Part shown: positions 1-64,000 of the stretch, one piece after another | Layout: the number at the start of each line of letters is the position of its first letter | How positions within the stretch are numbered: position 1 is the stretch's first letter | DNA from: Marinobacter bryozoorum | GTDB taxonomy: Bacteria > Pseudomonadota > Gammaproteobacteria > Pseudomonadales > Oleiphilaceae | Assembly: GCF_023156245.1 (NCBI RefSeq) | Contig: NZ_JAKZAH010000001.1 | Location: 186,001 to 250,000, forward strand | Length of the DNA: 64,000 bases | Direction of reading: 5' to 3' | Notes under the pieces: generated by a model | Seen by the model: only the letters and a program-made list of their open reading frames with translations | What the model was told of the DNA's origin: nothing | Databases searched by the model: none | Made by a program: the position numbers and the translations under genes

Positions 1-443
1 TTCAGCGGCGAGATCAGGCCACAGGTGGACACATCGATGTCCGCCCGGAAGGTGCTGATGCCCTCGTGGGGATGGCTTTCCGGATAGGTATGTACCGTGA
101 CGTGGCTCTTGTCCAGGTGGGCAACGATCGCGTCTGGCAGCGGGCCTGGCGATTCCTCATTGTCGGGCTCGTCACCAGTGAGCTCGTGTTCGGCGATCAG
201 CATGGTGACCGAGGCGCCGTGAGGCTCATAGTCCTGGCGGGCAATATTCAGGATGTTGGCGCCGATGATCTTTACCACATCGGTGAGGATCTGGGTCAGG
301 CGCTCGGCGTTGTACATCTCGTCGATGTAGTCGATATAGGCTTCACGCTGCTCTTCGGTCTGCGCATAACAGATATCGTAGATGTTGAAGCTCAGGGATT
401 TGGTCAGGTTGTTGAAGCCGTGCAGCTGGAGTTTGGATTCCAT
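1..443 (-). CDS. speD: S-adenosylmethionine decarboxylase proenzyme (5' part; runs off left edge)
   Basis: Makes decarboxylated AdoMet, the aminopropyl donor for spermidine synthesis, in the cytoplasm. The ATG is at 443 and about 147 codons are inside the window; the C-terminal part lies beyond the edge. The reading begins [20 protein letters not shown] and is close to the long proteobacterial SpeD type (about 264 residues when complete). The self-cleavage site is visible: the [15 protein letters not shown] segment places the serine that becomes the pyruvoyl cofactor at residue 113, and a Cys near residue 141 (DVSTCG) fits the family's conserved proton donor. It lies downstream of the OsmC gene on the same strand, with a gap of about 250 bases. 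The order speD-OsmC-crp matches Pseudomonas. Confidence 0.95.
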
Positions 444-553
444 GTTCAGCCCCTCCGGAGAATGGAGATGGTTAGGTACAGACTCGTCCATCAACCACGG
501 ATGGTCCGGTCTGCCGAGGCCGCCACCGATTACTGACCATTTTCTGAGCGCAG

Positions 554-596
554 ACCGGCGGAGAAGGGTGCGTATTATGCACACCGCCTCTCCGGT
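554..596. other. Imperfect inverted repeat upstream of speD
   Basis: The arms ACCGG and CCGGT enclose a second pairing of GGTG with CACC around GCGTATTATGC. The hairpin lies in the 254-base gap between the OsmC gene and speD, so it would fall in a speD 5' leader or act as a weak terminator. No T-run follows on either strand. No function can be assigned. Confidence 0.3.
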
Positions 597-697
597 TGAA
601 TAGCCTTTCGAACCACATTTTAGCAGGGCAGGACGGCCTGTCAGATGCCGCTCATCCCCAAATCACGGTGCAGGGTATTGGCATCCTTCCGGTCCGG

Positions 698-1117
698 TTA
701 TGCAGGACGGACCTCGTAGCTGTGGGTGATCTCGACACCGGCCTTTTCAAGCATAATGGAGGCGGAACAGTACTTTTCTGCCGACAGGCTGACCGCCCGC
801 TTGACCATGTTGTCCTTGAGATTGTTGCCGGTCACCACGAAATGCAGGTGGATCTTCGTGAAAACCGATGGCACCGCGTCAGCCCGCTCTGCTTCCAGCT
901 CGGCGTGGCAGGCCGTGACGTCCTGGCGGCTCTTCTGCAATATGCTCATCACATCAAAGGAAGAGCATCCGCCGAGCCCCATCAGCAGCATTTCCATGGG
1001 GCGTGGCCCGAGGTTCTCGCCACCGTGGTCCGGCGGTCCGTCCATTTGTACTTCGTGGCCGCTACCGCTGGCAGCTTTGAAGCTGGCCTTGCCTGTCCAG
1101 TCTATGGTTGCTTTCAT
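698..1117 (-). CDS. OsmC/Ohr-family protein (YhfA-like)
   Basis: A 139-residue protein starting MKATIDWTGK. The open frame extends 70 codons further upstream, but the family begins at this Met. Two cysteines typical of OsmC-fold thiol peroxidases are present: Cys51 in LGGCSSFD and Cys117 in EKYCSAS. The family reduces organic peroxides or has unknown thiol chemistry; the YhfA branch is not well characterised. It is divergent from crp across 289 bases and upstream of speD. The same neighbour pair (OsmC-like gene beside vfr/crp) occurs in Pseudomonas. Family assignment is firm, the substrate is unknown. Confidence 0.88.
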   Translation of the reverse strand: MKATIDWTGKASFKAASGSGHEVQMDGPPDHGGENLGPRPMEMLLMGLGGCSSFDVMSILQKSRQDVTACHAELEAERADAVPSVFTKIHLHFVVTGNNLKDNMVKRAVSLSAEKYCSASIMLEKAGVEITHSYEVRPA

Positions 1118-1176
1118 TGGAATAATCCTTTGGTCTGAACTCTGGCCCGAAATGCTAGCACAAAGCCGTAAAAACC

Positions 1177-1323
1177 TGTGAGATGGTTCGCTATTGAGAC
1201 GTGCGTTATGGACGACTTTGTGACTCGGGCTTAACATCATGAGTCGTAGTCGCATTTCGTCTACAAAAGCGACATACCAAGCAGGATTTGGGCGGAGTAC
1301 CCTCGCCAGAGGTTCCCCTGTGA
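1177..1323. promoter_or_regulatory. Divergent OsmC/crp promoter region with three TGTGA half-sites
   Basis: The 289-base divergent region (1118-1406) holds TGTGA at 1177-1181, 1219-1223 and 1319-1323. The first two lack a recognisable TCACA partner. The third, TGTGA followed by six bases and AAACA, is a degenerate match to a CRP site. Autoregulation by CRP/Vfr is plausible but not shown. No clear -10/-35 pair can be defended by eye. Confidence 0.3.
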
Positions 1324-1406
1324 ACAATAAAACAGCTGCAGGAGAGCGGCTTCATAAACGACAAGCGTCCATGGACGGTGACACCTGAGGAGGCACGACA
1401 CTTACC

Positions 1407-2048
1407 ATGGCTACCATCGTTCGGCCCGTTGAGCAGAAAACCAAGCACCTGGACTACTTCCTGTCCCAGTGCCATCGCCGTCGCTACCCGGCGAAGAGCA
1501 CGATCATCTATGCCGGTGACAAGAGCGACTCCCTCTTTTTCATCGTTAAAGGTTCTGTCACCGTTATCATCGAAGATGAAGACGGTCGTGAAATGATCAT
1601 GGCCTACCTGAACTCCGGGGACTTCTTCGGGGAGATGGGACTGTTCGACAACATGGATTCCCGCAGCGCCTGGGTGAAAGCCAAGACGGAATGCGAGGTG
1701 GCGGAAATCAGCTACACCAAGTTCCGGGAAATCGCCCAGCAGGATCCGCGGGTGCTCTATTTTATCGGCGAGCAGATGGCGACCCGGTTGCGTCAGACCA
1801 CCCGCAAGGTGGGTGACCTGGCCTTTCTGGATGTTACCGGTCGCGTGGCCAGGACCCTGCTCGACCTGTGCAAGGAGCCCGATGCCATGACCCATCCGGA
1901 CGGCATGCAGATCAAGATCACCCGCCAGGAAATTGGTCGCATCGTTGGTTGTTCCCGTGAGATGGTGGGGCGGGTACTGAAAACCCTGGAAGAGCAGGGC
2001 CTGGTTCAGGTCAAGGGCAAGACCATGGTGGTCTACGGAACCCGGTAA
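1407..2048 (+). CDS. crp: cAMP-responsive global regulator CRP/Vfr
   Basis: A 213-residue transcription factor, the length of Pseudomonas Vfr. The N-terminal half is a cyclic-nucleotide-binding barrel with the phosphate-binding cassette [10 protein letters not shown] followed by SRSAWVKA. A long dimer helix follows, then a winged helix-turn-helix near residues 165-195 ([20 protein letters not shown]) that would read TGTGA-type sites. The ATG at 1407 follows GAGGAGG at a slightly long spacing. Expected to control carbon use, motility and secretion genes with cAMP. It is divergent from the OsmC gene and followed by a lipoprotein hydrolase rather than trpC as in Pseudomonas. Confidence 0.95.
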
Positions 2049-2131
2049 CCGGGTGCTTTGCTTCCTGCCTGGCTTCACCGGGCGGGAAGCTGCCCCAGCC
2101 CGCCAGGCGGACTGAAAAATACGAGGATTGT

Positions 2132-3070
2132 ATGACACACAGCCGGCTGGCGCGGTTGGCAGTGCTGCTCGGGGCGGTGCTGCTGACCGGATGTTCCCGT
2201 TATGATCTCTACGAGTGGCTGATCGCCGAAGAGCGCGAAAAAGCGGGTCTGGAACTGGCGGAAGCTACCCTGGGGGAGCTCTCCGTAACCTACCTCAGTC
2301 GTGGCTCGCCATCTGACGCCCGGGCCCTGGTGATGGTCCATGGCTTCGCCGCGAACAAGGACAACTGGGTCCGTATGGCGGCCCACCTTCCGGAAGACTA
2401 CTACCTGGTTATCCCCGACCTGCCCGGGCACGGCGACAGTAGCACCGCCGGGCCAGAGGCCTATACCGTCGAGTCCCAGGCGGCCACGTTAGTTCAGCTG
2501 ATGGACGAGCTCGGCCTGGACCGGGTGGATATGGCGGGTAACTCCATGGGCGGTGGCATTACGGCCTATTTCGCCAGCCGGTATCCGGACAGGGTAGACA
2601 CCATTGCCCTGTTTGATCCTGCCGGTTCAACCCGGTATCCATCCGAACTGGACGAAGCCCTGGCCGAAGGCCATAACCCGCTGGTGGTTCGTGAGCCGGG
2701 TGATTTCGACAAGTTGATGGACTTCGTGATGGAGCAGCCACCCTTCGCGCCCTGGCCTGTCACGGCCGTCATGGAAGAGCAGGCCATGGCCCGGCAGTCC
2801 ATTAACGACCAGATCTTTGAAGCGATCCTGTCGTCCGGTGAGCAGCTGGACCTGTCAGGCATTCTGCCGGCTATCAAAGCGCCCACCCTGATTGTGTGGG
2901 GCAAGCAGGACCGGGTACTGGCCCCGGAGAACGCTGAAGTGTTTGCCGCTGGCATAGAAGACAGCTTGGTGGTCCTGCTTGATGGGGTGGGCCATGTGCC
3001 GATGCTGGAGGTCCCTGAGCAGTCAGCACAGTTATGGCACCAGTTTCTCCAGCGTCACCCGGAGAAATGA
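2132..3070 (+). CDS. Alpha/beta hydrolase lipoprotein (lipase/esterase-like)
   Basis: A 312-residue protein with a lipoprotein signal: hydrophobic stretch then lipobox LTGC with Cys21, followed by Ser, so outer-membrane sorting is likely. The mature part is an alpha/beta hydrolase: HGFAANKDNW oxyanion loop, nucleophile Ser138 in GNSMGGG, acid Asp260 in WGKQDRV and His288 in GVGHVPM. All three catalytic residues are present. The substrate is unknown; membrane-bound esterase or lipase activity on acyl esters is likely. It ends 41 bases before a convergent GST-like gene, with a hairpin between them. Confidence 0.85.
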   Translation: MTHSRLARLAVLLGAVLLTGCSRYDLYEWLIAEEREKAGLELAEATLGELSVTYLSRGSPSDARALVMVHGFAANKDNWVRMAAHLPEDYYLVIPDLPGHGDSSTAGPEAYTVESQAATLVQLMDELGLDRVDMAGNSMGGGITAYFASRYPDRVDTIALFDPAGSTRYPSELDEALAEGHNPLVVREPGDFDKLMDFVMEQPPFAPWPVTAVMEEQAMARQSINDQIFEAILSSGEQLDLSGILPAIKAPTLIVWGKQDRVLAPENAEVFAAGIEDSLVVLLDGVGHVPMLEVPEQSAQLWHQFLQRHPEK

Positions 3071-3083
3071 TTCACAGCGCCTT

Positions 3084-3108
3084 CGGCGGCACTGAAGGAG
3101 TGCCGCCG
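3084..3108. terminator. Hairpin between convergent genes
   Basis: A perfect 10-base stem (CGGCGGCACT / AGTGCCGCCG) with a 5-base loop sits between the convergent hydrolase and GST genes. There is no T-run, so it is a terminator-like structure only. Confidence 0.5.
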
Positions 3109-3110
3109 TA

Positions 3111-3863
3111 TCAGTGATGGGTCCGATAGCACTCGGCAACGGGCTCCAGCAGGGCGCCCCTTTGTTGGTGCCATTCCTTCAGCCCCGGCGGCAGTCGACC
3201 GGGTTTGGGCCAGGGTACCGGGTACTCTGGTGGCATGAACAGCGGCGCAAACAGGGCCCCGGCGGTAATATCCGCCCGGCTGAAGCTGGCACCCGCCAGG
3301 TATTGTCCGTCCCGGTAGATCCCGTTGATTTCTTCCAGCAGGTTTTCGATGGTGGCTTGCGCGCGGGCAGCGGTTTTTTCGTTGATGTTCATCATTTCCC
3401 GCATGGCTTCGTCCACGCGGCTGAAGCCAAGTCTCAGCAAATACTGGTTCCAGAACGCCGTTTTTGCCGTCAGCAGGGGTGCCACCACCTTCGGTCGCTG
3501 CAGCAGGTGATGGTAGGCAAAGGTGCGAACTGCCGGGCCTGCTTCGTCGTCCAGGCGTTCCTCCCAGGCCCGCGCCGCCGCCTGCCCATTAGTGTCCTGG
3601 GGAAGCAAGGGCTTATCGGGAAATGCGCTGTCCAGGTGATCGAGGATCTTATTTGAACCCTGGATAGCCATGCCGCTGTCCACGAGCACGGGTACCGACG
3701 TTTTTCCCTGCCCGGTCAGCCCGCAAACGGTCTTGCCGTGCATGCCGGGCAACAGGAACTCGGGCTCGTAGGCGATGCCCTTGTAGTCCAGGGCCCAGCG
3801 GACTTTTTCGGAATAGTGGGAGATGGCGAACTGGTAGAGTTTCAGGGGCATGGCCGGGCTCAC
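3111..3863 (-). CDS. Glutathione S-transferase family protein
   Basis: The N-terminal thioredoxin-like GST domain is visible: LYQFAISHYSEKVRWAL in the glutathione-site position, then the cis-proline motif VPVLVDSG and QGSNKIL. A helical C-terminal domain follows with FSRADITAGAL, the usual GST_C motif. The GTG at 3863 overlaps the stop of the upstream binding-protein gene (GTGA); an ATG at 3851 (MPLKLYQF) is an equally good start. Translational coupling suggests one operon with the solute-binding protein. Cytosolic; the substrate is unknown. Confidence 0.82.
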   Translation of the reverse strand: MSPAMPLKLYQFAISHYSEKVRWALDYKGIAYEPEFLLPGMHGKTVCGLTGQGKTSVPVLVDSGMAIQGSNKILDHLDSAFPDKPLLPQDTNGQAAARAWEERLDDEAGPAVRTFAYHHLLQRPKVVAPLLTAKTAFWNQYLLRLGFSRVDEAMREMMNINEKTAARAQATIENLLEEINGIYRDGQYLAGASFSRADITAGALFAPLFMPPEYPVPWPKPGRLPPGLKEWHQQRGALLEPVAECYRTHH

Positions 3864-4582
3864 TCCTCGCTGGTGTAGCGACGCTGGATTCGATCAAAGG
3901 TACCGTTGTCCCTGAGGCGGGCCAGTGCCGCCTGCAGGTCGTCCCTGTGCGCCATAACGGGAGATTTCCGGGATATGGCAATATAGGACGTTTGACCTGA
4001 AAGGGTGAAGGGTGAAACCCGGAGCCGGTCAGAGACGGTGGCTGCCGAGTGGCGACCGACCAGTTCCGGGGCCACTACGACATCGAGCCGACCAGCCTCC
4101 AGCATACGCATCAGCATGGGGTAGCTGATTCCCGGCTCACGGATAAGGGATGGGTCTTTGTCGAAGTCGGCGTTATAGGTGCTGCCCCGAAGTACCTCGA
4201 TCACCTTGCCCTTGAGGTCAGCGTAGCGGGTGATGCGGTTTTCCGGGTGCACGTAGAAGAAGTGCTTTGGCTCTGGCGGGAAGGCGGCGATGGAAAAATC
4301 CAGGTAGCCAATTCGCTTTTCTGTAGGCAGTGCCCCGAGCATGATGTCCGCTTCGCCCGACTCCAGCATCCACAGCACCCGGCGAAAGGGCACCGCCTGG
4401 TACTCGATTTCCCAGCCCAACTGGTCCGCGAGCGCATTGAAAACATCGATGTAGAAACCACGGGCTTCGCCATCATCCAGGATCCGGTAAGGCGGTGAGT
4501 GATTCACGCCGACGGTTACCTTCGTGGCGTTCGCCAAAGGGCTCAGCAGGCATAACAGGAGTACAGGGATCAGTCGATGCAT
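3860..4582 (-). CDS. Periplasmic solute-binding protein, amino-acid ABC type (SBP_bac_3)
   Basis: A 240-residue protein from the ATG at 4582, which gives a clean signal peptide MHRLIPVLLLCLLSPLANA; the frame extends 22 codons further without family support. It has the bacterial family-3 binding-protein pattern: VGVNHSPPYRILDDGEARGFYIDVFNALADQLG near the N-terminus, the AVPFRRVLWMLESGEADIMLG segment, and a C-terminal NGTFDRIQRRY. No ABC permease or ATPase lies beside it, so it may serve a distant transporter or a signalling role. It overlaps the downstream GST gene by 4 bases. Confidence 0.82.
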   Translation of the reverse strand: MHRLIPVLLLCLLSPLANATKVTVGVNHSPPYRILDDGEARGFYIDVFNALADQLGWEIEYQAVPFRRVLWMLESGEADIMLGALPTEKRIGYLDFSIAAFPPEPKHFFYVHPENRITRYADLKGKVIEVLRGSTYNADFDKDPSLIREPGISYPMLMRMLEAGRLDVVVAPELVGRHSAATVSDRLRVSPFTLSGQTSYIAISRKSPVMAHRDDLQAALARLRDNGTFDRIQRRYTSEE

Positions 4583-4598
4583 GGCGCTCGGCATTGGT

Positions 4599-5345
4599 TT
4601 ATATGGCATTGAGCATAGCAGACTCTGTCCAGCTGAACTGCTCACCAACGCGGAGGAATGCCTCGGGCAAGGGCGCTGTCAGGCGTAGCCACTGACCGGT
4701 GACCGGGTGCGATAACTGCAGGTGGCTGGCGTGGAGGTACAGGCGGCTTTCGCCAAACGCCTCTGCAAAGGCCCGGTTGTGGGGGCCCTTGCCGTAGCTG
4801 CTGTCGCCGATAATCGGGTGGCTGATGTGTTTGAGGTGACGACGTAGCTGGTGTCGCCGGCCGGTGGCGGGCCGACAGCGCACCATGGCGTAGCGGCTGG
4901 TGGGGTATCGCCGGTCCACGGCCCAGTCCACCGTTGCGCGGGCCAGTCGGTGGTAAAGGGTCAGGGCCGGCTGGGGTTCGGCATCCGTATTGCGCCGGGA
5001 GCCCAGGTCATCCTTCACCGTCAGGGCGTGGCGGATAATTCCCCCCAGGGGCGGATGGCCGCGAACAATCGCCAGGTAGTCCTTGCGTACCCGCTGCTCC
5101 TGGAAGGCCATGGCCAGCTCACGTGCGCCGTCCCGGTCCAGGGCGAACACCAGCAAGCCGGAGGTGGGGCGGTCCAGGCGGTGGGCCGGCCACACCCACT
5201 GTCCCAGCTGGTCCCTCAGGATCATCATGGCAGAGCGGGTTTCCCGGCGGTCGATCTCGCTGGGATGGACCAGCAGGTTGGCGGGCTTGTCCACGACAAC
5301 CATGTGGTCGTCCTGGTAGATCAGTGGCAGGGTTTCCTGGGGCAT
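4599..5345 (-). CDS. truC: tRNA pseudouridine(65) synthase TruC
   Basis: RluA-superfamily pseudouridine synthase of 248 residues. The catalytic motif AHRLDRPTSGLL carries Asp58. The segments RYPTSRYAMVRCRPATGRRHQLRRHLKHISHPIIGDSSYGKG and LYLHASHLQLSHPVTG follow the E. coli TruC pattern closely. TruC isomerises U65 in tRNA-Ile1 and tRNA-Asp. It has no S4 domain, consistent with TruC rather than RluC/D. ATG start at 5345; divergent from trpS across 155 bases. Confidence 0.85.
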   Translation of the reverse strand: MPQETLPLIYQDDHMVVVDKPANLLVHPSEIDRRETRSAMMILRDQLGQWVWPAHRLDRPTSGLLVFALDRDGARELAMAFQEQRVRKDYLAIVRGHPPLGGIIRHALTVKDDLGSRRNTDAEPQPALTLYHRLARATVDWAVDRRYPTSRYAMVRCRPATGRRHQLRRHLKHISHPIIGDSSYGKGPHNRAFAEAFGESRLYLHASHLQLSHPVTGQWLRLTAPLPEAFLRVGEQFSWTESAMLNAI

Positions 5346-5500
5346 GGGTCAGTTAAAACGTATCGAAGGCTGGTGTCGACATCATACCCTGTTCGAGGGG
5401 GTGCACTCACTAATCCGTTTGCCGGCCGGCGTTCCATTGGGTATGGTTCTGCTTTCTTTTTAACCTCGTTTTTTATCCCATCCGGAATAGCGCGATCATC

Positions 5501-6514
5501 ATGAGCAAGACACGAGTACTGACCGGTATCACCACCACGGGCATCCCCCACCTGGGCAACTACGCCGGCGCCATTCGTCCGGCGATCCGCGCCAGCGAGC
5601 AAGGCCAGAGTGAATCCTTTCTTTTCCTGGCGGACTACCACGCCCTGATCAAGTGCCAGGAGCCCGCCCGGGTGCAGGAATCGGTCCGCGCTATTGCCGC
5701 TACCTGGCTGGCCTGTGGCCTGGATCCGGAAAAGGTGACCTTCTACCGTCAGACCGATGTTCCTGAAATCACCGAACTTAACTGGGTGCTGACCACCGTC
5801 ACCGCCAAGGGCCTGATGAACCGGGCCCATGCCTACAAGGCGGCGGTGCAGGAAAACGAGGAGAATGAGGGCGCGGATCCTGATCGCGGCATTACCATGG
5901 GGCTGTTCTGCTACCCGATCCTGATGGCGGCGGACATCCTGATGTTCAACGGCGAGAAAATCCCCGTGGGCCGTGACCAGACCCAGCATATTGAAATGGC
6001 CCGGGATATTGCCCAGCGCTTCAATTACCTGTTCGGAGAAACCTTCACCCTGCCGGAAGCGGTAATCGAAGAAGCTTCCATGGTGCTGCCGGGTCTGGAC
6101 GGTCGCAAGATGTCCAAGAGCTACAACAACACCATCCCGCTGTTTGAAGGCGAAAAGAAACTGCGCAAGGCTATCAACAAGATCAAGACCAACCTGCTGG
6201 AACCCGGCGAGCCCAAGGACCCGGATACCAGCGCGGTGTTTTCCATCTATTCCGCGTTTGCCAGCCAGGAGCAAGCGGCCGCCATGCGCCAGGAGTTTGC
6301 CAACGGTATTGCCTGGGGCGAGGCCAAGAAACAGCTGTTCGAGCTCCTCAATGACGAACTGGCGCCCATGCGGGAGACCTACAATACCCTGATGGACGAC
6401 CCGGCCCAGCTGGATCGTATCCTGCAGCAGGGCGCCGAAAAGGCCCGGGACTACGCCACCCCGTTGATGGCTGATGTGCGCCGCAAGGTGGGTATTGGTC
6501 CCATTGCCGGATAA
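5501..6514 (+). CDS. trpS: Tryptophanyl-tRNA synthetase
   Basis: Class I aminoacyl-tRNA synthetase of 337 residues that charges tRNA-Trp. The HIGH-type motif is PHLGN at residues 16-20 and the KMSKS loop is at 203-207 ([10 protein letters not shown]). [15 protein letters not shown] and the [10 protein letters not shown] segment contact tryptophan and ATP in the family. Only one trpS is in the window. It lies 5.7 kb from trpC, and the two are convergently oriented. A short hairpin follows the stop. Confidence 0.95.
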
Positions 6515-6530
6515 TGTTGCGAACATTAAT

Positions 6531-6555
6531 GGTGCGCTTTTCGGCTTGGCGCACC
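6531..6555. terminator. Hairpin downstream of trpS
   Basis: A 7-base perfect stem GGTGCGC / GCGCACC with an 11-base loop begins 16 bases after the trpS stop. There is no immediate T-run, although T-rich DNA (TTTTGCTTTTTAC) follows about 20 bases later. Weak terminator candidate. Confidence 0.4.
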
Positions 6556-6754
6556 GGAGTTGTGCGCTTTAACATTGTTTTGCTTTTTACTTGCTGAAAA
6601 ATAACGAATTATTGGGCGCGGAAGTTGCATCGGTGATGTCGGTTGCGGCGCTTTGTGTGCCGCCGTGGTGACCGGTGTCAGGCTGCCTGTGGGAGATTTA
6701 CCATGCGGGCGCCTGCCACCGGTTGGAGTCGACATCACCGGAACATCACGCACT

Positions 6755-8899
6755 ATGATCCTTAACAGCAATAGTATGCCCCTCTCGGGCAGCGAAAAGC
6801 GCTGGCTTCCGTGGCTTGGGGCCAACGGCAAGCTTTCGCTTGCCTGGTCCTGTTTTTTGAACCGCTCCCTCTACCGCACCAACGAACAGATTTTCGAGAA
6901 CACTGCTCGCACACGAGTGGCCTTGCTAAACGGCTGGGCAGAGAGCAAATGGGCGTTTCTGGAAGGGTTGGAACAGCGCCTCAGCGGCCTCATGCCGACG
7001 GAGGTTCCAGAAGTTCTGGCACAGGCCCGTAGACGCCTCAGGGAGATTGCCGAGCTGTGTGTTGTTGACGATCAGGGGAGGGTGCTGGCCTCCACTGTGC
7101 CCTCCCGTAATGGCGCCCGGGACCTTCCATCGGATGCGGTACGCCGTGGTCTCTCTGATCGCTTTCTTCATGGACCATACAAGGACCCGGTGACGCGGCA
7201 ACTGGGTCCAACCACGTCCCGTTTTCATGACGACGTTACCCTGATGTTTTACCAGCCGGTCACCCTTGCCAGCGGCCAGCCAGCAGCGGTCTGTGCCCGC
7301 ATTCCCAACGATGTGATGGGTGACCTCATCCAGCGGGAGGCCGGACATGTATTCGAGGAGTCTGGTGACAACTACATCTTCATGCATGAAAGTCGCTTCG
7401 ATCCTTCGATTGAGGCCGGCACGGCGTTGTCCCGCTCCCGTTTCGAAGATGCCACCTTCAGTCACGGTGATAACTTGAAAGACGGTATCCGGACCGGGTT
7501 TGGTACCCTGCGGATCCACGAACACACGGAATTCGAGATCCGTTTTACTGACCCGGCCACCCGGCAACTGCATCCGGGAGTGCGGGAAACCATGGCCCGG
7601 GGCGAAAACCTCTTTGTGAAATACCCCGGTTACTCGGATTACCGGCACATTCCGGTCATAGGCAAGGGCGTTACCTTTAGTCTGCCCGGGTCCCCGGACC
7701 GTTGGGGGATGATGTGCGAAGCTGACCTGGAGGAAGTTTACCGGCGTCGATCCGTAGAATATCAGCTGACAGTCCAGGTGGGCGTGCTGTTGCTGGTGCT
7801 CTGGGCTGTGAACCTCGGGCTTGCCGCTAGTGGTGTCTCCCTGACCATTGACACAATGCTGAACGGATTGGCGGTGCTCGGCGGTCTGACGCTCTTTAGG
7901 TTGGGTATGGCGCGTCCACTTTCCCGCCGGCTGGGTCGATTGGCAGATGTCGTCCGTGGGATTGCTGAAGGCGGCGGTAACCTCAGCCAGCGGGTGGACC
8001 TGGAGCAGATGCGGAGGGACGAAACCGGGGATCTGGCCCGCTGGATGAACAGCTTTATCGACAGCCTGGATGGAATGGTAGGACAGGTCATCGAGCTGGC
8101 CGACAACTCGGGCCAGGCCAGTGACGAGCTGCTGACCCAGAACCGTGCAGCCGGTGACCGGATAATGTCAGTGTTACAGGAGATCGACGCGATGCTGGAG
8201 GGTGCCCAGAGCCAGCAGCGTGAGATCGACTCCGCCTCCAGCACGGCCCACAGTATGCGATCAGCCATGGAGGAAGTGGTCGCCAACGCCCGGGAACGTC
8301 TGTCCCGGGTCACCCGGGAAACGGAAACCGTGAGACAGGTTATCAGTGATTCCGCACTGAGCATCCAGGCCGCTAATGATCGTACCAGTGAGATCGTGGA
8401 GATGGCGGAAATCATCGATGAAATCGCGGACCAGACCAACTTGCTGGCCCTGAACGCTGCCATTGAGGCTGCACGCGCGGGAGAGCACGGGCGTGGTTTT
8501 TCCGTAGTGGCGGACGAGGTACGCAAGCTGGCACACCGTACGACGGAAGCCACCCGCGAGATTGGCGAACGCCTGGCCAGTGTCCAGGCGGATACCCGAC
8601 AGGCGGTACAGACCATGGAGCGGGGTATGGCTGATATGGATGAGCGCCTGCGTCATGTGGAGTCTGCTGCGGAAGACAACTCAGGCCTCACCGAGATTGT
8701 AGATAGCCTGTTCTCAACTATTGATGTGGTGGCGAAAACCAGTGAATCCCAAAGCCGGCGCACCTCAAGGGTTGGCCAGGGTGCGCGGGACATGAGTTCG
8801 GTCATAGGGCAACTCAGGGGCAAGGCCGAACTGACTGGCCAGGCTTCCCGCAAACTGCAGGCTCTGACTGACCAGTTCCAGGTGACCGGGACGGGCTGA
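6755..8899 (+). CDS. Methyl-accepting chemotaxis protein with N-terminal sensor region
   Basis: About 714 residues from the ATG at 6755; the frame is open from a TTG at 6653 and another ATG lies at 6776, and none has a strong Shine-Dalgarno. The C-terminal half is a classic chemoreceptor signalling hairpin, with the tip [20 protein letters not shown] near residue 550 followed by [20 protein letters not shown]-like segment follows two hydrophobic stretches at about 337-357 and 366-385. The first 330 residues look like a Cache-type sensor. No convincing N-terminal membrane helix is seen, which leaves the topology unclear. Ligand unknown; no che genes are nearby. Confidence 0.85.
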
Positions 8900-8967
8900 C
8901 GCGGGCTGTCACCCGTTTGACGCATTGCCCTGGTATGTTCAGGGGATTCTGGACGCCGGGGTGAACA

Positions 8968-10065
8968 TTGGCAGAACTCAAGCAACAGACCTGCCATCGG
9001 GAGGTTGCCGAAGAAAAGGCTCGTCGCAGTACCGGCCAGCGTCATTGTCTCCGTACGTTTCTGCCGGAGCTGGTGGAGCTGGAAAGAACGCTGGCCGACG
9101 CGCCAGCTGCTGTCTGTACGCGGGTTATTGAACGGATCGCGGTGAAGGACCTGGCGCTCCCGGTTTACCGTGTTGATATAGGGGCGGCCGGGCCAGATAA
9201 ACCGGTCGTGCTGATGGTTGGCGGCGTTCATGGTCTCGAAAGAATCGGTAGCCAGGTCGTCACGGCCTGGCTGGGCAGTCTGGCCGAACGTATGCGATGG
9301 GACGATCACTTCAATGAGTTGTTGGAGAAGGTCCGGATAGTTGTCCTTCCGATCCTCAACCCCGGTGGCATGTTCCTGAACCAGAGGGCCAATCCCTCTG
9401 GCGTGGACCTGATGCGCAATGCGCCGATCACCGCCCAGGGGGAAAGTACCTTCCTGCTGGGAGGCCAGAGGTTGTCACCGAGGCTCCCCTGGTATACCGG
9501 TGAGCCGGAGCAGGGTATGGAGCCGGAGTGCGAGGCCCTCAAGGCGGTCATCGACGAAATGCTCCCGGGCCGGCCGTTCAGTCTGGCCCTGGACTGCCAC
9601 TCAGGTTTCGGCTGGCAGGACCAGATCTGGTTCCCCTACGCCTACCGTCGTCGTCCCATGCGCCGAATCGATTCGGTAATGGCACTGAAGCTGCTCTGGG
9701 AGCAGGCCTACCCCAACCACCGCTATGTCTTCGAGCCCCAGTCGGCCCATTACCTGACCCACGGCGATCTCTGGGATTACTTCTACAAGCAGGTGAATCG
9801 CCAGGGCGCCGGCACCTTCATTCCCCTGACCCTCGAGATGGGTTCCTGGCGCTGGTTGCGCAAGCGTCCCCGGCAACTGTTCCGTATGGAGGGCTTCTTC
9901 AATCCGCTGGTGCCCCACCGCCACCAGCGAGTGCTTCGCAGTCACCTGTTGCTGATGGACTTCCTCCTTCATGCTGCGGTCAGTCACGATAACTGGCTGC
10001 CAACCGGGGATCAGGCCCGGGTGCTGCGGGAGGCTGCGTTGACCCACTGGTACCGGGAAGCCTGA
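8968..10065 (+). CDS. M14-family zinc carboxypeptidase / succinylglutamate desuccinylase-like
   Basis: A 365-residue protein with M14 metal-site residues: His88 and Glu91 in GGVHGLERIG, His211 in LALDCHSGFG, and a likely catalytic Glu290 in LTLEMGSW. PSGVDLMRN matches the family's VDLNRN loop. No signal peptide is seen, so it is probably cytoplasmic. M14 enzymes remove C-terminal residues or acyl groups; the substrate is not evident. The start is uncertain: TTG at 8968 is the first codon of the frame and no better ATG is near. It is followed after 4 bases by an alpha/beta hydrolase, so the two are co-transcribed. Confidence 0.8.
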   Translation: MAELKQQTCHREVAEEKARRSTGQRHCLRTFLPELVELERTLADAPAAVCTRVIERIAVKDLALPVYRVDIGAAGPDKPVVLMVGGVHGLERIGSQVVTAWLGSLAERMRWDDHFNELLEKVRIVVLPILNPGGMFLNQRANPSGVDLMRNAPITAQGESTFLLGGQRLSPRLPWYTGEPEQGMEPECEALKAVIDEMLPGRPFSLALDCHSGFGWQDQIWFPYAYRRRPMRRIDSVMALKLLWEQAYPNHRYVFEPQSAHYLTHGDLWDYFYKQVNRQGAGTFIPLTLEMGSWRWLRKRPRQLFRMEGFFNPLVPHRHQRVLRSHLLLMDFLLHAAVSHDNWLPTGDQARVLREAALTHWYREA

Positions 10066-10069
10066 GGCT

Positions 10070-10855
10070 ATGCCGGCAGAAGGCGATCCCGTGAACTGGA
10101 TCCTGTTGCGGGGGCTGACCCGCGAGAAAGGGCACTGGGGGGATTTCCGGGAGCGGCTGGCAGAGGCTTTCCCGCAACAACGCTTTCACGTGATCGATCT
10201 GCCCGGCACCGGGGAATATTTCCGAGAGGTGTCCCCTTCAACTATCGCCGATATTCGCCAGAAGGTGCAGGCTTGCGCTGCACCGATCGCGGGCCCCGTC
10301 GGTCTGCTTGGCCTGTCCATGGGCGGGATGGTGGCCCTGGACTGGGCGCAGGCCGAACCGGAGCGTGTAGCGCGGCTGGTGCTGATCAATACCAGTACCG
10401 GATTCAGTCCGCCGTGGCAGCGTATGAGGCCCGCCGCCCTCGGTAAAGCGCTGGGGGTGATGGTCAGGCGAACTCCGGCTGTGCGGGAGCGGGGTATACT
10501 AGCCTTGACCTCCAATCGGCCAGTAACGCCGGAGGTTAAAGAAAACTGGCTCGCTATCCAGCAACGCCGGCCGGTGACCTTCCGAAACGCCGTCGCCCAG
10601 CTCCGGGCTGCCGCCAGCTACCGTCCTTCCTCCGCGGCGCCCGCGGCCCGGGCACTTCTGCTGGCCAGTGCCGGCGACCGCATTGTGCACTGGCACTGCA
10701 GCCGTATCCTCGCCCGGCGCTGGCAATGGCCCCTGGCGGTCCACCCGGATGCGGGGCACGACCTGGTGCTGGACGATCCGCAATGGGTCGTTTCTCGACT
10801 GGAGGCTTTCGCGTTTGGGAACCAAGCGCCTGCGCCAGACGTTTCCGTGCCTTGA
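10070..10855 (+). CDS. Alpha/beta hydrolase
   Basis: A 261-residue soluble hydrolase. The triad is Ser83 in LGLSMGG, Asp203 in SAGDRIV and His230 in DAGHDLV. The N-terminal strand NWILLRGLTREKGHWGDF and VIDLPGTGEYFRE form the usual oxyanion and core strands. There is no signal peptide. It starts 4 bases after the M14 peptidase gene and is surely its operon partner. The substrate is unknown; it may act on a product of the peptidase. Confidence 0.82.
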   Translation: MPAEGDPVNWILLRGLTREKGHWGDFRERLAEAFPQQRFHVIDLPGTGEYFREVSPSTIADIRQKVQACAAPIAGPVGLLGLSMGGMVALDWAQAEPERVARLVLINTSTGFSPPWQRMRPAALGKALGVMVRRTPAVRERGILALTSNRPVTPEVKENWLAIQQRRPVTFRNAVAQLRAAASYRPSSAAPAARALLLASAGDRIVHWHCSRILARRWQWPLAVHPDAGHDLVLDDPQWVVSRLEAFAFGNQAPAPDVSVP

Positions 10856-10964
10856 CGGTTCTGCGCGAACAGGCCAATCTGTCGCAGACTACTGACTCTG
10901 CGCTGGTGGCAAGGAAGCCGGAGCGTCGTGACCATCCATAACAACAGTCGAGGTGTACTCACCC

Positions 10965-11582
10965 ATGAAGATTTTCGAGACGAAAACGGCCCCCAATCCC
11001 CGTCGTGTGCGTATGTTCCTGGCCGAGAAGGGCCTGCTGGACAAGGTGGAATTTGTAGAACTGGACCTGCAGAAAGGGGAGAACCTGACCCCGGAATTCC
11101 AGGCCATGAACCCCATGAAGAAGGTGCCGGTAATGCAGCTGGATGACGGCAACTGCATTGCGGAAACCATGTCCATCTGTCTCTATTTCGAGGAACAGTA
11201 TCCGGACACCACGCCCCTGATGGGCACCACGCCGCTGGAGAAGGCGCAGCTGGACCAGTGGCAGCGGTGGCTGGACTACTACTTCTTCGTACCTACCGGT
11301 ATGTGCTTCCAGCATAGCACTGGCTACTTCAAGGACCGAATGAACCCGATTCCCGAGTGGGGCGAGGAGGCTGGCAAGCAGGCAGCGAGCTTTATGGACT
11401 TCCTGGACCGGCACCTGGAAGGGCGCAAGTTTATCTATGGTGATAGCATTACCGCCGCCGATATCACCGCCCTGTGCGTGCTGGATTTCGCGAAGGTGGT
11501 CAAGATCCGTATCAGCCCGGAGCAGAAGAACCTGCAGGCCTGGTACGACCATATGAAGGAACGTCCCTCTGCAAAGGCCTGA
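10965..11582 (+). CDS. Glutathione S-transferase family protein
   Basis: A 205-residue cytosolic GST beginning MKIFETKTAPNPRRVRMFLAEKG; a GTG 12 bases upstream is possible but not needed. The glutathione-site motif KKVPVMQLDDGNCIAETMSI has the cis-proline and the E-[ST] pair. The C-terminal helical domain contains YGDSITAADITALCVLDFAK. Class and substrate are not clear. It is followed after 4 bases by a DUF4202 gene, so the two form an operon. Confidence 0.88.
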   Translation: MKIFETKTAPNPRRVRMFLAEKGLLDKVEFVELDLQKGENLTPEFQAMNPMKKVPVMQLDDGNCIAETMSICLYFEEQYPDTTPLMGTTPLEKAQLDQWQRWLDYYFFVPTGMCFQHSTGYFKDRMNPIPEWGEEAGKQAASFMDFLDRHLEGRKFIYGDSITAADITALCVLDFAKVVKIRISPEQKNLQAWYDHMKERPSAKA

Positions 11583-11586
11583 TGCC

Positions 11587-12195
11587 ATGACAAAGGAAGC
11601 TGCCCTGACTTGCGCGCTCGGTACCATCGACAGCGCCAACCGCCAGGATCCGAACATGGAACGTGTGGACGGCCAGGTATTGCCACGGGAATACGCCTAC
11701 AGCCTGCATATGACCCGCTGGCTGTTTGCCCTGGAGGCACAGCCGTCCGAGCGCATGCAGATCGCCTGCCGGGCCCAGCATATCGAACGCTGGACCCGGC
11801 CCCGGGCGGATTTTCCGGAAGGGCGCAAGGGGTATTATCAATGGCGCCAGGCTTGCGGCCGGTTTCACGGCGAGCGGGCCGCGGAGATCATGGCACAGTG
11901 TGGTTATCCGGAAGCGGAGTGCCAGCGGGTTGCCACTATCCTGACCAAGCGGGAGTTGCGTAGTGACCCTGATACGCAGCTATTGGAGGACGTGGCCTGC
12001 ATGGTGTTCCTGGAGCGCTATTTTGCGGATTTCTACGAAGATAACCCGGACTTCGACAAGGAAAAGTGGCTGCGTATTGTGCGCCGCACCTGGGACAAGA
12101 TGAGCCCCCGGGCCCATGAGGCAGCGCTGCAGCTGGCCGGCACCATGCCGGCCCACTTGCAGGCGGTTTTGAACGAAGCACTTGAGGGGGCCTGA
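11587..12195 (+). CDS. DUF4202 family protein
   Basis: A 202-residue protein matching the DUF4202 pattern as remembered: SANRQDPN near the N-terminus, YSLHMTRWLFALE, CRAQHIERWTRPR, and a C-terminal EDVACMVFLERYFADF block. The spaced His and Arg residues suggest an all-helical metal or nucleotide-binding fold, but the function is unknown. It starts 4 bases after the GST gene. Its end forms a GC hairpin shared with the convergent trpC. Confidence 0.8.
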   Translation: MTKEAALTCALGTIDSANRQDPNMERVDGQVLPREYAYSLHMTRWLFALEAQPSERMQIACRAQHIERWTRPRADFPEGRKGYYQWRQACGRFHGERAAEIMAQCGYPEAECQRVATILTKRELRSDPDTQLLEDVACMVFLERYFADFYEDNPDFDKEKWLRIVRRTWDKMSPRAHEAALQLAGTMPAHLQAVLNEALEGA

Positions 12196-12203
12196 AGGCC
12201 CCC
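12186..12203. terminator. GC hairpin at the DUF4202 stop, before convergent trpC
   Basis: GGGGGCC and GGCCCCC pair perfectly across a TGAA loop that contains the DUF4202 stop codon. The structure is symmetric and sits between convergent genes; there is no T-run. Confidence 0.45.
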
Positions 12204-12220
12204 GGACTTCCCTCAAAGCA

Positions 12221-13033
12221 TCAGTCGAACAATTCCCTCAGCTTTTCGCCAGGCTCTGGCGCCCGCATGAACGATTCACCCACCAGGAAGCCGTAGATTT
12301 CCCGCTCAGTCATGGCGGTAACGTCCTCCCGCGTGAGGATGCCACTTTCGGTGATGGTCAGGCGGTCTGACGGAATGCGCTGATGCAGGTCGAAGGTGGT
12401 GTCCAGTGATACGTCGAAGGTGTGCAGGTTGCGATTGTTGATGCCCACCAGCGGTGTGTTCAGGGTGAGGGCGTCGCCCATCTCCTCGCCATCATGGACT
12501 TCCACCAGCACGTCCAGTCCGATTTCGTGGGCAATGCCCTCGAGTTCCTGCATCTGGTCCTTGGTCAGGCAGGCGGCAATCAGCAGGATGCAGTCGGCGC
12601 CGATGGCCCGGCTTTCGTATACCTGGTAGGGCGCTACCATGAAGTCCTTGCGGATCACGGGCAGGCTGCAGGCGGCCCGGGCTGCTTTCAGATAGTCCTC
12701 GTGCCCCTGGAAGAAGTCATGGTCGGTGAGAATCGACAGGCAGGTGGCGCCGCCTTCCTCATAGCTTTCGGCGATGGCGGGCGGGTCAAACGGGTCCCGC
12801 AGGATGCCCTTGCTGGGGGATGCCTTCTTGATCTCGGCGATCACGGCGGGCCTGCGCTGGCCTGTCCGGTCGGCCATGGCCCGGGCAAAGCCCCGCGCCT
12901 CCGGCTGGTCGCTGGCCATGGCCTTGAGGTCTGCCAGGGGGGCGGTGCGTTTGCGTTCGTCGATTTCTTCCCACTTGCGGTCCACGATCTTGCGGAGGAT
13001 GGTGGGGGTCCGGTCGTTGTGTCGGTCAGTCAT
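12221..13033 (-). CDS. trpC: Indole-3-glycerol phosphate synthase
   Basis: Converts CdRP to indole-3-glycerol phosphate in tryptophan synthesis. TIM barrel of 270 residues with [58 protein letters not shown] and the phosphate-site SGILTREDV, all hallmarks of monofunctional TrpC. The ATG at 13033 ([13 protein letters not shown]) was chosen over a TTG 21 bases upstream because it matches the family length and begins 13 bases after the trpD stop. Last gene of the trpD-trpC pair. Confidence 0.95.
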
Positions 13034-13046
13034 GGTGTCAGGCTGC

Positions 13047-14078
13047 TCAGTCAAAACAGTGTGAAAAGTCAGCCAGCTCGGACATCTTGCCGGCGGCCAG
13101 TCCGCTGCCCATGGCGTCCAGCGCCATGTCTACGCCCATCTTCGGTGTTGTTGCCAGCCCGGCGACGTAGATGGCTGCGCCGGCATTGAGGGCAATGATG
13201 TCCCTGGCCTTTTCGGCCATTTCCTCATGGCCCCGGCCGAAGGCGGCGTGGATCAGTTTCAGGGAGTCTTCGGAGGTGTCTACGGTGAGGCCGACGAGGC
13301 TCTGACTCTTGATGCCCAGGTCTTCCGGGTTAATGTCGTATTCCCGGATTTCGCCGTCTTTGAGTTCGGCAACATGGGTTGAGGATGCCAGGCTGATTTC
13401 GTCGAGGCCGTCCTTTGAGCAGACGACCATGATGTGTTCGCTGCCCAGTTTCTGGAGCACTTCCGCCATGGGGCGGCACAGGGCGGGGGTGAACACGCCC
13501 AGCAGTTGGCGTTTGACGCCAGCGGGGTTGGTCATGGGGCCAAGGATGTTGAATATGGTCCGGCATCCCAGTTCCTTGCGGGGGCCGATGGCGTGTTTCA
13601 TGGCGCCGTGGTGGCTGGGGGCGAACATGAAGCCGACTCCGATCTGTTCCACGCAGCGGGCGACCTGTTCCGGGGTCATGTTGAGGTTGATGCCGGCCTT
13701 TTCGATGAGGTCGGCACTGCCGCTTTTGGAGGATACGGCCCGGTTGCCGTGCTTGGCGACGTAACCGCCGGCGGCGGCTACGACGAAGGCGGATGCGGAG
13801 GAGACGTTGAACAGGTTGGCACCGTCGCCGCCGGTGCCGACGATGTCGACCAGGGGTTCGGCATTGATCTGGACGCCGGTGGCCAGTTCTCGCATGACTT
13901 CGGTGGCGCCGGTGATTTCGTCGATGGTTTCGCTCTTGATGCGCAGGCCCATCAGGAAGGCGCCGATCTGGGCGTCGGTGGCCTCACCGTTCATGACAAT
14001 GCGCATGACCGCTTTCATTTCTTCCCGGCTCAGGTCCAGGTTGGAGGCGATTCGGTTCAGGGCTTCTTTCATGTCCAT
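13047..14078 (-). CDS. trpD: Anthranilate phosphoribosyltransferase
   Basis: Joins anthranilate to PRPP. 343 residues from the ATG at 14078 ([10 protein letters not shown]), which matches Pseudomonas TrpD; the frame runs 72 codons further into a palindromic intergenic element. Key segments are the PRPP-binding loop [34 protein letters not shown], and the [11 protein letters not shown] block. It is closely followed by trpC. Upstream lies a 488-base gap before trpG, so it may have its own promoter. Confidence 0.95.
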
Positions 14079-14221
14079 GGTTTGGTGGGCCTCGTTTTGG
14101 TTTTCTCTTTGACGTTGGGCTGCGTAGATTATGGGTGCCTGGTCTGCTTGGGAGGTGTCCTTTTGGGGAACCGCGCGACCAGTGCTACCGAAGTGATTGC
14201 TGACTTCGGTGCCGGGCCGGT

Positions 14222-14324
14222 GGGTGCAGGGGGCATTTTCTCCGCCGCAATTCAGGGGCCATCCATGGCGCCCGCCTTGCTCCGCGCCATCCATCGCGCT
14301 GCTGCGAAAATGCCCCCTGCACCC
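14222..14324. repeat. Long inverted repeat with nested hairpin
   Basis: The 19-base arms GGGTGCAGGGGGCATTTTC (14222-14240) and its exact reverse complement (14306-14324) enclose 65 bases. Inside the loop ATGGCGC and GCGCCAT form a second hairpin, and CCATCCAT recurs twice. The layout resembles REP/BIME-like palindromic units or a small miniature element. No transposase or target duplication is evident. Confidence 0.75.
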
Positions 14325-14446
14325 CCCGTCCTGTGAGCAACTGTGATAACGCTACGTTTACCACTATTTACGGTAAGGGGCCTGACCTGCGTACTTGTTT
14401 GCGGCTTGCACAGAGGACGGGGTGGGGGATTATTTTTCAGGACCGT

Positions 14447-14468
14447 CGGCAGCCATGGATGGCTGCCG
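14447..14468. repeat. Perfect short palindrome in the trpG-trpD gap
   Basis: CGGCAGCCAT, two bases, then ATGGCTGCCG: a 10-base perfect stem. It is followed by GAGCCCC, ACGTGCTC and GTGGGC, which can form a further weak stem. The shared CATGGATGG core with the adjacent long repeat suggests both belong to one interspersed repeat family. Confidence 0.6.
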
Positions 14469-14566
14469 TCGAGCCCCACATGGACGTGCTCGTGGGCGTG
14501 TCCAGAAAAATGATACCGCTCCCCGGCCGGTACCCGATCCATGGCAATCAGCCAAAAGGCCTGATT

Positions 14567-15145
14567 CTAAGACCGCAAAAAGTTCCGCAAAAGCTCATGC
14601 CCTTCCTCAGTCATAATCGACTCAGGATGGAACTGCACCCCCTCAATGGGCAATGTTTTGTGCCGAATGCCCATGATCTCCTCAACGGAGCCATCCTCGT
14701 TGCGGGTCCAGGCGGTTACCTCCAGGCAGTCCGGCAGGGTTTCCTTCTCGATGACCAGGCTGTGATATCGCGTTGCCTGTAACGGATTACTCAATCCGCG
14801 AAACACACCGATGTCAGAGTGGTAAACCGGCGACACCTTACCGTGCATCACCTGGCCGGCGCGCACAATATTCCCGCCATAGACCTGCCCGATGGCCTGG
14901 TGGCCCAGGCAGATGCCGAGAATTGGCAGTTTGCCCGCAAAGTGGCGGATCGCCGCCATGGAAATACCCGCTTCGTTGGGTGTACAGGGGCCAGGGGAAA
15001 TCACCAGGCGCTCCGGGCTCAGGGCCTCGATTTCATCCACCGTAATCTCGTCATTGCGGTGAACCTGGACGTCCGCCCCCAACTCTGCCAGGTACTGCAC
15101 CACGTTGTAGGTGAAGGAGTCGTAGTTGTCGATCATCAGCAGCAT
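14567..15145 (-). CDS. trpG: Anthranilate synthase component II (glutamine amidotransferase)
   Basis: Supplies ammonia from glutamine to TrpE. 192 residues with the class I amidotransferase triad: Cys79 in LGICLGHQ, His173 and Glu175 in [20 protein letters not shown] forms the oxyanion strand. ATG at 15145, 16 bases after the trpE stop, so trpE and trpG are one transcription unit here. Similarity to PabA-type subunits means it may also serve folate synthesis; no separate pabA is in the window. Confidence 0.94.
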
Positions 15146-15161
15146 GATTGTCTCCCCCGCC

Positions 15162-16649
15162 TCAGTGGTCGTAGTCGTTGTAGGTCATGGCAACGGCCCG
15201 GAAAATCGCGCGGCCCTTGTTCATGGTTTCTTTCCACTCCAGGCGGGGAACCGAGTCTGCCACGATGCCGGCGCCGGCCTGGATGTGCAGGGTCTTGTCC
15301 TTGATGACCGCGGTGCGAATGGCGATGGCGGTGTCCATGTTGCCGTTGAACGACAGGTAGCCGACAGCGCCGCCGTAGACGCCCCGTTTGACCGGTTCCA
15401 GCTCATCGATAATCTCCATGGCCCGGATCTTGGGGGCGCCGCTCAGGGTGCCGGCGGGCAGGGTGGCCCGCAGCACGTCGAGGCAGGAGGTGTCCTTCTT
15501 CAGGCGCCCGGTGACGTTGGAGACGATGTGCATCACGTGGGAGTAGCGCTCCACGATCATCTTGTCGGTCAGTTTGACCGTGCCGGTCTCGGACACGCGG
15601 CCGGCGTCGTTGCGGCCCAGGTCGATGAGCATGAGATGCTCGGCGATCTCTTTCGGGTCTGCCAGCAGTTCCTTCTCCAGTGCCCTGTCCTCGGCGTCGG
15701 TGGCGCCGCGCTTGCGGGTGCCGGCGATGGGCCGGACTGTGACTTCGTCGTCTTCCACCCGAGCCAGGATTTCGGGAGATGAGCCCACGATGTGGAAGTC
15801 ATCCAGGTCGAGGAAGTACATGTAGGGCGACGGGTTGAGCACCCGCAGCGACCGGTACAGGTTCAGCGGAGGCGCTTCGAAGGGGATGGTCATGCGCTGG
15901 GAAATCACCGTCTGCATGACGTCGCCGTCGAGCACATAGCCCTTGATGCGGTCCACCGCTTCCTCGAACCGGTCCTGGGTGAAGCCGGAGATGAAGTCGC
16001 TCTCATCCACCGCCTTGCCGCGCAGGTGTTCCGGTGTGCGTGGGGCGTTGGCGGTCTGGCGGTGGAGCCGTGCCTCCAGCTCGTCGATGCGGGCCAGGGC
16101 CCGGTCGTAGGCGCCGGGTTCATTGGGGTTTACATGGACAATCAGGTGCAACTTGCCCCGCAGGTTGTCGAACACGACGATTTCGTCCGACACCATCAGC
16201 AGGATATCCGGCGTGCCGATCTTGTCGGTGGGGCAGGTGTTGCGCAGGCGCTTTTCGATATAGCGTACGGTGTCGTAACCGAAATAACCCACCAAGCCAC
16301 CGTTGAAACGGGGCAGGTCGTCCAGGTCCGGGGCGTTGAAGCGGGCCTGGTATTCTTCCACGAAGGTGAGCGGGTCCTCACGCTTGGTTTCCTCGATCAC
16401 CTGGCCGTCACGGGTCACGGTGATGTTGTCGCCGTATACCTTCAGCACTTCCCGGCAAGGCAGGCCGATGATGGAATAACGGCCCCATTTCTCGCCACCC
16501 TGAACGGATTCGAACAGATAGGAATACGGGCCACTGGCCAGCTTGAGGTAGGTGCTGAGTGGTGTGTCCAGGTCAGCGAGTACTTCGCGGTACACGGGAA
16601 TACGGTTGAAGCCGGCCTCGGCCAGCCGGTCGAACTGTTCGGGTGTCAT
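15162..16649 (-). CDS. trpE: Anthranilate synthase component I
   Basis: Converts chorismate to anthranilate, the first step of the tryptophan branch. 495 residues. The N-terminal part carries the feedback site segment [20 protein letters not shown] (Trp binding). The C-terminal chorismate-binding domain has [39 protein letters not shown] and [21 protein letters not shown] at 16649 with AGGA upstream. A leader peptide rich in Trp codons lies 98 bases upstream, so control by tryptophan supply is expected. Confidence 0.96.
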
Positions 16650-16678
16650 GGTAACGTCCTGAAATCTGATCTGCGGTT

Positions 16679-16701
16679 GCTGGCCGGCTCACCCGGGCAG
16701 C
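16679..16701 (-). promoter_or_regulatory. Attenuator-like stem between trpL and trpE
   Basis: On the trpE-sense strand GCTG-CCCGG and GCCGG-CAGC form a stem of 4 plus 4 pairs with one mismatch. It shares the AGCCGG segment that could instead pair with ACCGGCT at the leader stop codon, so two exclusive structures are possible. The bases after it are not U-rich, unlike a textbook terminator. Confidence 0.4.
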
Positions 16702-16746
16702 AGCGTTTTTATTGTGGCGCGCAGGTCGGTTGCGTCGCCAGGCTTG

Positions 16747-16827
16747 TCAGCCGGTACGCCATCGCCACCATCGTGTTGCGCGGGTCGTCAGTACCCCGCG
16801 TGATGCAGTCAGATTCAGTCCCTGCAC
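16747..16827 (-). CDS. trpL: trp leader peptide (Trp-Trp-Arg-Trp)
   Basis: A 26-codon frame beginning at a GTG at 16827, preceded at 9 bases by GGAG. It reads as QGLNLTASRG after the start and ends in RWWRWRTG, with three Trp codons (TGG TGG CGA TGG, 16770-16759) just before the stop at 16747. An inverted repeat CGCGGG/CCCGCG lies within the coding part (16800-16779). The stop-codon region ACCGGCT can pair with AGCCGG at 16689-16684, near trpE. This is the arrangement expected of a ribosome-sensing attenuator for trpE. No intrinsic terminator with a U-run was found between it and trpE. Confidence 0.75.
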   Translation of the reverse strand: MQGLNLTASRGVLTTRATRWWRWRTG

Positions 16828-16879
16828 GGCAGGAATCTCCCGAATGAAAGGGGTGGGTTTGCAACAAACTCTCCAGAGG

Positions 16880-17569
16880 TTACAAAAGCTCCGTCAGCGA
16901 ATCAACAACTACCTCGGCGCCGAGTTCGTCTACCGGGGGGCCATAGTTGTAACCATAGCGGACCAGGACGGCTGGCAGGCCGGCGTTGCGGGCGGCTTCG
17001 GCATCGGCCCGGGAGTCACCGATCATCACGGTTGTACCCGGGGTTCCGCCCAGGGTGCGCATGGCCAGCAGCAACGGCTCGGCATCGGGTTTTTTCACTG
17101 GCAAGGTGTCGCCGCCAATGATCATCTCGAACCAGTGCTCAAGCCCCATGCGCTCCAGCAAGGGGCGAACAAAGCGCTCGGGTTTGTTGGTGACGACCGC
17201 CATGCGGCAGTCGGTATCCTGGAGTCGCTGCAGGCAGGCTTCGACACCGTCGAAAACCGTGGAGTGACTGCCGTTCAATACCTCGTAGGACTGGAAGAAC
17301 TGCTCGCTGGCATCCCGGAACAGGGCGTCGTCGATAGGTTCTGCGTTCTCCCAGTCCACGCGGCCTGTCAGTGCGCGGCGCACCAGTACCTGGGCGCCAT
17401 TGCCCACCCACTGGCGCACCTGCCCGGGACCGGCTGCCGGGCGACCGAGCCGGGTCAGCATGTCATCGATGGCGGCCGCCAGGTCTGGCGCACTGTCTAC
17501 CAGCGTGCCGTCCAGGTCGAACAGGGCCACGCCGGGCCACAGGGAGGTGAAGCGTCGTCTGGGTTCCAC
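16880..17569 (-). CDS. gph: Phosphoglycolate phosphatase
   Basis: HAD-superfamily phosphatase of 229 residues. Motif I is FDLDGTLVDSAPDL with the nucleophile Asp, motif II VVTNKP, motif III with the Lys of VKKPDAEPL, and motif IV IGDSRADAEAARNAG. Clears 2-phosphoglycolate arising from DNA repair. GTG start at 17569, 7 bases after the rpe stop, so the two are co-transcribed. rpe-gph-trpE is the Pseudomonas order, and readthrough into the trp leader is possible. Confidence 0.92.
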   Translation of the reverse strand: MEPRRRFTSLWPGVALFDLDGTLVDSAPDLAAAIDDMLTRLGRPAAGPGQVRQWVGNGAQVLVRRALTGRVDWENAEPIDDALFRDASEQFFQSYEVLNGSHSTVFDGVEACLQRLQDTDCRMAVVTNKPERFVRPLLERMGLEHWFEMIIGGDTLPVKKPDAEPLLLAMRTLGGTPGTTVMIGDSRADAEAARNAGLPAVLVRYGYNYGPPVDELGAEVVVDSLTELL

Positions 17570-17576
17570 GGTGTGT

Positions 17577-18251
17577 TTATCCTGCCTTGGCGATTTCGGC
17601 GCGCATGGCGTCGATGGTCGCCTTGTAGTCGTCGGTATTGAAGATGGCCGAGCCGGCTACGAAGGTGTCGGCGCCGGCCTGGGCAATCTCGCCGATGTTG
17701 TCGGCTTTTACGCCGCCGTCGATTTCCAGGCGGATCTCGCGACCACTGTCGTCAATGCGCTTGCGGGCCTCGCGCAACTTGTCGAGGGTGCCGGGAATGA
17801 ACTTCTGACCCCCGAAGCCCGGGTTGACGGACATCAGCAGCACCATGTCCACCTTGTCCATTACGTAGTCCAGGTAGCTCAGGGGCGTGGCCGGGTTGAA
17901 CACCAGCCCGGCCTTGCAGCCACCGTCGCGGATCAGTTGCAGGGACCGGTCAATGTGGTTGCTGGCCTCCGGGTGAAAGGTGATGTAGCTGGCGCCGGCA
18001 TCGATAAACATGCGGATCAGGTCGTCCACCGGCGAGACCATCAGGTGGACATCGATGGGTGCCGTTACCCCGTGCTTGCGCAGGGCCTCACACACCATGG
18101 GACCGATAGTGAGGTTGGGCACGTAGTGATTGTCCATGACATCAAAGTGAACAACGTCGGCGCCGGCGGCCAGGACGTTGTCGACTTCCTCTCCCAGGCG
18201 GGCGAAGTCAGCGGAGAGAATGGACGGTGCAATCAGTGCGGGCTGTTTCAT
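17577..18251 (-). CDS. rpe: Ribulose-phosphate 3-epimerase
   Basis: Interconverts ribulose-5-P and xylulose-5-P in the pentose phosphate pathway. 224 residues from the ATG at 18251 ([16 protein letters not shown]). Metal and catalytic residues sit in [32 protein letters not shown] and RLEIDGGV. The frame extends 14 codons upstream without family support. Divergent from a DUF3530 gene; TGGTAAAATT near 18306 may form a -10 region. Confidence 0.95.
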
Positions 18252-18397
18252 GATGGTCTCGTCAAACGGCTGTATCGGTCGTGGAAGAGGCATCCGGCTC
18301 CCTGTGGTAAAATTTCCCGGCGCCCAGGCGTCTGCCCGGCGGGTACTGGGGTAGTCCGGTTGAAATCGGACGTTATTCTAACAGCTCTGAATGGGGA

Positions 18398-19375
18398 ATG
18401 TCCGTGGCCTCTGCGGGAATGCATAATCTCGATATCACTCGCTGGCTGGCGGTGGTGATGACGTTGGTCCTTGTTTTGATCAACCCCGCCACGGCGCAGG
18501 ATGCGGCTCCGGGCGGTGATGCCGGGGCCGCCGGGCAGGATGCCGGAGACGGTGAGTCGAAGGAGGGCTCAGGCAAGCCGTCGGTTGAGCGTTACTTCAT
18601 CCGCTCTGCCGGTGACTCGGGCATGCTGGCACAGCGTTACCCCCACCTGGCGGTATGGCTTGAACCGGACGGTGCGCCCCGGGCGCTGGCGCTGGTGGAG
18701 CGGGAGGTCACCGAGGCGGCGAAAGGCGCGGTGGTGCTCCTGGCAGACGAGGGCCAGACGGCAAACCACGCCTTGCTCGCTGGATTGCGTAGCCGTCTGA
18801 CAGAAGCTGGCTGGGCGGCCCTGTCACTGGGTAACAGCCAGGTCAGCCCCGGCCTGCAGCTTGCCAGGCAGCGGGCAGGGGAAGCCGGGTCGAGGTCGGG
18901 CCAGGATAGTTCCGATGAAGGCGAGCCGGTGATGATTGATGTGAATGACCAGGCCGCCGAGGATCTTCTGAAGGCCCATCGGGATGAAGTGAATGCCCGC
19001 CTGGACGCTGCCGTTGCCTGGCTGCAGGAGCGGGATTACTCACAGGTGGTATTGGTCGGGGTTGGCCGCGGCGCGCTGGCGGTCAATGGTTACCTGCCCC
19101 GGGCGCCAGCAGCGGTGTCACGGGTCGCGTGGATTGCGCCGGATTTTGGCAGCCAGGCACCGGGTGAGCTGGTATCCGCCCTTGAGGGCAAGGTAGTTCG
19201 GTTGCTGGATATGTATCCTTCCCGCTCCTCGGCCGGGCCGGGTCGGCGGGCGGCCTTCCGCCGGGCAGGGATGAACGGCTACGAGGCCCTGCCGGTGCCA
19301 TTGGCAGGTGGTGAGTCGGGCCGGCATGCGGCAGCGATCGCCAGTCGCCTTGCGGGTTGGGCTGGCGGAGACTGA
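18398..19375 (+). CDS. DUF3530 family exported protein (alpha/beta-hydrolase-like)
   Basis: A 325-residue protein with a signal peptide (WLAVVMTLVLVLINPATAQ) and a low-complexity Gly/Ala/Asp linker at about residues 35-60. The body has an alpha/beta-hydrolase-like core: GAVVLLADEGQTANH, SQVVLVGVGRGALAVNGYL and WIAPDFGSQAPGEL, the last parts being typical of DUF3530. The GVGRGA motif has no serine nucleophile, so it may be non-catalytic. ATG at 18398. It ends 4 bases before the convergent diguanylate cyclase stop. Confidence 0.75.
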   Translation: MSVASAGMHNLDITRWLAVVMTLVLVLINPATAQDAAPGGDAGAAGQDAGDGESKEGSGKPSVERYFIRSAGDSGMLAQRYPHLAVWLEPDGAPRALALVEREVTEAAKGAVVLLADEGQTANHALLAGLRSRLTEAGWAALSLGNSQVSPGLQLARQRAGEAGSRSGQDSSDEGEPVMIDVNDQAAEDLLKAHRDEVNARLDAAVAWLQERDYSQVVLVGVGRGALAVNGYLPRAPAAVSRVAWIAPDFGSQAPGELVSALEGKVVRLLDMYPSRSSAGPGRRAAFRRAGMNGYEALPVPLAGGESGRHAAAIASRLAGWAGGD

Positions 19376-19379
19376 GACC

Positions 19380-20375
19380 CTACCGGGGGGCCGGAGCCGC
19401 TGCCTTGCGGAGCCTGTTGCGGCCATCGGCCTTGGCCTGGTAAAGGGCGCTGTCGGCGCGGACAAACACATCGCTGACGTCCTCCGCCGGGACGGCTTCT
19501 GCGACGCCACTACTGACCGTGACCGGTGTCGGCGTGTCAGTCATGGCAGCGATGCGCTCCCGCAGCCGCTCGCCCACAACGACAGCCTCTTCCAGTTCAG
19601 TGTCGGGCATAATAACGACAAACTCTTCCCCGCCGATCCGTGCCGCTACATCAATTTCCCGAATGTTGTCCTTCAGAGTGGTAGCGACGGCCTGGAGTAC
19701 CGCGTCTCCAACCGGGTGGCCATGGGTATCGTTAACCTGCTTGAAGTGGTCGACGTCCATCAGCACCAGGGATACCGGTGTCTGGTTGCGTTCCAGCACG
19801 GCGAGCTGGTGGCTGAGGGTCTGTTCGAATACCCGCCGGTTGGCCAGGCCGGTCAGGCTGTCGGTGGTTGCCATGTGCTCGAGTTTGCAGTTCAGTGCCA
19901 GCAGCTCGTCCTGTTTTTCCTGCAGCGACTGCCGGGCCAGCTCCAGTTCCGCATAGGCCTTTTCCTGTTCTGCTACGGCCTGTTCCGCCATTTGCCGGGC
20001 CGACAAAAGCTGCTCTTCAAAGACGTGGCGTTTGTGTATGGCCATAACGGAAAGGTCGTAGCGGGTTTTTCCACCGGCGCCTTCAGTGACGTCGCCGTTA
20101 ATCAGCATTGGCATGTCGGCACCGTGGCGGCTGCGCAGTCGCAGGTAGACCTCACTGGCGTGGCCGTGGTGCTGCAGCAGGGGCAGCAGGCTGGTCAGAT
20201 AGAACATCCGTGCGGCCGGGGAAAGCAGCTGGTCGATGCGCATACCGGGTAGCTTGCGGGGCTCGTACTCCAACCAGTGGGCCAGGGTGCCATTGGCCCA
20301 GGTTATGATGCCGTCCTGCTGAAGGCTGAGCAGTCCACAGGGAAGCCGGTTGATATCGGGCGGGGCCTGCGGCAT
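19380..20375 (-). CDS. PAS-GGDEF diguanylate cyclase
   Basis: A 331-residue cytosolic protein. Residues 10-115 form a PAS-like sensor (GIITWANGTLAHWLEYEPRK), residues 118-168 a coiled-coil rich in Glu/Gln, and 170-320 a GGDEF domain. The active site is GGEEF at 248-252, with LMDVDHFKQVND for metal and substrate. An RxxD inhibitory site (Arg239-Asp242) stands five residues before GGEEF, so product inhibition is expected. It starts 3 bases after the RsbQ-like hydrolase stop, which suggests they work as a pair: the hydrolase may make or carry the signal sensed by the PAS domain. Confidence 0.9.
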   Translation of the reverse strand: MPQAPPDINRLPCGLLSLQQDGIITWANGTLAHWLEYEPRKLPGMRIDQLLSPAARMFYLTSLLPLLQHHGHASEVYLRLRSRHGADMPMLINGDVTEGAGGKTRYDLSVMAIHKRHVFEEQLLSARQMAEQAVAEQEKAYAELELARQSLQEKQDELLALNCKLEHMATTDSLTGLANRRVFEQTLSHQLAVLERNQTPVSLVLMDVDHFKQVNDTHGHPVGDAVLQAVATTLKDNIREIDVAARIGGEEFVVIMPDTELEEAVVVGERLRERIAAMTDTPTPVTVSSGVAEAVPAEDVSDVFVRADSALYQAKADGRNRLRKAAAPAPR

Positions 20376-20378
20376 GGC

Positions 20379-21206
20379 TCAGTCTTTCGCCGCTTCGCTG
20401 GCATGGTCGGTGCGAAGGGCCGCCCGGATACCTGTCACCACGGCCCCGGGGTTGCTCATGTGGGGGTAGTGGCCTGTCGCACCGAGGCGCGTGGTGCGAC
20501 AGGCCGGAAGGTGGTCGCCAAGGTAGGCAACCACCTCTGGCGGTACGATCACGTCCTGCTCGGTGTAGAGGATGTCCACCGGTACCGGTACTGATGGCAG
20601 TAAATGTCTGACATCACTGAGAAAGGTGGCTTCGGCAAATTTGCGGGAAATCACCGGGTCGGCTGCGGCAAAGCTTTGGCGCAGTTTGTCTGCCAGTTCC
20701 GGGCGGTGGCTGTTGGCCATGGCCAGTGGCGAAAGGTAGCCGGCCCATTCGAAATAGTTGTGTTCCATCATGTCCAGCAGGTCGAGGATGTCACGCTCCT
20801 CAAAACCGCCATGGTAGTCCGGCGGATCGTTGATGTAGCGCGGTGACGGGCCGATGGCAATGATCTGTCGGAAATGGTGGGGCGCTTTTCGCGACGCCAG
20901 CATGGCGATGGTCCCGGATACCGAATGCCCGACCAGTGTCACGGGGTCGCTGCTGCTGGCCGCAAGCACCTCGACCAGGTCTTCCGCGTAGCCGTGCAGG
21001 GAGGAGTGACGGCTCCGGTCCCAGGCGCCGAGGTCGGACTGGCCACAGCCGGTGATGTCAAACAGTACAAGGCGAAAATCAGGCGCAAGGGCTTCCGCGA
21101 CGGGTTGCCAGATCTGGTGGTCGCAGCCGAAACCGTGAGCCAGTACCAGGGTATGATCGCCCTCGCCGAGGGTTTGCACGTGGTTGCGCCGGATAACGTC
21201 TTGCAT
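20379..21206 (-). CDS. RsbQ-like alpha/beta hydrolase
   Basis: A 275-residue protein from the ATG at 21206 (MQDVIRRNHV), aligned by eye to the start of Bacillus RsbQ; a GTG 21 bases upstream is less likely. Triad Ser95 in GHSVSGTIAMLAS, Asp218 in TEQDVIVPP and His246 in TGHYPHMSNP. The run IGPSPRYINDPPDYHGGFEE is diagnostic of the RsbQ/KAI2/D14 branch. RsbQ is required for RsbP, a PAS phosphatase, in the Bacillus energy-stress pathway. Here the partner is a PAS-GGDEF protein 3 bases downstream, so a hydrolase-to-PAS signal feeding c-di-GMP is inferred. Confidence 0.88.
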   Translation of the reverse strand: MQDVIRRNHVQTLGEGDHTLVLAHGFGCDHQIWQPVAEALAPDFRLVLFDITGCGQSDLGAWDRSRHSSLHGYAEDLVEVLAASSSDPVTLVGHSVSGTIAMLASRKAPHHFRQIIAIGPSPRYINDPPDYHGGFEERDILDLLDMMEHNYFEWAGYLSPLAMANSHRPELADKLRQSFAAADPVISRKFAEATFLSDVRHLLPSVPVPVDILYTEQDVIVPPEVVAYLGDHLPACRTTRLGATGHYPHMSNPGAVVTGIRAALRTDHASEAAKD

Positions 21207-21323
21207 AGTGGTTCCGGGGGAGGTCACCTTTTGAGATATGTGTCACGTTTTCGGAGAGAGTCTGGCCGGGGGCTGTGAAAAACGCCAGTATCGATACGTT
21301 ATGTTTTGTGACATTCCCGGTGC

Positions 21324-22073
21324 TTAGCGGGTCAGCCGTTCCCGGCGCTTGACCACCTCCCAGGCTTGCTGCAGCCGCAGCAGCTGGTCCCGGGCGTGGG
21401 CCTGTTCTGCCGGTGTAAGATCGTCCCGGAGTTTGTCCGGATGGTAGCGGGAGACTTCCCGGCGATAGCATTGTTTCATATGGAAGAAGCTGTCGCCGGC
21501 CTCGACGCCGAGGATGTGATAGGCGTCCCGCAGGGTTTCCGGTTTGGGTGGCGCAGGGGCAATCCACACCTCCTGGCGGTAAACCCTGAAAATCCGGTCC
21601 ATGGCCGTCAGGGGCAGGCCCAGCTGATAAAAGCCGTCTTCGCAGCGATAGCGACGGGGTTTTTCGGGGGCGCCGAACAGCTGGGCGCCATGACAAAGAC
21701 AGAGCCCTATCAGCAGGCTGGTGCGCTGGGGCCAGGGGCCCTGCAAGCGGAAGCCTGCGAGCATCAGGCCGGACAGCTCGGCACTGTCACGGCCCTGGTG
21801 GAAACGCCGGATCGCCTTGCGGCGTTGTCCGGGCGCAAGGGCCAGGCCGGTCATCAGTTGTTCGGCAAAGCCGATGTCTTTCTCGGTGACACGGCCGTCG
21901 GCTCTGGCCAGGTAGCCAAGGCAGTAAAAGAGCGCGTTGCGGGCACCGCGACCGACCCGGTGGCGGCTGACAAGTTCGCCCGGCCGGTGGCGGCAGGCGA
22001 CGAAACCGGCCAGCAGTTCGTCCAGCAGGGCCTCGGTGCGCGGTGGCAGGGTTTGGGGGGCGCGTCCGCTCAT
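21324..22073 (-). CDS. DjlA-like co-chaperone (TerB-like domain plus J domain)
   Basis: A 249-residue protein. Residues 45-140 form a TerB-like helical region (ALFYCLGYLARADGRVTEKD), and the J domain occupies about 182-249, with HPD at 211-213 in SRYHPDKLRDDLTPAE. The HPD motif shows it can stimulate DnaK ATPase. Unlike E. coli DjlA, no N-terminal transmembrane segment is present from the ATG at 22073. It starts 7 bases after the murU stop and completes the amgK-murU-djlA-like operon. Confidence 0.82.
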   Translation of the reverse strand: MSGRAPQTLPPRTEALLDELLAGFVACRHRPGELVSRHRVGRGARNALFYCLGYLARADGRVTEKDIGFAEQLMTGLALAPGQRRKAIRRFHQGRDSAELSGLMLAGFRLQGPWPQRTSLLIGLCLCHGAQLFGAPEKPRRYRCEDGFYQLGLPLTAMDRIFRVYRQEVWIAPAPPKPETLRDAYHILGVEAGDSFFHMKQCYRREVSRYHPDKLRDDLTPAEQAHARDQLLRLQQAWEVVKRRERLTR

Positions 22074-22080
22074 GGTGCCG

Positions 22081-22761
22081 TCAGGATTGTCTGGTTCGGG
22101 TGAGCAGTTGGTCCAGCTCGGCCAGCCGCAGTGATGTGCCAATGTCCATCCACTGCCCGCGGTGGTGCAGACCGAACACCTCTCCCCGGGCCATCGCCTC
22201 GCGGAGTACCGGCGCCAGCTTGCGGGATCCGGGGGGCAAGCCCTCGAATAACGAACTGTGCAGCAGGCTGATGCCGGTGAAAGTCAGGCGGTTGCTGCCG
22301 GTTGCCTGCACCTGGCCGCTGGCCTCCAGGGCGAAATCTCCCTCCGGGTTGTGGGGTGGGTTGTCGGTCAGCACCAGCATCGCGATACCCTGCCGGGGAG
22401 GCCTGAGCTGCCGGAGGTCCAGGTCATGCCAGATATCGCCGTTGATCACTGCGAACCAGCCCTCGTCCGACTGCAGCAGGGGCAGGGCCTGTATGATGCC
22501 GCCGGCGGTTTCCAGGGGCTCGCCTTCCCGGGACCAGGCGATGGATACGCCGTATTCTTCGCCACTGCCCAGTGCGGACTCCAGCTGTTCGCCGAGCCAG
22601 GCATGGTTAATCACCAGTTCCCGGAAGCCGGCGGATCTGAGTTTGCGGATATGGTGAACGATCAGCGGCTCGCCGCCGGCCTGCAGCAGCGGTTTGGGGG
22701 TCGTCAGCGTCAGCGGACGCATGCGCTCCCCCTTGCCGGCAGCCAGGATCATGGCCTTCAC
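22081..22761 (-). CDS. murU: N-acetylmuramate alpha-1-phosphate uridylyltransferase
   Basis: Makes UDP-MurNAc from MurNAc-1-P in the peptidoglycan recycling route that bypasses GlmU. 226 residues. The nucleotidyltransferase signature AMILAAGKGERMRPLT is at the N-terminus and the metal-binding VINGDIWHD follows near residue 105. The start is the GTG at 22761: the reading V-K-A-M-I-L-A-A-G matches the MKAMILAAG start of known MurU, and the GTG overlaps the amgK stop (GTGA). The longer frame upstream lies inside amgK. Confidence 0.9.
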   Translation of the reverse strand: MKAMILAAGKGERMRPLTLTTPKPLLQAGGEPLIVHHIRKLRSAGFRELVINHAWLGEQLESALGSGEEYGVSIAWSREGEPLETAGGIIQALPLLQSDEGWFAVINGDIWHDLDLRQLRPPRQGIAMLVLTDNPPHNPEGDFALEASGQVQATGSNRLTFTGISLLHSSLFEGLPPGSRKLAPVLREAMARGEVFGLHHRGQWMDIGTSLRLAELDQLLTRTRQS

Positions 22762-23810
22762 AGTCGGGGGCCTGCGCCGGGGGTGGCAGGGCTGGTGCCC
22801 AGTTTGTGGTGGATAGCCGGCACCACTTCGTCGGTCAGCCACTGGTGGAAGTGGCGCAGCGCGGGCAGCGGGCGGCTGGCTTCGACCAGGTAGTTGACCG
22901 TGCGCGGGATATCCGCGAGGTAGCCGCTCTTGCCATCCCGCAGGTAGAGGCGCGCAAAGATGCCCGCGGCTTTCAGGTGGCGCTGCATGCCCATCAATTC
23001 AAACCACTGGCGGAAGGTGTCGCTGTCGGCCTGGTGAAGGCCGGCTTCCCGGGTCAGTATCCGGAAGTCTTCCAGCCAGCCGTTGCGGCGTGCTGGCGCC
23101 CATTCGATATAACAATCCTTGAGCAGGGATACGATATCGTAGGTGATGGGGCCCTCAACGGCATCCTGGAAGTCAATAACTCCCGGAACCGGGGTGTCAG
23201 GACGCACCAGCAGGTTGCGGGAGTGATAGTCCCGGTGAACCGGCACCCGGGGCTGGGCCAGCGCGCTTTCTTTCAGGAAGGCAAAGGTGGTTTCCAGCAT
23301 GCACCGCTCGCCATCGGCCAGCTCCATCTGCAGCAGGCCTTCCAGCAGCCAGTCCGGGAACAGGTTCATCTCGCGGTCGAGCAGGGCTTCGTCATAGGAT
23401 GGCAGGGGGTAGTCGCCTCCCACCGGTACCTGCTGGATGCGGACCAGCTCTGCCATGGCCTCGCTGTAGAGTTCATCGGCGGTAACGCCGTTGAGGCGTC
23501 CGAGCATCAGCCGGTCGCCAAAGTCCTCCAGTAACAGAAAGCCCTGCTCCAGGTCCTCGGCGTAAACTTCGGGTACCGAAATGCCGTGCAGGCGCCAGTG
23601 CCGTGCCAGGGCAACGAAGGGGTGACAGTTTTCGTGGTCCGGGGGCGCATCCATCACGATGGCGGTCATGCCCTTGCCGGCCCCGGATTTGCCTTTGGCC
23701 CGGAAATAGCGACGGAAGCTGGCATCGCCACTCACTGGCGTCAGGTGGGCGCGGTCAAAGCCCGGGTGTCGGTGAACCCAGGTGGTGAGTTTTTCCAGGC
23801 GAATGTCCAT
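22758..23810 (-). CDS. amgK: N-acetylmuramate/N-acetylglucosamine kinase
   Basis: Phosphorylates MurNAc at the anomeric carbon, feeding MurU. 350 residues of the aminoglycoside-phosphotransferase fold. The catalytic loop VHRDYHSRNLLV holds Asp194 and Asn199, and the metal-binding IDFQDAVEGP holds Asp213. TPVSGDASFRRYFR is the N-lobe start. ATG at 23810. It is divergent from lptD, as in Pseudomonas. The 167-base divergent gap must hold both promoters. Confidence 0.92.
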   Translation of the reverse strand: MDIRLEKLTTWVHRHPGFDRAHLTPVSGDASFRRYFRAKGKSGAGKGMTAIVMDAPPDHENCHPFVALARHWRLHGISVPEVYAEDLEQGFLLLEDFGDRLMLGRLNGVTADELYSEAMAELVRIQQVPVGGDYPLPSYDEALLDREMNLFPDWLLEGLLQMELADGERCMLETTFAFLKESALAQPRVPVHRDYHSRNLLVRPDTPVPGVIDFQDAVEGPITYDIVSLLKDCYIEWAPARRNGWLEDFRILTREAGLHQADSDTFRQWFELMGMQRHLKAAGIFARLYLRDGKSGYLADIPRTVNYLVEASRPLPALRHFHQWLTDEVVPAIHHKLGTSPATPGAGPRL

Positions 23811-23977
23811 GTTGTCGGTGCCCTTTGATCAGGTTGAACGGTATCCGGCTTGCCGGGGTGAGGCGGTGCGGATCACCCGGATCCATGGAAGGCAGAGTAT
23901 ACCTTTGCTGCAAGACTATGGAACCATTGGCCCGGCGCGTTAACAAGCCTCTCTGAGGCGTGTAAACTAGCCACCAT

Positions 23978-26437
23978 TTGCCGGGCAAGCTGCCTGGCCA
24001 TGCCGATCATCAACAGGATCCCGATCCGGTGCCACAAGATCAATACGCCAGAGTCACTGACCCCAAGCAGTCTGTTGTTGCGGTACGACACTTGCCGTCG
24101 GCGGCCTTGCTGGCCGGTTTCACCCTGTCCTTGCTTGCTGTGCCGGTGCTGGCCCAGACGCCTGGCGCGGCGGCCATGGACTGGCACCCGAGGTCGGAGC
24201 TGCCCGCGGAGGTCCGTGCCCGGCTGCCCCGGTTCTGTGAGGGTGGTTACCTGCAACCGCCCGTCGCCACCGGTGAGGGCTCCCCTGAAACCGGGGCGCC
24301 GGTCACGGCCAGCGCCTTGTCCGCCCGCTATGAAGTGGACACCCGGCTTGTTCTCCGGGGCGATGTGGAGTTGAGCCAGTCCGGGATGGCGATGACCGGT
24401 GGTGAGGCGGTGTTCGACCAGGTGGCAGGCCAGGTGGATATTACCGGTCCCATGACCAGCCGAAGCGCCGGGATGCTGCTGACGGGTGAACAGGCCCGGT
24501 ACGACGTGAACTCGGGGTTCTTCACCATCGATGACGCCAGCTTTTTGTTCCATCAGTCCGAAATGCGGGGCGAAGCAGCTCACATACGTCGCCCGCAGAA
24601 CCATATCATTGAAATCGACCAGGGTTACCTGACCACCTGTGCGCCGGATCGGAATGACTGGTCCCTGGTGGCCTCGGAGATTCGCCTGAACCAGGCGGAG
24701 GGCTTTGGCACCGCGACCAATATTCGTCTGCAGGTCAAGGATGTACCCGTATTCTACTGGCCCTGGGCGAGTTTCCCGATTGATGACCGTCGCAAGACCG
24801 GCTTCCTTTATCCAACCTTTGGAAGCTCCAATGCCGGCAGCGGTTTCTACCTCTCCACACCTTATTACCTGAACCTGGCTCCCCATTACGATGCCACCCT
24901 CAATCCCCAGTACATTCACGGTCGGGGACTTTTCAATGAGATTGAAGGTCGCTACCTGAGTGAGCTTGGGGAGTCTGTCCTGCAGGTGGGCTTTATCGAT
25001 GATGACAGCGAGTACGAAAGGGAATTTCCCGGTGAGTCTGGCAAGCGCTGGGGCCTGGATTTTCAGACCCGGGCCAGTTTCGGTGGCGGCTGGGCGGGTT
25101 ACGTGGACTATTCGGCGGTGTCCGACGATGACTACCTCAGTGACCTGAACCAGACCCTGGATATCGGCAGCGATACCCACCTGCTGCGGCAGGGTGGCAT
25201 CCGCTACCAGGATGAGTGGCAGTTCTTCGAGGCCTACCTGTCCGGCTACCAGACGATTACTGATACCGTGGCAGACAGCGATATTCCCTATGACCAGTTG
25301 CCTGAGGTGAATTACGGGGCGGTAGCGCCGCTGGGTCCGCTGGAAGTGGCGATCGACAGCCAGTACACATGGTTTGACCGGGACAATGCGGGCCTGACCG
25401 GGCTTGACCGGGCGGTCGGTCAGCGGACCCGGGCTGTGCCGGAGGTGGCTCTTCCCCTGAGGGCACTATGGGGTTACAGCCGCCCCTCGGTCAGTGTCGA
25501 TCAGACCTGGTATGACCTGGACGACTATGAGCTGGGTGACGGTTCCTTTGATCGCACCGTACCCGTGGCTGAGTGGGACAGTGGCCTTTATCTGGACCGG
25601 GAAGCCAGCCTGTTCGGGCGGAGTTATAATCAATCCCTTGAACCGCGCCTGTATTATGCCTGGTCAGATGCGGAAGAAGACCAGGACCATATTCCGAACT
25701 TTGATGCGGGGTTGCGCTCGTTCCGCTTTGATAACCTGTTCCGGCCGAACCGTTTTGTCGGGGGGGACCGCATCGGTGACACCAACAAGACCGTAGTGGC
25801 ATTGACCAGCCGCTTTAACGATATGGTCAGCGGGGTGGAAAGCGCCCGCTTCAGTGTGGGGCAGGTTTACTACCACGATGATCGCGACGTCAGCCTGTTT
25901 GGCCGTGGTGCAGAAACGCGCAGTGAGTCGCCCTACGCGGGTGAAGTGGTCCTGCGCCCGACAGACACCTTCGATATCCGTGTATCCGGGCTGTGGGACC
26001 CCCGGGGAGGCCACACCCAGGAGGGGCGTAGTGTGCTGGCCTATCACTCGCCGGATTACCGCTACCTGGTCAGTGCCGGGCATACCTATACCCGGGGAGC
26101 CAGCCCGGATGATGGTTTCGAGCAGATGGACCTGGGGGCGATTTTCCCGGTCACAGACAACATCAGCCTGATCGGCAGGTGGGTTTACGATTCACAGCTG
26201 GATCAGACCGTAGGTACACTGGCAGGCTTCGAATACAACAGCTGCTGCTGGAATTTCCAGTTGGTCAATCAGAGTTACCTGACCGACGACGAAGAAATGG
26301 ACAATCGCATCGTATTCCAGGTTCAGCTCAAGGGCCTGGGTGGCTCAGGGGGTACCCGCAGTACCCTGTCTGATGCCTTCCCGGGCTACGAGGCACGTGA
26401 ACGCCGGCGTTTCGGTACACAGAACATCAACCCATGA
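23978..26437 (+). CDS. lptD: LPS-assembly protein LptD
   Basis: Outer-membrane beta-barrel that inserts lipopolysaccharide with LptE. About 819 residues. A hydrophobic signal sequence (ALLAGFTLSLLAVPVLAQ) is followed by an OstA-type jellyroll domain (SARYEVDTRLVLRGDVEL...GGEAVFDQ) and the barrel (WPWASFPIDDRRKTGFLYP). Four cysteines fit the known disulfide pattern: one in RFCEGG, one in TTCAPD, and a pair in NSCCWNF. The start is uncertain: the frame begins at a TTG at 23978, giving a long 40-residue pre-signal segment. The stop overlaps an in-frame surA ATG. Confidence 0.93.
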   Translation: MPGKLPGHADHQQDPDPVPQDQYARVTDPKQSVVAVRHLPSAALLAGFTLSLLAVPVLAQTPGAAAMDWHPRSELPAEVRARLPRFCEGGYLQPPVATGEGSPETGAPVTASALSARYEVDTRLVLRGDVELSQSGMAMTGGEAVFDQVAGQVDITGPMTSRSAGMLLTGEQARYDVNSGFFTIDDASFLFHQSEMRGEAAHIRRPQNHIIEIDQGYLTTCAPDRNDWSLVASEIRLNQAEGFGTATNIRLQVKDVPVFYWPWASFPIDDRRKTGFLYPTFGSSNAGSGFYLSTPYYLNLAPHYDATLNPQYIHGRGLFNEIEGRYLSELGESVLQVGFIDDDSEYEREFPGESGKRWGLDFQTRASFGGGWAGYVDYSAVSDDDYLSDLNQTLDIGSDTHLLRQGGIRYQDEWQFFEAYLSGYQTITDTVADSDIPYDQLPEVNYGAVAPLGPLEVAIDSQYTWFDRDNAGLTGLDRAVGQRTRAVPEVALPLRALWGYSRPSVSVDQTWYDLDDYELGDGSFDRTVPVAEWDSGLYLDREASLFGRSYNQSLEPRLYYAWSDAEEDQDHIPNFDAGLRSFRFDNLFRPNRFVGGDRIGDTNKTVVALTSRFNDMVSGVESARFSVGQVYYHDDRDVSLFGRGAETRSESPYAGEVVLRPTDTFDIRVSGLWDPRGGHTQEGRSVLAYHSPDYRYLVSAGHTYTRGASPDDGFEQMDLGAIFPVTDNISLIGRWVYDSQLDQTVGTLAGFEYNSCCWNFQLVNQSYLTDDEEMDNRIVFQVQLKGLGGSGGTRSTLSDAFPGYEARERRRFGTQNINP

Positions 26438-26448
26438 ACGAGGTAACT

Positions 26449-27753
26449 ATGCAGGCAAACCGTGGCCTGACAGGATTCAAGAGATGGCTGGTGGCGGCAA
26501 TGCTGCTGCTGGCGACCAGTGCCCAGGCCGAACGGCAACTGCTGGACCGGGTCATCGCCATAGTGGATGACGGTGTGATCCTCCAGTCGGAGCTGGATGC
26601 CCGGGTTAACACTATCCGCTCCCGGCTCGAGGGCCAGGGCACAGGGCTGCCGCCGCGCCAGGTGCTGGAGGAGCGGGTGCTGGACCAGCTGATTACCGAG
26701 AATATCCAGCTGCAGATGGCCGACAACATGGGCATGCGGGTCAGTGACAACGAGCTGAACGAAACCATCAATCGCATTGCCCAGAGCAACGACATGACGG
26801 TCCGGGAGTTCGAGAGCCAGCTGGCGGCGGAGGGGGTCACCTACCAGGAAGCCCGTGAGCAGATCCGTCGTGAAATGCTGGTCAGCCGGGTTCAGCAGCG
26901 CCGGGTCGACAGCCGGATAAGGGTTACTGACCGCGAGGTGGACAACCTGGTGCAGCAAACCGGTGGACAGGCTGACACCAATACCGAGTACCTGCTGGCC
27001 CACATCCTGGTGTCAGTGGGCAATTTTTCCAACGAGGCGGAAGTGAACCGTGCACGGGAGAAAGCGGAGAGACTGCGGGACGAAATTGCCAATGGCCGTG
27101 ATTTCCAGTCCGCCGCCGTTGCTGAATCCGACGCCAGCAATGCCCTGGAGGGCGGGGTGATGGGCTGGCGTAGCCGCTCGGACCTGCCTTCCCTGGTGAC
27201 TGACGTGGTTCCGGATCTGCCGGTAAACCAGCCCTCCGGGGTGCTGCAAAGCGGCAGTGGTTTCCACATTGTGCAGGTGCTGGACCGCCGCGGTGGCGAG
27301 GCCCGTAATGTCATCGTGCAGTCCCGGGTGCGTCATATCCTGATCCGGCCCACCGAGGTTATCTCGGATTCCCAGGCTGAACAACAGATCGAAGAGCTAT
27401 ACCAGCAGCTGCAGGATGGCGCGGATTTCGCGACGCTGGCCAGGGAGTTCTCGGATGACCCGGGATCCGGTTCCGACGGGGGCAACCTGGGCTGGGTCAG
27501 CCCGGGCCAGATGGTACCGGCTTTCGAAGAGACCATGATGAACGCGCCGGTAGGGGTAGTTACCCGCCCGTTCCGGTCCCGCTTTGGTTGGCATATCCTT
27601 GAGGTCCGGGAGCGCCGGGACCAGGATGTGAGCGACCAGGTACGTCGTTCCGAGGCCCAGCAGGCACTGTATCGTCGCAAGTACGAGACGGAACTGCAGA
27701 ACTGGCTGCGGGAAATCCGCGACGAGGCCTATGTGGAGATCAAGAACACATGA
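26449..27753 (+). CDS. surA: Periplasmic chaperone and peptidyl-prolyl isomerase SurA
   Basis: Escorts outer-membrane proteins such as LptD. 434 residues from the ATG at 26449, which has GAGG five bases upstream; an ATG at 26434 overlapping the lptD stop would add five residues. The signal peptide ends SAQA. The N-terminal chaperone domain ([17 protein letters not shown]) is followed by two parvulin domains, near [15 protein letters not shown] and [17 protein letters not shown], each with the [17 protein letters not shown]-type loop. Overlaps pdxA by 4 bases. Confidence 0.95.
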
Positions 27754-28766
27754 CCGCCGGGGTCATCTTGGCGCTGACCGCGGGTGAACCCGCCGGAATC
27801 GGCCCGGAGCTCTGCCTGCAGCTGGCCACTGAGGACCGCGCTCAGCAGGTGGTTGTGGTGGCCAGCATGAAACTGCTCGAGGACCGGAAAGCCCTGCTCG
27901 GCCTCGACGTGACGTTGCATGCCTGGCAGCCGGGGGCCCGGGTAATGACTGCAGCGGGCCAGCTGTCGGTGCTGGATGTGGCCGGTATTGCGGATACCAC
28001 GGCAGGCAGGCTGGACCCGGGTAACAGCCAGTATGTGCTGGACACCCTGACCACTGCAGCCCGGGGCTGCCTGGATAACACCTTTGACGGCATGGTGACG
28101 GCGCCGGTCCACAAGGGCGTGATTAACGAGGCTGGCATTGCCTTCAGTGGTCATACCGAGTTCCTGCAGGAACTTTGTGGCGTGGAGCGAGTGGTCATGA
28201 TGCTGGCTACCGAAGAGCTGCGGGTGGCGCTGGTGACCACCCACCTGCCATTGAAGGATGTCCCTGCAGCGATTACGCCCGACCGGATCAGTCAGGTGGC
28301 TCGCATCCTGGACCAGGACCTGAAGACCTTCTTCGGAATTGCCCGGCCGAGGATTCTCGTTGCCGGCCTTAATCCCCATGCGGGGGAGGGTGGTCACCTT
28401 GGTCGCGAAGAGATCGAGGTTATAGAGCCCACCTTGGCCGACCTGCGTCGCGAAGGCCTGGATCTGACAGGGCCTTTACCGGCAGATACCCTGTTCACCC
28501 CTCACTGGCTGGATAACGCAGACGCGGTTCTGGCCATGTACCACGATCAGGGGTTGCCGGTACTGAAGTTCCAGGGATTTGGCCGGGCCGTGAATATCAC
28601 ACTCGGGCTACCTGTTGTGCGCACGTCAGTGGACCACGGAACCGCGCTGGACCTGGCCGGAACCGGCCAGGCCGATGCCGGTAGCCTTCATGCAGCGATT
28701 CGAGTGGGTGAACAGATGGCCCGTTATCGCCGTGCACATCAGCCATCAGCAGGAGCGGGGCATTGA
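27750..28766 (+). CDS. pdxA: 4-hydroxythreonine-4-phosphate dehydrogenase
   Basis: NAD-dependent enzyme of pyridoxal phosphate synthesis. 338 residues. The N-terminal [17 protein letters not shown], the substrate-binding [40 protein letters not shown], and [13 protein letters not shown] are PdxA hallmarks, with metal-binding histidines in the last three. The ATG overlaps the surA stop (ATGA). Third gene of the lptD-surA-pdxA-rsmA-apaH run. Confidence 0.95.
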
Positions 28767-29593
28767 GCAACAAAGCCGGCCACCAGGCCCGAAAACGGTT
28801 CGGGCAGAACTTTCTCCACGATCCGGGTGTTATCGAACGTATCGTCCGTTCCATCAGCCCGAAGCCCGATGACCGGCTTGTAGAAATCGGCCCCGGTCTT
28901 GGGGCCTTGACCGAAGAGCTGCTGGCGGTGAATCCGCGCCTGCAGGTGGTGGAGCTGGACCGGGACCTGGTCCCGATACTGCGTACGAAATTCTTTAACT
29001 ATCCCGAGTTCCGCATCCATGAGGCAGACGCCCTGAAGTTTGACTTCAGCGAGCTGGCGCAGGACGGGCCGCTACGTATTGTGGGCAACCTGCCCTATAA
29101 CATTTCGACTCCGCTGATCTTCCACCTGCTGGAGCAGTCCGGGGTGGTTAAAGATATGCACTTCATGTTGCAGAAAGAAGTGGTCCAGCGCCTGGCTGCG
29201 GGGCCGGGTGACAACAATTACGGGCGCCTGGGTATCATGGCGCAGTATTTCTGCAAGGTTCAGCCACTGTTTGAAGTGGGCCCGGGGGCTTTCAGGCCAG
29301 CACCGAAAGTGGACTCTGCCATTGTCCGGCTGGTCCCCCATGAAAGGCTGCCGCACCCTGCGCGGGACCTGGCTACCTTGCAGATGGTGGTACGCACCGC
29401 GTTTAACGCCCGGCGCAAGACCCTACGCAAGTCCCTTGGCAGCCTGGTCAGTGTCGAAGAGCTGCGGGCGCTGGGGATTAATGACGGGCTGAGACCTGAA
29501 AACCTGGGCCTGGCCGAGTTTGTTGCCATTGCCGACTTCCTGGTGGAAAACAGGCCCCAGGCCGACACCGTAGAAGAGGCAGATCATGACTGA
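28763..29593 (+). CDS. rsmA: 16S rRNA (adenine1518-N6/1519-N6)-dimethyltransferase
   Basis: Dimethylates two adjacent adenosines in the 3' hairpin of 16S rRNA (also called KsgA). 276 residues. [18 protein letters not shown], the SAM-binding [15 protein letters not shown], and the catalytic [10 protein letters not shown] are all present. The start is a TTG at 28763 overlapping the pdxA stop, with AGGAG upstream. Directly followed by apaH with an 8-base overlap; the apaG gene usually found between them is missing. Confidence 0.95.
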
Positions 29594-30386
29594 CTACGCC
29601 ATTGGCGATATCCAGGGCTGTTACGACCGGTTGCTGGATGTGCTGGACAAAGTGGACTTTTCGCCCTCACGTGACCGCTTGTGGGTGGCCGGCGATATCA
29701 TTAATCGCGGCCCCTCGTCCCTGGAAACCCTTCGTTACGTCCGCAACCTGGGCAGCTCGGCCGTGGTCGTGCTGGGCAATCACGACCTGCACCTGCTGGC
29801 GGTGGCCCTGGGTGGCCACAGTGTGAAGAAGAAAGATACCCTGCACGACATCCTGGATGCACCGGATCATGGAGACCTGCTCAACTGGCTGCTGCAGCAG
29901 CATATCTGTGTCCACGATAACGAGCGCAACTTCGTTATGGCCCATGCCGGCCTGCCCCATATCTGGAGTGTCGACAAGGGCGTTGCGCTGGCCCGGGAAC
30001 TTGAAGCCATCCTGCGGGGGCCGGATGCGGCGGATTATTTCCGTCAAATGTATGGCAACTACCCGGAGTGCTGGCGTGATGATCTGCAGGGCATGGACCG
30101 CTGGCGCATGATCACCAACTATTTCACCCGTATGCGGTTTATCGCCGAGGACGGCACCCTGGAGCTGGCCACCAAGGAGTCTGCCGGTCATTCCCCGGAG
30201 GGTTATGCGCCCTGGTTCCGCTATCCACGCACTGACGATGTCCGTGTGATCTTCGGCCACTGGGCGGCGCTGGAGGGGGAGACCGGCAGTGACCGGTTTA
30301 TCGGCCTGGACACTGGCTGTGTCTGGGGTGGCAAGCTGACAGTAATGAACCTGGATACCGGCGAGAGGATCCACTGTGACTGCTGA
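29586..30386 (+). CDS. apaH: Bis(5'-nucleosyl)-tetraphosphatase (symmetrical)
   Basis: Hydrolyses Ap4A to two ADP and also removes Np4 caps. 266 residues of the metallophosphatase fold: [45 protein letters not shown] and the C-terminal FGHWAALEG...[15 protein letters not shown] at 29586 overlaps the rsmA stop by 8 bases, and its own end overlaps the DUF423 gene by 11 bases. Confidence 0.95.
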
Positions 30387-30792
30387 CAACCGCCAGCTCC
30401 CCGCGCCTGTCCAGCGCACCTGGCTGGCCGCCGGGGCACTGCTGGCACTGTTTGCCGTGATGGCTGGTGCCTTTGGCGCCCACGGTTTGCGAGGCATGGT
30501 CAGCGACCGGGGCCTTGAAGTTTTCCAGACGGCCGTTACCTATCAGATGTACCATGCCATTGCGCTGGTTTTGATTTCGCTGCTTTCCATCACAGGCCTG
30601 TGCCGCCGTTTGCTGGGTGCTGCCGCCGGCTTTTTCCTGGTCGGCACGCTGCTTTTCAGTGGCAGCCTTTATCTGCTGGTGCTGACAGACATCCGCTGGG
30701 TCGGCCCGGTGACGCCTTTGGGTGGACTCTGTTTTATGGTGGGCTGGGCCCTGGTGGTGGCAGCTGCGATACGTCGATCTGCTGGTAAGTGA
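30376..30792 (+). CDS. DUF423 family inner-membrane protein
   Basis: A 138-residue protein with about four hydrophobic segments: LAAGALLALFAVMAGAFGAH, MYHAIALVLISLLSI, LLGAAAGFFLVGTLLFSGSL, and GLCFMVGWALVVAAA. The run GAFGAHGLR and the SGSLYLLVLT core are typical of DUF423 (YgdD-like). Function unknown. Starts at a GTG at 30376 inside the apaH 3' end and ends 7 bases before thiS, so it is part of the same transcript. Confidence 0.85.
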   Translation: MTADNRQLPAPVQRTWLAAGALLALFAVMAGAFGAHGLRGMVSDRGLEVFQTAVTYQMYHAIALVLISLLSITGLCRRLLGAAAGFFLVGTLLFSGSLYLLVLTDIRWVGPVTPLGGLCFMVGWALVVAAAIRRSAGK

Positions 30793-30799
30793 GTCTGCT

Positions 30800-31000
30800 A
30801 TGAATGTGATGCTCAACGGGGAACCCCGTGAACTCCGGGATCCGTATACCCTGCAAGCCCTGATTGAAGTGCTTGGCCTGGCCGGCAAGCGCCTGGCGGT
30901 GGAAGTAAACGAGGATATCGTACCCCGCAGCCAGCACAACGAATTCCGGCTGAATGAAGGTGACCGGGTCGAGATCGTCCACGCTATCGGTGGTGGCTGA
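30800..31000 (+). CDS. thiS: Sulfur carrier protein ThiS
   Basis: A 66-residue beta-grasp protein ending in HAIGGG, whose C-terminal Gly is converted to a thiocarboxylate that donates sulfur for the thiazole ring of thiamine. The internal [16 protein letters not shown] and [15 protein letters not shown] match the ThiS family. ATG at 30800 chosen; the open frame runs 26 codons upstream inside DUF423. It is followed after 52 bases by thiG. No TPP riboswitch was recognised upstream; the gene follows DUF423 directly. Confidence 0.93.
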
Positions 31001-31052
31001 CCCGCACAGACTTTCATCCACATGCCGTTTTACCAGACCATCAAGGATTCCA

Positions 31053-31862
31053 ATGACTGAACAAAGCCCGACCCCATTGCCGGAAGACAAGCCACTGGAA
31101 ATTGCCGGTCGAATTTACCGGTCCCGCCTGTTGGTGGGCACGGGTAAATACCGTGACCTGATGGAAACCGGACATGCCATTGAGTCCAGTGGTGCCGAGA
31201 TTGTCACCGTGGCCGTGCGCCGTACCAACCTGGGCCAGAATCCGGACGAGCCCAACCTGCTGGACGTGATCTCGCCGGAGAGTTACACCATCCTGCCGAA
31301 TACCGCCGGCTGCTTTAACGCGAAGGACGCAGTGCGTACCTGTAAGCTGGCCCGGGAACTGCTTGATGGTCATAACCTGGTGAAGCTGGAAGTGCTGGGA
31401 GAGGAGAAGACCCTTTACCCGAATATGACCGAAACCCTGGTTGCTGCCGAGGAACTGATCAGGGATGGTTTCCAGGTGATGGTGTATTGTTCTGACGACC
31501 CGCTGTTGGCAAAGCGCCTGGAAGAGATGGGGTGCATTGCCATCATGCCCCTGGGTGCGCCCATCGGCTCCGGCCTGGGTATCCAGAACCGTTACAACAT
31601 CCGACAGATTGTCGAGAACGCGAGTGTACCGGTGCTGGTGGATGCCGGTGTCGGTACAGCCTCTGACGCTACCATTGCCATGGAGCTGGGCTGCGACGGT
31701 GTACTGATGAACACCGCCATCGCCCAGGCCCAGGATCCTATTCGCATGGCCAAGGCCATGAAGCTGGCCATCGAGTCCGGCCGTGAAGCCTACCTGGCGG
31801 GCCGTATGCCCAAGAAGGCCTACGCCAGCGCGTCCTCGCCCATTGATGGTACGTTTTTCTGA
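31053..31862 (+). CDS. thiG: Thiazole synthase
   Basis: Builds the thiamine thiazole phosphate from DXP, dehydroglycine and ThiS-thiocarboxylate. 269 residues, TIM barrel. The segments [56 protein letters not shown] and [21 protein letters not shown] are family marks; the Schiff-base lysine is in VKLEVL. ATG at 31053; the frame extends 33 codons upstream across the thiS end, without family support. Confidence 0.95.
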
Positions 31863-31914
31863 TTCAACAGCGCCCCGGCCCCGTTACCCCTTAACAGAGT
31901 AGTGCAGTCCTGTC

Positions 31915-32508
31915 ATGAACAACCCGAAGCCCAGCCGCAAGGAGGTCATCCTCCAGGCCCTGGTTGAAATCCTGGAAACGGAGCCGGGTGCCCGTATCAC
32001 CACCGCCGGCCTCGCCAGGGCGGTGGGCGTTACCGAAGCCGCCCTGTACCGGCACTTTCCCAGCAAGCGCAAGATGTTCGAGGCTCTGGTGGACTTTGCC
32101 GAGGATACGGTGTTCTCCCGCTGCCAGCTGATCTTGCAGGAGCAGGAAGACGCCCAGGTTCGGTTGCAGCAACTGGTCCGGTTGGTGCTGGTCTTTGCCG
32201 AGCGGAATCCGGGACTTTGCCGTGTGCTGACCGGCGAGGCCCTCAGTGGCGAGAACGAAGCCCTGCGCAAACGGGCGAGTCAGTTCTTCGAGCGCCTCGA
32301 AACCCAGGTCCGCCAGATCCTCAAGGAAGGGGAAATCCGCCAGGGGTTGCGACCCTATCCCAGCGCGCCCCGCGCTGCCGACTGGCTTATGACTTTCCTT
32401 GAGGGGCGAATCCAGCGCTTCGTCCGGTCCGGCTTCAGCCGTGCCCCATCAGCTGAGTTCGACGAGCAGTGGCCGATGCTGGCAAAGAACCTCTGGCCCG
32501 GGGATTGA
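31915..32508 (+). CDS. slmA: Nucleoid occlusion factor SlmA
   Basis: TetR-family DNA-binding protein that blocks FtsZ assembly over the chromosome. 197 residues. The HTH region ITTAGLARAVGVTEAALYRHFPSKRKMFEALVDF matches SlmA closely, and the C-terminal FAERNPGLCRVLTGEAL plus RFVRSGFSRAPSAEFDEQWP follow the E. coli protein. ATG at 31915, with a purine-poor upstream region. Stands alone after thiG. Confidence 0.88.
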   Translation: MNNPKPSRKEVILQALVEILETEPGARITTAGLARAVGVTEAALYRHFPSKRKMFEALVDFAEDTVFSRCQLILQEQEDAQVRLQQLVRLVLVFAERNPGLCRVLTGEALSGENEALRKRASQFFERLETQVRQILKEGEIRQGLRPYPSAPRAADWLMTFLEGRIQRFVRSGFSRAPSAEFDEQWPMLAKNLWPGD

Positions 32509-32591
32509 AGGCGGAGTAGCCACCTCGCACAAGACTTGTGGTAACGGGTGGACTAGCGTGGCAGGTATACCCATGTTCCGGAGACCCTGCC

Positions 32592-33164
32592 ATGTCTGAG
32601 CAACACCCCATTTCCCGCTTCCCGATTCCTGATGTTTCCAGCCTGCCGGATGACCTGCGCACGCGTATTGAAACCCTCCAGGAAAAGATGGGCTTCATCC
32701 CCAATGTGTTCCTCGGCCATGCCCATCGCCCCAATCAGCTGCGGGCTTTCCTGGCCATGCACGATGACCTGATGGAATCCGATGAAGGCCTGAGCCGTGC
32801 CGAGCGGGAGATGATCGTTGTGGCCACCAGCAGTGCCAACCAGTGCCTGTATTGCCTGGTATCCCACGGTGCCTTCCTGCGCATCCGCTCGAAGCAGCCC
32901 TGGCTGTCAGACCAGGTGGCTGCCAATTACCGGGATGCGGAAATCAGCGACCGACAGCGGACCATGCTGGACTATGCCGTCAAACTTGCCCAGACCCCGT
33001 GGCTGGTGGGAGAGGACGATATCCGCACCCTGGAGCAGGCGGGGTTCTCACAGGACGCAATCTGGGACATCGGCGCCATCACCGGCCTGTTCGCCATGTC
33101 CAACCGCCTCGCCGCCCACACCGCCATGCGACCCAATGCCGAGTTCTATGGCATGGCTCGATAA
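32592..33164 (+). CDS. AhpD/carboxymuconolactone decarboxylase-family peroxidase-related protein
   Basis: A 190-residue protein from the ATG at 32592 (MSEQHPISRFPIPD). The AhpD-like active-site motif is present as CLYCLVSH (Cys-x2-Cys-x3-His), preceded by SRAEREMIVVATSSANQ. The C-terminal GFSQDAIWDIGAITGLFAMSNRLAAHTAMRPN is typical of the uncharacterised peroxidase-related branch. Probably a thiol peroxidase or reductase. It precedes an acyl-CoA dehydrogenase by 32 bases, which may place it in that transcript. Confidence 0.85.
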   Translation: MSEQHPISRFPIPDVSSLPDDLRTRIETLQEKMGFIPNVFLGHAHRPNQLRAFLAMHDDLMESDEGLSRAEREMIVVATSSANQCLYCLVSHGAFLRIRSKQPWLSDQVAANYRDAEISDRQRTMLDYAVKLAQTPWLVGEDDIRTLEQAGFSQDAIWDIGAITGLFAMSNRLAAHTAMRPNAEFYGMAR

Positions 33165-33196
33165 TCCATTTATAACGACAGTAAAAAGGGGGTTGA

Positions 33197-34402
33197 ATGC
33201 TGTTCCAGGAATCCGAAAAATCCAGGGACCTACTGGACCGGGTCCGGCAGTTCATGGCTGAGGAAGTCTGCCCGGTGGAGCACCTCTACCGGGAGCAGGC
33301 CAGCGGAGAGAACCGCTATCGTACGCCAGCCATTGTCCAGGAGCTGAAGGCGAAAGCGAAGGCTGCCGGTTTGTGGAACCTGTTCCTTCCCGGTGACCAT
33401 GGTGCCGGGCTGACCAACCTGGAATATGCCCCCCTGGCGGAGGAAATGGGCCGGGTGTTGTGGGCACCGGAAGTGTTCAACTGCTCGGCACCCGATACCG
33501 GCAATATGGAAATCCTGTCCATGTTCGGCACCCCGGAGCAGAAGAAGCAATGGCTGGAACCGCTGCTGGCGGGTGAAATCCGGTCGGCGTTCTCCATGAC
33601 GGAACCGGCGGTCGCATCCAGTGATGCCACTAATATCCAGTGTGAGATCCGTCGGGAGGGGGACGAGTACGTCATCAATGGCCGTAAATGGTTTACCTCC
33701 GGTGCCATGAACGAGGCCTGCAAGTTACTCATCGTAATGGGCAAGACCGACCCGGATAATGTTGACCGTCACCGCCAGCAGTCCATGATCCTGGTGCCGA
33801 AGGACACGCCAGGCGTGCGCATTGTGCGGGATATGACGGTGTTTGGTTATGACGAGGCACCGGTAGGTCATCCCGAAGTGGTGTACGAGAACGTGCGTGT
33901 GCCCGCGTCGAATATGCTGCTGGGTGAGGGGCGTGGCTTCGAGATTGCCCAAGGGAGGCTTGGTCCAGGTCGGATCCACCACTGCATGCGACTTATTGGC
34001 TGTGCCCAGCGGGCCCTGGAAATGCTGTGCCAGCGGGCAGAGCAGCGGGAAGCGTTCGGTCGCAAGTTGTCGCAGTTCGATTCCGTCCGGGAGGAAATTG
34101 CTGAATCCTTCTGCGAAATTGAACAGGCCCGCCTGCTGACCCTGAAAGCCGCGGACAAGATGGACCGGGACGGTAACAAGGTCGCGAAGGACCTGATCGC
34201 CGCCGCCAAGATCGTGGTGCCTTCCATGGCCGCCCGGGTTATTGACCGGACTATCCAGGTATATGGTGGTGCTGGCGTATGTCAGGACACTTTCCTGCCG
34301 GAAGCCTGGATGTATGCTCGCTACATCCGCATTGGCGACGGCCCGGACCAGGTTCACCGGGCGGCGTTGTCGCGGCAGCTGCTCAAGGCTTACGGCGCCT
34401 GA
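33197..34402 (+). CDS. Acyl-CoA dehydrogenase (ACAD10/11-like)
   Basis: FAD-dependent flavoprotein of 401 residues that would introduce a double bond into an acyl-Co[17 protein letters not shown] (FAD), [33 protein letters not shown] and [11 protein letters not shown] are present. At the position of the usual catalytic Glu the reading is [11 protein letters not shown], with Asp, the pattern of ACAD10/11 proteins that prefer long-chain or hydroxylated acyl-CoAs. ATG at 33197. A strong terminator follows. Confidence 0.9.
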
Positions 34403-34423
34403 GCCGACGGCCCCCAGCAATAC

Positions 34424-34452
34424 AAAAAGCCCCCGGATTTCGGGGGCTTTTT
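34424..34452. terminator. Bidirectional intrinsic terminator
   Basis: GCCCCCG and CGGGGGC form a 7-base stem, flanked by AAAAA on one side and TTTTT on the other, so it works for both the dehydrogenase (plus) and the convergent CoA ligase (minus). Strong candidate. Confidence 0.9.
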
Positions 34453-34497
34453 GTTGATATCAGGGTTGTCTCCCGATGCCTTTGACGGCTGCGGGCC

Positions 34498-36096
34498 TTA
34501 ATCCGAAAAGTAGCCTTCCATATCCTTACGGATCATATGCTTCTGGATCTTGCCGGTGCCGGTGCGGGGGAACTCCTCCACCACCACAATGGCCTTTGGC
34601 ACCTTGAAGCCTGCCATGTGCTCCCGGCAGTACTCGATCAGCTCTTCCTCAGCCACGTCTTCGCCGGGCATCAGGATAACATTGGCGGTGATAGCCTCGC
34701 CCCAACGCTCGTGGGGAAGTCCGATGACGGCGGCTTCTGCCACCTTGGGATGGCCGATCAGGCAGCGCTCCACCTCCAGTGAGGCTACGTTTTCGCCACC
34801 AGTCTTGATCACATCCTTCTTGCGGTCGGTAAACCAGATGGCGCCATCCTCATCGATCGAAGCGATATCGCCACTGTGGAACCAACCGTACTTGAAGGAC
34901 TCCTCGGTCTTGTCAGGCTGGTTCAGGTACTCGGTCATCACCTGGGGGCCGCGATAGACAATCTCGCCGGCTTCGCCGGGGGGCAGCAGCCGACCGTGAT
35001 CGTCCATAATGGCGACCCGGGTCATGGGCGTGGCCGTGCCCCAGGAGCCGGCCTTGCTCCACTGGTGTTCCGGCCGGATCAGGCAGGTAGCCGGGGTAAA
35101 TTCAGTCTGGCCGGAGCCCAGGATAACATCGGCATTGGGGAAGGCATCGTGGATAGCCTGGAGTTTCGACTCTGCCATCGGCGCCATGGCATAGAGGGCC
35201 CGTCCCACGGATGAAAAGTCTCGTTTGCTCGCCTCCGGGTCGTTCAATACCTCGTTAAACATCATGGGCAGGAATACCAGCATATAGATCTGGTGTTCCT
35301 CGATCAGCCGGGCACATTCACGGGCATCGAAGCCCTTGGCCATCACCAGCTTGCCTCCCATCATGAACGTCGGCAATGCCAGGCAGTTAACGGCGGTGCA
35401 GTGAAACAGGGGGAGCTGGCAGAGCATGGCCGCTTCGGCCGGAAGCCGGTTGGAGATGATATTGGCCATCGCGGCCATGGTTACAGCCAGGTGACTGGTG
35501 ACCACACCTTTCGGGTTCGCTGTGGTGCCTGAGGTATAGAGCAGCTGTACCGGGTCACGGTCGTCTACAACCACTTCGACCGGCGTATTGTCCCCTTGGT
35601 CGGTCAGCTCCTGCACCGGTTTCCAGGTGTGGCCACCAGCGGTCTGGGTAGTGCTTCCGGTCCAGTACAGAAACTCAAGGTCGGGCAGCTGGTCCGGTAG
35701 TGCCTGGCCGGCGTCGGCAAGCGCTTCTTCGACGATCAGGATTCGTGTGCGGCAGTCTTTCAGGCAGTAGGCGATTTCGTGGGGCTTGAGGCCCAGGTTT
35801 ACCGGTGCAAAGACCAGGTTGGCCTTGGCGCAGGCCATATAGCTCACCATCAGCTCGATGCAGTTGCGTGCCAGGATGCCAACGGGCTCTCCCGCCGCCA
35901 GACCCAGTGCCAACAAGCTATTGGCCATACGGTTGGACTGGTCTTCGAACTCCCTGTAGGTGAGGGTTCTGCCATCATCCACCATGGCGACATTGTCAGG
36001 GTGAAGGTCGGCAGTCCGTGTAAGGATATCGCCTGCGCATACGCGGTCGATCATATTCATTCCGGGGTCAGTCAGATGCTGTGCTTGCCTGGCCAT
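34498..36096 (-). CDS. AMP-dependent acyl-CoA synthetase
   Basis: A 532-residue adenylate-forming enzyme. The P-loop LLYTSGTTANPKGVV, the A5-like GSGQTEFTPATC, the A7 GWFHSGDIA, A8 DRKKDVIKTGGENV and the C-terminal GTGKIQKHMIRKD with the catalytic Lys are all present. Activates a carboxylic acid to its CoA thioester; the chain type is unknown. ATG at 36096 (further Met codons at residues 13 and 15). Divergent from the TetR gene across 206 bases that include operator A, so likely repressed by that TetR. Confidence 0.9.
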   Translation of the reverse strand: MARQAQHLTDPGMNMIDRVCAGDILTRTADLHPDNVAMVDDGRTLTYREFEDQSNRMANSLLALGLAAGEPVGILARNCIELMVSYMACAKANLVFAPVNLGLKPHEIAYCLKDCRTRILIVEEALADAGQALPDQLPDLEFLYWTGSTTQTAGGHTWKPVQELTDQGDNTPVEVVVDDRDPVQLLYTSGTTANPKGVVTSHLAVTMAAMANIISNRLPAEAAMLCQLPLFHCTAVNCLALPTFMMGGKLVMAKGFDARECARLIEEHQIYMLVFLPMMFNEVLNDPEASKRDFSSVGRALYAMAPMAESKLQAIHDAFPNADVILGSGQTEFTPATCLIRPEHQWSKAGSWGTATPMTRVAIMDDHGRLLPPGEAGEIVYRGPQVMTEYLNQPDKTEESFKYGWFHSGDIASIDEDGAIWFTDRKKDVIKTGGENVASLEVERCLIGHPKVAEAAVIGLPHERWGEAITANVILMPGEDVAEEELIEYCREHMAGFKVPKAIVVVEEFPRTGTGKIQKHMIRKDMEGYFSD

Positions 36097-36159
36097 TGCA
36101 GCCTCCGCAGTGTCGGGTTCATTGTTTTTGTCATCACAAATTTAGCGGATGGCAGGAAT

Positions 36160-36179
36160 TTGAGCAAGCGTTTGGTCTA
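36160..36179. promoter_or_regulatory. TetR-type operator A
   Basis: TTGAGCAAGCGTTTGGTCTA is a near palindrome matching the consensus TTGACCAANCGNTTGGTCAA at all but two of the specified positions. It lies between the divergent CoA ligase and TetR genes, where a repressor would block one or both promoters. Confidence 0.7.
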
Positions 36180-36302
36180 CAATGTACGTGAGGCTTGCGA
36201 ACAACATTCACCGGTTTGTTGGTGGCCTGCAATACAGGGCTTGCTATAGAATGCGGCCCGTTTTTAATCCTTTCTCAACCCTTGCAAGGGAGAGCCGGAA
36301 CC

Positions 36303-36923
36303 TTGGAATTCAGTGAAGAGATCCGTAACAAGCTGATAGAAGATGGCAGGATCACCGATCCCAAAAGCCCCCGCGGCGTAGTACTTAATACAGCTGCCAG
36401 TCTGTTCCGGCGCAAGGGTTACCTGCAGACCACGGTGCGGGATATCGGGCGAGAGACCGGCATTCTGCCTGGGAGTATTTTTCACCATTACCGCAGCAAG
36501 GATGAAATCCTGCGCACGGTAATGGAAGAAAGTATTGTCCTGAACCTGGAACGTCTCAAGCGGGCACTGGAAGCCCGCCCAGACCTGGAGGATCGCCTGC
36601 GCACGCTGATTTCTGTGGAGCTGTATGCCATGAACGGCGAAACCGGCGAAGCCTGGAGTGTCATGGTCGACGAATGGCGCAACCTTTCAGATCAGGGCAA
36701 GGCGACCATACTCAGGTTGCGGGAAGAATATGAGGGGATCTGGCTGGAAGTATTGCGGGAAGCTCACCAGGCTGGAATCGTGACCATGGAGCCGGACATA
36801 CTTCGCAAGTTGCTGGCAGGTTCCCTGCACTGGACGCCGACCTGGTTCCGTCATGGGGGAGGCCTTTCCCTGGAAGATCTCACCGATCGGGTCTGGCAGC
36901 TGGCCACGGGTCATCGTCCCTGA
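36303..36923 (+). CDS. TetR-family transcriptional regulator
   Basis: A 206-residue regulator with an N-terminal HTH: PRGVVLNTAASLFRRKGYLQTTVRDIGRETGILPGSIFHHYRSKDEIL. The C-terminal ligand domain is helical and unspecific. The start is taken as the TTG at 36303, preceded by GGGAG; the frame extends 36 codons further without SD support. It stands beside operator A and inside the catabolic region, and is the best candidate to bind all four palindromes. An acyl-CoA inducer is likely, as for AtuR or PsrA-type repressors. Confidence 0.85.
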   Translation: MEFSEEIRNKLIEDGRITDPKSPRGVVLNTAASLFRRKGYLQTTVRDIGRETGILPGSIFHHYRSKDEILRTVMEESIVLNLERLKRALEARPDLEDRLRTLISVELYAMNGETGEAWSVMVDEWRNLSDQGKATILRLREEYEGIWLEVLREAHQAGIVTMEPDILRKLLAGSLHWTPTWFRHGGGLSLEDLTDRVWQLATGHRP

Positions 36924-36951
36924 CGACCCGGAGTCTGTTTGTTGCCCCGGT

Positions 36952-38106
36952 TTACTGGCCGCCGGGGTGGGTTCCCATGAACTTGGACAGAATGCCCAGC
37001 ATGACCTCGTCGGCACCGCCGCCGATGGAAACCAGGCGCAGGTCCCGGTAGAAGCGGGTAATCAGGGTTTCGTTCATGAAGCCCATGCCGCCGTAGTACT
37101 GGAGGCAGCTGTCAGTCACTTCCCGCGCGAGTCGTCCCGCCTTAAGCTTGGCCATGGAAGCCAGTCGGGTCATGTCCTCTCCGTTGATATACCCTTCAGT
37201 ACACCGGTAAACCAGTGACCGCAGCAGCTCCACTTCGGTCTGCAGTTCGGCCAGGCGGAAATGAATGCTCTGGTTGTGCAGTAGCGGTTTGCCGAAGGCA
37301 ACGCGCTGGCGGGTATATTCAGCGACATCCTCGATGCACTTCTCCAGTGAGCGAATAAGGCTGGCGGAACCCCACAGGCGCTCTTCCTGGAACTGCTGCA
37401 TCTGGTAGATGAACCCCATACCTTCTTCACCGATGCGATAACGCTGGGGCACCCGCACGTCTTCAAAGAAGATCTGGGCAGTGTCGGAGCTGCGCATACC
37501 CAGCTTGTCCAGCTTGCGGGCTACGGTGACGCCCGGCGTATCCATGGGCAGAACGATCAGCGACTTGTTCTTGTGCATCGGGCCGTCGCCGGTGTTGGCC
37601 AGCAGGCACATGAAGTCTGCCTGGGTGCCGTTGGTGATCCACAGCTTGCCGCCATTGATGATGTAATCGTCACCGTCCTTGCGGGCGGTCGTCTTGATGG
37701 AGGCAACGTCGGAGCCCGCACCCGGTTCGGATACGCCGATACAGGCCACGTAGTCACCGGAAATCGCTGGTGCCAGGAATTCCTTGCGCAGTTCATCGGA
37801 GCCTATCTTGGCCAGGGCGGGCGTGGCCATATTGGTCTGTACCCCGACGGCCATGGGTATGGAGCCGCAGTTGGTTTCACCCATGGCTTCACAAAAGGCC
37901 AGGTCGTAGCTCCAGTCGAGTCCCATGCCACCAAAAGCCTCGGGCTTGGTGATGCCGAGGAAACCCTTGGCGCCCATCTTCCGGAAAAGTTCGCGGGCAG
38001 GGAAAATGCCTTCTTTCTCCCACTCGTCCACGTAGGGGTTGATTTCCTCTGCAACGAACTTGCTGACGGAGTCGTAGAGGCTCTTGTGCTCGGTGGTGTA
38101 ACGCAT
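36952..38106 (-). CDS. Acyl-CoA dehydrogenase (AtuD/isovaleryl-type)
   Basis: 384 residues from the ATG at 38106 (MRYTTEHKSLYDS). FAD/acyl-CoA motifs are IGVSEPGAGSDVASIKT, INGGKLWITNG, RQRVAFGKPL and QYYGGMGFMNE. The C-terminal reads SIGGGADEVML, without Glu at the usual position; the base is instead Glu242 in QEERLW, as in isovaleryl-CoA and LCAD-type enzymes. This suits branched substrates such as citronellyl-CoA (AtuD). Divergent from the AraC gene, with operators B and C in the gap. Confidence 0.9.
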   Translation of the reverse strand: MRYTTEHKSLYDSVSKFVAEEINPYVDEWEKEGIFPARELFRKMGAKGFLGITKPEAFGGMGLDWSYDLAFCEAMGETNCGSIPMAVGVQTNMATPALAKIGSDELRKEFLAPAISGDYVACIGVSEPGAGSDVASIKTTARKDGDDYIINGGKLWITNGTQADFMCLLANTGDGPMHKNKSLIVLPMDTPGVTVARKLDKLGMRSSDTAQIFFEDVRVPQRYRIGEEGMGFIYQMQQFQEERLWGSASLIRSLEKCIEDVAEYTRQRVAFGKPLLHNQSIHFRLAELQTEVELLRSLVYRCTEGYINGEDMTRLASMAKLKAGRLAREVTDSCLQYYGGMGFMNETLITRFYRDLRLVSIGGGADEVMLGILSKFMGTHPGGQ

Positions 38107-38237
38107 GTTGCTCTCCGTTGGGGGAAGGCTGTAAGCCGCCTTCGATTCAGTTATTGTTACTGCCACGGCCCGGGTCCGGAGCGCGTTCTACGGTATCCGG
38201 GGGTGTCAGCTGGTCAGTGTCACGGTTATTCAGACAT

Positions 38238-38257
38238 GAGACCAATCACTCGGTCAA
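38238..38257. promoter_or_regulatory. TetR-type operator B
   Basis: GAGACCAATCACTCGGTCAA keeps the ACCAA and GGTCAA arms of the consensus with four mismatches at specified positions. It lies in the divergent gap between the acyl-CoA dehydrogenase and AraC genes, 24 bases from operator C. Confidence 0.55.
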
Positions 38258-38281
38258 ATTATTCTAGTCCCAATCTTGAAT

Positions 38282-38301
38282 TTGACCAAGTGTTAGGTCT
38301 A
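38282..38301. promoter_or_regulatory. TetR-type operator C
   Basis: TTGACCAAGTGTTAGGTCTA matches the consensus except at three specified positions. With operator B it forms a pair separated by 44 bases start to start, about four helical turns, suggesting binding on one face of the divergent promoter. Confidence 0.65.
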
Positions 38302-38335
38302 ACCTTGGGTTGATAATAACCGAGAGGGTAACGCA

Positions 38336-39214
38336 ATGAGTTTTACCCCCAGCCATCAACAAACAGATAGTCGTCTGATGTTGATCGGCGACCACCGGGT
38401 TTTCTATTACGGACTGCTGGGCAGGCCCGGGGTGCGTAACTTCGGCTGTGCCACTCTCTATGTTTCGGAGCGTCAGCCGTTACAGATCAATTTCGGGGAT
38501 GGTTGGCAAACCCTGCCAATAGCCTGGGTTGCGCCCTACACGCCGCACAGGATTCGTACCAGCGACCGGCACCTGGCCGTGGTAATGCTGGAGCCCGAAT
38601 ATACCGATACCGCGGTGGCAGCAGCCTGTATCCGGCGCAAGTTGCAGGACAACCCTGCTGCAGTGAAGGCGAGGATCCTGGAAGGCGTGAATCGATTGCA
38701 GCAGGTTTCCGCCAACACGCGCCTTTCTGATGCGGAGTTCGACGACCTTCTGTTCGGCCAGTTATTGCCGCGAAGGTCTCTGGACCCGAGGGTGGGCCAC
38801 GTGGTTGACCGGATTTGTGAGAACACCGCGGACCCTTGCAGTGCCTCGTTGCTGGCCGAGGGAGAAGGGCTTTCCCTTTCTCGCTTCCTTCATCTGTTCA
38901 AGGCAGAAACCGGGGTGTGCCTGCGGAAATACCGCGCCTGGCGCCGTGCGCGGACGTTGCTGTACCACGTTCGTTCTCCGTCTACGCTCACGGACATTGC
39001 GCTGGAAACCGGCTACCCCGATTCCACGCATTTCAGTCATTCCATACGGCGCATCTATGGGCTTCCACCCAGGGACATTGTCAGTGGATCACGACGTTTG
39101 AGGGTACGGCTGCAGGTTTCTGGCGCAGGTTACGCAGAGGCATTGCCTGCAGCCAGTGCACGCAAGTTACCTTCGGGTACCGCTGCTATGGTTCAGGGCT
39201 CCGCCTTCGCATGA
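38336..39214 (+). CDS. AraC-family transcriptional regulator
   Basis: A 292-residue regulator. The N-terminal region (LMLIGDHRVFYYGLLG...WVAPYTPHRI) is a cupin-like sensing domain. Two HTH units lie near residues 160-260: GEGLSLSRFLHLFKAETGVCLRKYRAWRRAR and TLTDIALETGYPDSTHFSHSIRRIYGLPPRDI. First gene of a plus-strand operon leading to a CoA ligase, a dehydrogenase, AtuA and a TRAP binding protein. The 25-base gap to the ligase suggests it activates its own operon with the TetR as a second input. Confidence 0.88.
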   Translation: MSFTPSHQQTDSRLMLIGDHRVFYYGLLGRPGVRNFGCATLYVSERQPLQINFGDGWQTLPIAWVAPYTPHRIRTSDRHLAVVMLEPEYTDTAVAAACIRRKLQDNPAAVKARILEGVNRLQQVSANTRLSDAEFDDLLFGQLLPRRSLDPRVGHVVDRICENTADPCSASLLAEGEGLSLSRFLHLFKAETGVCLRKYRAWRRARTLLYHVRSPSTLTDIALETGYPDSTHFSHSIRRIYGLPPRDIVSGSRRLRVRLQVSGAGYAEALPAASARKLPSGTAAMVQGSAFA

Positions 39215-39239
39215 GCAATACGACGATCAGAGGTGCATC

Positions 39240-40823
39240 ATGACCCAGGAACAAATACAACAGACTGACCCCGGCCTTGGTTCCCACTACATCGGCGGTA
39301 TCGGTGACTGGCTGCGTTACCATGCCTGGTATCGGCCGGAAACCGAGGCCCTGATCTACAACGATGACCGGGTCACCTACGCTGAGCTGGATCGCCGGGT
39401 TAACCTGGCGGCTGACGTGCTTGCCGGCAAGGGTGTCGCCAAGGGGGACCGTGTCTGCCTGCTGATGATCAACAGCACGGCATTCCTCGAAACCTTCTTT
39501 GCCTGTGCCAAGTTGGGTGCCATTGCCGTGCCCCTGAACTTCCGGCTCAGTCCCAAGGAGCTGGAGTTCATCATCAACGACGCGGAAGCCTCGGTGATCG
39601 TCTACCACGCCCGCTTATTGCCATTGCTGGAGCCCATTCGCGATGAAACGACCCTGCAGCATGCCATTGCGGTGAATGGTGAGTGCGGCGAGGGGGTTCG
39701 TGGTGCGGAGGGGGATCCGGATTACCGGGAGAGCCTGGCGGCCGCAGATGACACGGATCGTAATATCCTGGTCGGGCAGGACGATCCGCTGATGATGATG
39801 TACACCTCCGGAACCACCGGCAAGCCCAAGGGCGCGCTGCTGACCCATGCCAACCCTACCTGGGTGGCCATCAACACCCAGATGAGTCCGCTGGCTTTCA
39901 ATACCTCGGACAGCACCCTGACCGTCGCCCCGTTGTTCCACATCGGCGGGCTCGCGATCTACACGCTGCCCATGCTCTATTGCGGCGCCCGCATCGTGTT
40001 GCAGCCGCAGTTTGAGCCTGAAAACCTGCTCAAAACCCTTGAGGAGGAGCGCATCACCACGTTGTTCGTGCTCCCGGCCATGTGGCTGATGCTCAGTCAG
40101 CACAAGGGATTCGACGACTATGACCTGTCAGCCCTCAAGGTGCTGCTGTCGGGGGGCGCACCCTGTCCGATCCCGGTGATCGAGTTCTTCCAGAAGCGGG
40201 GGTTCCAGTTCCTGGAAGGCTTCGGCATGACGGAAACCTGTGCCTCGGCCTGTGTGCTCAATAACGAAAACGCGGTACGCAAGAACGGATCGGTGGGTAA
40301 GCCGTTGATCCACGTGCAGATGCGCGTCGTGGACGAGAATGATAACGACGTGGCGCCCGGTGAAACCGGCGAGCTGGTGCTGCGTGGCCCCAGCATGTTC
40401 CGGGAGTACTGGAACCGCCCTGAAGCCACGGCCGAAGAATGGCGCAACGGCTGGTTCCACAGTGGCGACCTGGCCCGCCAGGATGATGAAGGTTTCTATT
40501 ACATCGTTGACCGCAAGAAAGACATGCTGATATCCGGTGGCGAGAACGTCTATCCCACCCAGGTGGAGCAGGTGCTCTACCGTCACCCGAAAGTGCGGGA
40601 TGTGGCGGTGATCGGTGTGCCGGACGAGAAGTGGGGCGAAGTGCCCATGGCACTGGTGGTACCGGAGGAAGGAGAAGAGCCAACCCTGGAGGAAATCCAG
40701 GCCTACTGCGGTGAACACCTGGCCCGTTTCAAGGTGCCAAAGCACCTGGCCGTAATGGAAGAACTGCCCCGCACCGCCACCGGCAAGGTACTCAAGCGCG
40801 AGCTGCGCAAGCAGTACCAGTAA
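39240..40823 (+). CDS. AMP-dependent acyl-CoA ligase
   Basis: 527 residues from the ATG at 39240 (MTQEQIQQTDPGLGSHY). Motifs MMYTSGTTGKPKGALLTH, GFGMTETCASACVLN, GWFHSGDLARQDD, DRKKDMLISGGENVYP and TATGKVLKREL are intact, with the last Lys catalytic. Related to medium-chain or aromatic fatty-acid CoA ligases; the substrate is unknown. Second gene of the AraC-led operon, 32 bases before the acyl-CoA dehydrogenase, so a matching substrate is likely for both. Confidence 0.9.
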   Translation: MTQEQIQQTDPGLGSHYIGGIGDWLRYHAWYRPETEALIYNDDRVTYAELDRRVNLAADVLAGKGVAKGDRVCLLMINSTAFLETFFACAKLGAIAVPLNFRLSPKELEFIINDAEASVIVYHARLLPLLEPIRDETTLQHAIAVNGECGEGVRGAEGDPDYRESLAAADDTDRNILVGQDDPLMMMYTSGTTGKPKGALLTHANPTWVAINTQMSPLAFNTSDSTLTVAPLFHIGGLAIYTLPMLYCGARIVLQPQFEPENLLKTLEEERITTLFVLPAMWLMLSQHKGFDDYDLSALKVLLSGGAPCPIPVIEFFQKRGFQFLEGFGMTETCASACVLNNENAVRKNGSVGKPLIHVQMRVVDENDNDVAPGETGELVLRGPSMFREYWNRPEATAEEWRNGWFHSGDLARQDDEGFYYIVDRKKDMLISGGENVYPTQVEQVLYRHPKVRDVAVIGVPDEKWGEVPMALVVPEEGEEPTLEEIQAYCGEHLARFKVPKHLAVMEELPRTATGKVLKRELRKQYQ

Positions 40824-40855
40824 TTCGCCTGAACAGAAACAACCGAGGAAGATCC

Positions 40856-42001
40856 ATGACGACCAGCAGTCCCTTTTATACCGCCGAACACGAAGCCTTC
40901 CGGGATTCGGTCCGTGCCTTTGTCCGCAAGGAAATCGAGCCCTTCGTCACCGAGTGGGACGAGGCCGGTACCTTCCCGCGAGAGCTTTACAAGAAAGCGG
41001 CCGACATTGGTTTGATACCTCTGGGGTACCCGGAGGAATACGGTGGTATCGAGGCAGATCTGTTCTACATGATCATAGCTGCCCAGGAACTGGCCATGGC
41101 CGGCTGCGGTGGTCTTTCTGCCAGCCTGATGAGCCATGGTATCGGCTCGCCGCCCATCGTCAAATATGGATCGGAGGAGCTGAAGCAGCGTGTACTGCCG
41201 CCCATCTACGCCGGTGAGGCGATCAGTGCCCTTGCTATCACCGAGCCCGGTGGTGGTTCGGACGTGGCGGCACTGAAAACCACGGCGAAACGGGATGGTG
41301 ACCACTACATCGTTAATGGCTCCAAGACCTTTATCACCTCCGGTATGCGCGCAGATACTTACACCGTGGCCGTACGCACCGGTGATGCTGGCCATAAGGG
41401 CATTTCCCTGCTGGTGATCGAGCGGGATACTCCCGGCTTCACTCGCACGCCCCTGGACCGGAAGATGGGCTGGTGGTGTTCCGACACCGCCACCCTGTAC
41501 TTCGACGACTGCCGCGTGCCGGCTGGCAATTTGCTGGGGGAGGAAAACCAGGGCTCGAAGATGATCATGAACAACTTCAACTTCGAACGCATCTTCATGG
41601 CAGCCGGCTGTATCGGCTTTGCCCGGGCCTGCTACGAGGAGGTCGTTGACTATGCCCGCCAACGCCAGACCTTTGGCAAGTCGCTGATCGAGCACCAGGT
41701 GGTTCGCCACAAGCTGGCGGATATGTACATGAAGATCGAGGCCAGCCAGGCCTATCTGGAAAAACTCGCCTGGCGTATCGATCACGGGGACAACCCGGTA
41801 GCCGATGTGTGCCTGCTCAAGAACCAGAGCACCCTGACCATGGAGTACTGCGCCCGGGAGGCCGTGCAGACCCTGGGTGGCGCCGGCTTCCTGCGTGGAC
41901 CCAAGTCTGAGCGCATCTATCGGGAAGTGCGGGTTAACGCCATCGGTGGCGGCGCCGAGGAAATCATGCGGGACCTGGCGTCCCGGCAGCTTGGCCTTTA
42001 A
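40856..42001 (+). CDS. Acyl-CoA dehydrogenase
   Basis: 381 residues. ALAITEPGGGSDVAALKTT (FAD), IVNGSKTFITSG, RQRQTFGKSLIEHQ and QTLGGAGFLRG are present. Glu244 in FNFERIF is the likely base; the C-terminal IGGGAEEIMRDL lacks the MCAD-type Glu. It has the isovaleryl-CoA/citronellyl-CoA pattern like the dehydrogenase at 36952, but the two differ enough to have separate substrates. SD GAGGAAG precedes the ATG at 40856. Followed by atuA after 36 bases. Confidence 0.9.
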   Translation: MTTSSPFYTAEHEAFRDSVRAFVRKEIEPFVTEWDEAGTFPRELYKKAADIGLIPLGYPEEYGGIEADLFYMIIAAQELAMAGCGGLSASLMSHGIGSPPIVKYGSEELKQRVLPPIYAGEAISALAITEPGGGSDVAALKTTAKRDGDHYIVNGSKTFITSGMRADTYTVAVRTGDAGHKGISLLVIERDTPGFTRTPLDRKMGWWCSDTATLYFDDCRVPAGNLLGEENQGSKMIMNNFNFERIFMAAGCIGFARACYEEVVDYARQRQTFGKSLIEHQVVRHKLADMYMKIEASQAYLEKLAWRIDHGDNPVADVCLLKNQSTLTMEYCAREAVQTLGGAGFLRGPKSERIYREVRVNAIGGGAEEIMRDLASRQLGL

Positions 42002-42037
42002 GGGCCTGGCGGATTCATCAAGTCAGTCGAGGTTGAG

Positions 42038-43840
42038 ATGTCAGACAAGGTTATCAAAATCGGTGGTGCTTCCGGGTACTGGGGTGACACAGCCCTGGGG
42101 CCGAAACAGCTGATCAGCTACGGTGATGTGGACTATCTGATCCTGGATTACCTGGCGGAAATCACCATGTCGATTCTCGCCAAGGCCCGCTCCCGTGATC
42201 CGGAAGCGGGCTATGCCACGGACTTTATCGACCGGGTCATGAAGCCCTGGGTCAGGGACATTGCCGACAAGCGTATCAAGGTCATCGCCAACGCTGGCGG
42301 TGTCAACCTTGAAGCCTGCCGCCGGGCCCTGGAAGCGGTAGCAGAGGAGGCCGGTGTCACCCTGAAGATTGGTACGGTAGAAGGGGACAACCTGCTGGAC
42401 CGGGCCGGTGAGCTCCGGGGCAAGGACCTGCGGGAAATGGAAACCGGTGCGCCGATGCCGGACAAGGTCATGAGCGTGAACGCCTATCTGGGTGCCTTCC
42501 CCATTGCTGCGGCCCTGGATGCCGGAGCGGATATCGTGGTGACCGGTCGTTGTGTTGACAGCGCCCTCGCCGTGGGGCCACTGATCCATGAATTTGGCTG
42601 GAAGCCCGAGGATTACGACCGCCTTGCTGCCGGTGGGCTGGTGGGTCACCTGATCGAGTGTGGTGCACAGACCAGTGGCGGCAACTTCACTGACTGGGAA
42701 GATACCCAGGCCGGCTGGGAAAGCACCGGTTTCCCCATTGCCGAGGTGTCGGCGGATGGCAGCTTCGTGCTGACCAAGCCGCCGGAGACGGGTGGCCTGG
42801 TATCAGTACTGACGGCCGGTGAGCAGATGCTTTACGAGATCGGTGATGCCCATGGCTATCTGCTGCCGGACGTCATCTGTGACTTTACCCGGGTTACCAT
42901 GGAGCAGGTGGGTGAGGACCGGGTCCTGATCAAGGGTGCCCGGGGCCGGGAGCCCACCTCCACCTACAAGGTCAGCGCCACTTATATGGGCGGCTTCACC
43001 TGTATCGGCAGTTTCGTGATCGTCGGCCGGGATGCTGCGGCCAAGGCCCGTCGTATGGGCGAGGCAATCCGCAATCGAACCTCCGCCATGCTGGAAGAAG
43101 AGGGCCTGCCGGCATTTACCAAGAGCGACCTGCAGGTGATTGGGGCCGAGGCCATGTTCGGCGACCAGGCCAGACCGGAAGCGCGCCAGGCCCGTGAAGT
43201 CGTTCTGCGCCTGGGTGTCCATCATCCACGAAAGGAAGGTGTGGAGCTTTTCTCCAAGGAGTTCGTCGGCGCTGCGTTATCCATGTCGCCGGCCGTTACG
43301 GGCGTAACGCCCGGGCGTCCGCGCCCCAGCCCGGTCGTCAGCCTGTTCTCAGGGTTGATCGACAAGGATCAGGTGCCGGTAACGGTGAAGGTCGGCGGCG
43401 AGCCCGTTGCCCTGCAGGTGGCCAGTCTGCGAGGCCAGGGCCAGCCGCAACCGGCCGCGCCGGTGGAGCCGCCCCGGGTGTCGGAGGGCCGCACAACCAC
43501 CTTGCCATTGATCGATCTTGCCGTCGCCCGCAGTGGCGACAAGGGCAACTACGCCAATATTGGCGTGATCGCTCGTGACTCCCGTTATTTCGATGTGATT
43601 CGCGCTGCCCTGACCCCTGAGCGTGTCAAAGCCTGTTTCAGCGGGCTGACACGGGGCGAGGTGACGGCGTATCCGTTGCCGGGTATTCACGGCATCAACT
43701 TCCTGTTGGCGGAGTCCCTGGATGGTGGGGGTGTCAGCTCCCTCCATCTCGATCCACAGGGGAAAACATACTCCCAGGTACTGCTGGAACTGGAGATTCC
43801 GGTGCCGGAACAGGATGCCCGTAACTGGGGTCTGATCTGA
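42038..43840 (+). CDS. atuA: AtuA-family acyclic terpene utilisation protein (DUF1446)
   Basis: A 600-residue protein matching AtuA. The N-terminal domain (residues 1-450) begins IKIGGASGYWGDTALGPKQL and carries NAGGVNLEACRRALE, VVTGRCVDSALAVGPLIHEFGW and HLIECGAQTSGGNFTDW, the diagnostic DUF1446 set. The C-terminal domain (about 490-600) holds LAVARSGDKGNYANIGVIAR, the AtuA-like ferredoxin-fold part. AtuA is needed for citronellol and geraniol growth in Pseudomonas; its reaction is not established, though a role after geranyl-CoA carboxylation has been proposed. Operon position after ligase and dehydrogenase. Confidence 0.93.
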   Translation: MSDKVIKIGGASGYWGDTALGPKQLISYGDVDYLILDYLAEITMSILAKARSRDPEAGYATDFIDRVMKPWVRDIADKRIKVIANAGGVNLEACRRALEAVAEEAGVTLKIGTVEGDNLLDRAGELRGKDLREMETGAPMPDKVMSVNAYLGAFPIAAALDAGADIVVTGRCVDSALAVGPLIHEFGWKPEDYDRLAAGGLVGHLIECGAQTSGGNFTDWEDTQAGWESTGFPIAEVSADGSFVLTKPPETGGLVSVLTAGEQMLYEIGDAHGYLLPDVICDFTRVTMEQVGEDRVLIKGARGREPTSTYKVSATYMGGFTCIGSFVIVGRDAAAKARRMGEAIRNRTSAMLEEEGLPAFTKSDLQVIGAEAMFGDQARPEARQAREVVLRLGVHHPRKEGVELFSKEFVGAALSMSPAVTGVTPGRPRPSPVVSLFSGLIDKDQVPVTVKVGGEPVALQVASLRGQGQPQPAAPVEPPRVSEGRTTTLPLIDLAVARSGDKGNYANIGVIARDSRYFDVIRAALTPERVKACFSGLTRGEVTAYPLPGIHGINFLLAESLDGGGVSSLHLDPQGKTYSQVLLELEIPVPEQDARNWGLI

Positions 43841-43894
43841 TTTCCCCGGCGACATCAATTGCCTGGGGCCGAAAATAACAATGAGGTATGGATC

Positions 43895-45055
43895 ATGAAA
43901 ATGAAAACACTGGCCCGGGCTACCCTGGCCACCGTCATGTCTGCCGGCCTGCTTATGGCAGGCCAGGCACAGGCCCGTCAGCTGACCTACGCCATGGGAT
44001 TTCCGCCCAACTCTGACTCGGATGTTGCTGGTCAGAACTTTGCCGAAACAGTGTCCGAACTCACTGATGGTGAACTGACCGTCAAGGTATTTGCCCTCTC
44101 ATTGCTCAATTTCGCGGAAACTCCCGGCGGCGTCCGGGATGGTATGGCGGATATGGGCTACGTGCTGACACCTTATTTCCCGAACCAGTTCCCCCACATG
44201 AACCTGGTGGCGGAAGCCTCCATGCTGATCAACCTGATGGATGAGTCCCTGCGCGGGCGCGAGGGCTACGCCTATGTGGGTGCCATGGCGGAGTTTGTCC
44301 TGCTGAACTGTCCGGACTGCCTGGCGGATATGGAAAAGGAAAACCAGGTCATGACCAGCAACGCTGGCAGCTCGCCATATGGACTGACCTGTACCAAGCC
44401 CGTGACCAACCGTGAACAGCTGGAAGGTGCCCGTCTGCGGGTGGCCGGCTCTCACTGGTCACGCTGGGCCCAGGCTTTTGGTGCAACACCGGTAACCCTG
44501 TCGTCCAACGAGGCAGCCGAGGCGCTGAGTCAGGGCGTAGTGGACTGCGTGGTGATTTCGGCGCCAGAGCTGACCAACCTGGGTCTGTTCGAGCATGTAA
44601 CCGACATTACCATGTCGTTTCCCGGCGGTATCTTTGCGGGTACGGCGACCACCAATATGAACCGGGATACCTGGCAATCGCTGAGTGAGAGCGAGCGCGA
44701 AGCCATTCTCAAGGCGGGCAGCCGCCTGGCCGCCGAGATTCCCTATGTTTACCACGACCGCCAACAGAAAGTGCTGGAGCGAATTCGTGACGAGCAGGGT
44801 GCCAAACTCCATGAGGCGGACCCGGAACTGCTAGCGGAGATCCAGGATTTCGTCCGTGCTGACCTGGAGCGGATGGCAGAGTTCTATCGTACCGAGCGCG
44901 GTGTCGAGAACAGCGCCGAGATGCTTGCGCGCTTCGAAGAGATCCTGGAAAAGTGGTCGGGTCTTGTAACCGATGTGGGCTCCCATGACGAGCTGGCCCA
45001 GCTCTACTGGGATGAGGTCTACTCGAAGATTGATGTGACCACCCACGGGATGTAA
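43895..45055 (+). CDS. TRAP-type periplasmic solute-binding protein (DctP family), orphan
   Basis: 386 residues from the ATG at 43895, with a signal peptide MKMKTLARAT...GQAQA. The DctP fold is seen in RQLTYAMGFPPNSDSD, GGVRDGMADMGYVL and the substrate-clamping Arg182 in GARLRVAG. Four cysteines stand at 139, 142 (NCPDC), 166 and 218, exactly as in the paralogue at 53529. No DctQ or DctM membrane subunit is in the window. The last gene of the AraC-led operon; a strong terminator follows. Probably captures the acid substrate of the pathway. Confidence 0.87.
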   Translation: MKMKTLARATLATVMSAGLLMAGQAQARQLTYAMGFPPNSDSDVAGQNFAETVSELTDGELTVKVFALSLLNFAETPGGVRDGMADMGYVLTPYFPNQFPHMNLVAEASMLINLMDESLRGREGYAYVGAMAEFVLLNCPDCLADMEKENQVMTSNAGSSPYGLTCTKPVTNREQLEGARLRVAGSHWSRWAQAFGATPVTLSSNEAAEALSQGVVDCVVISAPELTNLGLFEHVTDITMSFPGGIFAGTATTNMNRDTWQSLSESEREAILKAGSRLAAEIPYVYHDRQQKVLERIRDEQGAKLHEADPELLAEIQDFVRADLERMAEFYRTERGVENSAEMLARFEEILEKWSGLVTDVGSHDELAQLYWDEVYSKIDVTTHGM

Positions 45056-45083
45056 GGGTTCTGGCCTTCATTTCGTAATTGTG

Positions 45084-45117
45084 ATGCCAGATAGTTGCAA
45101 AACTATCTGGCATTTTT
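45084..45117 (+). terminator. Intrinsic terminator after the TRAP binding-protein gene
   Basis: A perfect 13-base stem ATGCCAGATAGTT / AACTATCTGGCAT with a GCAA loop is followed by TTTTT. It ends the plus-strand operon that starts at 38336. Confidence 0.93.
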
Positions 45118-45225
45118 GATGGTAATTAAGGCATCATCATGACTTTGATAGCAAGCGCTCGATAAGCTTGCGATGACTGATCCCCTGCCATGTCACAGGT
45201 GGGGTCGTAACACCGGAGAAACTCT

Positions 45226-46095
45226 ATGGAACGCATCTACCTGAACGGCGCAGCGGGACTCAAACTCGCTGCTGACGTTGCCGGCCACCCGGAAGACCAA
45301 CCTGTGGTCATGCTCCACGGTGGCGGCCAGACCCGGCACTCATGGGGTGAGCTGACCCGCACCCTGGCCGGAAATGGCTATCGGGCAATGACCGTGGATA
45401 TGCGTGGTCACGGTGAAAGCGACTGGTGCCCTGAGGGGGACTACAGCCTCGATCGCTTCGTAGAGGATGTACATAGCGTCCTGTCCGACCTGGAGCGCCC
45501 CCCGGTGCTGATTGGCGCATCCCTGGGTGGCATCAGTTCCCTGCTGGCTGCCGGCGAGGCAACACACCTGCCGATTGATGGGCTGGTACTGGTTGATATC
45601 GTGCCCAGGATGGAGCCCGAAGGCGTGCAGCGCATCCGTCAGTTCATGTCGGCACACATTGGCGGTTTCGACTCCTATGAAGAGGTCGTCGAAGCTGTTA
45701 ATGCCTATATGCCGCACCGGAAGGCCAAGCCCCGCTCCAGCGAGGGCCTCCGCAAGAACCTGCGGACAGGGGAGGACGATCGCCTGTACTGGCACTGGGA
45801 TCCGGCTTTTATCAGTGGCGATCGCACACCGGGGTCCGTCCGTAACGTGGAGCGGTTGCGGGATGCTGCGAGGCGCATCGATGTTCCCACCCTGCTGGTA
45901 CGGGGCAAGATGAGTGACGTGGTCAGCGAGGAAGGGGTAAAGGACTTCCTGCAACTGATTCCTGGTGCCCGTGCGGTTGATGTGAGCGGGGCAGGGCACA
46001 TGGTGTCCGGTGATCAGAACGATGTCTTCAACGATGCCATCCTGGAGTTCCTGGCGGAAGTCCAGGAGGCCGGCCGCTGCGGCACCACAGCCTGA
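45226..46095 (+). CDS. Alpha/beta hydrolase
   Basis: 289 residues, soluble. MLHGGGQTRHSW is the oxyanion loop, Ser99 lies in IGASLGGISS, Asp231 in GKMSDVV and His258 in GAGHMVSG. A cap region near residues 125-205 is Arg/Glu-rich. Likely releases an acid or opens an ester or lactone of the substrate before CoA activation; unproven. ATG at 45226 with GAGAAA upstream. It has its own unit between the terminator at 45084 and the hairpin at 46133. Confidence 0.85.
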   Translation: MERIYLNGAAGLKLAADVAGHPEDQPVVMLHGGGQTRHSWGELTRTLAGNGYRAMTVDMRGHGESDWCPEGDYSLDRFVEDVHSVLSDLERPPVLIGASLGGISSLLAAGEATHLPIDGLVLVDIVPRMEPEGVQRIRQFMSAHIGGFDSYEEVVEAVNAYMPHRKAKPRSSEGLRKNLRTGEDDRLYWHWDPAFISGDRTPGSVRNVERLRDAARRIDVPTLLVRGKMSDVVSEEGVKDFLQLIPGARAVDVSGAGHMVSGDQNDVFNDAILEFLAEVQEAGRCGTTA

Positions 46096-46132
46096 TTCTC
46101 TCCGTTACATCGTTGACTGACAGGAAGACTAT

Positions 46133-46157
46133 CAGGGAGGGCTTTCGACCCTCCCTG
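46133..46157. terminator. Hairpin between convergent hydrolase and GST genes
   Basis: CAGGGAGGG and CCCTCCCTG form a perfect 9-base stem around CTTTCGA. No T-run; a terminator-like structure shared by convergent genes. Confidence 0.55.
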
Positions 46158-46170
46158 TCCTGAATGGGGT

Positions 46171-46815
46171 TCAGGAAATACCCTGGGCTGTGGCCGCCTC
46201 TTGCTGGCTCTCCAGTGCCCTTTTGAAGGCGTCACGATGCTGGACCCTCTGCCAGTAAGCCAGGGTGTTGGGGCCAAACTCGTTTTCCATGTTCAGATTC
46301 TCTGCCAGCATCAGTGCATAGGCTACGGAGATATCCGCTGTGGTGAAGGTGTCGCCAAGGATCCACGGCGAGGTTTTCTCCAGTGAGGCTTCCACGCCCC
46401 GCAGCCTTCCGAGGAACCACTTCTTATAGTCTTCCGCGACCTGGGGTACTCGGCGCTCTTCTGGTTCAAGGCGGGTGTAGCGCAGCACCAGGGTCTGTGG
46501 GAAGGTGAGGGTGGCCTCACCGAAGTGCAGCCAGTTCAGGTAAGCACCGTAACGGGGGTCGTCCACCGGAATGTTCAGCTTGCCCTGACCATACCGTTCC
46601 GCCAGGTACTGGGCAATGGCGGATGACTCCGTCATGAAGGTGTCACCGTCAAAGAAGGCCGGGATGGTACCCAGGGGATTGATGCCCAGGTACTCCTTTT
46701 TGAACATCCGGGGCGGGAACGGCAGCATCATCAGTTCGTAGTCCAGGCCCAGTTCTTCCAGTGCCCATAACGCCCGGAACGAACGGGCACTCATGCAGTG
46801 GTACAGCTTGATCAT
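46171..46815 (-). CDS. Glutathione S-transferase family protein
   Basis: 214 residues. The N-terminal domain has LYHCMSARSFRALWALEELGLDYE and the cis-Pro motif LGTIPAFFDGDTFMTESSAI. The C-terminal domain includes ILGDTFTTADISVAYALML. Of the beta/theta-like bacterial GST type. Divergent from the carboxylase operon, with operator D in the 203-base gap, so it is probably under the same TetR. It may detoxify reactive enoyl or epoxy intermediates of terpene breakdown, which is inference. Confidence 0.87.
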   Translation of the reverse strand: MIKLYHCMSARSFRALWALEELGLDYELMMLPFPPRMFKKEYLGINPLGTIPAFFDGDTFMTESSAIAQYLAERYGQGKLNIPVDDPRYGAYLNWLHFGEATLTFPQTLVLRYTRLEPEERRVPQVAEDYKKWFLGRLRGVEASLEKTSPWILGDTFTTADISVAYALMLAENLNMENEFGPNTLAYWQRVQHRDAFKRALESQQEAATAQGIS

Positions 46816-46854
46816 AGGTTTCTTTCCGTTTGTTGGTTTTTTGTGATTCTAGTA

Positions 46855-46874
46855 TTGACCAATCGCTTGATCAA
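46855..46874. promoter_or_regulatory. TetR-type operator D
   Basis: TTGACCAATCGCTTGATCAA, the best match, with one mismatch to TTGACCAANCGNTTGGTCAA. It lies between the GST gene and the carboxylase operon and is 40 bases upstream of the GST start codon. Confidence 0.75.
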
Positions 46875-47018
46875 ATTTATTTTGAAGAAAAGGGCAGCCC
46901 CGGAACCGCGCCAGCCAGTTCACACAAGACGGGCGCAAAGGATTCTTTCAGCATAGCCCGATAACAGGCACTGGTTTTGATGCCAGTGAGGAATTCACGA
47001 ACCTGGAATACCAAACCT

Positions 47019-48641
47019 ATGGCAGTCATCGAGTCCAAACTATCGGTTGGCAGCGACACGTTTCGCGAGAATCAACAGGGTATGCTCTCTCTGCTGGAAC
47101 GCATCCGCGAACTGGAAAACCGCACCCGGACCAAGTCCGAGGCTTCCAAGGAGCGCTTCGAGAAGCGGGGCCAGTTGCTGCCAAGAGAGCGTATCGCCCT
47201 GGTGCTGGATCCGGGTGCGCCCTTCCTGGAGCTGTCTACCCTGGCCGGTTATGGGCTGGATACCCCGGACCCGGACCAGAGTGTGCCCGGTGGTGGCGTG
47301 GTGGCCGGAATCGGCTACGTTTCCGGCGTAAGGGTGATGATTGCCGCCAACGACTCGGGCATTGATGCCGGCGCTATGCAAGCGATGGGTCTGGAAAAAC
47401 AGCTGCGGGTCCAGGAACTGGCCCTCAAGAACAAACTGCCCTACGTCCAGCTGGTGGAGAGTGCGGGCGCCAACCTGCTGAAATACAAGGTGGACCAGTT
47501 TATACACGGCGGTACCCTGTTTGCCAACCTGACCCGCCTGTCGGCGGCCGGGCTGCCCGTGGTCACGGTCACCCACGGCTCGTCCACCGCAGGCGGTGCC
47601 TACCAGACCGGTCTGTCCGATTACATCATCATGGTTCGTGACCGCTCCAGGGCTTTCCTTGCCGGACCGCCCCTGCTCAAGGCGGCCACCGGTGAAATCG
47701 CCACCGAGGAAGAACTCGGTGGCGCCGAGATGCACACCAGCATCTCCGGACTGGGGGATTACCTGGCAGAAGACGACCGCGACGCCCTGCGCATGGTGCG
47801 CGAGATTGTCGCCCAGCTGGACTGGGATGGTGAGCTGCCGGAAGACAAGCCACGCTCCTTCCAGCCACCTCGCTATGACCGGGAAGAGCTGCTGGGCGTC
47901 ATGCCCATGGACTACAAGCGTCCGGTGGACATGAAAGAGGTGATTGCCCGCATCGTGGACGACTCCTACTTCCTGGAGTTCGGTGCCAATTACGGGTCCT
48001 CCACTGTGTGTGGCCATGCCAAAGTTGAGGGGCTGCCGGTGGGCATCATCACCAATAACGGCCCCATCGACCCGGCCGGCGCCACCAAGGCGACCCACTT
48101 TATCCAGGCCTGCTGCCAGTCCCAGACGCCAATCCTGTACCTGAACAACACCACCGGCTTCATGGTCGGCAAGGAATACGAGCAGGCGGGCATCATCAAG
48201 CACGGCTCCAAGATGATCCAGGCGGTGACCAACGCCACCGTGCCCCAGATCACCATCTACTGTGGTGCCTCCTTCGGGGCGGGTAACTATGGCATGTGCG
48301 GGCGCGGTTTTGCGCCCCGGTTCTGTTTCTCCTGGCCCAACGCCAAGACCGCTGTCATGGGCGCCGAACAGGCCGCCAAGACCATGACCAACGTCACCGA
48401 AGCGGCCATGAAGCGCAAGACCGGCGAAGTGGATCACGACAAGCTCGCCGCCATGGAAAAGAAAATCGTAGACACCTTCGAGAGCCAGATGGATGTGTTC
48501 ACTACCAGTGCCAGGCTCCTGGATGATGGTGTCATCGACCCTCGTGAGACCCGCTCGGTACTGTCCTACGTGCTGTCGGTCTGTCGTGACGCGGAGCGGC
48601 GTGAGCCCCAAAAGATGCAGTTTGGTGTGGCGCGCCCCTGA
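47019..48641 (+). CDS. Acyl-CoA carboxylase, carboxyltransferase (beta) subunit
   Basis: 540 residues from the ATG at 47019 (MAVIESKLSVGSDTF); the frame starts 14 codons earlier. Two crotonase-fold halves: the first has THGSSTAGGAYQTGLSDY (residues 185-202) and GPPLLKAATGEIATEEELGGAEMH, the second has YGSSTVCGHAKVEGLPVGIITNNG and FGAGNYGMCGRGFAPRF, as in the methylcrotonyl/geranyl-CoA carboxylase family. With the biotin subunit downstream it carboxylates a beta-methyl enoyl-CoA. The atu setting favours geranyl-CoA, but the substrate cannot be read from sequence by eye. Confidence 0.9.
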   Translation: MAVIESKLSVGSDTFRENQQGMLSLLERIRELENRTRTKSEASKERFEKRGQLLPRERIALVLDPGAPFLELSTLAGYGLDTPDPDQSVPGGGVVAGIGYVSGVRVMIAANDSGIDAGAMQAMGLEKQLRVQELALKNKLPYVQLVESAGANLLKYKVDQFIHGGTLFANLTRLSAAGLPVVTVTHGSSTAGGAYQTGLSDYIIMVRDRSRAFLAGPPLLKAATGEIATEEELGGAEMHTSISGLGDYLAEDDRDALRMVREIVAQLDWDGELPEDKPRSFQPPRYDREELLGVMPMDYKRPVDMKEVIARIVDDSYFLEFGANYGSSTVCGHAKVEGLPVGIITNNGPIDPAGATKATHFIQACCQSQTPILYLNNTTGFMVGKEYEQAGIIKHGSKMIQAVTNATVPQITIYCGASFGAGNYGMCGRGFAPRFCFSWPNAKTAVMGAEQAAKTMTNVTEAAMKRKTGEVDHDKLAAMEKKIVDTFESQMDVFTTSARLLDDGVIDPRETRSVLSYVLSVCRDAERREPQKMQFGVARP

Positions 48642-48711
48642 CCCTGATGGAATCCCGGAACCCGGCCGGTATTGCCGGCCGCCCAAAGAATGAGAACGGT
48701 GTCTGACTATC

Positions 48712-50718
48712 ATGACCACGACAACAGCAAGCAAACCGACCCCCTTTACCAAGGTGCTGGTCGCTAACCGGGGCGAAATCGCGCTCCGAGTTATCCGCTC
48801 CGCCCGTGAACTGGGTTACCGGACCGTAGCGGTCTATTCATCCGCAGACAGAAATGCCCGCCACGTTCGGGCTGCTGACCAGGCCGTAGCCATAGGCGGC
48901 GACCTGCCAGCGGACTCCTATCTGCGTATTGACCGGATTATCGAGGCAGCAAAGCTCAGTGGCGCCGATGCGATCCATCCCGGATACGGTTTCCTGGCTG
49001 AAAACCCGGAACTGCCGAAGGCCTGCAAAGAGGCAGGTATTGTCTTTGTGGGCCCGTCTGCCGAGTCCATTGTCTCCATGGGACACAAAGCGGGTGCCAA
49101 GCAACTGATGATGGATGCGGGGGTGCCCTGTGTGCCCGGTTACCAGGGTGAAGACCAGGACGAAGGGCGCCTCATAAAAGAAGCGGACAACGTGGGCTTC
49201 CCCATCATGATCAAGGCCACCGCTGGTGGCGGTGGCCGGGGCATGCGCCTTGTCGAGAAAGCGGAGGACTTTCCTGCCGCCCTGCGCAGCGCGCGGTCCG
49301 AGGCGGAAAGTGCCTTCGGTGACCCCGAAGTGATCCTGGAGCGGGCGATTATCAACCCGCGCCATATCGAAATCCAGATCATGGCGGACCGCTACGGCAA
49401 CGCTGTTTACATCGGAGAACGGGATTGTTCTATCCAGCGCCGTCACCAGAAGGTGGTTGAAGAAGCCCCATCACCGGCGGTGTCGCCGGAGTTGCGGACG
49501 CGGATGGGCGAGACCGCCGTGACCGCCGTCAAGGCCATCCATTACGAAGGGGCCGGCACCCTGGAATTCCTGCTGGACCAGGATGGCAACTTCTACTTCA
49601 TGGAAATGAACACTCGCCTGCAGGTGGAGCATCCGGTAACCGAGTCCATCACCGGGCTGGACCTGGTTGAGCTGCAGTTGCGGGTCGCCGCCGGCCAGCC
49701 GCTGCCCCTGAGCCAGGACGACATCGTGCTGAAGGGTCACTCCATTGAAGTGCGTCTGTGCGCGGAAAGCCCCAGTGAAGGGTTTATACCCCAGAGTGGC
49801 ACCATGGCGCTGTGGCACATGCCTGACACCCTGAGGGTAGAGGATGCGGTGGAGTCCGGTTCCGAGATTCCGCCTTTCTACGACTCCATGATCGCCAAGC
49901 TGATCAGCACCGGGGCGGACCGGGAAGAGGCCCGCCGTCGCCTGGTCAGTGGATTGAAGGACGCTACCGCGCTGGGCGTGGAAACCAACCAGGCCTTTCT
50001 GAGTGCCTGTCTGGAGCACCCCACCTTTATCCAGGGGGAGGCGACCACGGCGTTCGTAGAAAATCACCAGGACGAACTGCTGGCAAGGGACCAGGGCACC
50101 GATGACCGCGCCCGGTTACTGGCCGCCGTGCTGCTGTATACCACCGACGCACAGGGTAGCTACGGTGGCTCGGTCAGCACCATTACCCATCGCCTGCCGA
50201 TCATCTTCCGCTTCAGTGTTGGCGGGGAAGCCGCCGATGCAAGGGTGAGCAATCAGGGTAATGGCAGCTTCCGGATTCAACTGGACGACGACGCTGCTGA
50301 ACTGACGCTGGATGCTGTGGACGGTGCCCGGGTGCGATTCACCTGCCAGGGACTGTCGGAAACCGCGGAGATGATTCGTACGGGTTCCCGCCTCTACCTG
50401 CGCTACCGCGGTGAGTCCTACCGTGTGGATGACCATACCCATGAGGCCGCCGTTGCCGGTGACGAAACCGGTGATGGCGTCATCCGCGCCTCCATGAACG
50501 GCCGGGTGGTGGCCCTGCATGCGGGTGAGGGCGACACAGTCGAAGCCGGCCAGCCGGTGGTTGTGCTGGAAGCCATGAAGATGGAACACGTCCACGTGGC
50601 GGCAGTGGCAGGCACGATTGTGTCGCTCACGGTCAGCGAAGGGGAACAGGTCACCGCTGGCAAGGTGATTGCGGAAATTACCCCGGCTGAAAGTGCTGCA
50701 GCGGCCGAAAGCAACTGA
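48712..50718 (+). CDS. Acyl-CoA carboxylase, biotin carboxylase/biotin carrier (alpha) subunit
   Basis: 668 residues. Biotin carboxylase domain about 12-460: VLVANRGEIALRVIRSA, HPGYGFLAENPE, the ATP-grasp loop KATAGGGGRGMRLV and EMNTRLQVEHPVTE. A linker BT-like region (500-590) is followed by the biotinyl domain with EAMKMEH, Lys623 being the biotin site. Pairs with the beta subunit 70 bases upstream, forming an MCC/GCC-type alpha-beta enzyme. Biotinylated by a BirA encoded elsewhere. Confidence 0.93.
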   Translation: MTTTTASKPTPFTKVLVANRGEIALRVIRSARELGYRTVAVYSSADRNARHVRAADQAVAIGGDLPADSYLRIDRIIEAAKLSGADAIHPGYGFLAENPELPKACKEAGIVFVGPSAESIVSMGHKAGAKQLMMDAGVPCVPGYQGEDQDEGRLIKEADNVGFPIMIKATAGGGGRGMRLVEKAEDFPAALRSARSEAESAFGDPEVILERAIINPRHIEIQIMADRYGNAVYIGERDCSIQRRHQKVVEEAPSPAVSPELRTRMGETAVTAVKAIHYEGAGTLEFLLDQDGNFYFMEMNTRLQVEHPVTESITGLDLVELQLRVAAGQPLPLSQDDIVLKGHSIEVRLCAESPSEGFIPQSGTMALWHMPDTLRVEDAVESGSEIPPFYDSMIAKLISTGADREEARRRLVSGLKDATALGVETNQAFLSACLEHPTFIQGEATTAFVENHQDELLARDQGTDDRARLLAAVLLYTTDAQGSYGGSVSTITHRLPIIFRFSVGGEAADARVSNQGNGSFRIQLDDDAAELTLDAVDGARVRFTCQGLSETAEMIRTGSRLYLRYRGESYRVDDHTHEAAVAGDETGDGVIRASMNGRVVALHAGEGDTVEAGQPVVVLEAMKMEHVHVAAVAGTIVSLTVSEGEQVTAGKVIAEITPAESAAAAESN

Positions 50719-50733
50719 TCAACCAGGAGTGCC

Positions 50734-51516
50734 ATGATGTCTGAACAAGAAGCTGTCTTGCTGGAACAGAAGGGTGCGGCCCTGTGGATCACCATCAACC
50801 GGCCCGAGAAGCGCAATGCGATCAACAATGACGTCATTGCCCGCATTCGTGAAGGCTATCTGAAAGCCGAGTCCGATCCGGACATCCGCGTCATTGTGCT
50901 GACGGCTGCCGGAGAGAAGGCATTCTGCGCCGGCGGTGACCTTCAGCCGGGTCAGGGCTTTGCCTTTGACTACTCAAAGCCGAATGCCGAATACGCCGAT
51001 CTGTTCCGGCTGGCGGTGAACACCACCACGCCCTGTATCGTGCGGGTAAACGGCGTCTGTATGGCGGGCGGCATGGGCCTGCTCTGCATGGGTGATATGG
51101 CCGTCGCCCACAGCAACGTAAAGTTCGGCCTGCCAGAGGTCAAAGTGGGCCTGTTTCCCATGCAGGTACTCAGCCTGATGCAGCGCCTGGTACCCCGGCG
51201 TGTGCTACGGGAATGGACCCTCACCGGCGAGCCGTTCACCGCAGACGAGGCATTGCAGCATGGCCTGCTGAACCATGTGGTGGCGCCGGAGGAACTGGAT
51301 GCCAAGGTGGACTGGCTGATCGATCGCCTGACTGACAAGTCACCGACTGCTATCCGCCGCGGCAAGTACGCCATGAAGGCTATTGAAGATATGAGCTTCG
51401 AGCAGGCCATTGCCTATACCGAAACCCAGCTGGCCACCATGACCCTGACGGAAGATGCGAAAGAGGGAATGGCCGCGTTCAATGAGAAGCGTGCTCCCAG
51501 TTGGCCCGGCCGCTGA
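50734..51516 (+). CDS. Enoyl-CoA hydratase/isomerase (AtuE-like)
   Basis: 260 residues of the crotonase family. The first oxyanion loop is AFCAGGDLQPGQG; the second is VNGVCMAGGMGLLCMGDMAVA. The NRPEKRNAIN start and KFGLPEVKVGLFPMQ are standard. The hydratase Glu pair is partly kept. It follows the biotin subunit by 15 bases, so it probably hydrates the carboxylated product, as AtuE (isohexenylglutaconyl-CoA hydratase) or LiuC does. A terminator follows 50 bases later. A second in-frame ATG follows directly after the first. Confidence 0.88.
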   Translation: MMSEQEAVLLEQKGAALWITINRPEKRNAINNDVIARIREGYLKAESDPDIRVIVLTAAGEKAFCAGGDLQPGQGFAFDYSKPNAEYADLFRLAVNTTTPCIVRVNGVCMAGGMGLLCMGDMAVAHSNVKFGLPEVKVGLFPMQVLSLMQRLVPRRVLREWTLTGEPFTADEALQHGLLNHVVAPEELDAKVDWLIDRLTDKSPTAIRRGKYAMKAIEDMSFEQAIAYTETQLATMTLTEDAKEGMAAFNEKRAPSWPGR

Positions 51517-51566
51517 AGGCACCAGGCTTTATCCCGGGTTGTTGTATATTCTCCTGAGCGACGCTT

Positions 51567-51591
51567 ACCCCACCTTTGTGTGGGGTTTTTT
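51567..51591 (+). terminator. Intrinsic terminator after the enoyl-CoA hydratase gene
   Basis: ACCCCAC and GTGGGGT pair across CTTTGT, followed by six T residues. It ends the carboxylase operon that starts at 47019. Confidence 0.9.
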
Positions 51592-51691
51592 ATTTTCGTC
51601 CTGCATAGCCAGTCAGCACAAGAACCCAACCCCGTAGCGGCCTAGAGTCGAAGACGACTATCCAGAACATGCAACAGGGAACAATCACAAT

Positions 51692-52687
51692 ATGAAAGCC
51701 GTTCTATGCAAGCAGTACGGTCCGCCCGAGGCGCTCACCGTGGAGGACGTGCCTTCTCTGGAACCGGCGGAGGGTGAGGTGATTATCTCGGTACACTCCT
51801 GTGCCGCGAACTTCCCCGATACCCTGATCATCGAGGGCAAGTACCAGTTCAAGAGGCCTTTTCCCTTTGTTCCTGGCGGAGAGGTGGCCGGCACTATCAA
51901 ATCCGTGGGGGCCGGTGTTGAAGGCTTTGCTCCCGGCGACCGGGTTATCGGTATCCCGGGCTGGGGCGGATTTGCCGAGGAGGCACCTGTGGCAGCCAGT
52001 AAGGTCGTGCGACTTCCGGATGGCGTCAGCATGGACGCTGGTGCAGCGCTGGTTATCACCTATGGCACGACCCACTATGCCCTCAAGGACCGGGCCCACC
52101 TGCAGCCGGGCGAAACCCTGCTGGTGCTGGGGGCCGCGGGTGGCACCGGCCTGTCGGCCATTGAACTGGGCAAGGTGATGGGTGCCCGCGTGATTGCCGC
52201 CGCCTCCACCGATGAAAAGCTGGAAATTTGCCGCAAGCACGGCGCCGACGAAACCATCAATTACAGCAACGAAGACCTGCGGGACCGCATCCGGGAGCTG
52301 ACCGACGGACGTGGCGTGGATGTGGTCTACGACCCGGTGGGCGGCGAGTACAGTGAGCCAGCCCTGCGGGGTATGGCCTGGAACGGCCGCTTCCTGGTGA
52401 TCGGTTTTACCACCGGGAACATCCCGAAACTGCCCCTGAACCTGACCTTGCTCAAGGGCTGCTCACTGGTGGGGGTCTTTTATGGCGCCTTCCAGGACAG
52501 GGACCCGGCACGGTTCCGCGAACTGATGGATGAACTGACCGGCTGGCTCGCCGATGGCCGGATTGCCCCCCGGATCACCGCGCGCTACCCGCTGGAGGAA
52601 ACCGCCAGGGCGCTGATCGACCTGAAGGAGCGCAGGGCCACCGGAAAGCTGATTGTCTATACCGGGCGTGGGCGCGATGGAGGCTGA
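51692..52687 (+). CDS. NADPH:quinone oxidoreductase-like MDR enzyme
   Basis: 331 residues of the zinc-independent medium-chain dehydrogenase/reductase family. PFVPGGEVAGTIKSVG, the NADP-binding LLVLGAAGGTGLSAIELGKVMG and ADETINYSNEDLRDRIRELTDGRGVD are visible. Catalytic zinc cysteines are absent, as in QOR and enoyl reductases. Activity may be a quinone or enoyl reductase on pathway intermediates. Three bases before the SDR gene, so the two are co-transcribed. ATG at 51692. Confidence 0.87.
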   Translation: MKAVLCKQYGPPEALTVEDVPSLEPAEGEVIISVHSCAANFPDTLIIEGKYQFKRPFPFVPGGEVAGTIKSVGAGVEGFAPGDRVIGIPGWGGFAEEAPVAASKVVRLPDGVSMDAGAALVITYGTTHYALKDRAHLQPGETLLVLGAAGGTGLSAIELGKVMGARVIAAASTDEKLEICRKHGADETINYSNEDLRDRIRELTDGRGVDVVYDPVGGEYSEPALRGMAWNGRFLVIGFTTGNIPKLPLNLTLLKGCSLVGVFYGAFQDRDPARFRELMDELTGWLADGRIAPRITARYPLEETARALIDLKERRATGKLIVYTGRGRDGG

Positions 52688-52690
52688 GCC

Positions 52691-53458
52691 ATGGAGCTGA
52701 ACGGTAAGGTCGTCGTTGTAACCGGTGGGGCCAGTGGTATCGGAGCGGCAATGGTTCGTCGATTTGCGGCGGAAGGTGCCAGGGGCGTGGTGGTTGCCGA
52801 CCGGGACATCGAAGCAGCAAGCCAGGTTGCGAAGGATATCTCTGGCCTGGCGGTGCAGGTAGATGTCAGCGTTGCCACCGACATTGAGCGGGTTGTGGAT
52901 GTGGCCACAGCTCAGTATGGCCCGGTTGACCTGTTCTGCTCCAATGCGGGTATCGCGGTGCCCGGCGGTATCGAACTGCCGGACGAAGTCTGGAACCAGA
53001 CCTGGGACGTCAATCTGATGGCCCATGTGCATGCTGCGCGTACGCTGGTACCCCGCATGCTGGAGCGGGGCAGCGGATACTTGCTGAACACCGCATCCGC
53101 TGCCGGCCTGCTGTCCCAGTTTGACGCACCCTATGCGGTCACCAAGCACGCTGCTGTCAGCTTTGCGGAATGGCTTGCCATCACCTATGGCGCGCGCGGT
53201 ATCGGTGTCAGTTGCCTGTGCCCGGGCGCTGTCGACACCCCGATGTTTCGCAGCGCTTCCGAGGTACGGCAGGAACTGATGTCCGGTGGCCATGAACTGA
53301 CCGCTGACGATGTTGCCCAGACCGTCGTGGATGGTCTGCGAGACGAGCGTTTCCTGATCCTGCCCCACGAGGAAGTGCTGACCTACTACCAGTCCAAGGC
53401 AGAGGATATCGACCGCTGGCTGCGGGGTATGCAGAAACTGCATGCAAAGGCTGACTGA
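52691..53458 (+). CDS. Short-chain dehydrogenase/reductase
   Basis: 255 residues of the classical SDR type. The nucleotide loop is [18 protein letters not shown] is in [10 protein letters not shown], and the catalytic Ser/Tyr/Lys are in LLNTASAAG...[11 protein letters not shown]. Acts on an alcohol or 3-hydroxyacyl-CoA. Partner of the MDR enzyme. It could oxidise citronellol/geraniol-type alcohols or a later hydroxyacyl intermediate, as AtuB and AtuG are thought to do; the real substrate is not known. Confidence 0.88.
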
Positions 53459-53492
53459 GTAACCAGCCGAGCGTTGGCGATACGTTGGCAGG

Positions 53493-53520
53493 AGGTGGGC
53501 CTGCCCCGGCAGGCCCACCT
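53493..53520. terminator. Long hairpin between convergent operons
   Basis: AGGTGGGCCTGCC and GGCAGGCCCACCT pair perfectly over 13 bases with a 2-base loop. It lies between the plus-strand SDR gene and the minus-strand TRAP gene. No T-run; a strong structure that may end transcription from both sides. Confidence 0.65.
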
Positions 53521-53528
53521 GTTATCGG

Positions 53529-54689
53529 TCACTGACCATAGTTCTCCACGTCCACTTTTGACAGTACCTCTTCCCAGTAGATTGCTGCCAGGTCTTCGGC
53601 GTCATTCAGCTCCGCCGTATCCATCAGTTTGATCCACTTTTCAACAATGGGCCGAAGGATTTCGATCTTGGCATCGGCATTAGCCATGCCATATTGCTCG
53701 CTGTAATTGCTGGCAATCCTCGGAACGTCATCTTCTACGAACGTCCGGGACGCTGTCACCAGCTCATCCGATGGCTCATGAATTGTCACACCGCTGTCCC
53801 TGGCCTCCGCGAAATCCCTGTCACCATAGGTCTGGTAGCGCCAGGTTACGTCAGCCATAAGGTGGCTGGCCGCCTTGAGCAAATCCTCGCGATGCTCGGC
53901 AGAGAGATCCTGCCACGGGGAAAGGCCGACACTGACCGAACCGCCGGAGAAAACACCACCAGGTATGCCCACGGTGATGTCAGTCACCACATCCTTGAGT
54001 CCGAAATTACCAAGTTCCGGGTTGGATTGAACCGTGCAGTCCACCACCCCCTGTTCCAGGGCCTCGTAGACCTCGTTTCCGGACAGGGAAACGCTGGTTG
54101 TGCCAAAGTGTGAAGCCCAGCGTGACCACTGGGCCCCGGCAACCCGCAGTCGTTTACCTTTCAGGTCTTCGGGTGTCTCGATGGGGCTGGTACAGAGCAA
54201 CTGGTACTCGGGGGTCGCGCCCATGGGCAGGTAGATCTGGCCCTGTTCGATGAAGTCCTGCACGCAGTCTTCGCAGTTCAGCAGCAGAAACTCACCCATG
54301 ACGCCGGCATAGACCATGCCCTGGCGTCCCTTTGCGCGGGAGTCCAGTGCCAGCAGCATGGTCAGCTCCGCTGCCATGTTCGCGTGGGGGTATTGCCTGG
54401 GATAGTAGGGTGTCAGCACATTACCGATGTCGGCAATGCCGTCGCGGACACCGTCGGACATCTCGGCGAGGTTCAGCAGTGACATGGCGTAGCTCTTGGC
54501 GGTTACCTCGCCACCGGTTTCCTCTGCCAGCTTGTTGGCGAAAGTGGTCGCCGCATCATCTGCGGCAGAGTTGGGCGGGAATCCCAGTGCATAGCTGAGT
54601 TCCTTTGCCTGGCCGGTCATGGTGACGGCAAGGCCGCTGGCCAGGGCGATCGGGAGAAGGGCTTTTCGGAGTCGGGGGGATACAGGCAT
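53529..54689 (-). CDS. TRAP-type periplasmic solute-binding protein (DctP family), orphan
   Basis: 386 residues, the same length as the paralogue at 43895. The signal peptide ends TGQA, then ELSYALGFPPNSAADD, SDGVRDGIADIGNVL and KRLRVAGAQWSRW with the clamping Arg182. Cysteines at 139 and 142 (NCEDC), 166 and 218 coincide with the paralogue. No DctQM genes lie near. Last gene of the minus-strand liv-type operon, 51 bases after the SDR. Confidence 0.87.
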   Translation of the reverse strand: MPVSPRLRKALLPIALASGLAVTMTGQAKELSYALGFPPNSAADDAATTFANKLAEETGGEVTAKSYAMSLLNLAEMSDGVRDGIADIGNVLTPYYPRQYPHANMAAELTMLLALDSRAKGRQGMVYAGVMGEFLLLNCEDCVQDFIEQGQIYLPMGATPEYQLLCTSPIETPEDLKGKRLRVAGAQWSRWASHFGTTSVSLSGNEVYEALEQGVVDCTVQSNPELGNFGLKDVVTDITVGIPGGVFSGGSVSVGLSPWQDLSAEHREDLLKAASHLMADVTWRYQTYGDRDFAEARDSGVTIHEPSDELVTASRTFVEDDVPRIASNYSEQYGMANADAKIEILRPIVEKWIKLMDTAELNDAEDLAAIYWEEVLSKVDVENYGQ

Positions 54690-54740
54690 GGTTTGCCTCC
54701 GTTATTGTCGTTGTTGTACCGCAGGTCAGGTTCTCCCTGG

Positions 54741-55523
54741 TCAGGATTTCAGGGCTTTACGGCTCCCCAGAACTACGGTATTCAGTGCAGCGCCGCCATC
54801 GATCAGGATGTCGACGCCGTTGATGTAACCGGCCAGGTCGGAACACAGGAAGGCAATCAGGTTTGCCACTTCTTCGGGCTCACCAACACGGCCGGTGGGA
54901 ACCAGGCGGATGGCCTGGTCAAAGATTTCCTGTGGCATGGCCATGACATTCTCGGTGCCGATGACGCCGGGAAGAATGGCGTTGCAGGTAACGCCCTTGC
55001 CCGCAAACTCAAGGGTGACGTTCTGGGTCAGTCCCAGCACGCCGGCCTTGGAAGCGGCGTACCCGGCCTGGTTAAACAGGCCACCGCGGGCCGCTGCCGA
55101 GGAGATATTCACAATACGGCCCCATCCTCGCTCGGCCATGCCGGGGGCAATGGCCTGGATCAGGTTGAAGGGGCCGCTGAGGTTTACTCCCAGTTCCCTC
55201 TGCCAGGCTTCCGGTGCCATACGGCTGATAGGAGCAATGTTCTTCACGATACCGGCGTTATTGACCAGGATGTCAATGTGGCCGAGTTCTCCCTCAACGG
55301 ATGCCACGGCCTCCCGCACTGCCTCGTTGCTGGACACGTCGGTCTTGCGATAGGTTGCCCTGCGTCCCAGCAAGCGCACTTCCTCTACCGTGGCGGCTGC
55401 CTGGTCATCAATGTCCAGGATGGCAATATTGGCACCCAGTTCGGCCAGCCGGTTTGCGGCGGCCCGTCCCAGTCCCCTTGAACCACCCGTGATCAGGGCG
55501 GTCTTTCCTGTCATTGATATCAT
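54741..55523 (-). CDS. Short-chain dehydrogenase/reductase (FabG-like)
   Basis: 260 residues from the ATG at 55523; GGAG lies 8 bases upstream, and a GTG 3 bases earlier overlaps the stop of the Cys-rich protein gene. TGGSRGLGRAAANRL binds the nucleotide, VNNAGIVKN follows, and VNISSAAARGG...GYAASKAGVLGL holds the catalytic residues. The C-terminal YINGVDILIDGG is FabG-like. Probably a 3-hydroxyacyl-CoA or alcohol dehydrogenase of the pathway. Translationally coupled to the gene upstream. Confidence 0.88.
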   Translation of the reverse strand: MISMTGKTALITGGSRGLGRAAANRLAELGANIAILDIDDQAAATVEEVRLLGRRATYRKTDVSSNEAVREAVASVEGELGHIDILVNNAGIVKNIAPISRMAPEAWQRELGVNLSGPFNLIQAIAPGMAERGWGRIVNISSAAARGGLFNQAGYAASKAGVLGLTQNVTLEFAGKGVTCNAILPGVIGTENVMAMPQEIFDQAIRLVPTGRVGEPEEVANLIAFLCSDLAGYINGVDILIDGGAALNTVVLGSRKALKS

Positions 55524-56872
55524 CACTTGTTCTCCAGGTTGCGAGCGGGTATCGCCCGGTCAGGGGATGTCCAGTCCAGACCGATCTGCGCCGGCAGCGC
55601 AGGGTCCATGGCGGCCCGGTCGGCGTTTTTCTTGTAGCTGAGCTGGCGGCAGGCCTGCCCCGGTTTCTGCTGAGCGTGCCCGTCAATCACAAAGAATCTG
55701 GGGTTGGAGCCTTCGGGTCCGTCCTTGAGCTGGGCGCGGTTCGAGGCTGCACAGTGGGTGCAGTAGGTTGGTGCCTGGTGGCGGTTGAAGTTGATGTTGT
55801 GGGGTTCGGCCATGGTCGGCGAAAGCGGCTCCCCATAGTGGAACATGTCCCGCCACATCTCGCCCCGGAACAGTCGCCCGCCACTGCCACAGGGGTCGAG
55901 CCGGAACACGAAACGGTCGTCTTCTTCCGTTACCGAAAAATCCGCGCAGTGGTAGTTCCAGGTCTTGGCAACTTCCTCGAGCAGCTCCTGGTCGCTCAAT
56001 GCACTGTAACGGGGAAACCCGGCGTCAAAGGCCGGTTCGTAGGTCTGGGCCAGCATTTCGTCCAGGTAGTCGGCGCCGCCCTTGTCCAGTGCCGTGGCGT
56101 AGAAATACTCCAGCCACACCACACCGAAGTCATGCCATGGCTGCCATTCCTTGCGCTGTCCCCTGAGCAGCGGCTCAATGTCGGTCTCGCCGGCGTCCAG
56201 CTTTTCCCGGGCCAGCTGAACCCGGGTTTTCGGCAGGGTCTCAAGCTCCTGGTCGGTGAACAGCCGGCTTCCCTGACTGCTACGCTTGCGGAAGCGCATG
56301 CGGCAATGGCCATCCTCGCCCTTTTCGGTGGTCCAGACGTCCTCGCCCAGGGACTCATTCAGGGCCCGCTGGCATGCCTTGCAGCCCTGGCAGAAGGTGC
56401 TGATGCCATCGCTCCAGCGTCCATACCAGTCCGGGTGACGGTCGGGTAGTCCCTGCCGGTCGAGCTTGCCGCCACTGCCGCAGGGCGCCAGGTCCAGGAC
56501 GACCTCGGCGTCGGTTTCCTGTAATGCGTTGAGGTGGGCGTCGCCCTGATATCGATAGATGCTGACCAGGTCAGCGAAAGCGTCCTTCTCGTCGCCTTCG
56601 CGCAACTGGGCATGCCAGGTTTTCATCAGTTGCTGGCCGATGACTTCCAGCAGCCGGCGGGCCTCGGCTTCGCCAAAATCTTGTCTGAGCTTGCCCATTT
56701 TCCGGGCCAGGGCATGGGCCGAGAGGGCATCAAGCCCGGCGTGGCCCTGTGCCATCCGGTCAAGCCAGCTCCGGACAGAATCCAGGTCGTCCGCCAATAG
56801 CGCGTCCAGCGCATGCTCTTCAAAGGGAAGGATCAGGTCGTCGATCTGCTGCTGGGTAAATTGTCTGGACAT
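55523..56872 (-). CDS. Unknown Cys-rich protein with duplicated CGSGG module
   Basis: 449 residues from the ATG at 56872 (MSRQFTQQQIDDL); the frame extends 73 codons upstream without support. Two similar modules: one has LDLAPCGSGGKL at 126-137 and FCQGCKACQ at 160-168, the other has RLDPCGSGGRL at 324-334 and YCTHCAAS at 370-377. Each also has a KTW helix before the CGSGG motif, and the cysteines number about a dozen. No signal peptide. I do not recognise the family; a metal or cofactor site per module is plausible. Upstream of the SDR with overlap, downstream of the ABC binding protein. Confidence 0.8.
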   Translation of the reverse strand: MSRQFTQQQIDDLILPFEEHALDALLADDLDSVRSWLDRMAQGHAGLDALSAHALARKMGKLRQDFGEAEARRLLEVIGQQLMKTWHAQLREGDEKDAFADLVSIYRYQGDAHLNALQETDAEVVLDLAPCGSGGKLDRQGLPDRHPDWYGRWSDGISTFCQGCKACQRALNESLGEDVWTTEKGEDGHCRMRFRKRSSQGSRLFTDQELETLPKTRVQLAREKLDAGETDIEPLLRGQRKEWQPWHDFGVVWLEYFYATALDKGGADYLDEMLAQTYEPAFDAGFPRYSALSDQELLEEVAKTWNYHCADFSVTEEDDRFVFRLDPCGSGGRLFRGEMWRDMFHYGEPLSPTMAEPHNINFNRHQAPTYCTHCAASNRAQLKDGPEGSNPRFFVIDGHAQQKPGQACRQLSYKKNADRAAMDPALPAQIGLDWTSPDRAIPARNLENK

Positions 56873-56957
56873 GGTCAGAATCTCCCCGGAGGTATTCAGA
56901 CGGTTCAAATGGAGGAGAAGTGAAGGTGGAAGGGAATGCCTTCCACCCACTGTGTGG

Positions 56958-58139
56958 TCAAGGTGTTTCGAGGGCCCCGGACTGGCGAATCCAGATGCCG
57001 TCCTGTACCTGGAACAGGCTGGCGGTAGCGGCACCGTTACGGGTTTCTTCATCGAAGTAGTAATCCGCGCCGAACAGGTCCGGTGCCTCAAGCTGTTTCA
57101 GTTGGGCGACCAGGCTGTCCACGGTCAGATCTTCTCCGGCTGCTGCGGCGGCCCGGTTGAACAGTTCCACCATGGTGTAACCCAGCACCGAGAATCCGTC
57201 CGGTTCGGCACCGAACTTTTCTTCGTAGGCGACTGCCCATTCACGCAGCTCTTCAGACTCACTGCTCGCTGCGTAGGGGATTTCGACCCCGGACATGGCG
57301 TAGTAGCCTTCGACAGCCTCACCACCGAGTTTTGGCAGCTCGGTGGTGTAGGAGGCCGCGCTGCCGAAGAAGGCAGGGCTCCAGCCACGGGTCCGGGCTT
57401 CGTTCATGATGCCCACGGGCTCCCGCAGGGCGGCCCCGATAACCACCAGGTCACAGTCGGCGGCCATGAGCTTTGCGACACCAGAGGAGAAGTCTGTGGA
57501 GCCCCGCTGGAAGGAGGTGGTTTCGACCATTTCCTTGCCGAGTTTCTCGAGACCCGCCTCCGCCCCCTTGAGAACCTCTGTACCGAACTCGTCATCCTGG
57601 TAGATGGCGCAGGGGCGCTCGAAGGAGTTCTCCTCCATCATGTACTGGATGCCCGCTTCCATTTGTCCGTCATAGGTCGCCACGGACGCCCACTGCAGAT
57701 CGTTAATCGGGGTATAGGTCTGGCGGGCAGCACTGAAGGGAAACAGACTGGGTACGTTGTTCTTGGTCAGTTCCGGAATGGTAGCCATGGCGGTGGCGGA
57801 GCCCATTACGCCCATCATGGCGAAGATGCGGTCCCGCTGAATCATTCGCTGGGCAGCAAGCAGGGCGCGCCTGGGCTGATAGCCGTGATCGTCAACGACG
57901 AGGCGTATTTCCCGTCCGTTTATGCCCCCCTCGGCATTGAGCTCGTCGACACGCATGGTCATGCCGTCGAGGGATTTTTTACTGAGGGCAGCCAGTGGGC
58001 CGCTCAGGTCCTGGATGGTGCCAATGGTGATCTGGTCATCGGTCACACCCTGGGTCCTGGCACCGGCCGGCAGGCTGACCAGTGTGGTCAGGCCTACGGT
58101 GAGTGCACAGGCGAGCTTGATACCGTTTGTTGTTGTCAT
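56958..58139 (-). CDS. ABC transporter substrate-binding protein (branched-chain type, LivK-like)
   Basis: 393 residues with a signal peptide (KLACALTVGLTTLVSLPAGA). Type 1 periplasmic fold of the Peripla_BP_6 family: DDQITIGTIQDLSGPLAALSKKSLDGM, VVDDHGYQPRRALLAAQRMIQ and AIYQDDEFGTEVLKGAEAGLEK. Binds the ligand for the HMFG permease encoded upstream. The cluster setting suggests the ligand is a branched acid or related compound rather than an amino acid. ATG at 58139. Confidence 0.9.
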   Translation of the reverse strand: MTTTNGIKLACALTVGLTTLVSLPAGARTQGVTDDQITIGTIQDLSGPLAALSKKSLDGMTMRVDELNAEGGINGREIRLVVDDHGYQPRRALLAAQRMIQRDRIFAMMGVMGSATAMATIPELTKNNVPSLFPFSAARQTYTPINDLQWASVATYDGQMEAGIQYMMEENSFERPCAIYQDDEFGTEVLKGAEAGLEKLGKEMVETTSFQRGSTDFSSGVAKLMAADCDLVVIGAALREPVGIMNEARTRGWSPAFFGSAASYTTELPKLGGEAVEGYYAMSGVEIPYAASSESEELREWAVAYEEKFGAEPDGFSVLGYTMVELFNRAAAAAGEDLTVDSLVAQLKQLEAPDLFGADYYFDEETRNGAATASLFQVQDGIWIRQSGALETP

Positions 58140-58202
58140 GGTTCAGTACTCCTGCCACGTCAGTGGCGGTTGCTCGGTGGAAGACCCGGTGGTCTTGCCG
58201 GG

Positions 58203-60101
58203 TCAGTACATGCTGTTGATCAGGTCCTTGTATTTCTCGCTGATCACCTTTCTTTTCAGTTTCATGGTCGGGGTCAGTTCTTCGTCCTCGGCGGTCAGGG
58301 CCTTGTCGATAATGCGGAATTTCTTGACCTGCTCGACCCGGGCAAAACGCTGGTTCACCCTGTCAACTTCTTCTGAAATCAGGGTTACGATCTCCTCGGC
58401 CCGGCACAGGCTGCCGTAGCTGGAGAAAGGTATGGCGTTTTCCTGGGCGTAGTGTTCGGCGTTGTCCTGGTCCAGCATGACCAGGCAGGTCAGGTAGGGG
58501 CGCGCGTCCCCGATGATCACCGCATCGGTGATGTAAGGGCTGAACTTGAGCTCGTTCTCGATCTCCGTGGGCGTGACGTTCTTGCCCCCGGCGGTGATGA
58601 TGATGTCTTTCATCCGGTCCGTGATTTTGAGGAAGCCGTCTTCATCCAGTTCGCCCACGTCGCCGGTGTGGAGCCAGCCATCCCTGATGGTTTCGGCGGT
58701 CTTTTCCGGCAGGTTAAGGTAACCCTTGAAGACAATGTCTCCCCTGACCAGGATTTCCCCCTCGTCGGAGATGCGGATCTCCACTCCCGGCATGGGTTTG
58801 CCGACGGTGCCCGGTCGGGACTGGCCTGGTGTGTTGGCCGTGGCAAAGCCGGAGGTTTCGGTCTGGCCCCAGCCTTCCACCAGGTCGACGCCCAGCGCCA
58901 GGTACCATCGAATCAGTTCCGGGGAAATTGGCGCCGCACCGGTTACCAGTACCCGTGCCCGGCCGATGCCGATCATGCGTTTGACGTTGCCCAGGACCAG
59001 CCAGTCCAGTAGCCGGAACCACAGGGCCTGCCCAAGGCGGGGTTTCCGTTTTTCCAGCCGGCAGGCGGCCATCCGGTGACCGGCGTCGATGGCAATCCGG
59101 TAGCAGAAGCGTTGCAGGGCCGTGGCTTCAGCCAGTTGAACGCGGATGGCCGAATAGAACTTCTCCCATACCCGGGGCACGGCCCCGACCATGGTGGGCG
59201 ATATCTCCCGCACGTTTTCCGGCACCGTCTCGAAGTTTTCCACGAAGTTCAGGCGAACCCCCGCATGCATGGAGGTATAGCAGCCGGCGATGCGTTCGCC
59301 CACATGGCACATGGGCAGGAATGCCATGCGTTCATCACCCTCGAACATGGGCACCGCCGTCAGCCAGGCCCGGACATTGGCGAGTATATTGTGATGGCTG
59401 ATCTCGGCACCCTTGGGCTTGCCGGTGGTGCCGGAGGTGTAGACCAGTATCGCGGTGTCGTCCGGCTGGATATCCCGTTGCCGGCTCCACCATAGCTCAC
59501 GGATGTCAGGAGACTGCTGCTGTCCCAGGGTCTGCAGGGCTTCCAGGCTCATCACCTGGGGGTCATCAAGGTCATGGAGCCCCTTCATATCGAAGACAAT
59601 GACCTTTTCCAGCAGGGGCAGGGCATGGCGCACCTGGAATACCTTGTCCAGCTGCTCTTCGTCTTCCACGAAAATGAAGCGGGAGGCGGAGTCCTGCATC
59701 AGGAATTCCACCTGGCTGGCTGCGTCTGTGGGGTAAATGCCGGAACAGATTCCGCCGGCGCCGAGTATGGCGAGGTCAGCGTAAAGCCACTCGCGCACGG
59801 TATTGGCCAGTATGGACGCCCGGTCCCCCGGGCCGAGGCCCAGGGCGATCAGTCCGAGGCCGAGGTCCGTGACGAATTTTTCGGCGTCGTGCCAGGTGAC
59901 TTCCTGCCAGATGCCGAATTCCTTCTGGCGTAGCAGGATATCGGCTCCCCGTTTTGCACAGGCAGCCTGGAACATTTCCGGAACGGTTCGGGTGTTCCCT
60001 ATCGTCATGGCTTGGGTATCCGGCATGCCGGCTTCACCTCTTGGCTGGCCAGAAGCCTGGACCGCCCGGTCCATCCCCTGGCTGTCGGTTTTCATGCCCA
60101 T
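58203..60101 (-). CDS. Long-chain acyl-CoA synthetase (FAA1-type)
   Basis: 632 residues, the length of FAA1/FadD15-type synthetases. YTSGTTGKPKGAEISHHN, the EGWGQTETSGFAT loop, GWLHTGDVGELDEDGFLKITDR and the C-terminal TPTMKLKRKVISEKY with the catalytic Lys are visible. No transmembrane segment. Embedded in the liv-type operon between LivF and LivK, so it probably activates the imported acid at once. ATG at 60101 overlaps the livF-type stop by 10 bases. Confidence 0.9.
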   Translation of the reverse strand: MGMKTDSQGMDRAVQASGQPRGEAGMPDTQAMTIGNTRTVPEMFQAACAKRGADILLRQKEFGIWQEVTWHDAEKFVTDLGLGLIALGLGPGDRASILANTVREWLYADLAILGAGGICSGIYPTDAASQVEFLMQDSASRFIFVEDEEQLDKVFQVRHALPLLEKVIVFDMKGLHDLDDPQVMSLEALQTLGQQQSPDIRELWWSRQRDIQPDDTAILVYTSGTTGKPKGAEISHHNILANVRAWLTAVPMFEGDERMAFLPMCHVGERIAGCYTSMHAGVRLNFVENFETVPENVREISPTMVGAVPRVWEKFYSAIRVQLAEATALQRFCYRIAIDAGHRMAACRLEKRKPRLGQALWFRLLDWLVLGNVKRMIGIGRARVLVTGAAPISPELIRWYLALGVDLVEGWGQTETSGFATANTPGQSRPGTVGKPMPGVEIRISDEGEILVRGDIVFKGYLNLPEKTAETIRDGWLHTGDVGELDEDGFLKITDRMKDIIITAGGKNVTPTEIENELKFSPYITDAVIIGDARPYLTCLVMLDQDNAEHYAQENAIPFSSYGSLCRAEEIVTLISEEVDRVNQRFARVEQVKKFRIIDKALTAEDEELTPTMKLKRKVISEKYKDLINSMY

Positions 60102-60865
60102 TTGCGTGTCTTCTTCCAGCGGCGGCGTTCAACACCGGTTTCTTCTTTCTGGCCCAGGTAGAACTCCTGTACCCCCTCATCCTGGAACAGCTTTTCGCAG
60201 GGGCCCTCCATCACGATCCTCCCGGACTCAAGGACGTAGCCATGGGAGGCCGTTTGCAGGGCAATGCTGGCGTTTTGCTCAACCAGGAGAATCGTCGTAC
60301 CCCAGTCCCGGTTGATGCGTCGGATGATGGTGAAGATTTCTTCGGTCAGCTTCGGAGAAAGGCCCAGGCTGGGCTCATCCATCAACAGTACCGAGGGACG
60401 GGCCATCATGGCGCGCCCTATCGCAAGCATCTGCTGCTGACCGCCGGAGAGCTTGCCGGCCTCCTGTTTTTCCCGGTCCTTGAGTATGGGGAAGTAGCGG
60501 TAAACCGCTTCCAGATCCTCCAGGGCCTCGACCCGACTGGTACGGGTATAGGCCCCGAGCCAGAGGTTCTCGCGAACGGACAGCAGTGGGAAGACCTGGC
60601 GACCCTCCGGCACGTGCGCAATACCCATGCGGACGATCAGGTCGGCGCGCTTGCCACCAATGGCTCTTCCCAGGTAGTGGATACTGCCTTTGCGGGGGTC
60701 AACGATGCCGGAAATACACTTGAGAATGGTGGTCTTGCCGGCGCCATTGGCACCAAGGATGGTCGCTATGGTGCCCTCCTGGATACTGAGGGAGACGCCC
60801 CGAAGGGCCTGCACCGAACCATAGGACGCTTCCAGGTTCTTGATCTCGAGCACGGTATCAGTCAT
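60092..60865 (-). CDS. ABC transporter ATP-binding protein (LivF-type)
   Basis: 257 residues. Walker A is GANGAGKTT, the signature LSGGQQQ, Walker B VLLMDEPS, and the H-loop is replaced by the LVEQN of LivF. A basic C-terminal tail (RRRWKKTRK) is unusual. Pairs with the LivG-type ATPase; the start overlaps its stop (TAATG). Substrate is set by LivK and the permeases. Confidence 0.93.
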   Translation of the reverse strand: MTDTVLEIKNLEASYGSVQALRGVSLSIQEGTIATILGANGAGKTTILKCISGIVDPRKGSIHYLGRAIGGKRADLIVRMGIAHVPEGRQVFPLLSVRENLWLGAYTRTSRVEALEDLEAVYRYFPILKDREKQEAGKLSGGQQQMLAIGRAMMARPSVLLMDEPSLGLSPKLTEEIFTIIRRINRDWGTTILLVEQNASIALQTASHGYVLESGRIVMEGPCEKLFQDEGVQEFYLGQKEETGVERRRWKKTRKWA

Positions 60866-61638
60866 TACGCCACGTCCTCCCGGGTTCCCAGATAGGCTTC
60901 CGCAACGGCCAGGTTTTCCTGGATTTCCCGGGCGGTGCCTTCTGCCAGTACACGACCGTTGCTGACCGCAAGGACCCGGTCTGACACCTGGCTGACCAGG
61001 CGCATATCGTGCTCGATCATCACCACGGTAATCCCCAGCAGGTTACGGATGTCTTCGATCCAGAAGCTCAGGTCGTCGGTTTCCTCCACGTTGAGCCCGG
61101 AAGAGGGCTCATCCAGCAACAGGATGCGAGGCCGGGCGCACAATGCCCGTCCCAGTTCAATAAGCTTCTGGACACCATAGGGCAGGTTGCCCACGACGCT
61201 GTCGCGGTAATGCTGCAGATTGAGCAGGTCGATCACCTGTTCCACCGCTTCCCGGTGCTCGATCTCGGCCCGCCGTGTCGCCGGTGTGAACAGCATCTGC
61301 TGCCAGAGACGGGTGCGGGAGTGGCAGTGACGTCCCACCAGCAGGTTCTGGAGGACGGTTTCGTGTTCGAACAGTTCGATGTTCTGAAAGGTCCGCGCCA
61401 GCCCAAGGTGGGTGAGATCCTGGGGTTTCCTGGCAGACAGGTCGTTACCATCGAACCAGATGCGGCCGGAAGAACTGCGATAGATCAGGCTGATCATGTT
61501 GAAAATAGTGGTCTTGCCCGCTCCGTTAGGGCCGATGATGGTATAGATCTCACCTTCCCCGACCCGGAAACTCACATCGTCCACGGCCCGGATGCCGCCA
61601 AACTCCATGGACAGGTTCTCAACCGTCAGTAAGGCCAT
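60865..61638 (-). CDS. ABC transporter ATP-binding protein (LivG-type)
   Basis: 257 residues. Walker A GPNGAGKTT; the Leu/Phe-rich LARTFQNIELF Q-loop; a degenerate signature NLPYGVQKLIEL typical of LivG; Walker B ILLLDEPSSGLN; and IEHDM H-loop. Follows LivM by 9 bases. ATG at 61638. Confidence 0.93.
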   Translation of the reverse strand: MALLTVENLSMEFGGIRAVDDVSFRVGEGEIYTIIGPNGAGKTTIFNMISLIYRSSSGRIWFDGNDLSARKPQDLTHLGLARTFQNIELFEHETVLQNLLVGRHCHSRTRLWQQMLFTPATRRAEIEHREAVEQVIDLLNLQHYRDSVVGNLPYGVQKLIELGRALCARPRILLLDEPSSGLNVEETDDLSFWIEDIRNLLGITVVMIEHDMRLVSQVSDRVLAVSNGRVLAEGTAREIQENLAVAEAYLGTREDVA

Positions 61639-61647
61639 GGTGTCCTC

Positions 61648-62724
61648 CTAGCTCAGCCGGTCCGATTTGACGTAACTTTTTTCGCGCTTCATCAGGCCCT
61701 TGCGATAGAGCGGGAAGAGCTGGAACCAGGTGCGTATCTTCACCCAGCGCCCATAGAGCCCGGCAGGTTCGAGCAGTACGAACAGAATCAGGATAGCCCC
61801 GAAGATGGTGGGCTGCAGGCCTGGTTGATAGGCCAGGCTGGAGGGCAGGTACTCCCTCAAAATGGCGATGAACTCCGGCAACATGGTCATGAAAAGTGCG
61901 CCGAGAAAGGCACCGTGCAGCGAACCCATGCCTCCGATCACAATGATCATCAGCAGCTCAATGGAAACGAAGACGCCGAACTGCTCCGGAGAGATGAACT
62001 GGAGCTTGTGGGCGTACAGGGCGCCGGCCAGGCCGGTTATGGCTGCCGAGATGACGAACGCCAGGGTTTTGTAGCGGGCCAGCCCGATACCCATGCTGCG
62101 GGCCGAGATTTCCGAGTCACGAATTGCCACGAAGGCCCTGCCGGTGGGGCTCCTCAGCAGGTTTTTCAGGATCAGCAGGGTCAGGCCGGTCAGACCCAGT
62201 GCCAGGTAATAGAAACCGGATTCCGAGTCCAGGGTAACGCCAAGCAGTGTCACTGGCTCGAGAAGCAGGCCCATGGAGCCGCCCGTCACGCTCTCCCATT
62301 GCTGGAGGGTAACCTCGACAATGAAACCGAAAGCCAGGGTCGCAATGGCCAGGTAGATACCCTTGAGGCGCAGTGCTGGTAGCCCCACGACGAATCCGGC
62401 CGCAGCAGACACGGCCATGGCCATGGGCAGCGAGACCACGAAAGGAACGCCGCGGGCTGACAATACGGCTTCGGTGTAGGCGCCCACCGCGAGGAACGCC
62501 GCATGCCCCAGCGAAATCTGCCCGGTAAAGCCGGACAAGAGCATCAGCCCCAGCCCCACAATGGCGTAGATGAGGACAAAGCTGGCCTGCGAGAGGTAGT
62601 ACTCGCCCAGCAGCAGAGGCAGGACAAGCAATACCACCCCCAGGGCCAGGTACCAGCCCATGGTGATCCGGTCCTTGAACAGGCGGATGTCCTGGTTGTA
62701 TGACGTCTTGAAAAGGAATCGCAT
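61648..62724 (-). CDS. ABC transporter permease (LivM-type)
   Basis: 358 residues with about ten membrane segments. LLGEYYLSQASFVLIYAIVGLGLMLLSGFTGQISLGHAAFLAVGAYTEAVL is the LivM N-terminal part, and the EAA-like SISARSMGIGLARYKTLAFVISA loop is present. C-terminal basic tail (RKGLMKREKSYVK). Forms the channel with the LivH-type permease. ATG at 62724, 12 bases after livH. Confidence 0.93.
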   Translation of the reverse strand: MRFLFKTSYNQDIRLFKDRITMGWYLALGVVLLVLPLLLGEYYLSQASFVLIYAIVGLGLMLLSGFTGQISLGHAAFLAVGAYTEAVLSARGVPFVVSLPMAMAVSAAAGFVVGLPALRLKGIYLAIATLAFGFIVEVTLQQWESVTGGSMGLLLEPVTLLGVTLDSESGFYYLALGLTGLTLLILKNLLRSPTGRAFVAIRDSEISARSMGIGLARYKTLAFVISAAITGLAGALYAHKLQFISPEQFGVFVSIELLMIIVIGGMGSLHGAFLGALFMTMLPEFIAILREYLPSSLAYQPGLQPTIFGAILILFVLLEPAGLYGRWVKIRTWFQLFPLYRKGLMKREKSYVKSDRLS

Positions 62725-62736
62725 CAGTCGGCCCGC

Positions 62737-63618
62737 CTAGACTTTCTTGGTCAGTTTTTCACCAAACAGACCGTTTGGTCGGATAATCAGAACCGCCAGC
62801 AGCACCACGTAGGCTGAGACATCCTTGATGCCGTCCGGCAGGTAACGCCCGGAAAGCGCCTCCACAATGCCGATGATCAGGCCGCCAACAATCGCTCCGG
62901 GAATGCTGCCAAACCCTCCGATGACCGCAGCGGGAAAGGCCTTGAGGCCGATCAGTCCCATGTTGGCGTGAACAAAGGTGATGGGCGCCAGCAGAATACC
63001 GGCAATGGCGGCGACGGCAGCGCTGATACACCAGATCAGGGTATTGACCCTGGCGACCGGAATGCCCATGTAGTGGGCCGCAAGCTGGTTCTGCGAAATG
63101 GCCTGCATGGCCACACCCATGCGTGTATAGCGGAAGAAGGCGAACAGCAGTACACAAAGCACAATCGTCACCAGGATGATCATCAGGTGACCGGCGGACA
63201 GCACCAGCTCACCGAAGGCAACGGTCTGGTCTGCATAGGGGGTGGGCAGGCGGTGGGTCAGGGTGCCCCAGCCGGGGATGAGGCTGGCAAGCCCCCGGGC
63301 AAAGAACCCGAGGCCAATGGTGATCATCACGATGGAGAAAATAGGCTGTCCGAGAACCGGGCGTATCACGGCCCGCTCGACCGCACCACCAATCAGGGCC
63401 ATCGCCAGGACGGCGAGCACTACGCTCAGCCAGAAGGGCATGAACTGCAGTCCGCCCATGGTCAGGGCAATGAAGGCGCCGAACATCATCAGCTCGCCCT
63501 GGGCAAAGTTCACCACTTCCGTGGCCTTGTAGATTAACACAAAGCCCAGTGCCACGAGGCCGTACACGCAGCCAATGGCGATACCACTGAGTATCAGTTG
63601 CAGGAATTCATTGAGCAC
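62737..63618 (-). CDS. ABC transporter permease (LivH-type)
   Basis: 293 residues with about eight membrane segments. The LivH marks are GIAIGCVYGLVALGFVLIYKATEVVNFAQGELMMFGA, MQAISQNQLAAHYMGIPVARVN and VIGGFGSIPGAIVGGLIIG. Start is a GTG at 63618 with GGGGGA upstream. First gene of a nine-gene minus-strand operon (LivHMGF-ligase-LivK-Cys-rich-SDR-TRAP). The promoter must lie in 63619-63833. Confidence 0.92.
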   Translation of the reverse strand: MLNEFLQLILSGIAIGCVYGLVALGFVLIYKATEVVNFAQGELMMFGAFIALTMGGLQFMPFWLSVVLAVLAMALIGGAVERAVIRPVLGQPIFSIVMITIGLGFFARGLASLIPGWGTLTHRLPTPYADQTVAFGELVLSAGHLMIILVTIVLCVLLFAFFRYTRMGVAMQAISQNQLAAHYMGIPVARVNTLIWCISAAVAAIAGILLAPITFVHANMGLIGLKAFPAAVIGGFGSIPGAIVGGLIIGIVEALSGRYLPDGIKDVSAYVVLLAVLIIRPNGLFGEKLTKKV

Positions 63619-63833
63619 AGTTTGTCCCCCGTCTTGGCTCTGTTATGCGTTCCCTCCGGGCACTTGGGTGCCGGGGGTTCAGGAACCGGATTCGCTCAGA
63701 GCGGGGTTGCCACCGCGCTCAGGGAGCCGGTGGGGACGCCTGTGACTTTAGGGACGATCGGGTCTTGATGGGTTGTTGTCATTATTGTTCTCACGCCAGT
63801 CGGTTATGGGTTGTTATTGTTGTGTTGTTATTT
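63619..63833. promoter_or_regulatory. Gap upstream of the liv-type operon
   Basis: 215 bases between the livH-type start and the edge gene, both on the minus strand. It is unusually rich in AAC/ACA triplets (plus-strand TTG/TTGTTATTGT) near 63775-63833. No TTGACCAA-type palindrome was found, so this operon may not share the TetR sites. No ORF in the gap is supported. Confidence 0.4.
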
Positions 63834-64000
63834 TCAGGCCCCGTTGCCTATGAATTCCCTTTCTTCCGAAATCCACAGGGGCGACCGGGCCAGATCGATG
63901 AAGCGGGCCTCATCTTCAATCAGTGCCTTGCCAGCCGCCCTGCCTTCGGGCGACGCGCCCTTCTCTGCCATTTCATTCAAGTCTGAAAACCACAATTCTG
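63834..64000 (-). CDS. C-terminal fragment of an unidentified gene (right edge)
   Basis: An open frame of about 55 codons ends at TGA (63834) and runs off the window. The reading includes NEMAEKGASPEGRAAG, EDEARFIDLARSPLW and ISEEREFIGNGA. Charged, without hydrophobic segments. I do not recognise it. The absence of stops and the residue mix support a real gene, probably part of the same catabolic region. Confidence 0.5.
   Translation of the reverse strand, partial: ELWFSDLNEMAEKGASPEGRAAGKALIEDEARFIDLARSPLWISEEREFIGNGA

Follow-up and report, generated by a model that had tools for sequence, protein, structure and literature searches.

An RsbQ-type hydrolase gene paired with a PAS-GGDEF diguanylate cyclase gene in Marinobacter bryozoorum

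The two genes and their products

We begin by considering the locus as it lies in the window, that is, the whole stretch of 64,000 nucleotides of Marinobacter bryozoorum DNA that was analysed. A gene for an RsbQ-type alpha/beta hydrolase (20379..21206, minus strand, ATG start, 275 amino acids) is followed on the same strand by a gene for a PAS-coil-GGDEF diguanylate cyclase (19380..20375, ATG start, 331 amino acids). Both reading frames are confirmed at these positions, as is the gap of three bases that the first-pass annotation had read between the hydrolase stop and the PAS-GGDEF start. The two are the sole genes between a DUF3530 gene (18398-19375), convergent with the pair, and a DnaJ-domain (djlA-like) gene (21324-22142). 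A scan for promoters and terminators at the locus gave no informative signal.

The hydrolase had been called RsbQ-like with a full triad, and this holds in sequence and in fold. Its closest solved structures are Bacillus subtilis RsbQ (1wom, E 7e-72) and Olei00960 (3qvm, E 4e-67), followed at E 7e-50 and weaker by plant KAI2/D14 proteins, the karrikin and strigolactone receptors, and a reconstructed ancestor of such proteins. The AlphaFold2 model (mean pLDDT 94.0) has RsbQ as its best fold match (TM 0.94, 43% identity); the plant receptors among the fold matches listed are mostly at 30-37% identity. The triad consists of S95 (20922-20924), D218 (20553-20555) and H246 (20469-20471), all read on the minus strand, and none of the three residues varies among 100 aligned PAS-linked hydrolases, the window's included. 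RsbQ has a single strong match in the window genome, with the next hydrolase at E 1e-7. No fusion of hydrolase and PAS was found among the hydrolase frames of 122 loci, and of five viral-contig stretches that matched a pattern none encoded a relative.

The PAS domain (20031..20357, minus strand, residues ~7-115) falls below the cut-offs of the Pfam PAS models (PAS_4 17.3 bits, PAS_9 14.9 bits) and scores 131.8 bits against a profile of the PAS domains from this set, a profile that includes the window's own row. The model of the PAS-GGDEF protein (pLDDT 95.2, pTM 0.66) has a PAS fold, a single helix and a GGDEF domain. A search for a solved structure of this PAS class gave none that is close (best chain E 8e-4), and the domain was compared with RsbP by sequence and class residues; on these it is of the RsbP type, in line with the kinship to the RsbP PAS on which the first-pass annotation had relied. 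The window keeps C13, L16, L51, F58, P65, E75 and P89, which correspond to RsbP C10, L13, L48, F55, P62, E72 and P86, while R56 and Y59 of the window stand at the positions of RsbP Q53 and C56. The text of the B. subtilis study (PMC3183031) gives L48, F55, E72 and P86 as class residues important in RsbP, with F55A abolishing the contact between RsbQ and PAS. Three of the window residues, F58, S62 and P65, are carried by the F-alpha helix (20166..20219, minus strand, residues 53-70 in the model).

At residue S62 the window departs from the class. It stands at the RsbP Y59 position, where 95 of 101 aligned proteins have Tyr or His, the exceptions being the window's Ser, one Gln, one Val and three Phe. 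In the text of the same study (PMC3183031), Y59 is one of nine positions of a 75% consensus, and Y59A in B. subtilis makes the RsbQ contact weaker in yeast, gives a null phenotype and leaves the protein at 50-60% of normal. Since Y59 is only one of the nine, S62 weakens membership in the RsbQ-PAS class, as judged from sequence, and does not exclude it; because S62 sits where a change to Ala weakened the contact, the contact with the hydrolase could be altered here.

Which of these residues mark the class can be seen from 12 PAS proteins, also from this genus, whose scores lie under the gap in PAS scores. None of the 12 has F58, P65 or E75, two of them having Asp at position 75, and they end in D-x-T/S where the window has AIHKR and no DIT motif. 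C13 (12/12), N28 (12/12) and R116 (11/12) are common to these outgroup proteins and are therefore not class-specific. Eleven of the 12 come from genomes without a hydrolase at E <= 1e-30; the twelfth (L201) lies ~4.5 kb from the hydrolase/PAS pair of G034. The window genome itself has one PAS of this class among 31 candidates scored.

The helical linker is continuous in the monomer model (19866..20030, minus strand, residues 116-170) and starts at the conserved R116. For the RsbQ-PAS module, the published criterion is a coiled coil of at least 21 residues leading to the output (stated in the text of PMC3183031). From R116 to the DxLT aspartate the window has a spacing of 56 residues; among 51 GGDEF proteins the spacing is 56 in 38 and 28 in 13. 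Of 48 kinases, 24 have a spacing of 30, 37, 44, 51, 58 or 65, 17 have 61, five have 156-247, and in two the position was not located; 17 of the 41 kinases with a spacing below 100 fall off the heptad pattern. The spacings of all 51 GGDEF proteins fit whole heptads, but the GGDEF linker length changed only once on the tree, and a heptad rule for the linker is no more than suggestive.

The GGDEF domain (19413..19871, minus strand, residues 169-321; Pfam match E 3e-48) contains GGEEF (19620-19634, residues 248-252) and the I-site REID, an RxxD motif (19650-19661, R239/D242), both intact as first described. In the A3 alignment of 45 proteins, the window's among them, GGEEF is found in 44 and both I-site residues in 32. 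Judged by its motifs, the window protein keeps the cyclase active site and the feedback site.

Linkage, co-occurrence and history of the pair

As a check, the first-pass annotation had proposed a search of other genomes for RsbQ homologues that adjoin PAS-GGDEF genes, and it had named a lack of such linkage as a refutation. Adjacency of hydrolase and PAS is conserved: in public genomes, an RsbP-type PAS gene lies directly downstream of the hydrolase in 78 of 80 loci, a figure that holds for the nearest relatives, since the best 80 of at least 590 relatives were kept, on hydrolase similarity alone. Of the two exceptions one is at a contig end, and one, in Marinobacter maroccanus, is without the PAS gene. 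Because these loci were chosen by the hydrolase and 78 of them have the PAS directly downstream, the pairing is beyond chance. By their record titles the linked loci span Bacillota, Bacteroidota, Gemmatimonadota, Acidobacteria, Cyanobacteria, Chloroflexi, Verrucomicrobia and Proteobacteria. Among 42 loci from the genus, order and class samples (window included), the PAS gene is downstream in 26, upstream in 3 and neither in 13, so that it is adjacent in 29 of 42. Of these same proteins, 59 went into the PAS profile behind the counts; A2 excludes seven short or broken PAS frames (L058, L062, L064, L074, L076, L089, L101) as well as L057, and G186 (L044) is covered with 1.5 kb flanks only.

The co-occurrence is asymmetric. 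In the order sample of 390 genomes, 22 have both genes, none has the class PAS only, seven have the hydrolase only (29 hydrolase genomes in total) and 361 have neither (Fisher p 3e-30, a value that ignores relatedness); by coordinates, the class PAS adjoins the hydrolase in all 22. Scoring took in at most 11 PAS and 6 hydrolase candidates per genome, with cut-offs of E <= 1e-14 for the PAS and E <= 1e-40 for the hydrolase; one counted PAS match stands at 1.2e-15, and below E 1e-14 the PAS scores fall from 58.6 to 45.2 bits. In the genus sample of 124 genomes, the hydrolase is found in 10 (E <= 1e-30) and the class PAS in 8 (E <= 1e-14). In all 8 genomes with the PAS the hydrolase gene lies beside it; seven of them belong to the 10, while in the eighth (G096) the adjacent hydrolase is split by a frameshift, its best piece reaching E 2e-30. 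Within these samples, the class PAS never occurs without the hydrolase and the hydrolase does occur without the PAS.

The PAS-free copies deserve a description of their own. The triad is identical in 14 of 14 hydrolase copies without an adjacent class PAS; of the 13 genomes in which such copies lie, 11 lack any class PAS at E <= 1e-8. Since such copies exist, the hydrolase can have a role other than with the class PAS. Three Marinobacter hydrolases (L129, L130 and L131, the last being the same as L057) have 50-53% identity to that of the window, an intact triad and no class PAS adjoining; at E <= 1e-8 no class PAS turned up in two of their genomes, G104 and G038, and in all three loci a transglutaminase-like gene, so read from its sequence, lies convergent downstream of the hydrolase. 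In another PAS-free Marinobacter copy (L137, genome G028), which is perhaps decaying, the HGFGC motif reads NGFGW and the triad is kept.

Gene order can also be reversed. In three loci (L133, L134, L142), a PAS-GGDEF gene of 588-602 amino acids lies upstream of the hydrolase, and its end touches the hydrolase frame or reaches slightly into it; from its length the product would be of the GGDEF-EAL kind.

We next consider how the pair came to the window. The comparison covers 29 of 100 other genus genomes with a DUF3530 match, and all 29 loci have gph, rpe, the DUF3530 gene, the DnaJ-domain gene and a murU-like gene, with hydrolase and cyclase absent. The gap from the DUF3530 gene to the DnaJ-domain gene is at most ~460 bases at these loci and ~90 bases at the nearest of them (G062, rpe 98.7% identical). 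In the window, the corresponding two-gene insert extends approximately over 19376..21285 (no strand assigned), its right edge being set by eye. The simplest reading is that hydrolase and cyclase arrived as a unit; the alternative is that the pair was lost in all the other genus loci. Base composition gives no foreign mark on the insert, with GC of 0.61-0.66 in windows over it. On the tree, the window hydrolase groups (SH-aLRT 94) with Zobellella, with a member of another family (G397), with the Marinobacter pair of G034 and with three PAS-free Marinobacter copies. The DUF3530 gene itself varies, with 31-64% identity in the 29 genus loci, between the conserved rpe and DnaJ-domain genes, and the interval seems to tolerate change.

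Co-evolution and the exchange of outputs

Does the PAS domain follow the separate hydrolase or the GGDEF domain of its own chain? In a mirror-tree comparison of 45 pairs (45 of the 47 GGDEF pairs, L069 and L096 being outside A3), r is 0.892 for hydrolase-PAS, 0.761 for PAS-GGDEF within one chain and 0.736 for hydrolase-GGDEF, with partial correlations of 0.756, 0.341 and 0.196 respectively. The order is the same in the 29 Bacillota pairs (0.931 vs 0.751) and in the 16 others (0.793 vs 0.491), and the excess of hydrolase-PAS over PAS-GGDEF vanishes or turns negative in none of 1000 genome bootstraps and in 6 of 200 column bootstraps. When the 100 pairs of every output type are pooled, r for hydrolase-PAS is 0.759; L151, where the PAS gene is not adjacent, is excluded from the pair analysis. 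By these distances, the PAS tracks the hydrolase more closely than it tracks its own cyclase, a result that favours regarding hydrolase and PAS as a single sensor.

At the level of residues, covariation between the two proteins has no clear enrichment in the F-alpha helix: among the 30, 50, 100 and 200 strongest pairs, 4, 10, 14 and 35 fall there, against 4.1, 6.9, 13.7 and 27.5 expected. Residue-level covariation between hydrolase and PAS was set aside, its best pair (hydrolase 248, PAS 120) resting on at most two independent changes.

Among 101 PAS proteins there are 51 with GGDEF, 48 with a histidine-kinase ATPase (L151 among them), one with a SpoIIE-type phosphatase, 4 with EAL and 11 with a receiver. 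A tree of 121 hydrolases, from which L057 (the locus also listed as L131) and L063 (at the end of a contig) are excluded, requires at least eight changes among the known outputs (GGDEF, GGDEF-EAL, kinase, phosphatase), and with all eight output labels, missing and unclear included, 21 changes vs 56.7 in shuffles. Outputs cluster on the hydrolase tree, yet they have been exchanged several times.

Two variants of the arrangement were seen in passing. In two Paenibacillus loci (L058:5833-6303, L062:5815-6303), the hydrolase is followed by a stand-alone PAS and coil of 157-163 amino acids that ends in a stop with no output domain, beside an oppositely oriented 642-amino-acid gene that is terpene cyclase-like by eye. 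In Planomicrobium okeanokoites (L084:6889-8673), a second RsbQ-like hydrolase comes just after the hydrolase/PAS-GGDEF pair, and then a STAS-domain protein (Pfam) that is RsbR-like by eye.

Sensor models and comparison with known systems

We turn our attention to what the pair may do. The first-pass annotation had proposed an RsbQ-PAS pair with a c-di-GMP output; the pair stands, with its conserved linkage and RsbP-type PAS, and pairings of this kind have been in print since 2011. That a small molecule is read by the PAS, as the annotation also proposed, is a candidate reading. Nadezhdin, Brody and Price, in the text of their 2011 paper (PMC3183031), describe the RsbQ-PAS module from 45 pairs, with outputs of PPM phosphatase, histidine kinase and diguanylate cyclase. 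Because that module already includes diguanylate cyclases, the pairing of hydrolase and PAS-GGDEF is itself not new. The same text has direct contact between RsbQ and PAS demonstrated, and leaves undecided whether hydrolase or PAS is the sensor. A 2025 eLife paper, in the part relevant here, again describes a coupling to kinases and cyclases, and it presents a predicted RsbQ/RsbP complex. Listings of open-licence papers brought up no study of the function of a cyclase-type pair. The present analysis adds that co-occurrence is asymmetric, that coupling is stronger between the two chains than inside the one, that the locus holds a two-gene insert, that the hydrolase also exists in PAS-free copies, and that the window departs from the class at S62.

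Each part of the pair is intact and close to typical of its class, and the two are adjacent, inherited together and co-evolving. We hold it probable that they form an RsbQ-PAS module, in which direct contact controls the cyclase, whichever partner senses; the co-evolution supports a tight coupling of hydrolase and PAS, and fits both sensor models. Within such a module, we give about even chances to the hydrolase as the primary sensor (Model 2 of the 2011 paper). The hydrolase would bind, and may slowly hydrolyse, a small hydrophobic molecule, and the occupied hydrolase would contact the F-alpha side of the PAS dimer. This contact could shift the register of the helical linker and switch the GGDEF pair on or off, in a manner comparable to that described in the text on light-regulated cyclases (PMC10396304), and the molecule would thereby be reported to the cell as a change in c-di-GMP.

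The hydrolase as sensor is ranked more likely than its main competitor within the same module (Model 1 of the 2011 paper), where the hydrolase makes a product or cofactor and passes it into the pocket of the PAS, which then does the sensing; this we take to be possible at clearly lower probability. The invariant triad of the 100 linked hydrolases speaks for such a delivery, as do the null phenotypes of RsbQ triad changes in B. subtilis (text of PMC3183031), and the co-evolution fits it too. However, the upkeep of the triad needs no PAS recipient, because the 14 PAS-free copies keep it equally and most of their genomes have no class PAS. Moreover, the RsbP C56 position has no conserved His or Cys, being Phe or Tyr in 79 of 101 proteins and His in 5.

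A bolder form of the sensing hydrolase, which we regard as a long shot, makes it the bacterial counterpart of KAI2/D14: its occupancy by a lactone-like molecule, perhaps from the cell or its neighbours, would set c-di-GMP, the contact surface would have been re-tooled in this clade at the Y59 position, and the PAS-free copies would signal through another partner.

It is improbable to a still greater degree that the PAS-GGDEF protein has drifted and works alone, with the hydrolase as a leftover neighbour. The S62 residue, which with one Gln and one Val makes up the odd residues among the 101 apart from three Phe, would suit such a drift, but L51, F58, P65, E75 and P89 are all kept, the hydrolase is intact, and a hydrolase adjoins the PAS in every one of the 22 class-PAS genomes of the order sample. 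That the two are an esterase and a cyclase, unrelated and sharing an ordinary operon, is scarcely credible: with 45 GGDEF-domain matches in the window genome a chance neighbour could arise, but the linkage counts, across many phyla with one PAS class and changing outputs, contradict it.

The cue of the RsbQ-PAS module is called mysterious in the text of PMC3183031, and a 2023 review calls the plant KAI2 ligand undiscovered. A compact pair with a c-di-GMP output suits a simple reporter screen for a ligand.

Finally, we compare the pair with known systems. With RsbQ-RsbP of B. subtilis it shares the RsbQ fold and triad, the arrangement of PAS, predicted coil and output, and the order of Q then P; the window output, however, is GGDEF (c-di-GMP) and that of B. 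subtilis a PPM phosphatase for the sigma-B pathway. With KAI2/D14 it shares the alpha/beta hydrolase fold and the Ser-Asp-His triad that is found in these plant receptors. The partners of KAI2/D14 include F-box proteins, not PAS domains, and the pair of the window is not known to respond to butenolides.

The nearest match is the RsbQ-PAS module, with which, as the text of PMC3183031 describes it, the window shares a hydrolase gene directly upstream, an N-terminal RsbP-type PAS, the lack of a DIT motif, a linker modelled as helical and a diguanylate cyclase. Unlike the consensus of that module, the window has Ser and not Tyr or His at the RsbP Y59 position, and Marinobacter is not named in the main text of that paper, figures aside. 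With the LOV-activated diguanylate cyclases, as presented in the text of PMC10396304, the pair has in common a sensor, a helical linker with an apparent heptad pattern and a GGDEF domain, and these cyclases too fall into two classes of linker length, set apart by whole heptads. They sense light within one chain, whereas the input in the window would come from a separate hydrolase.
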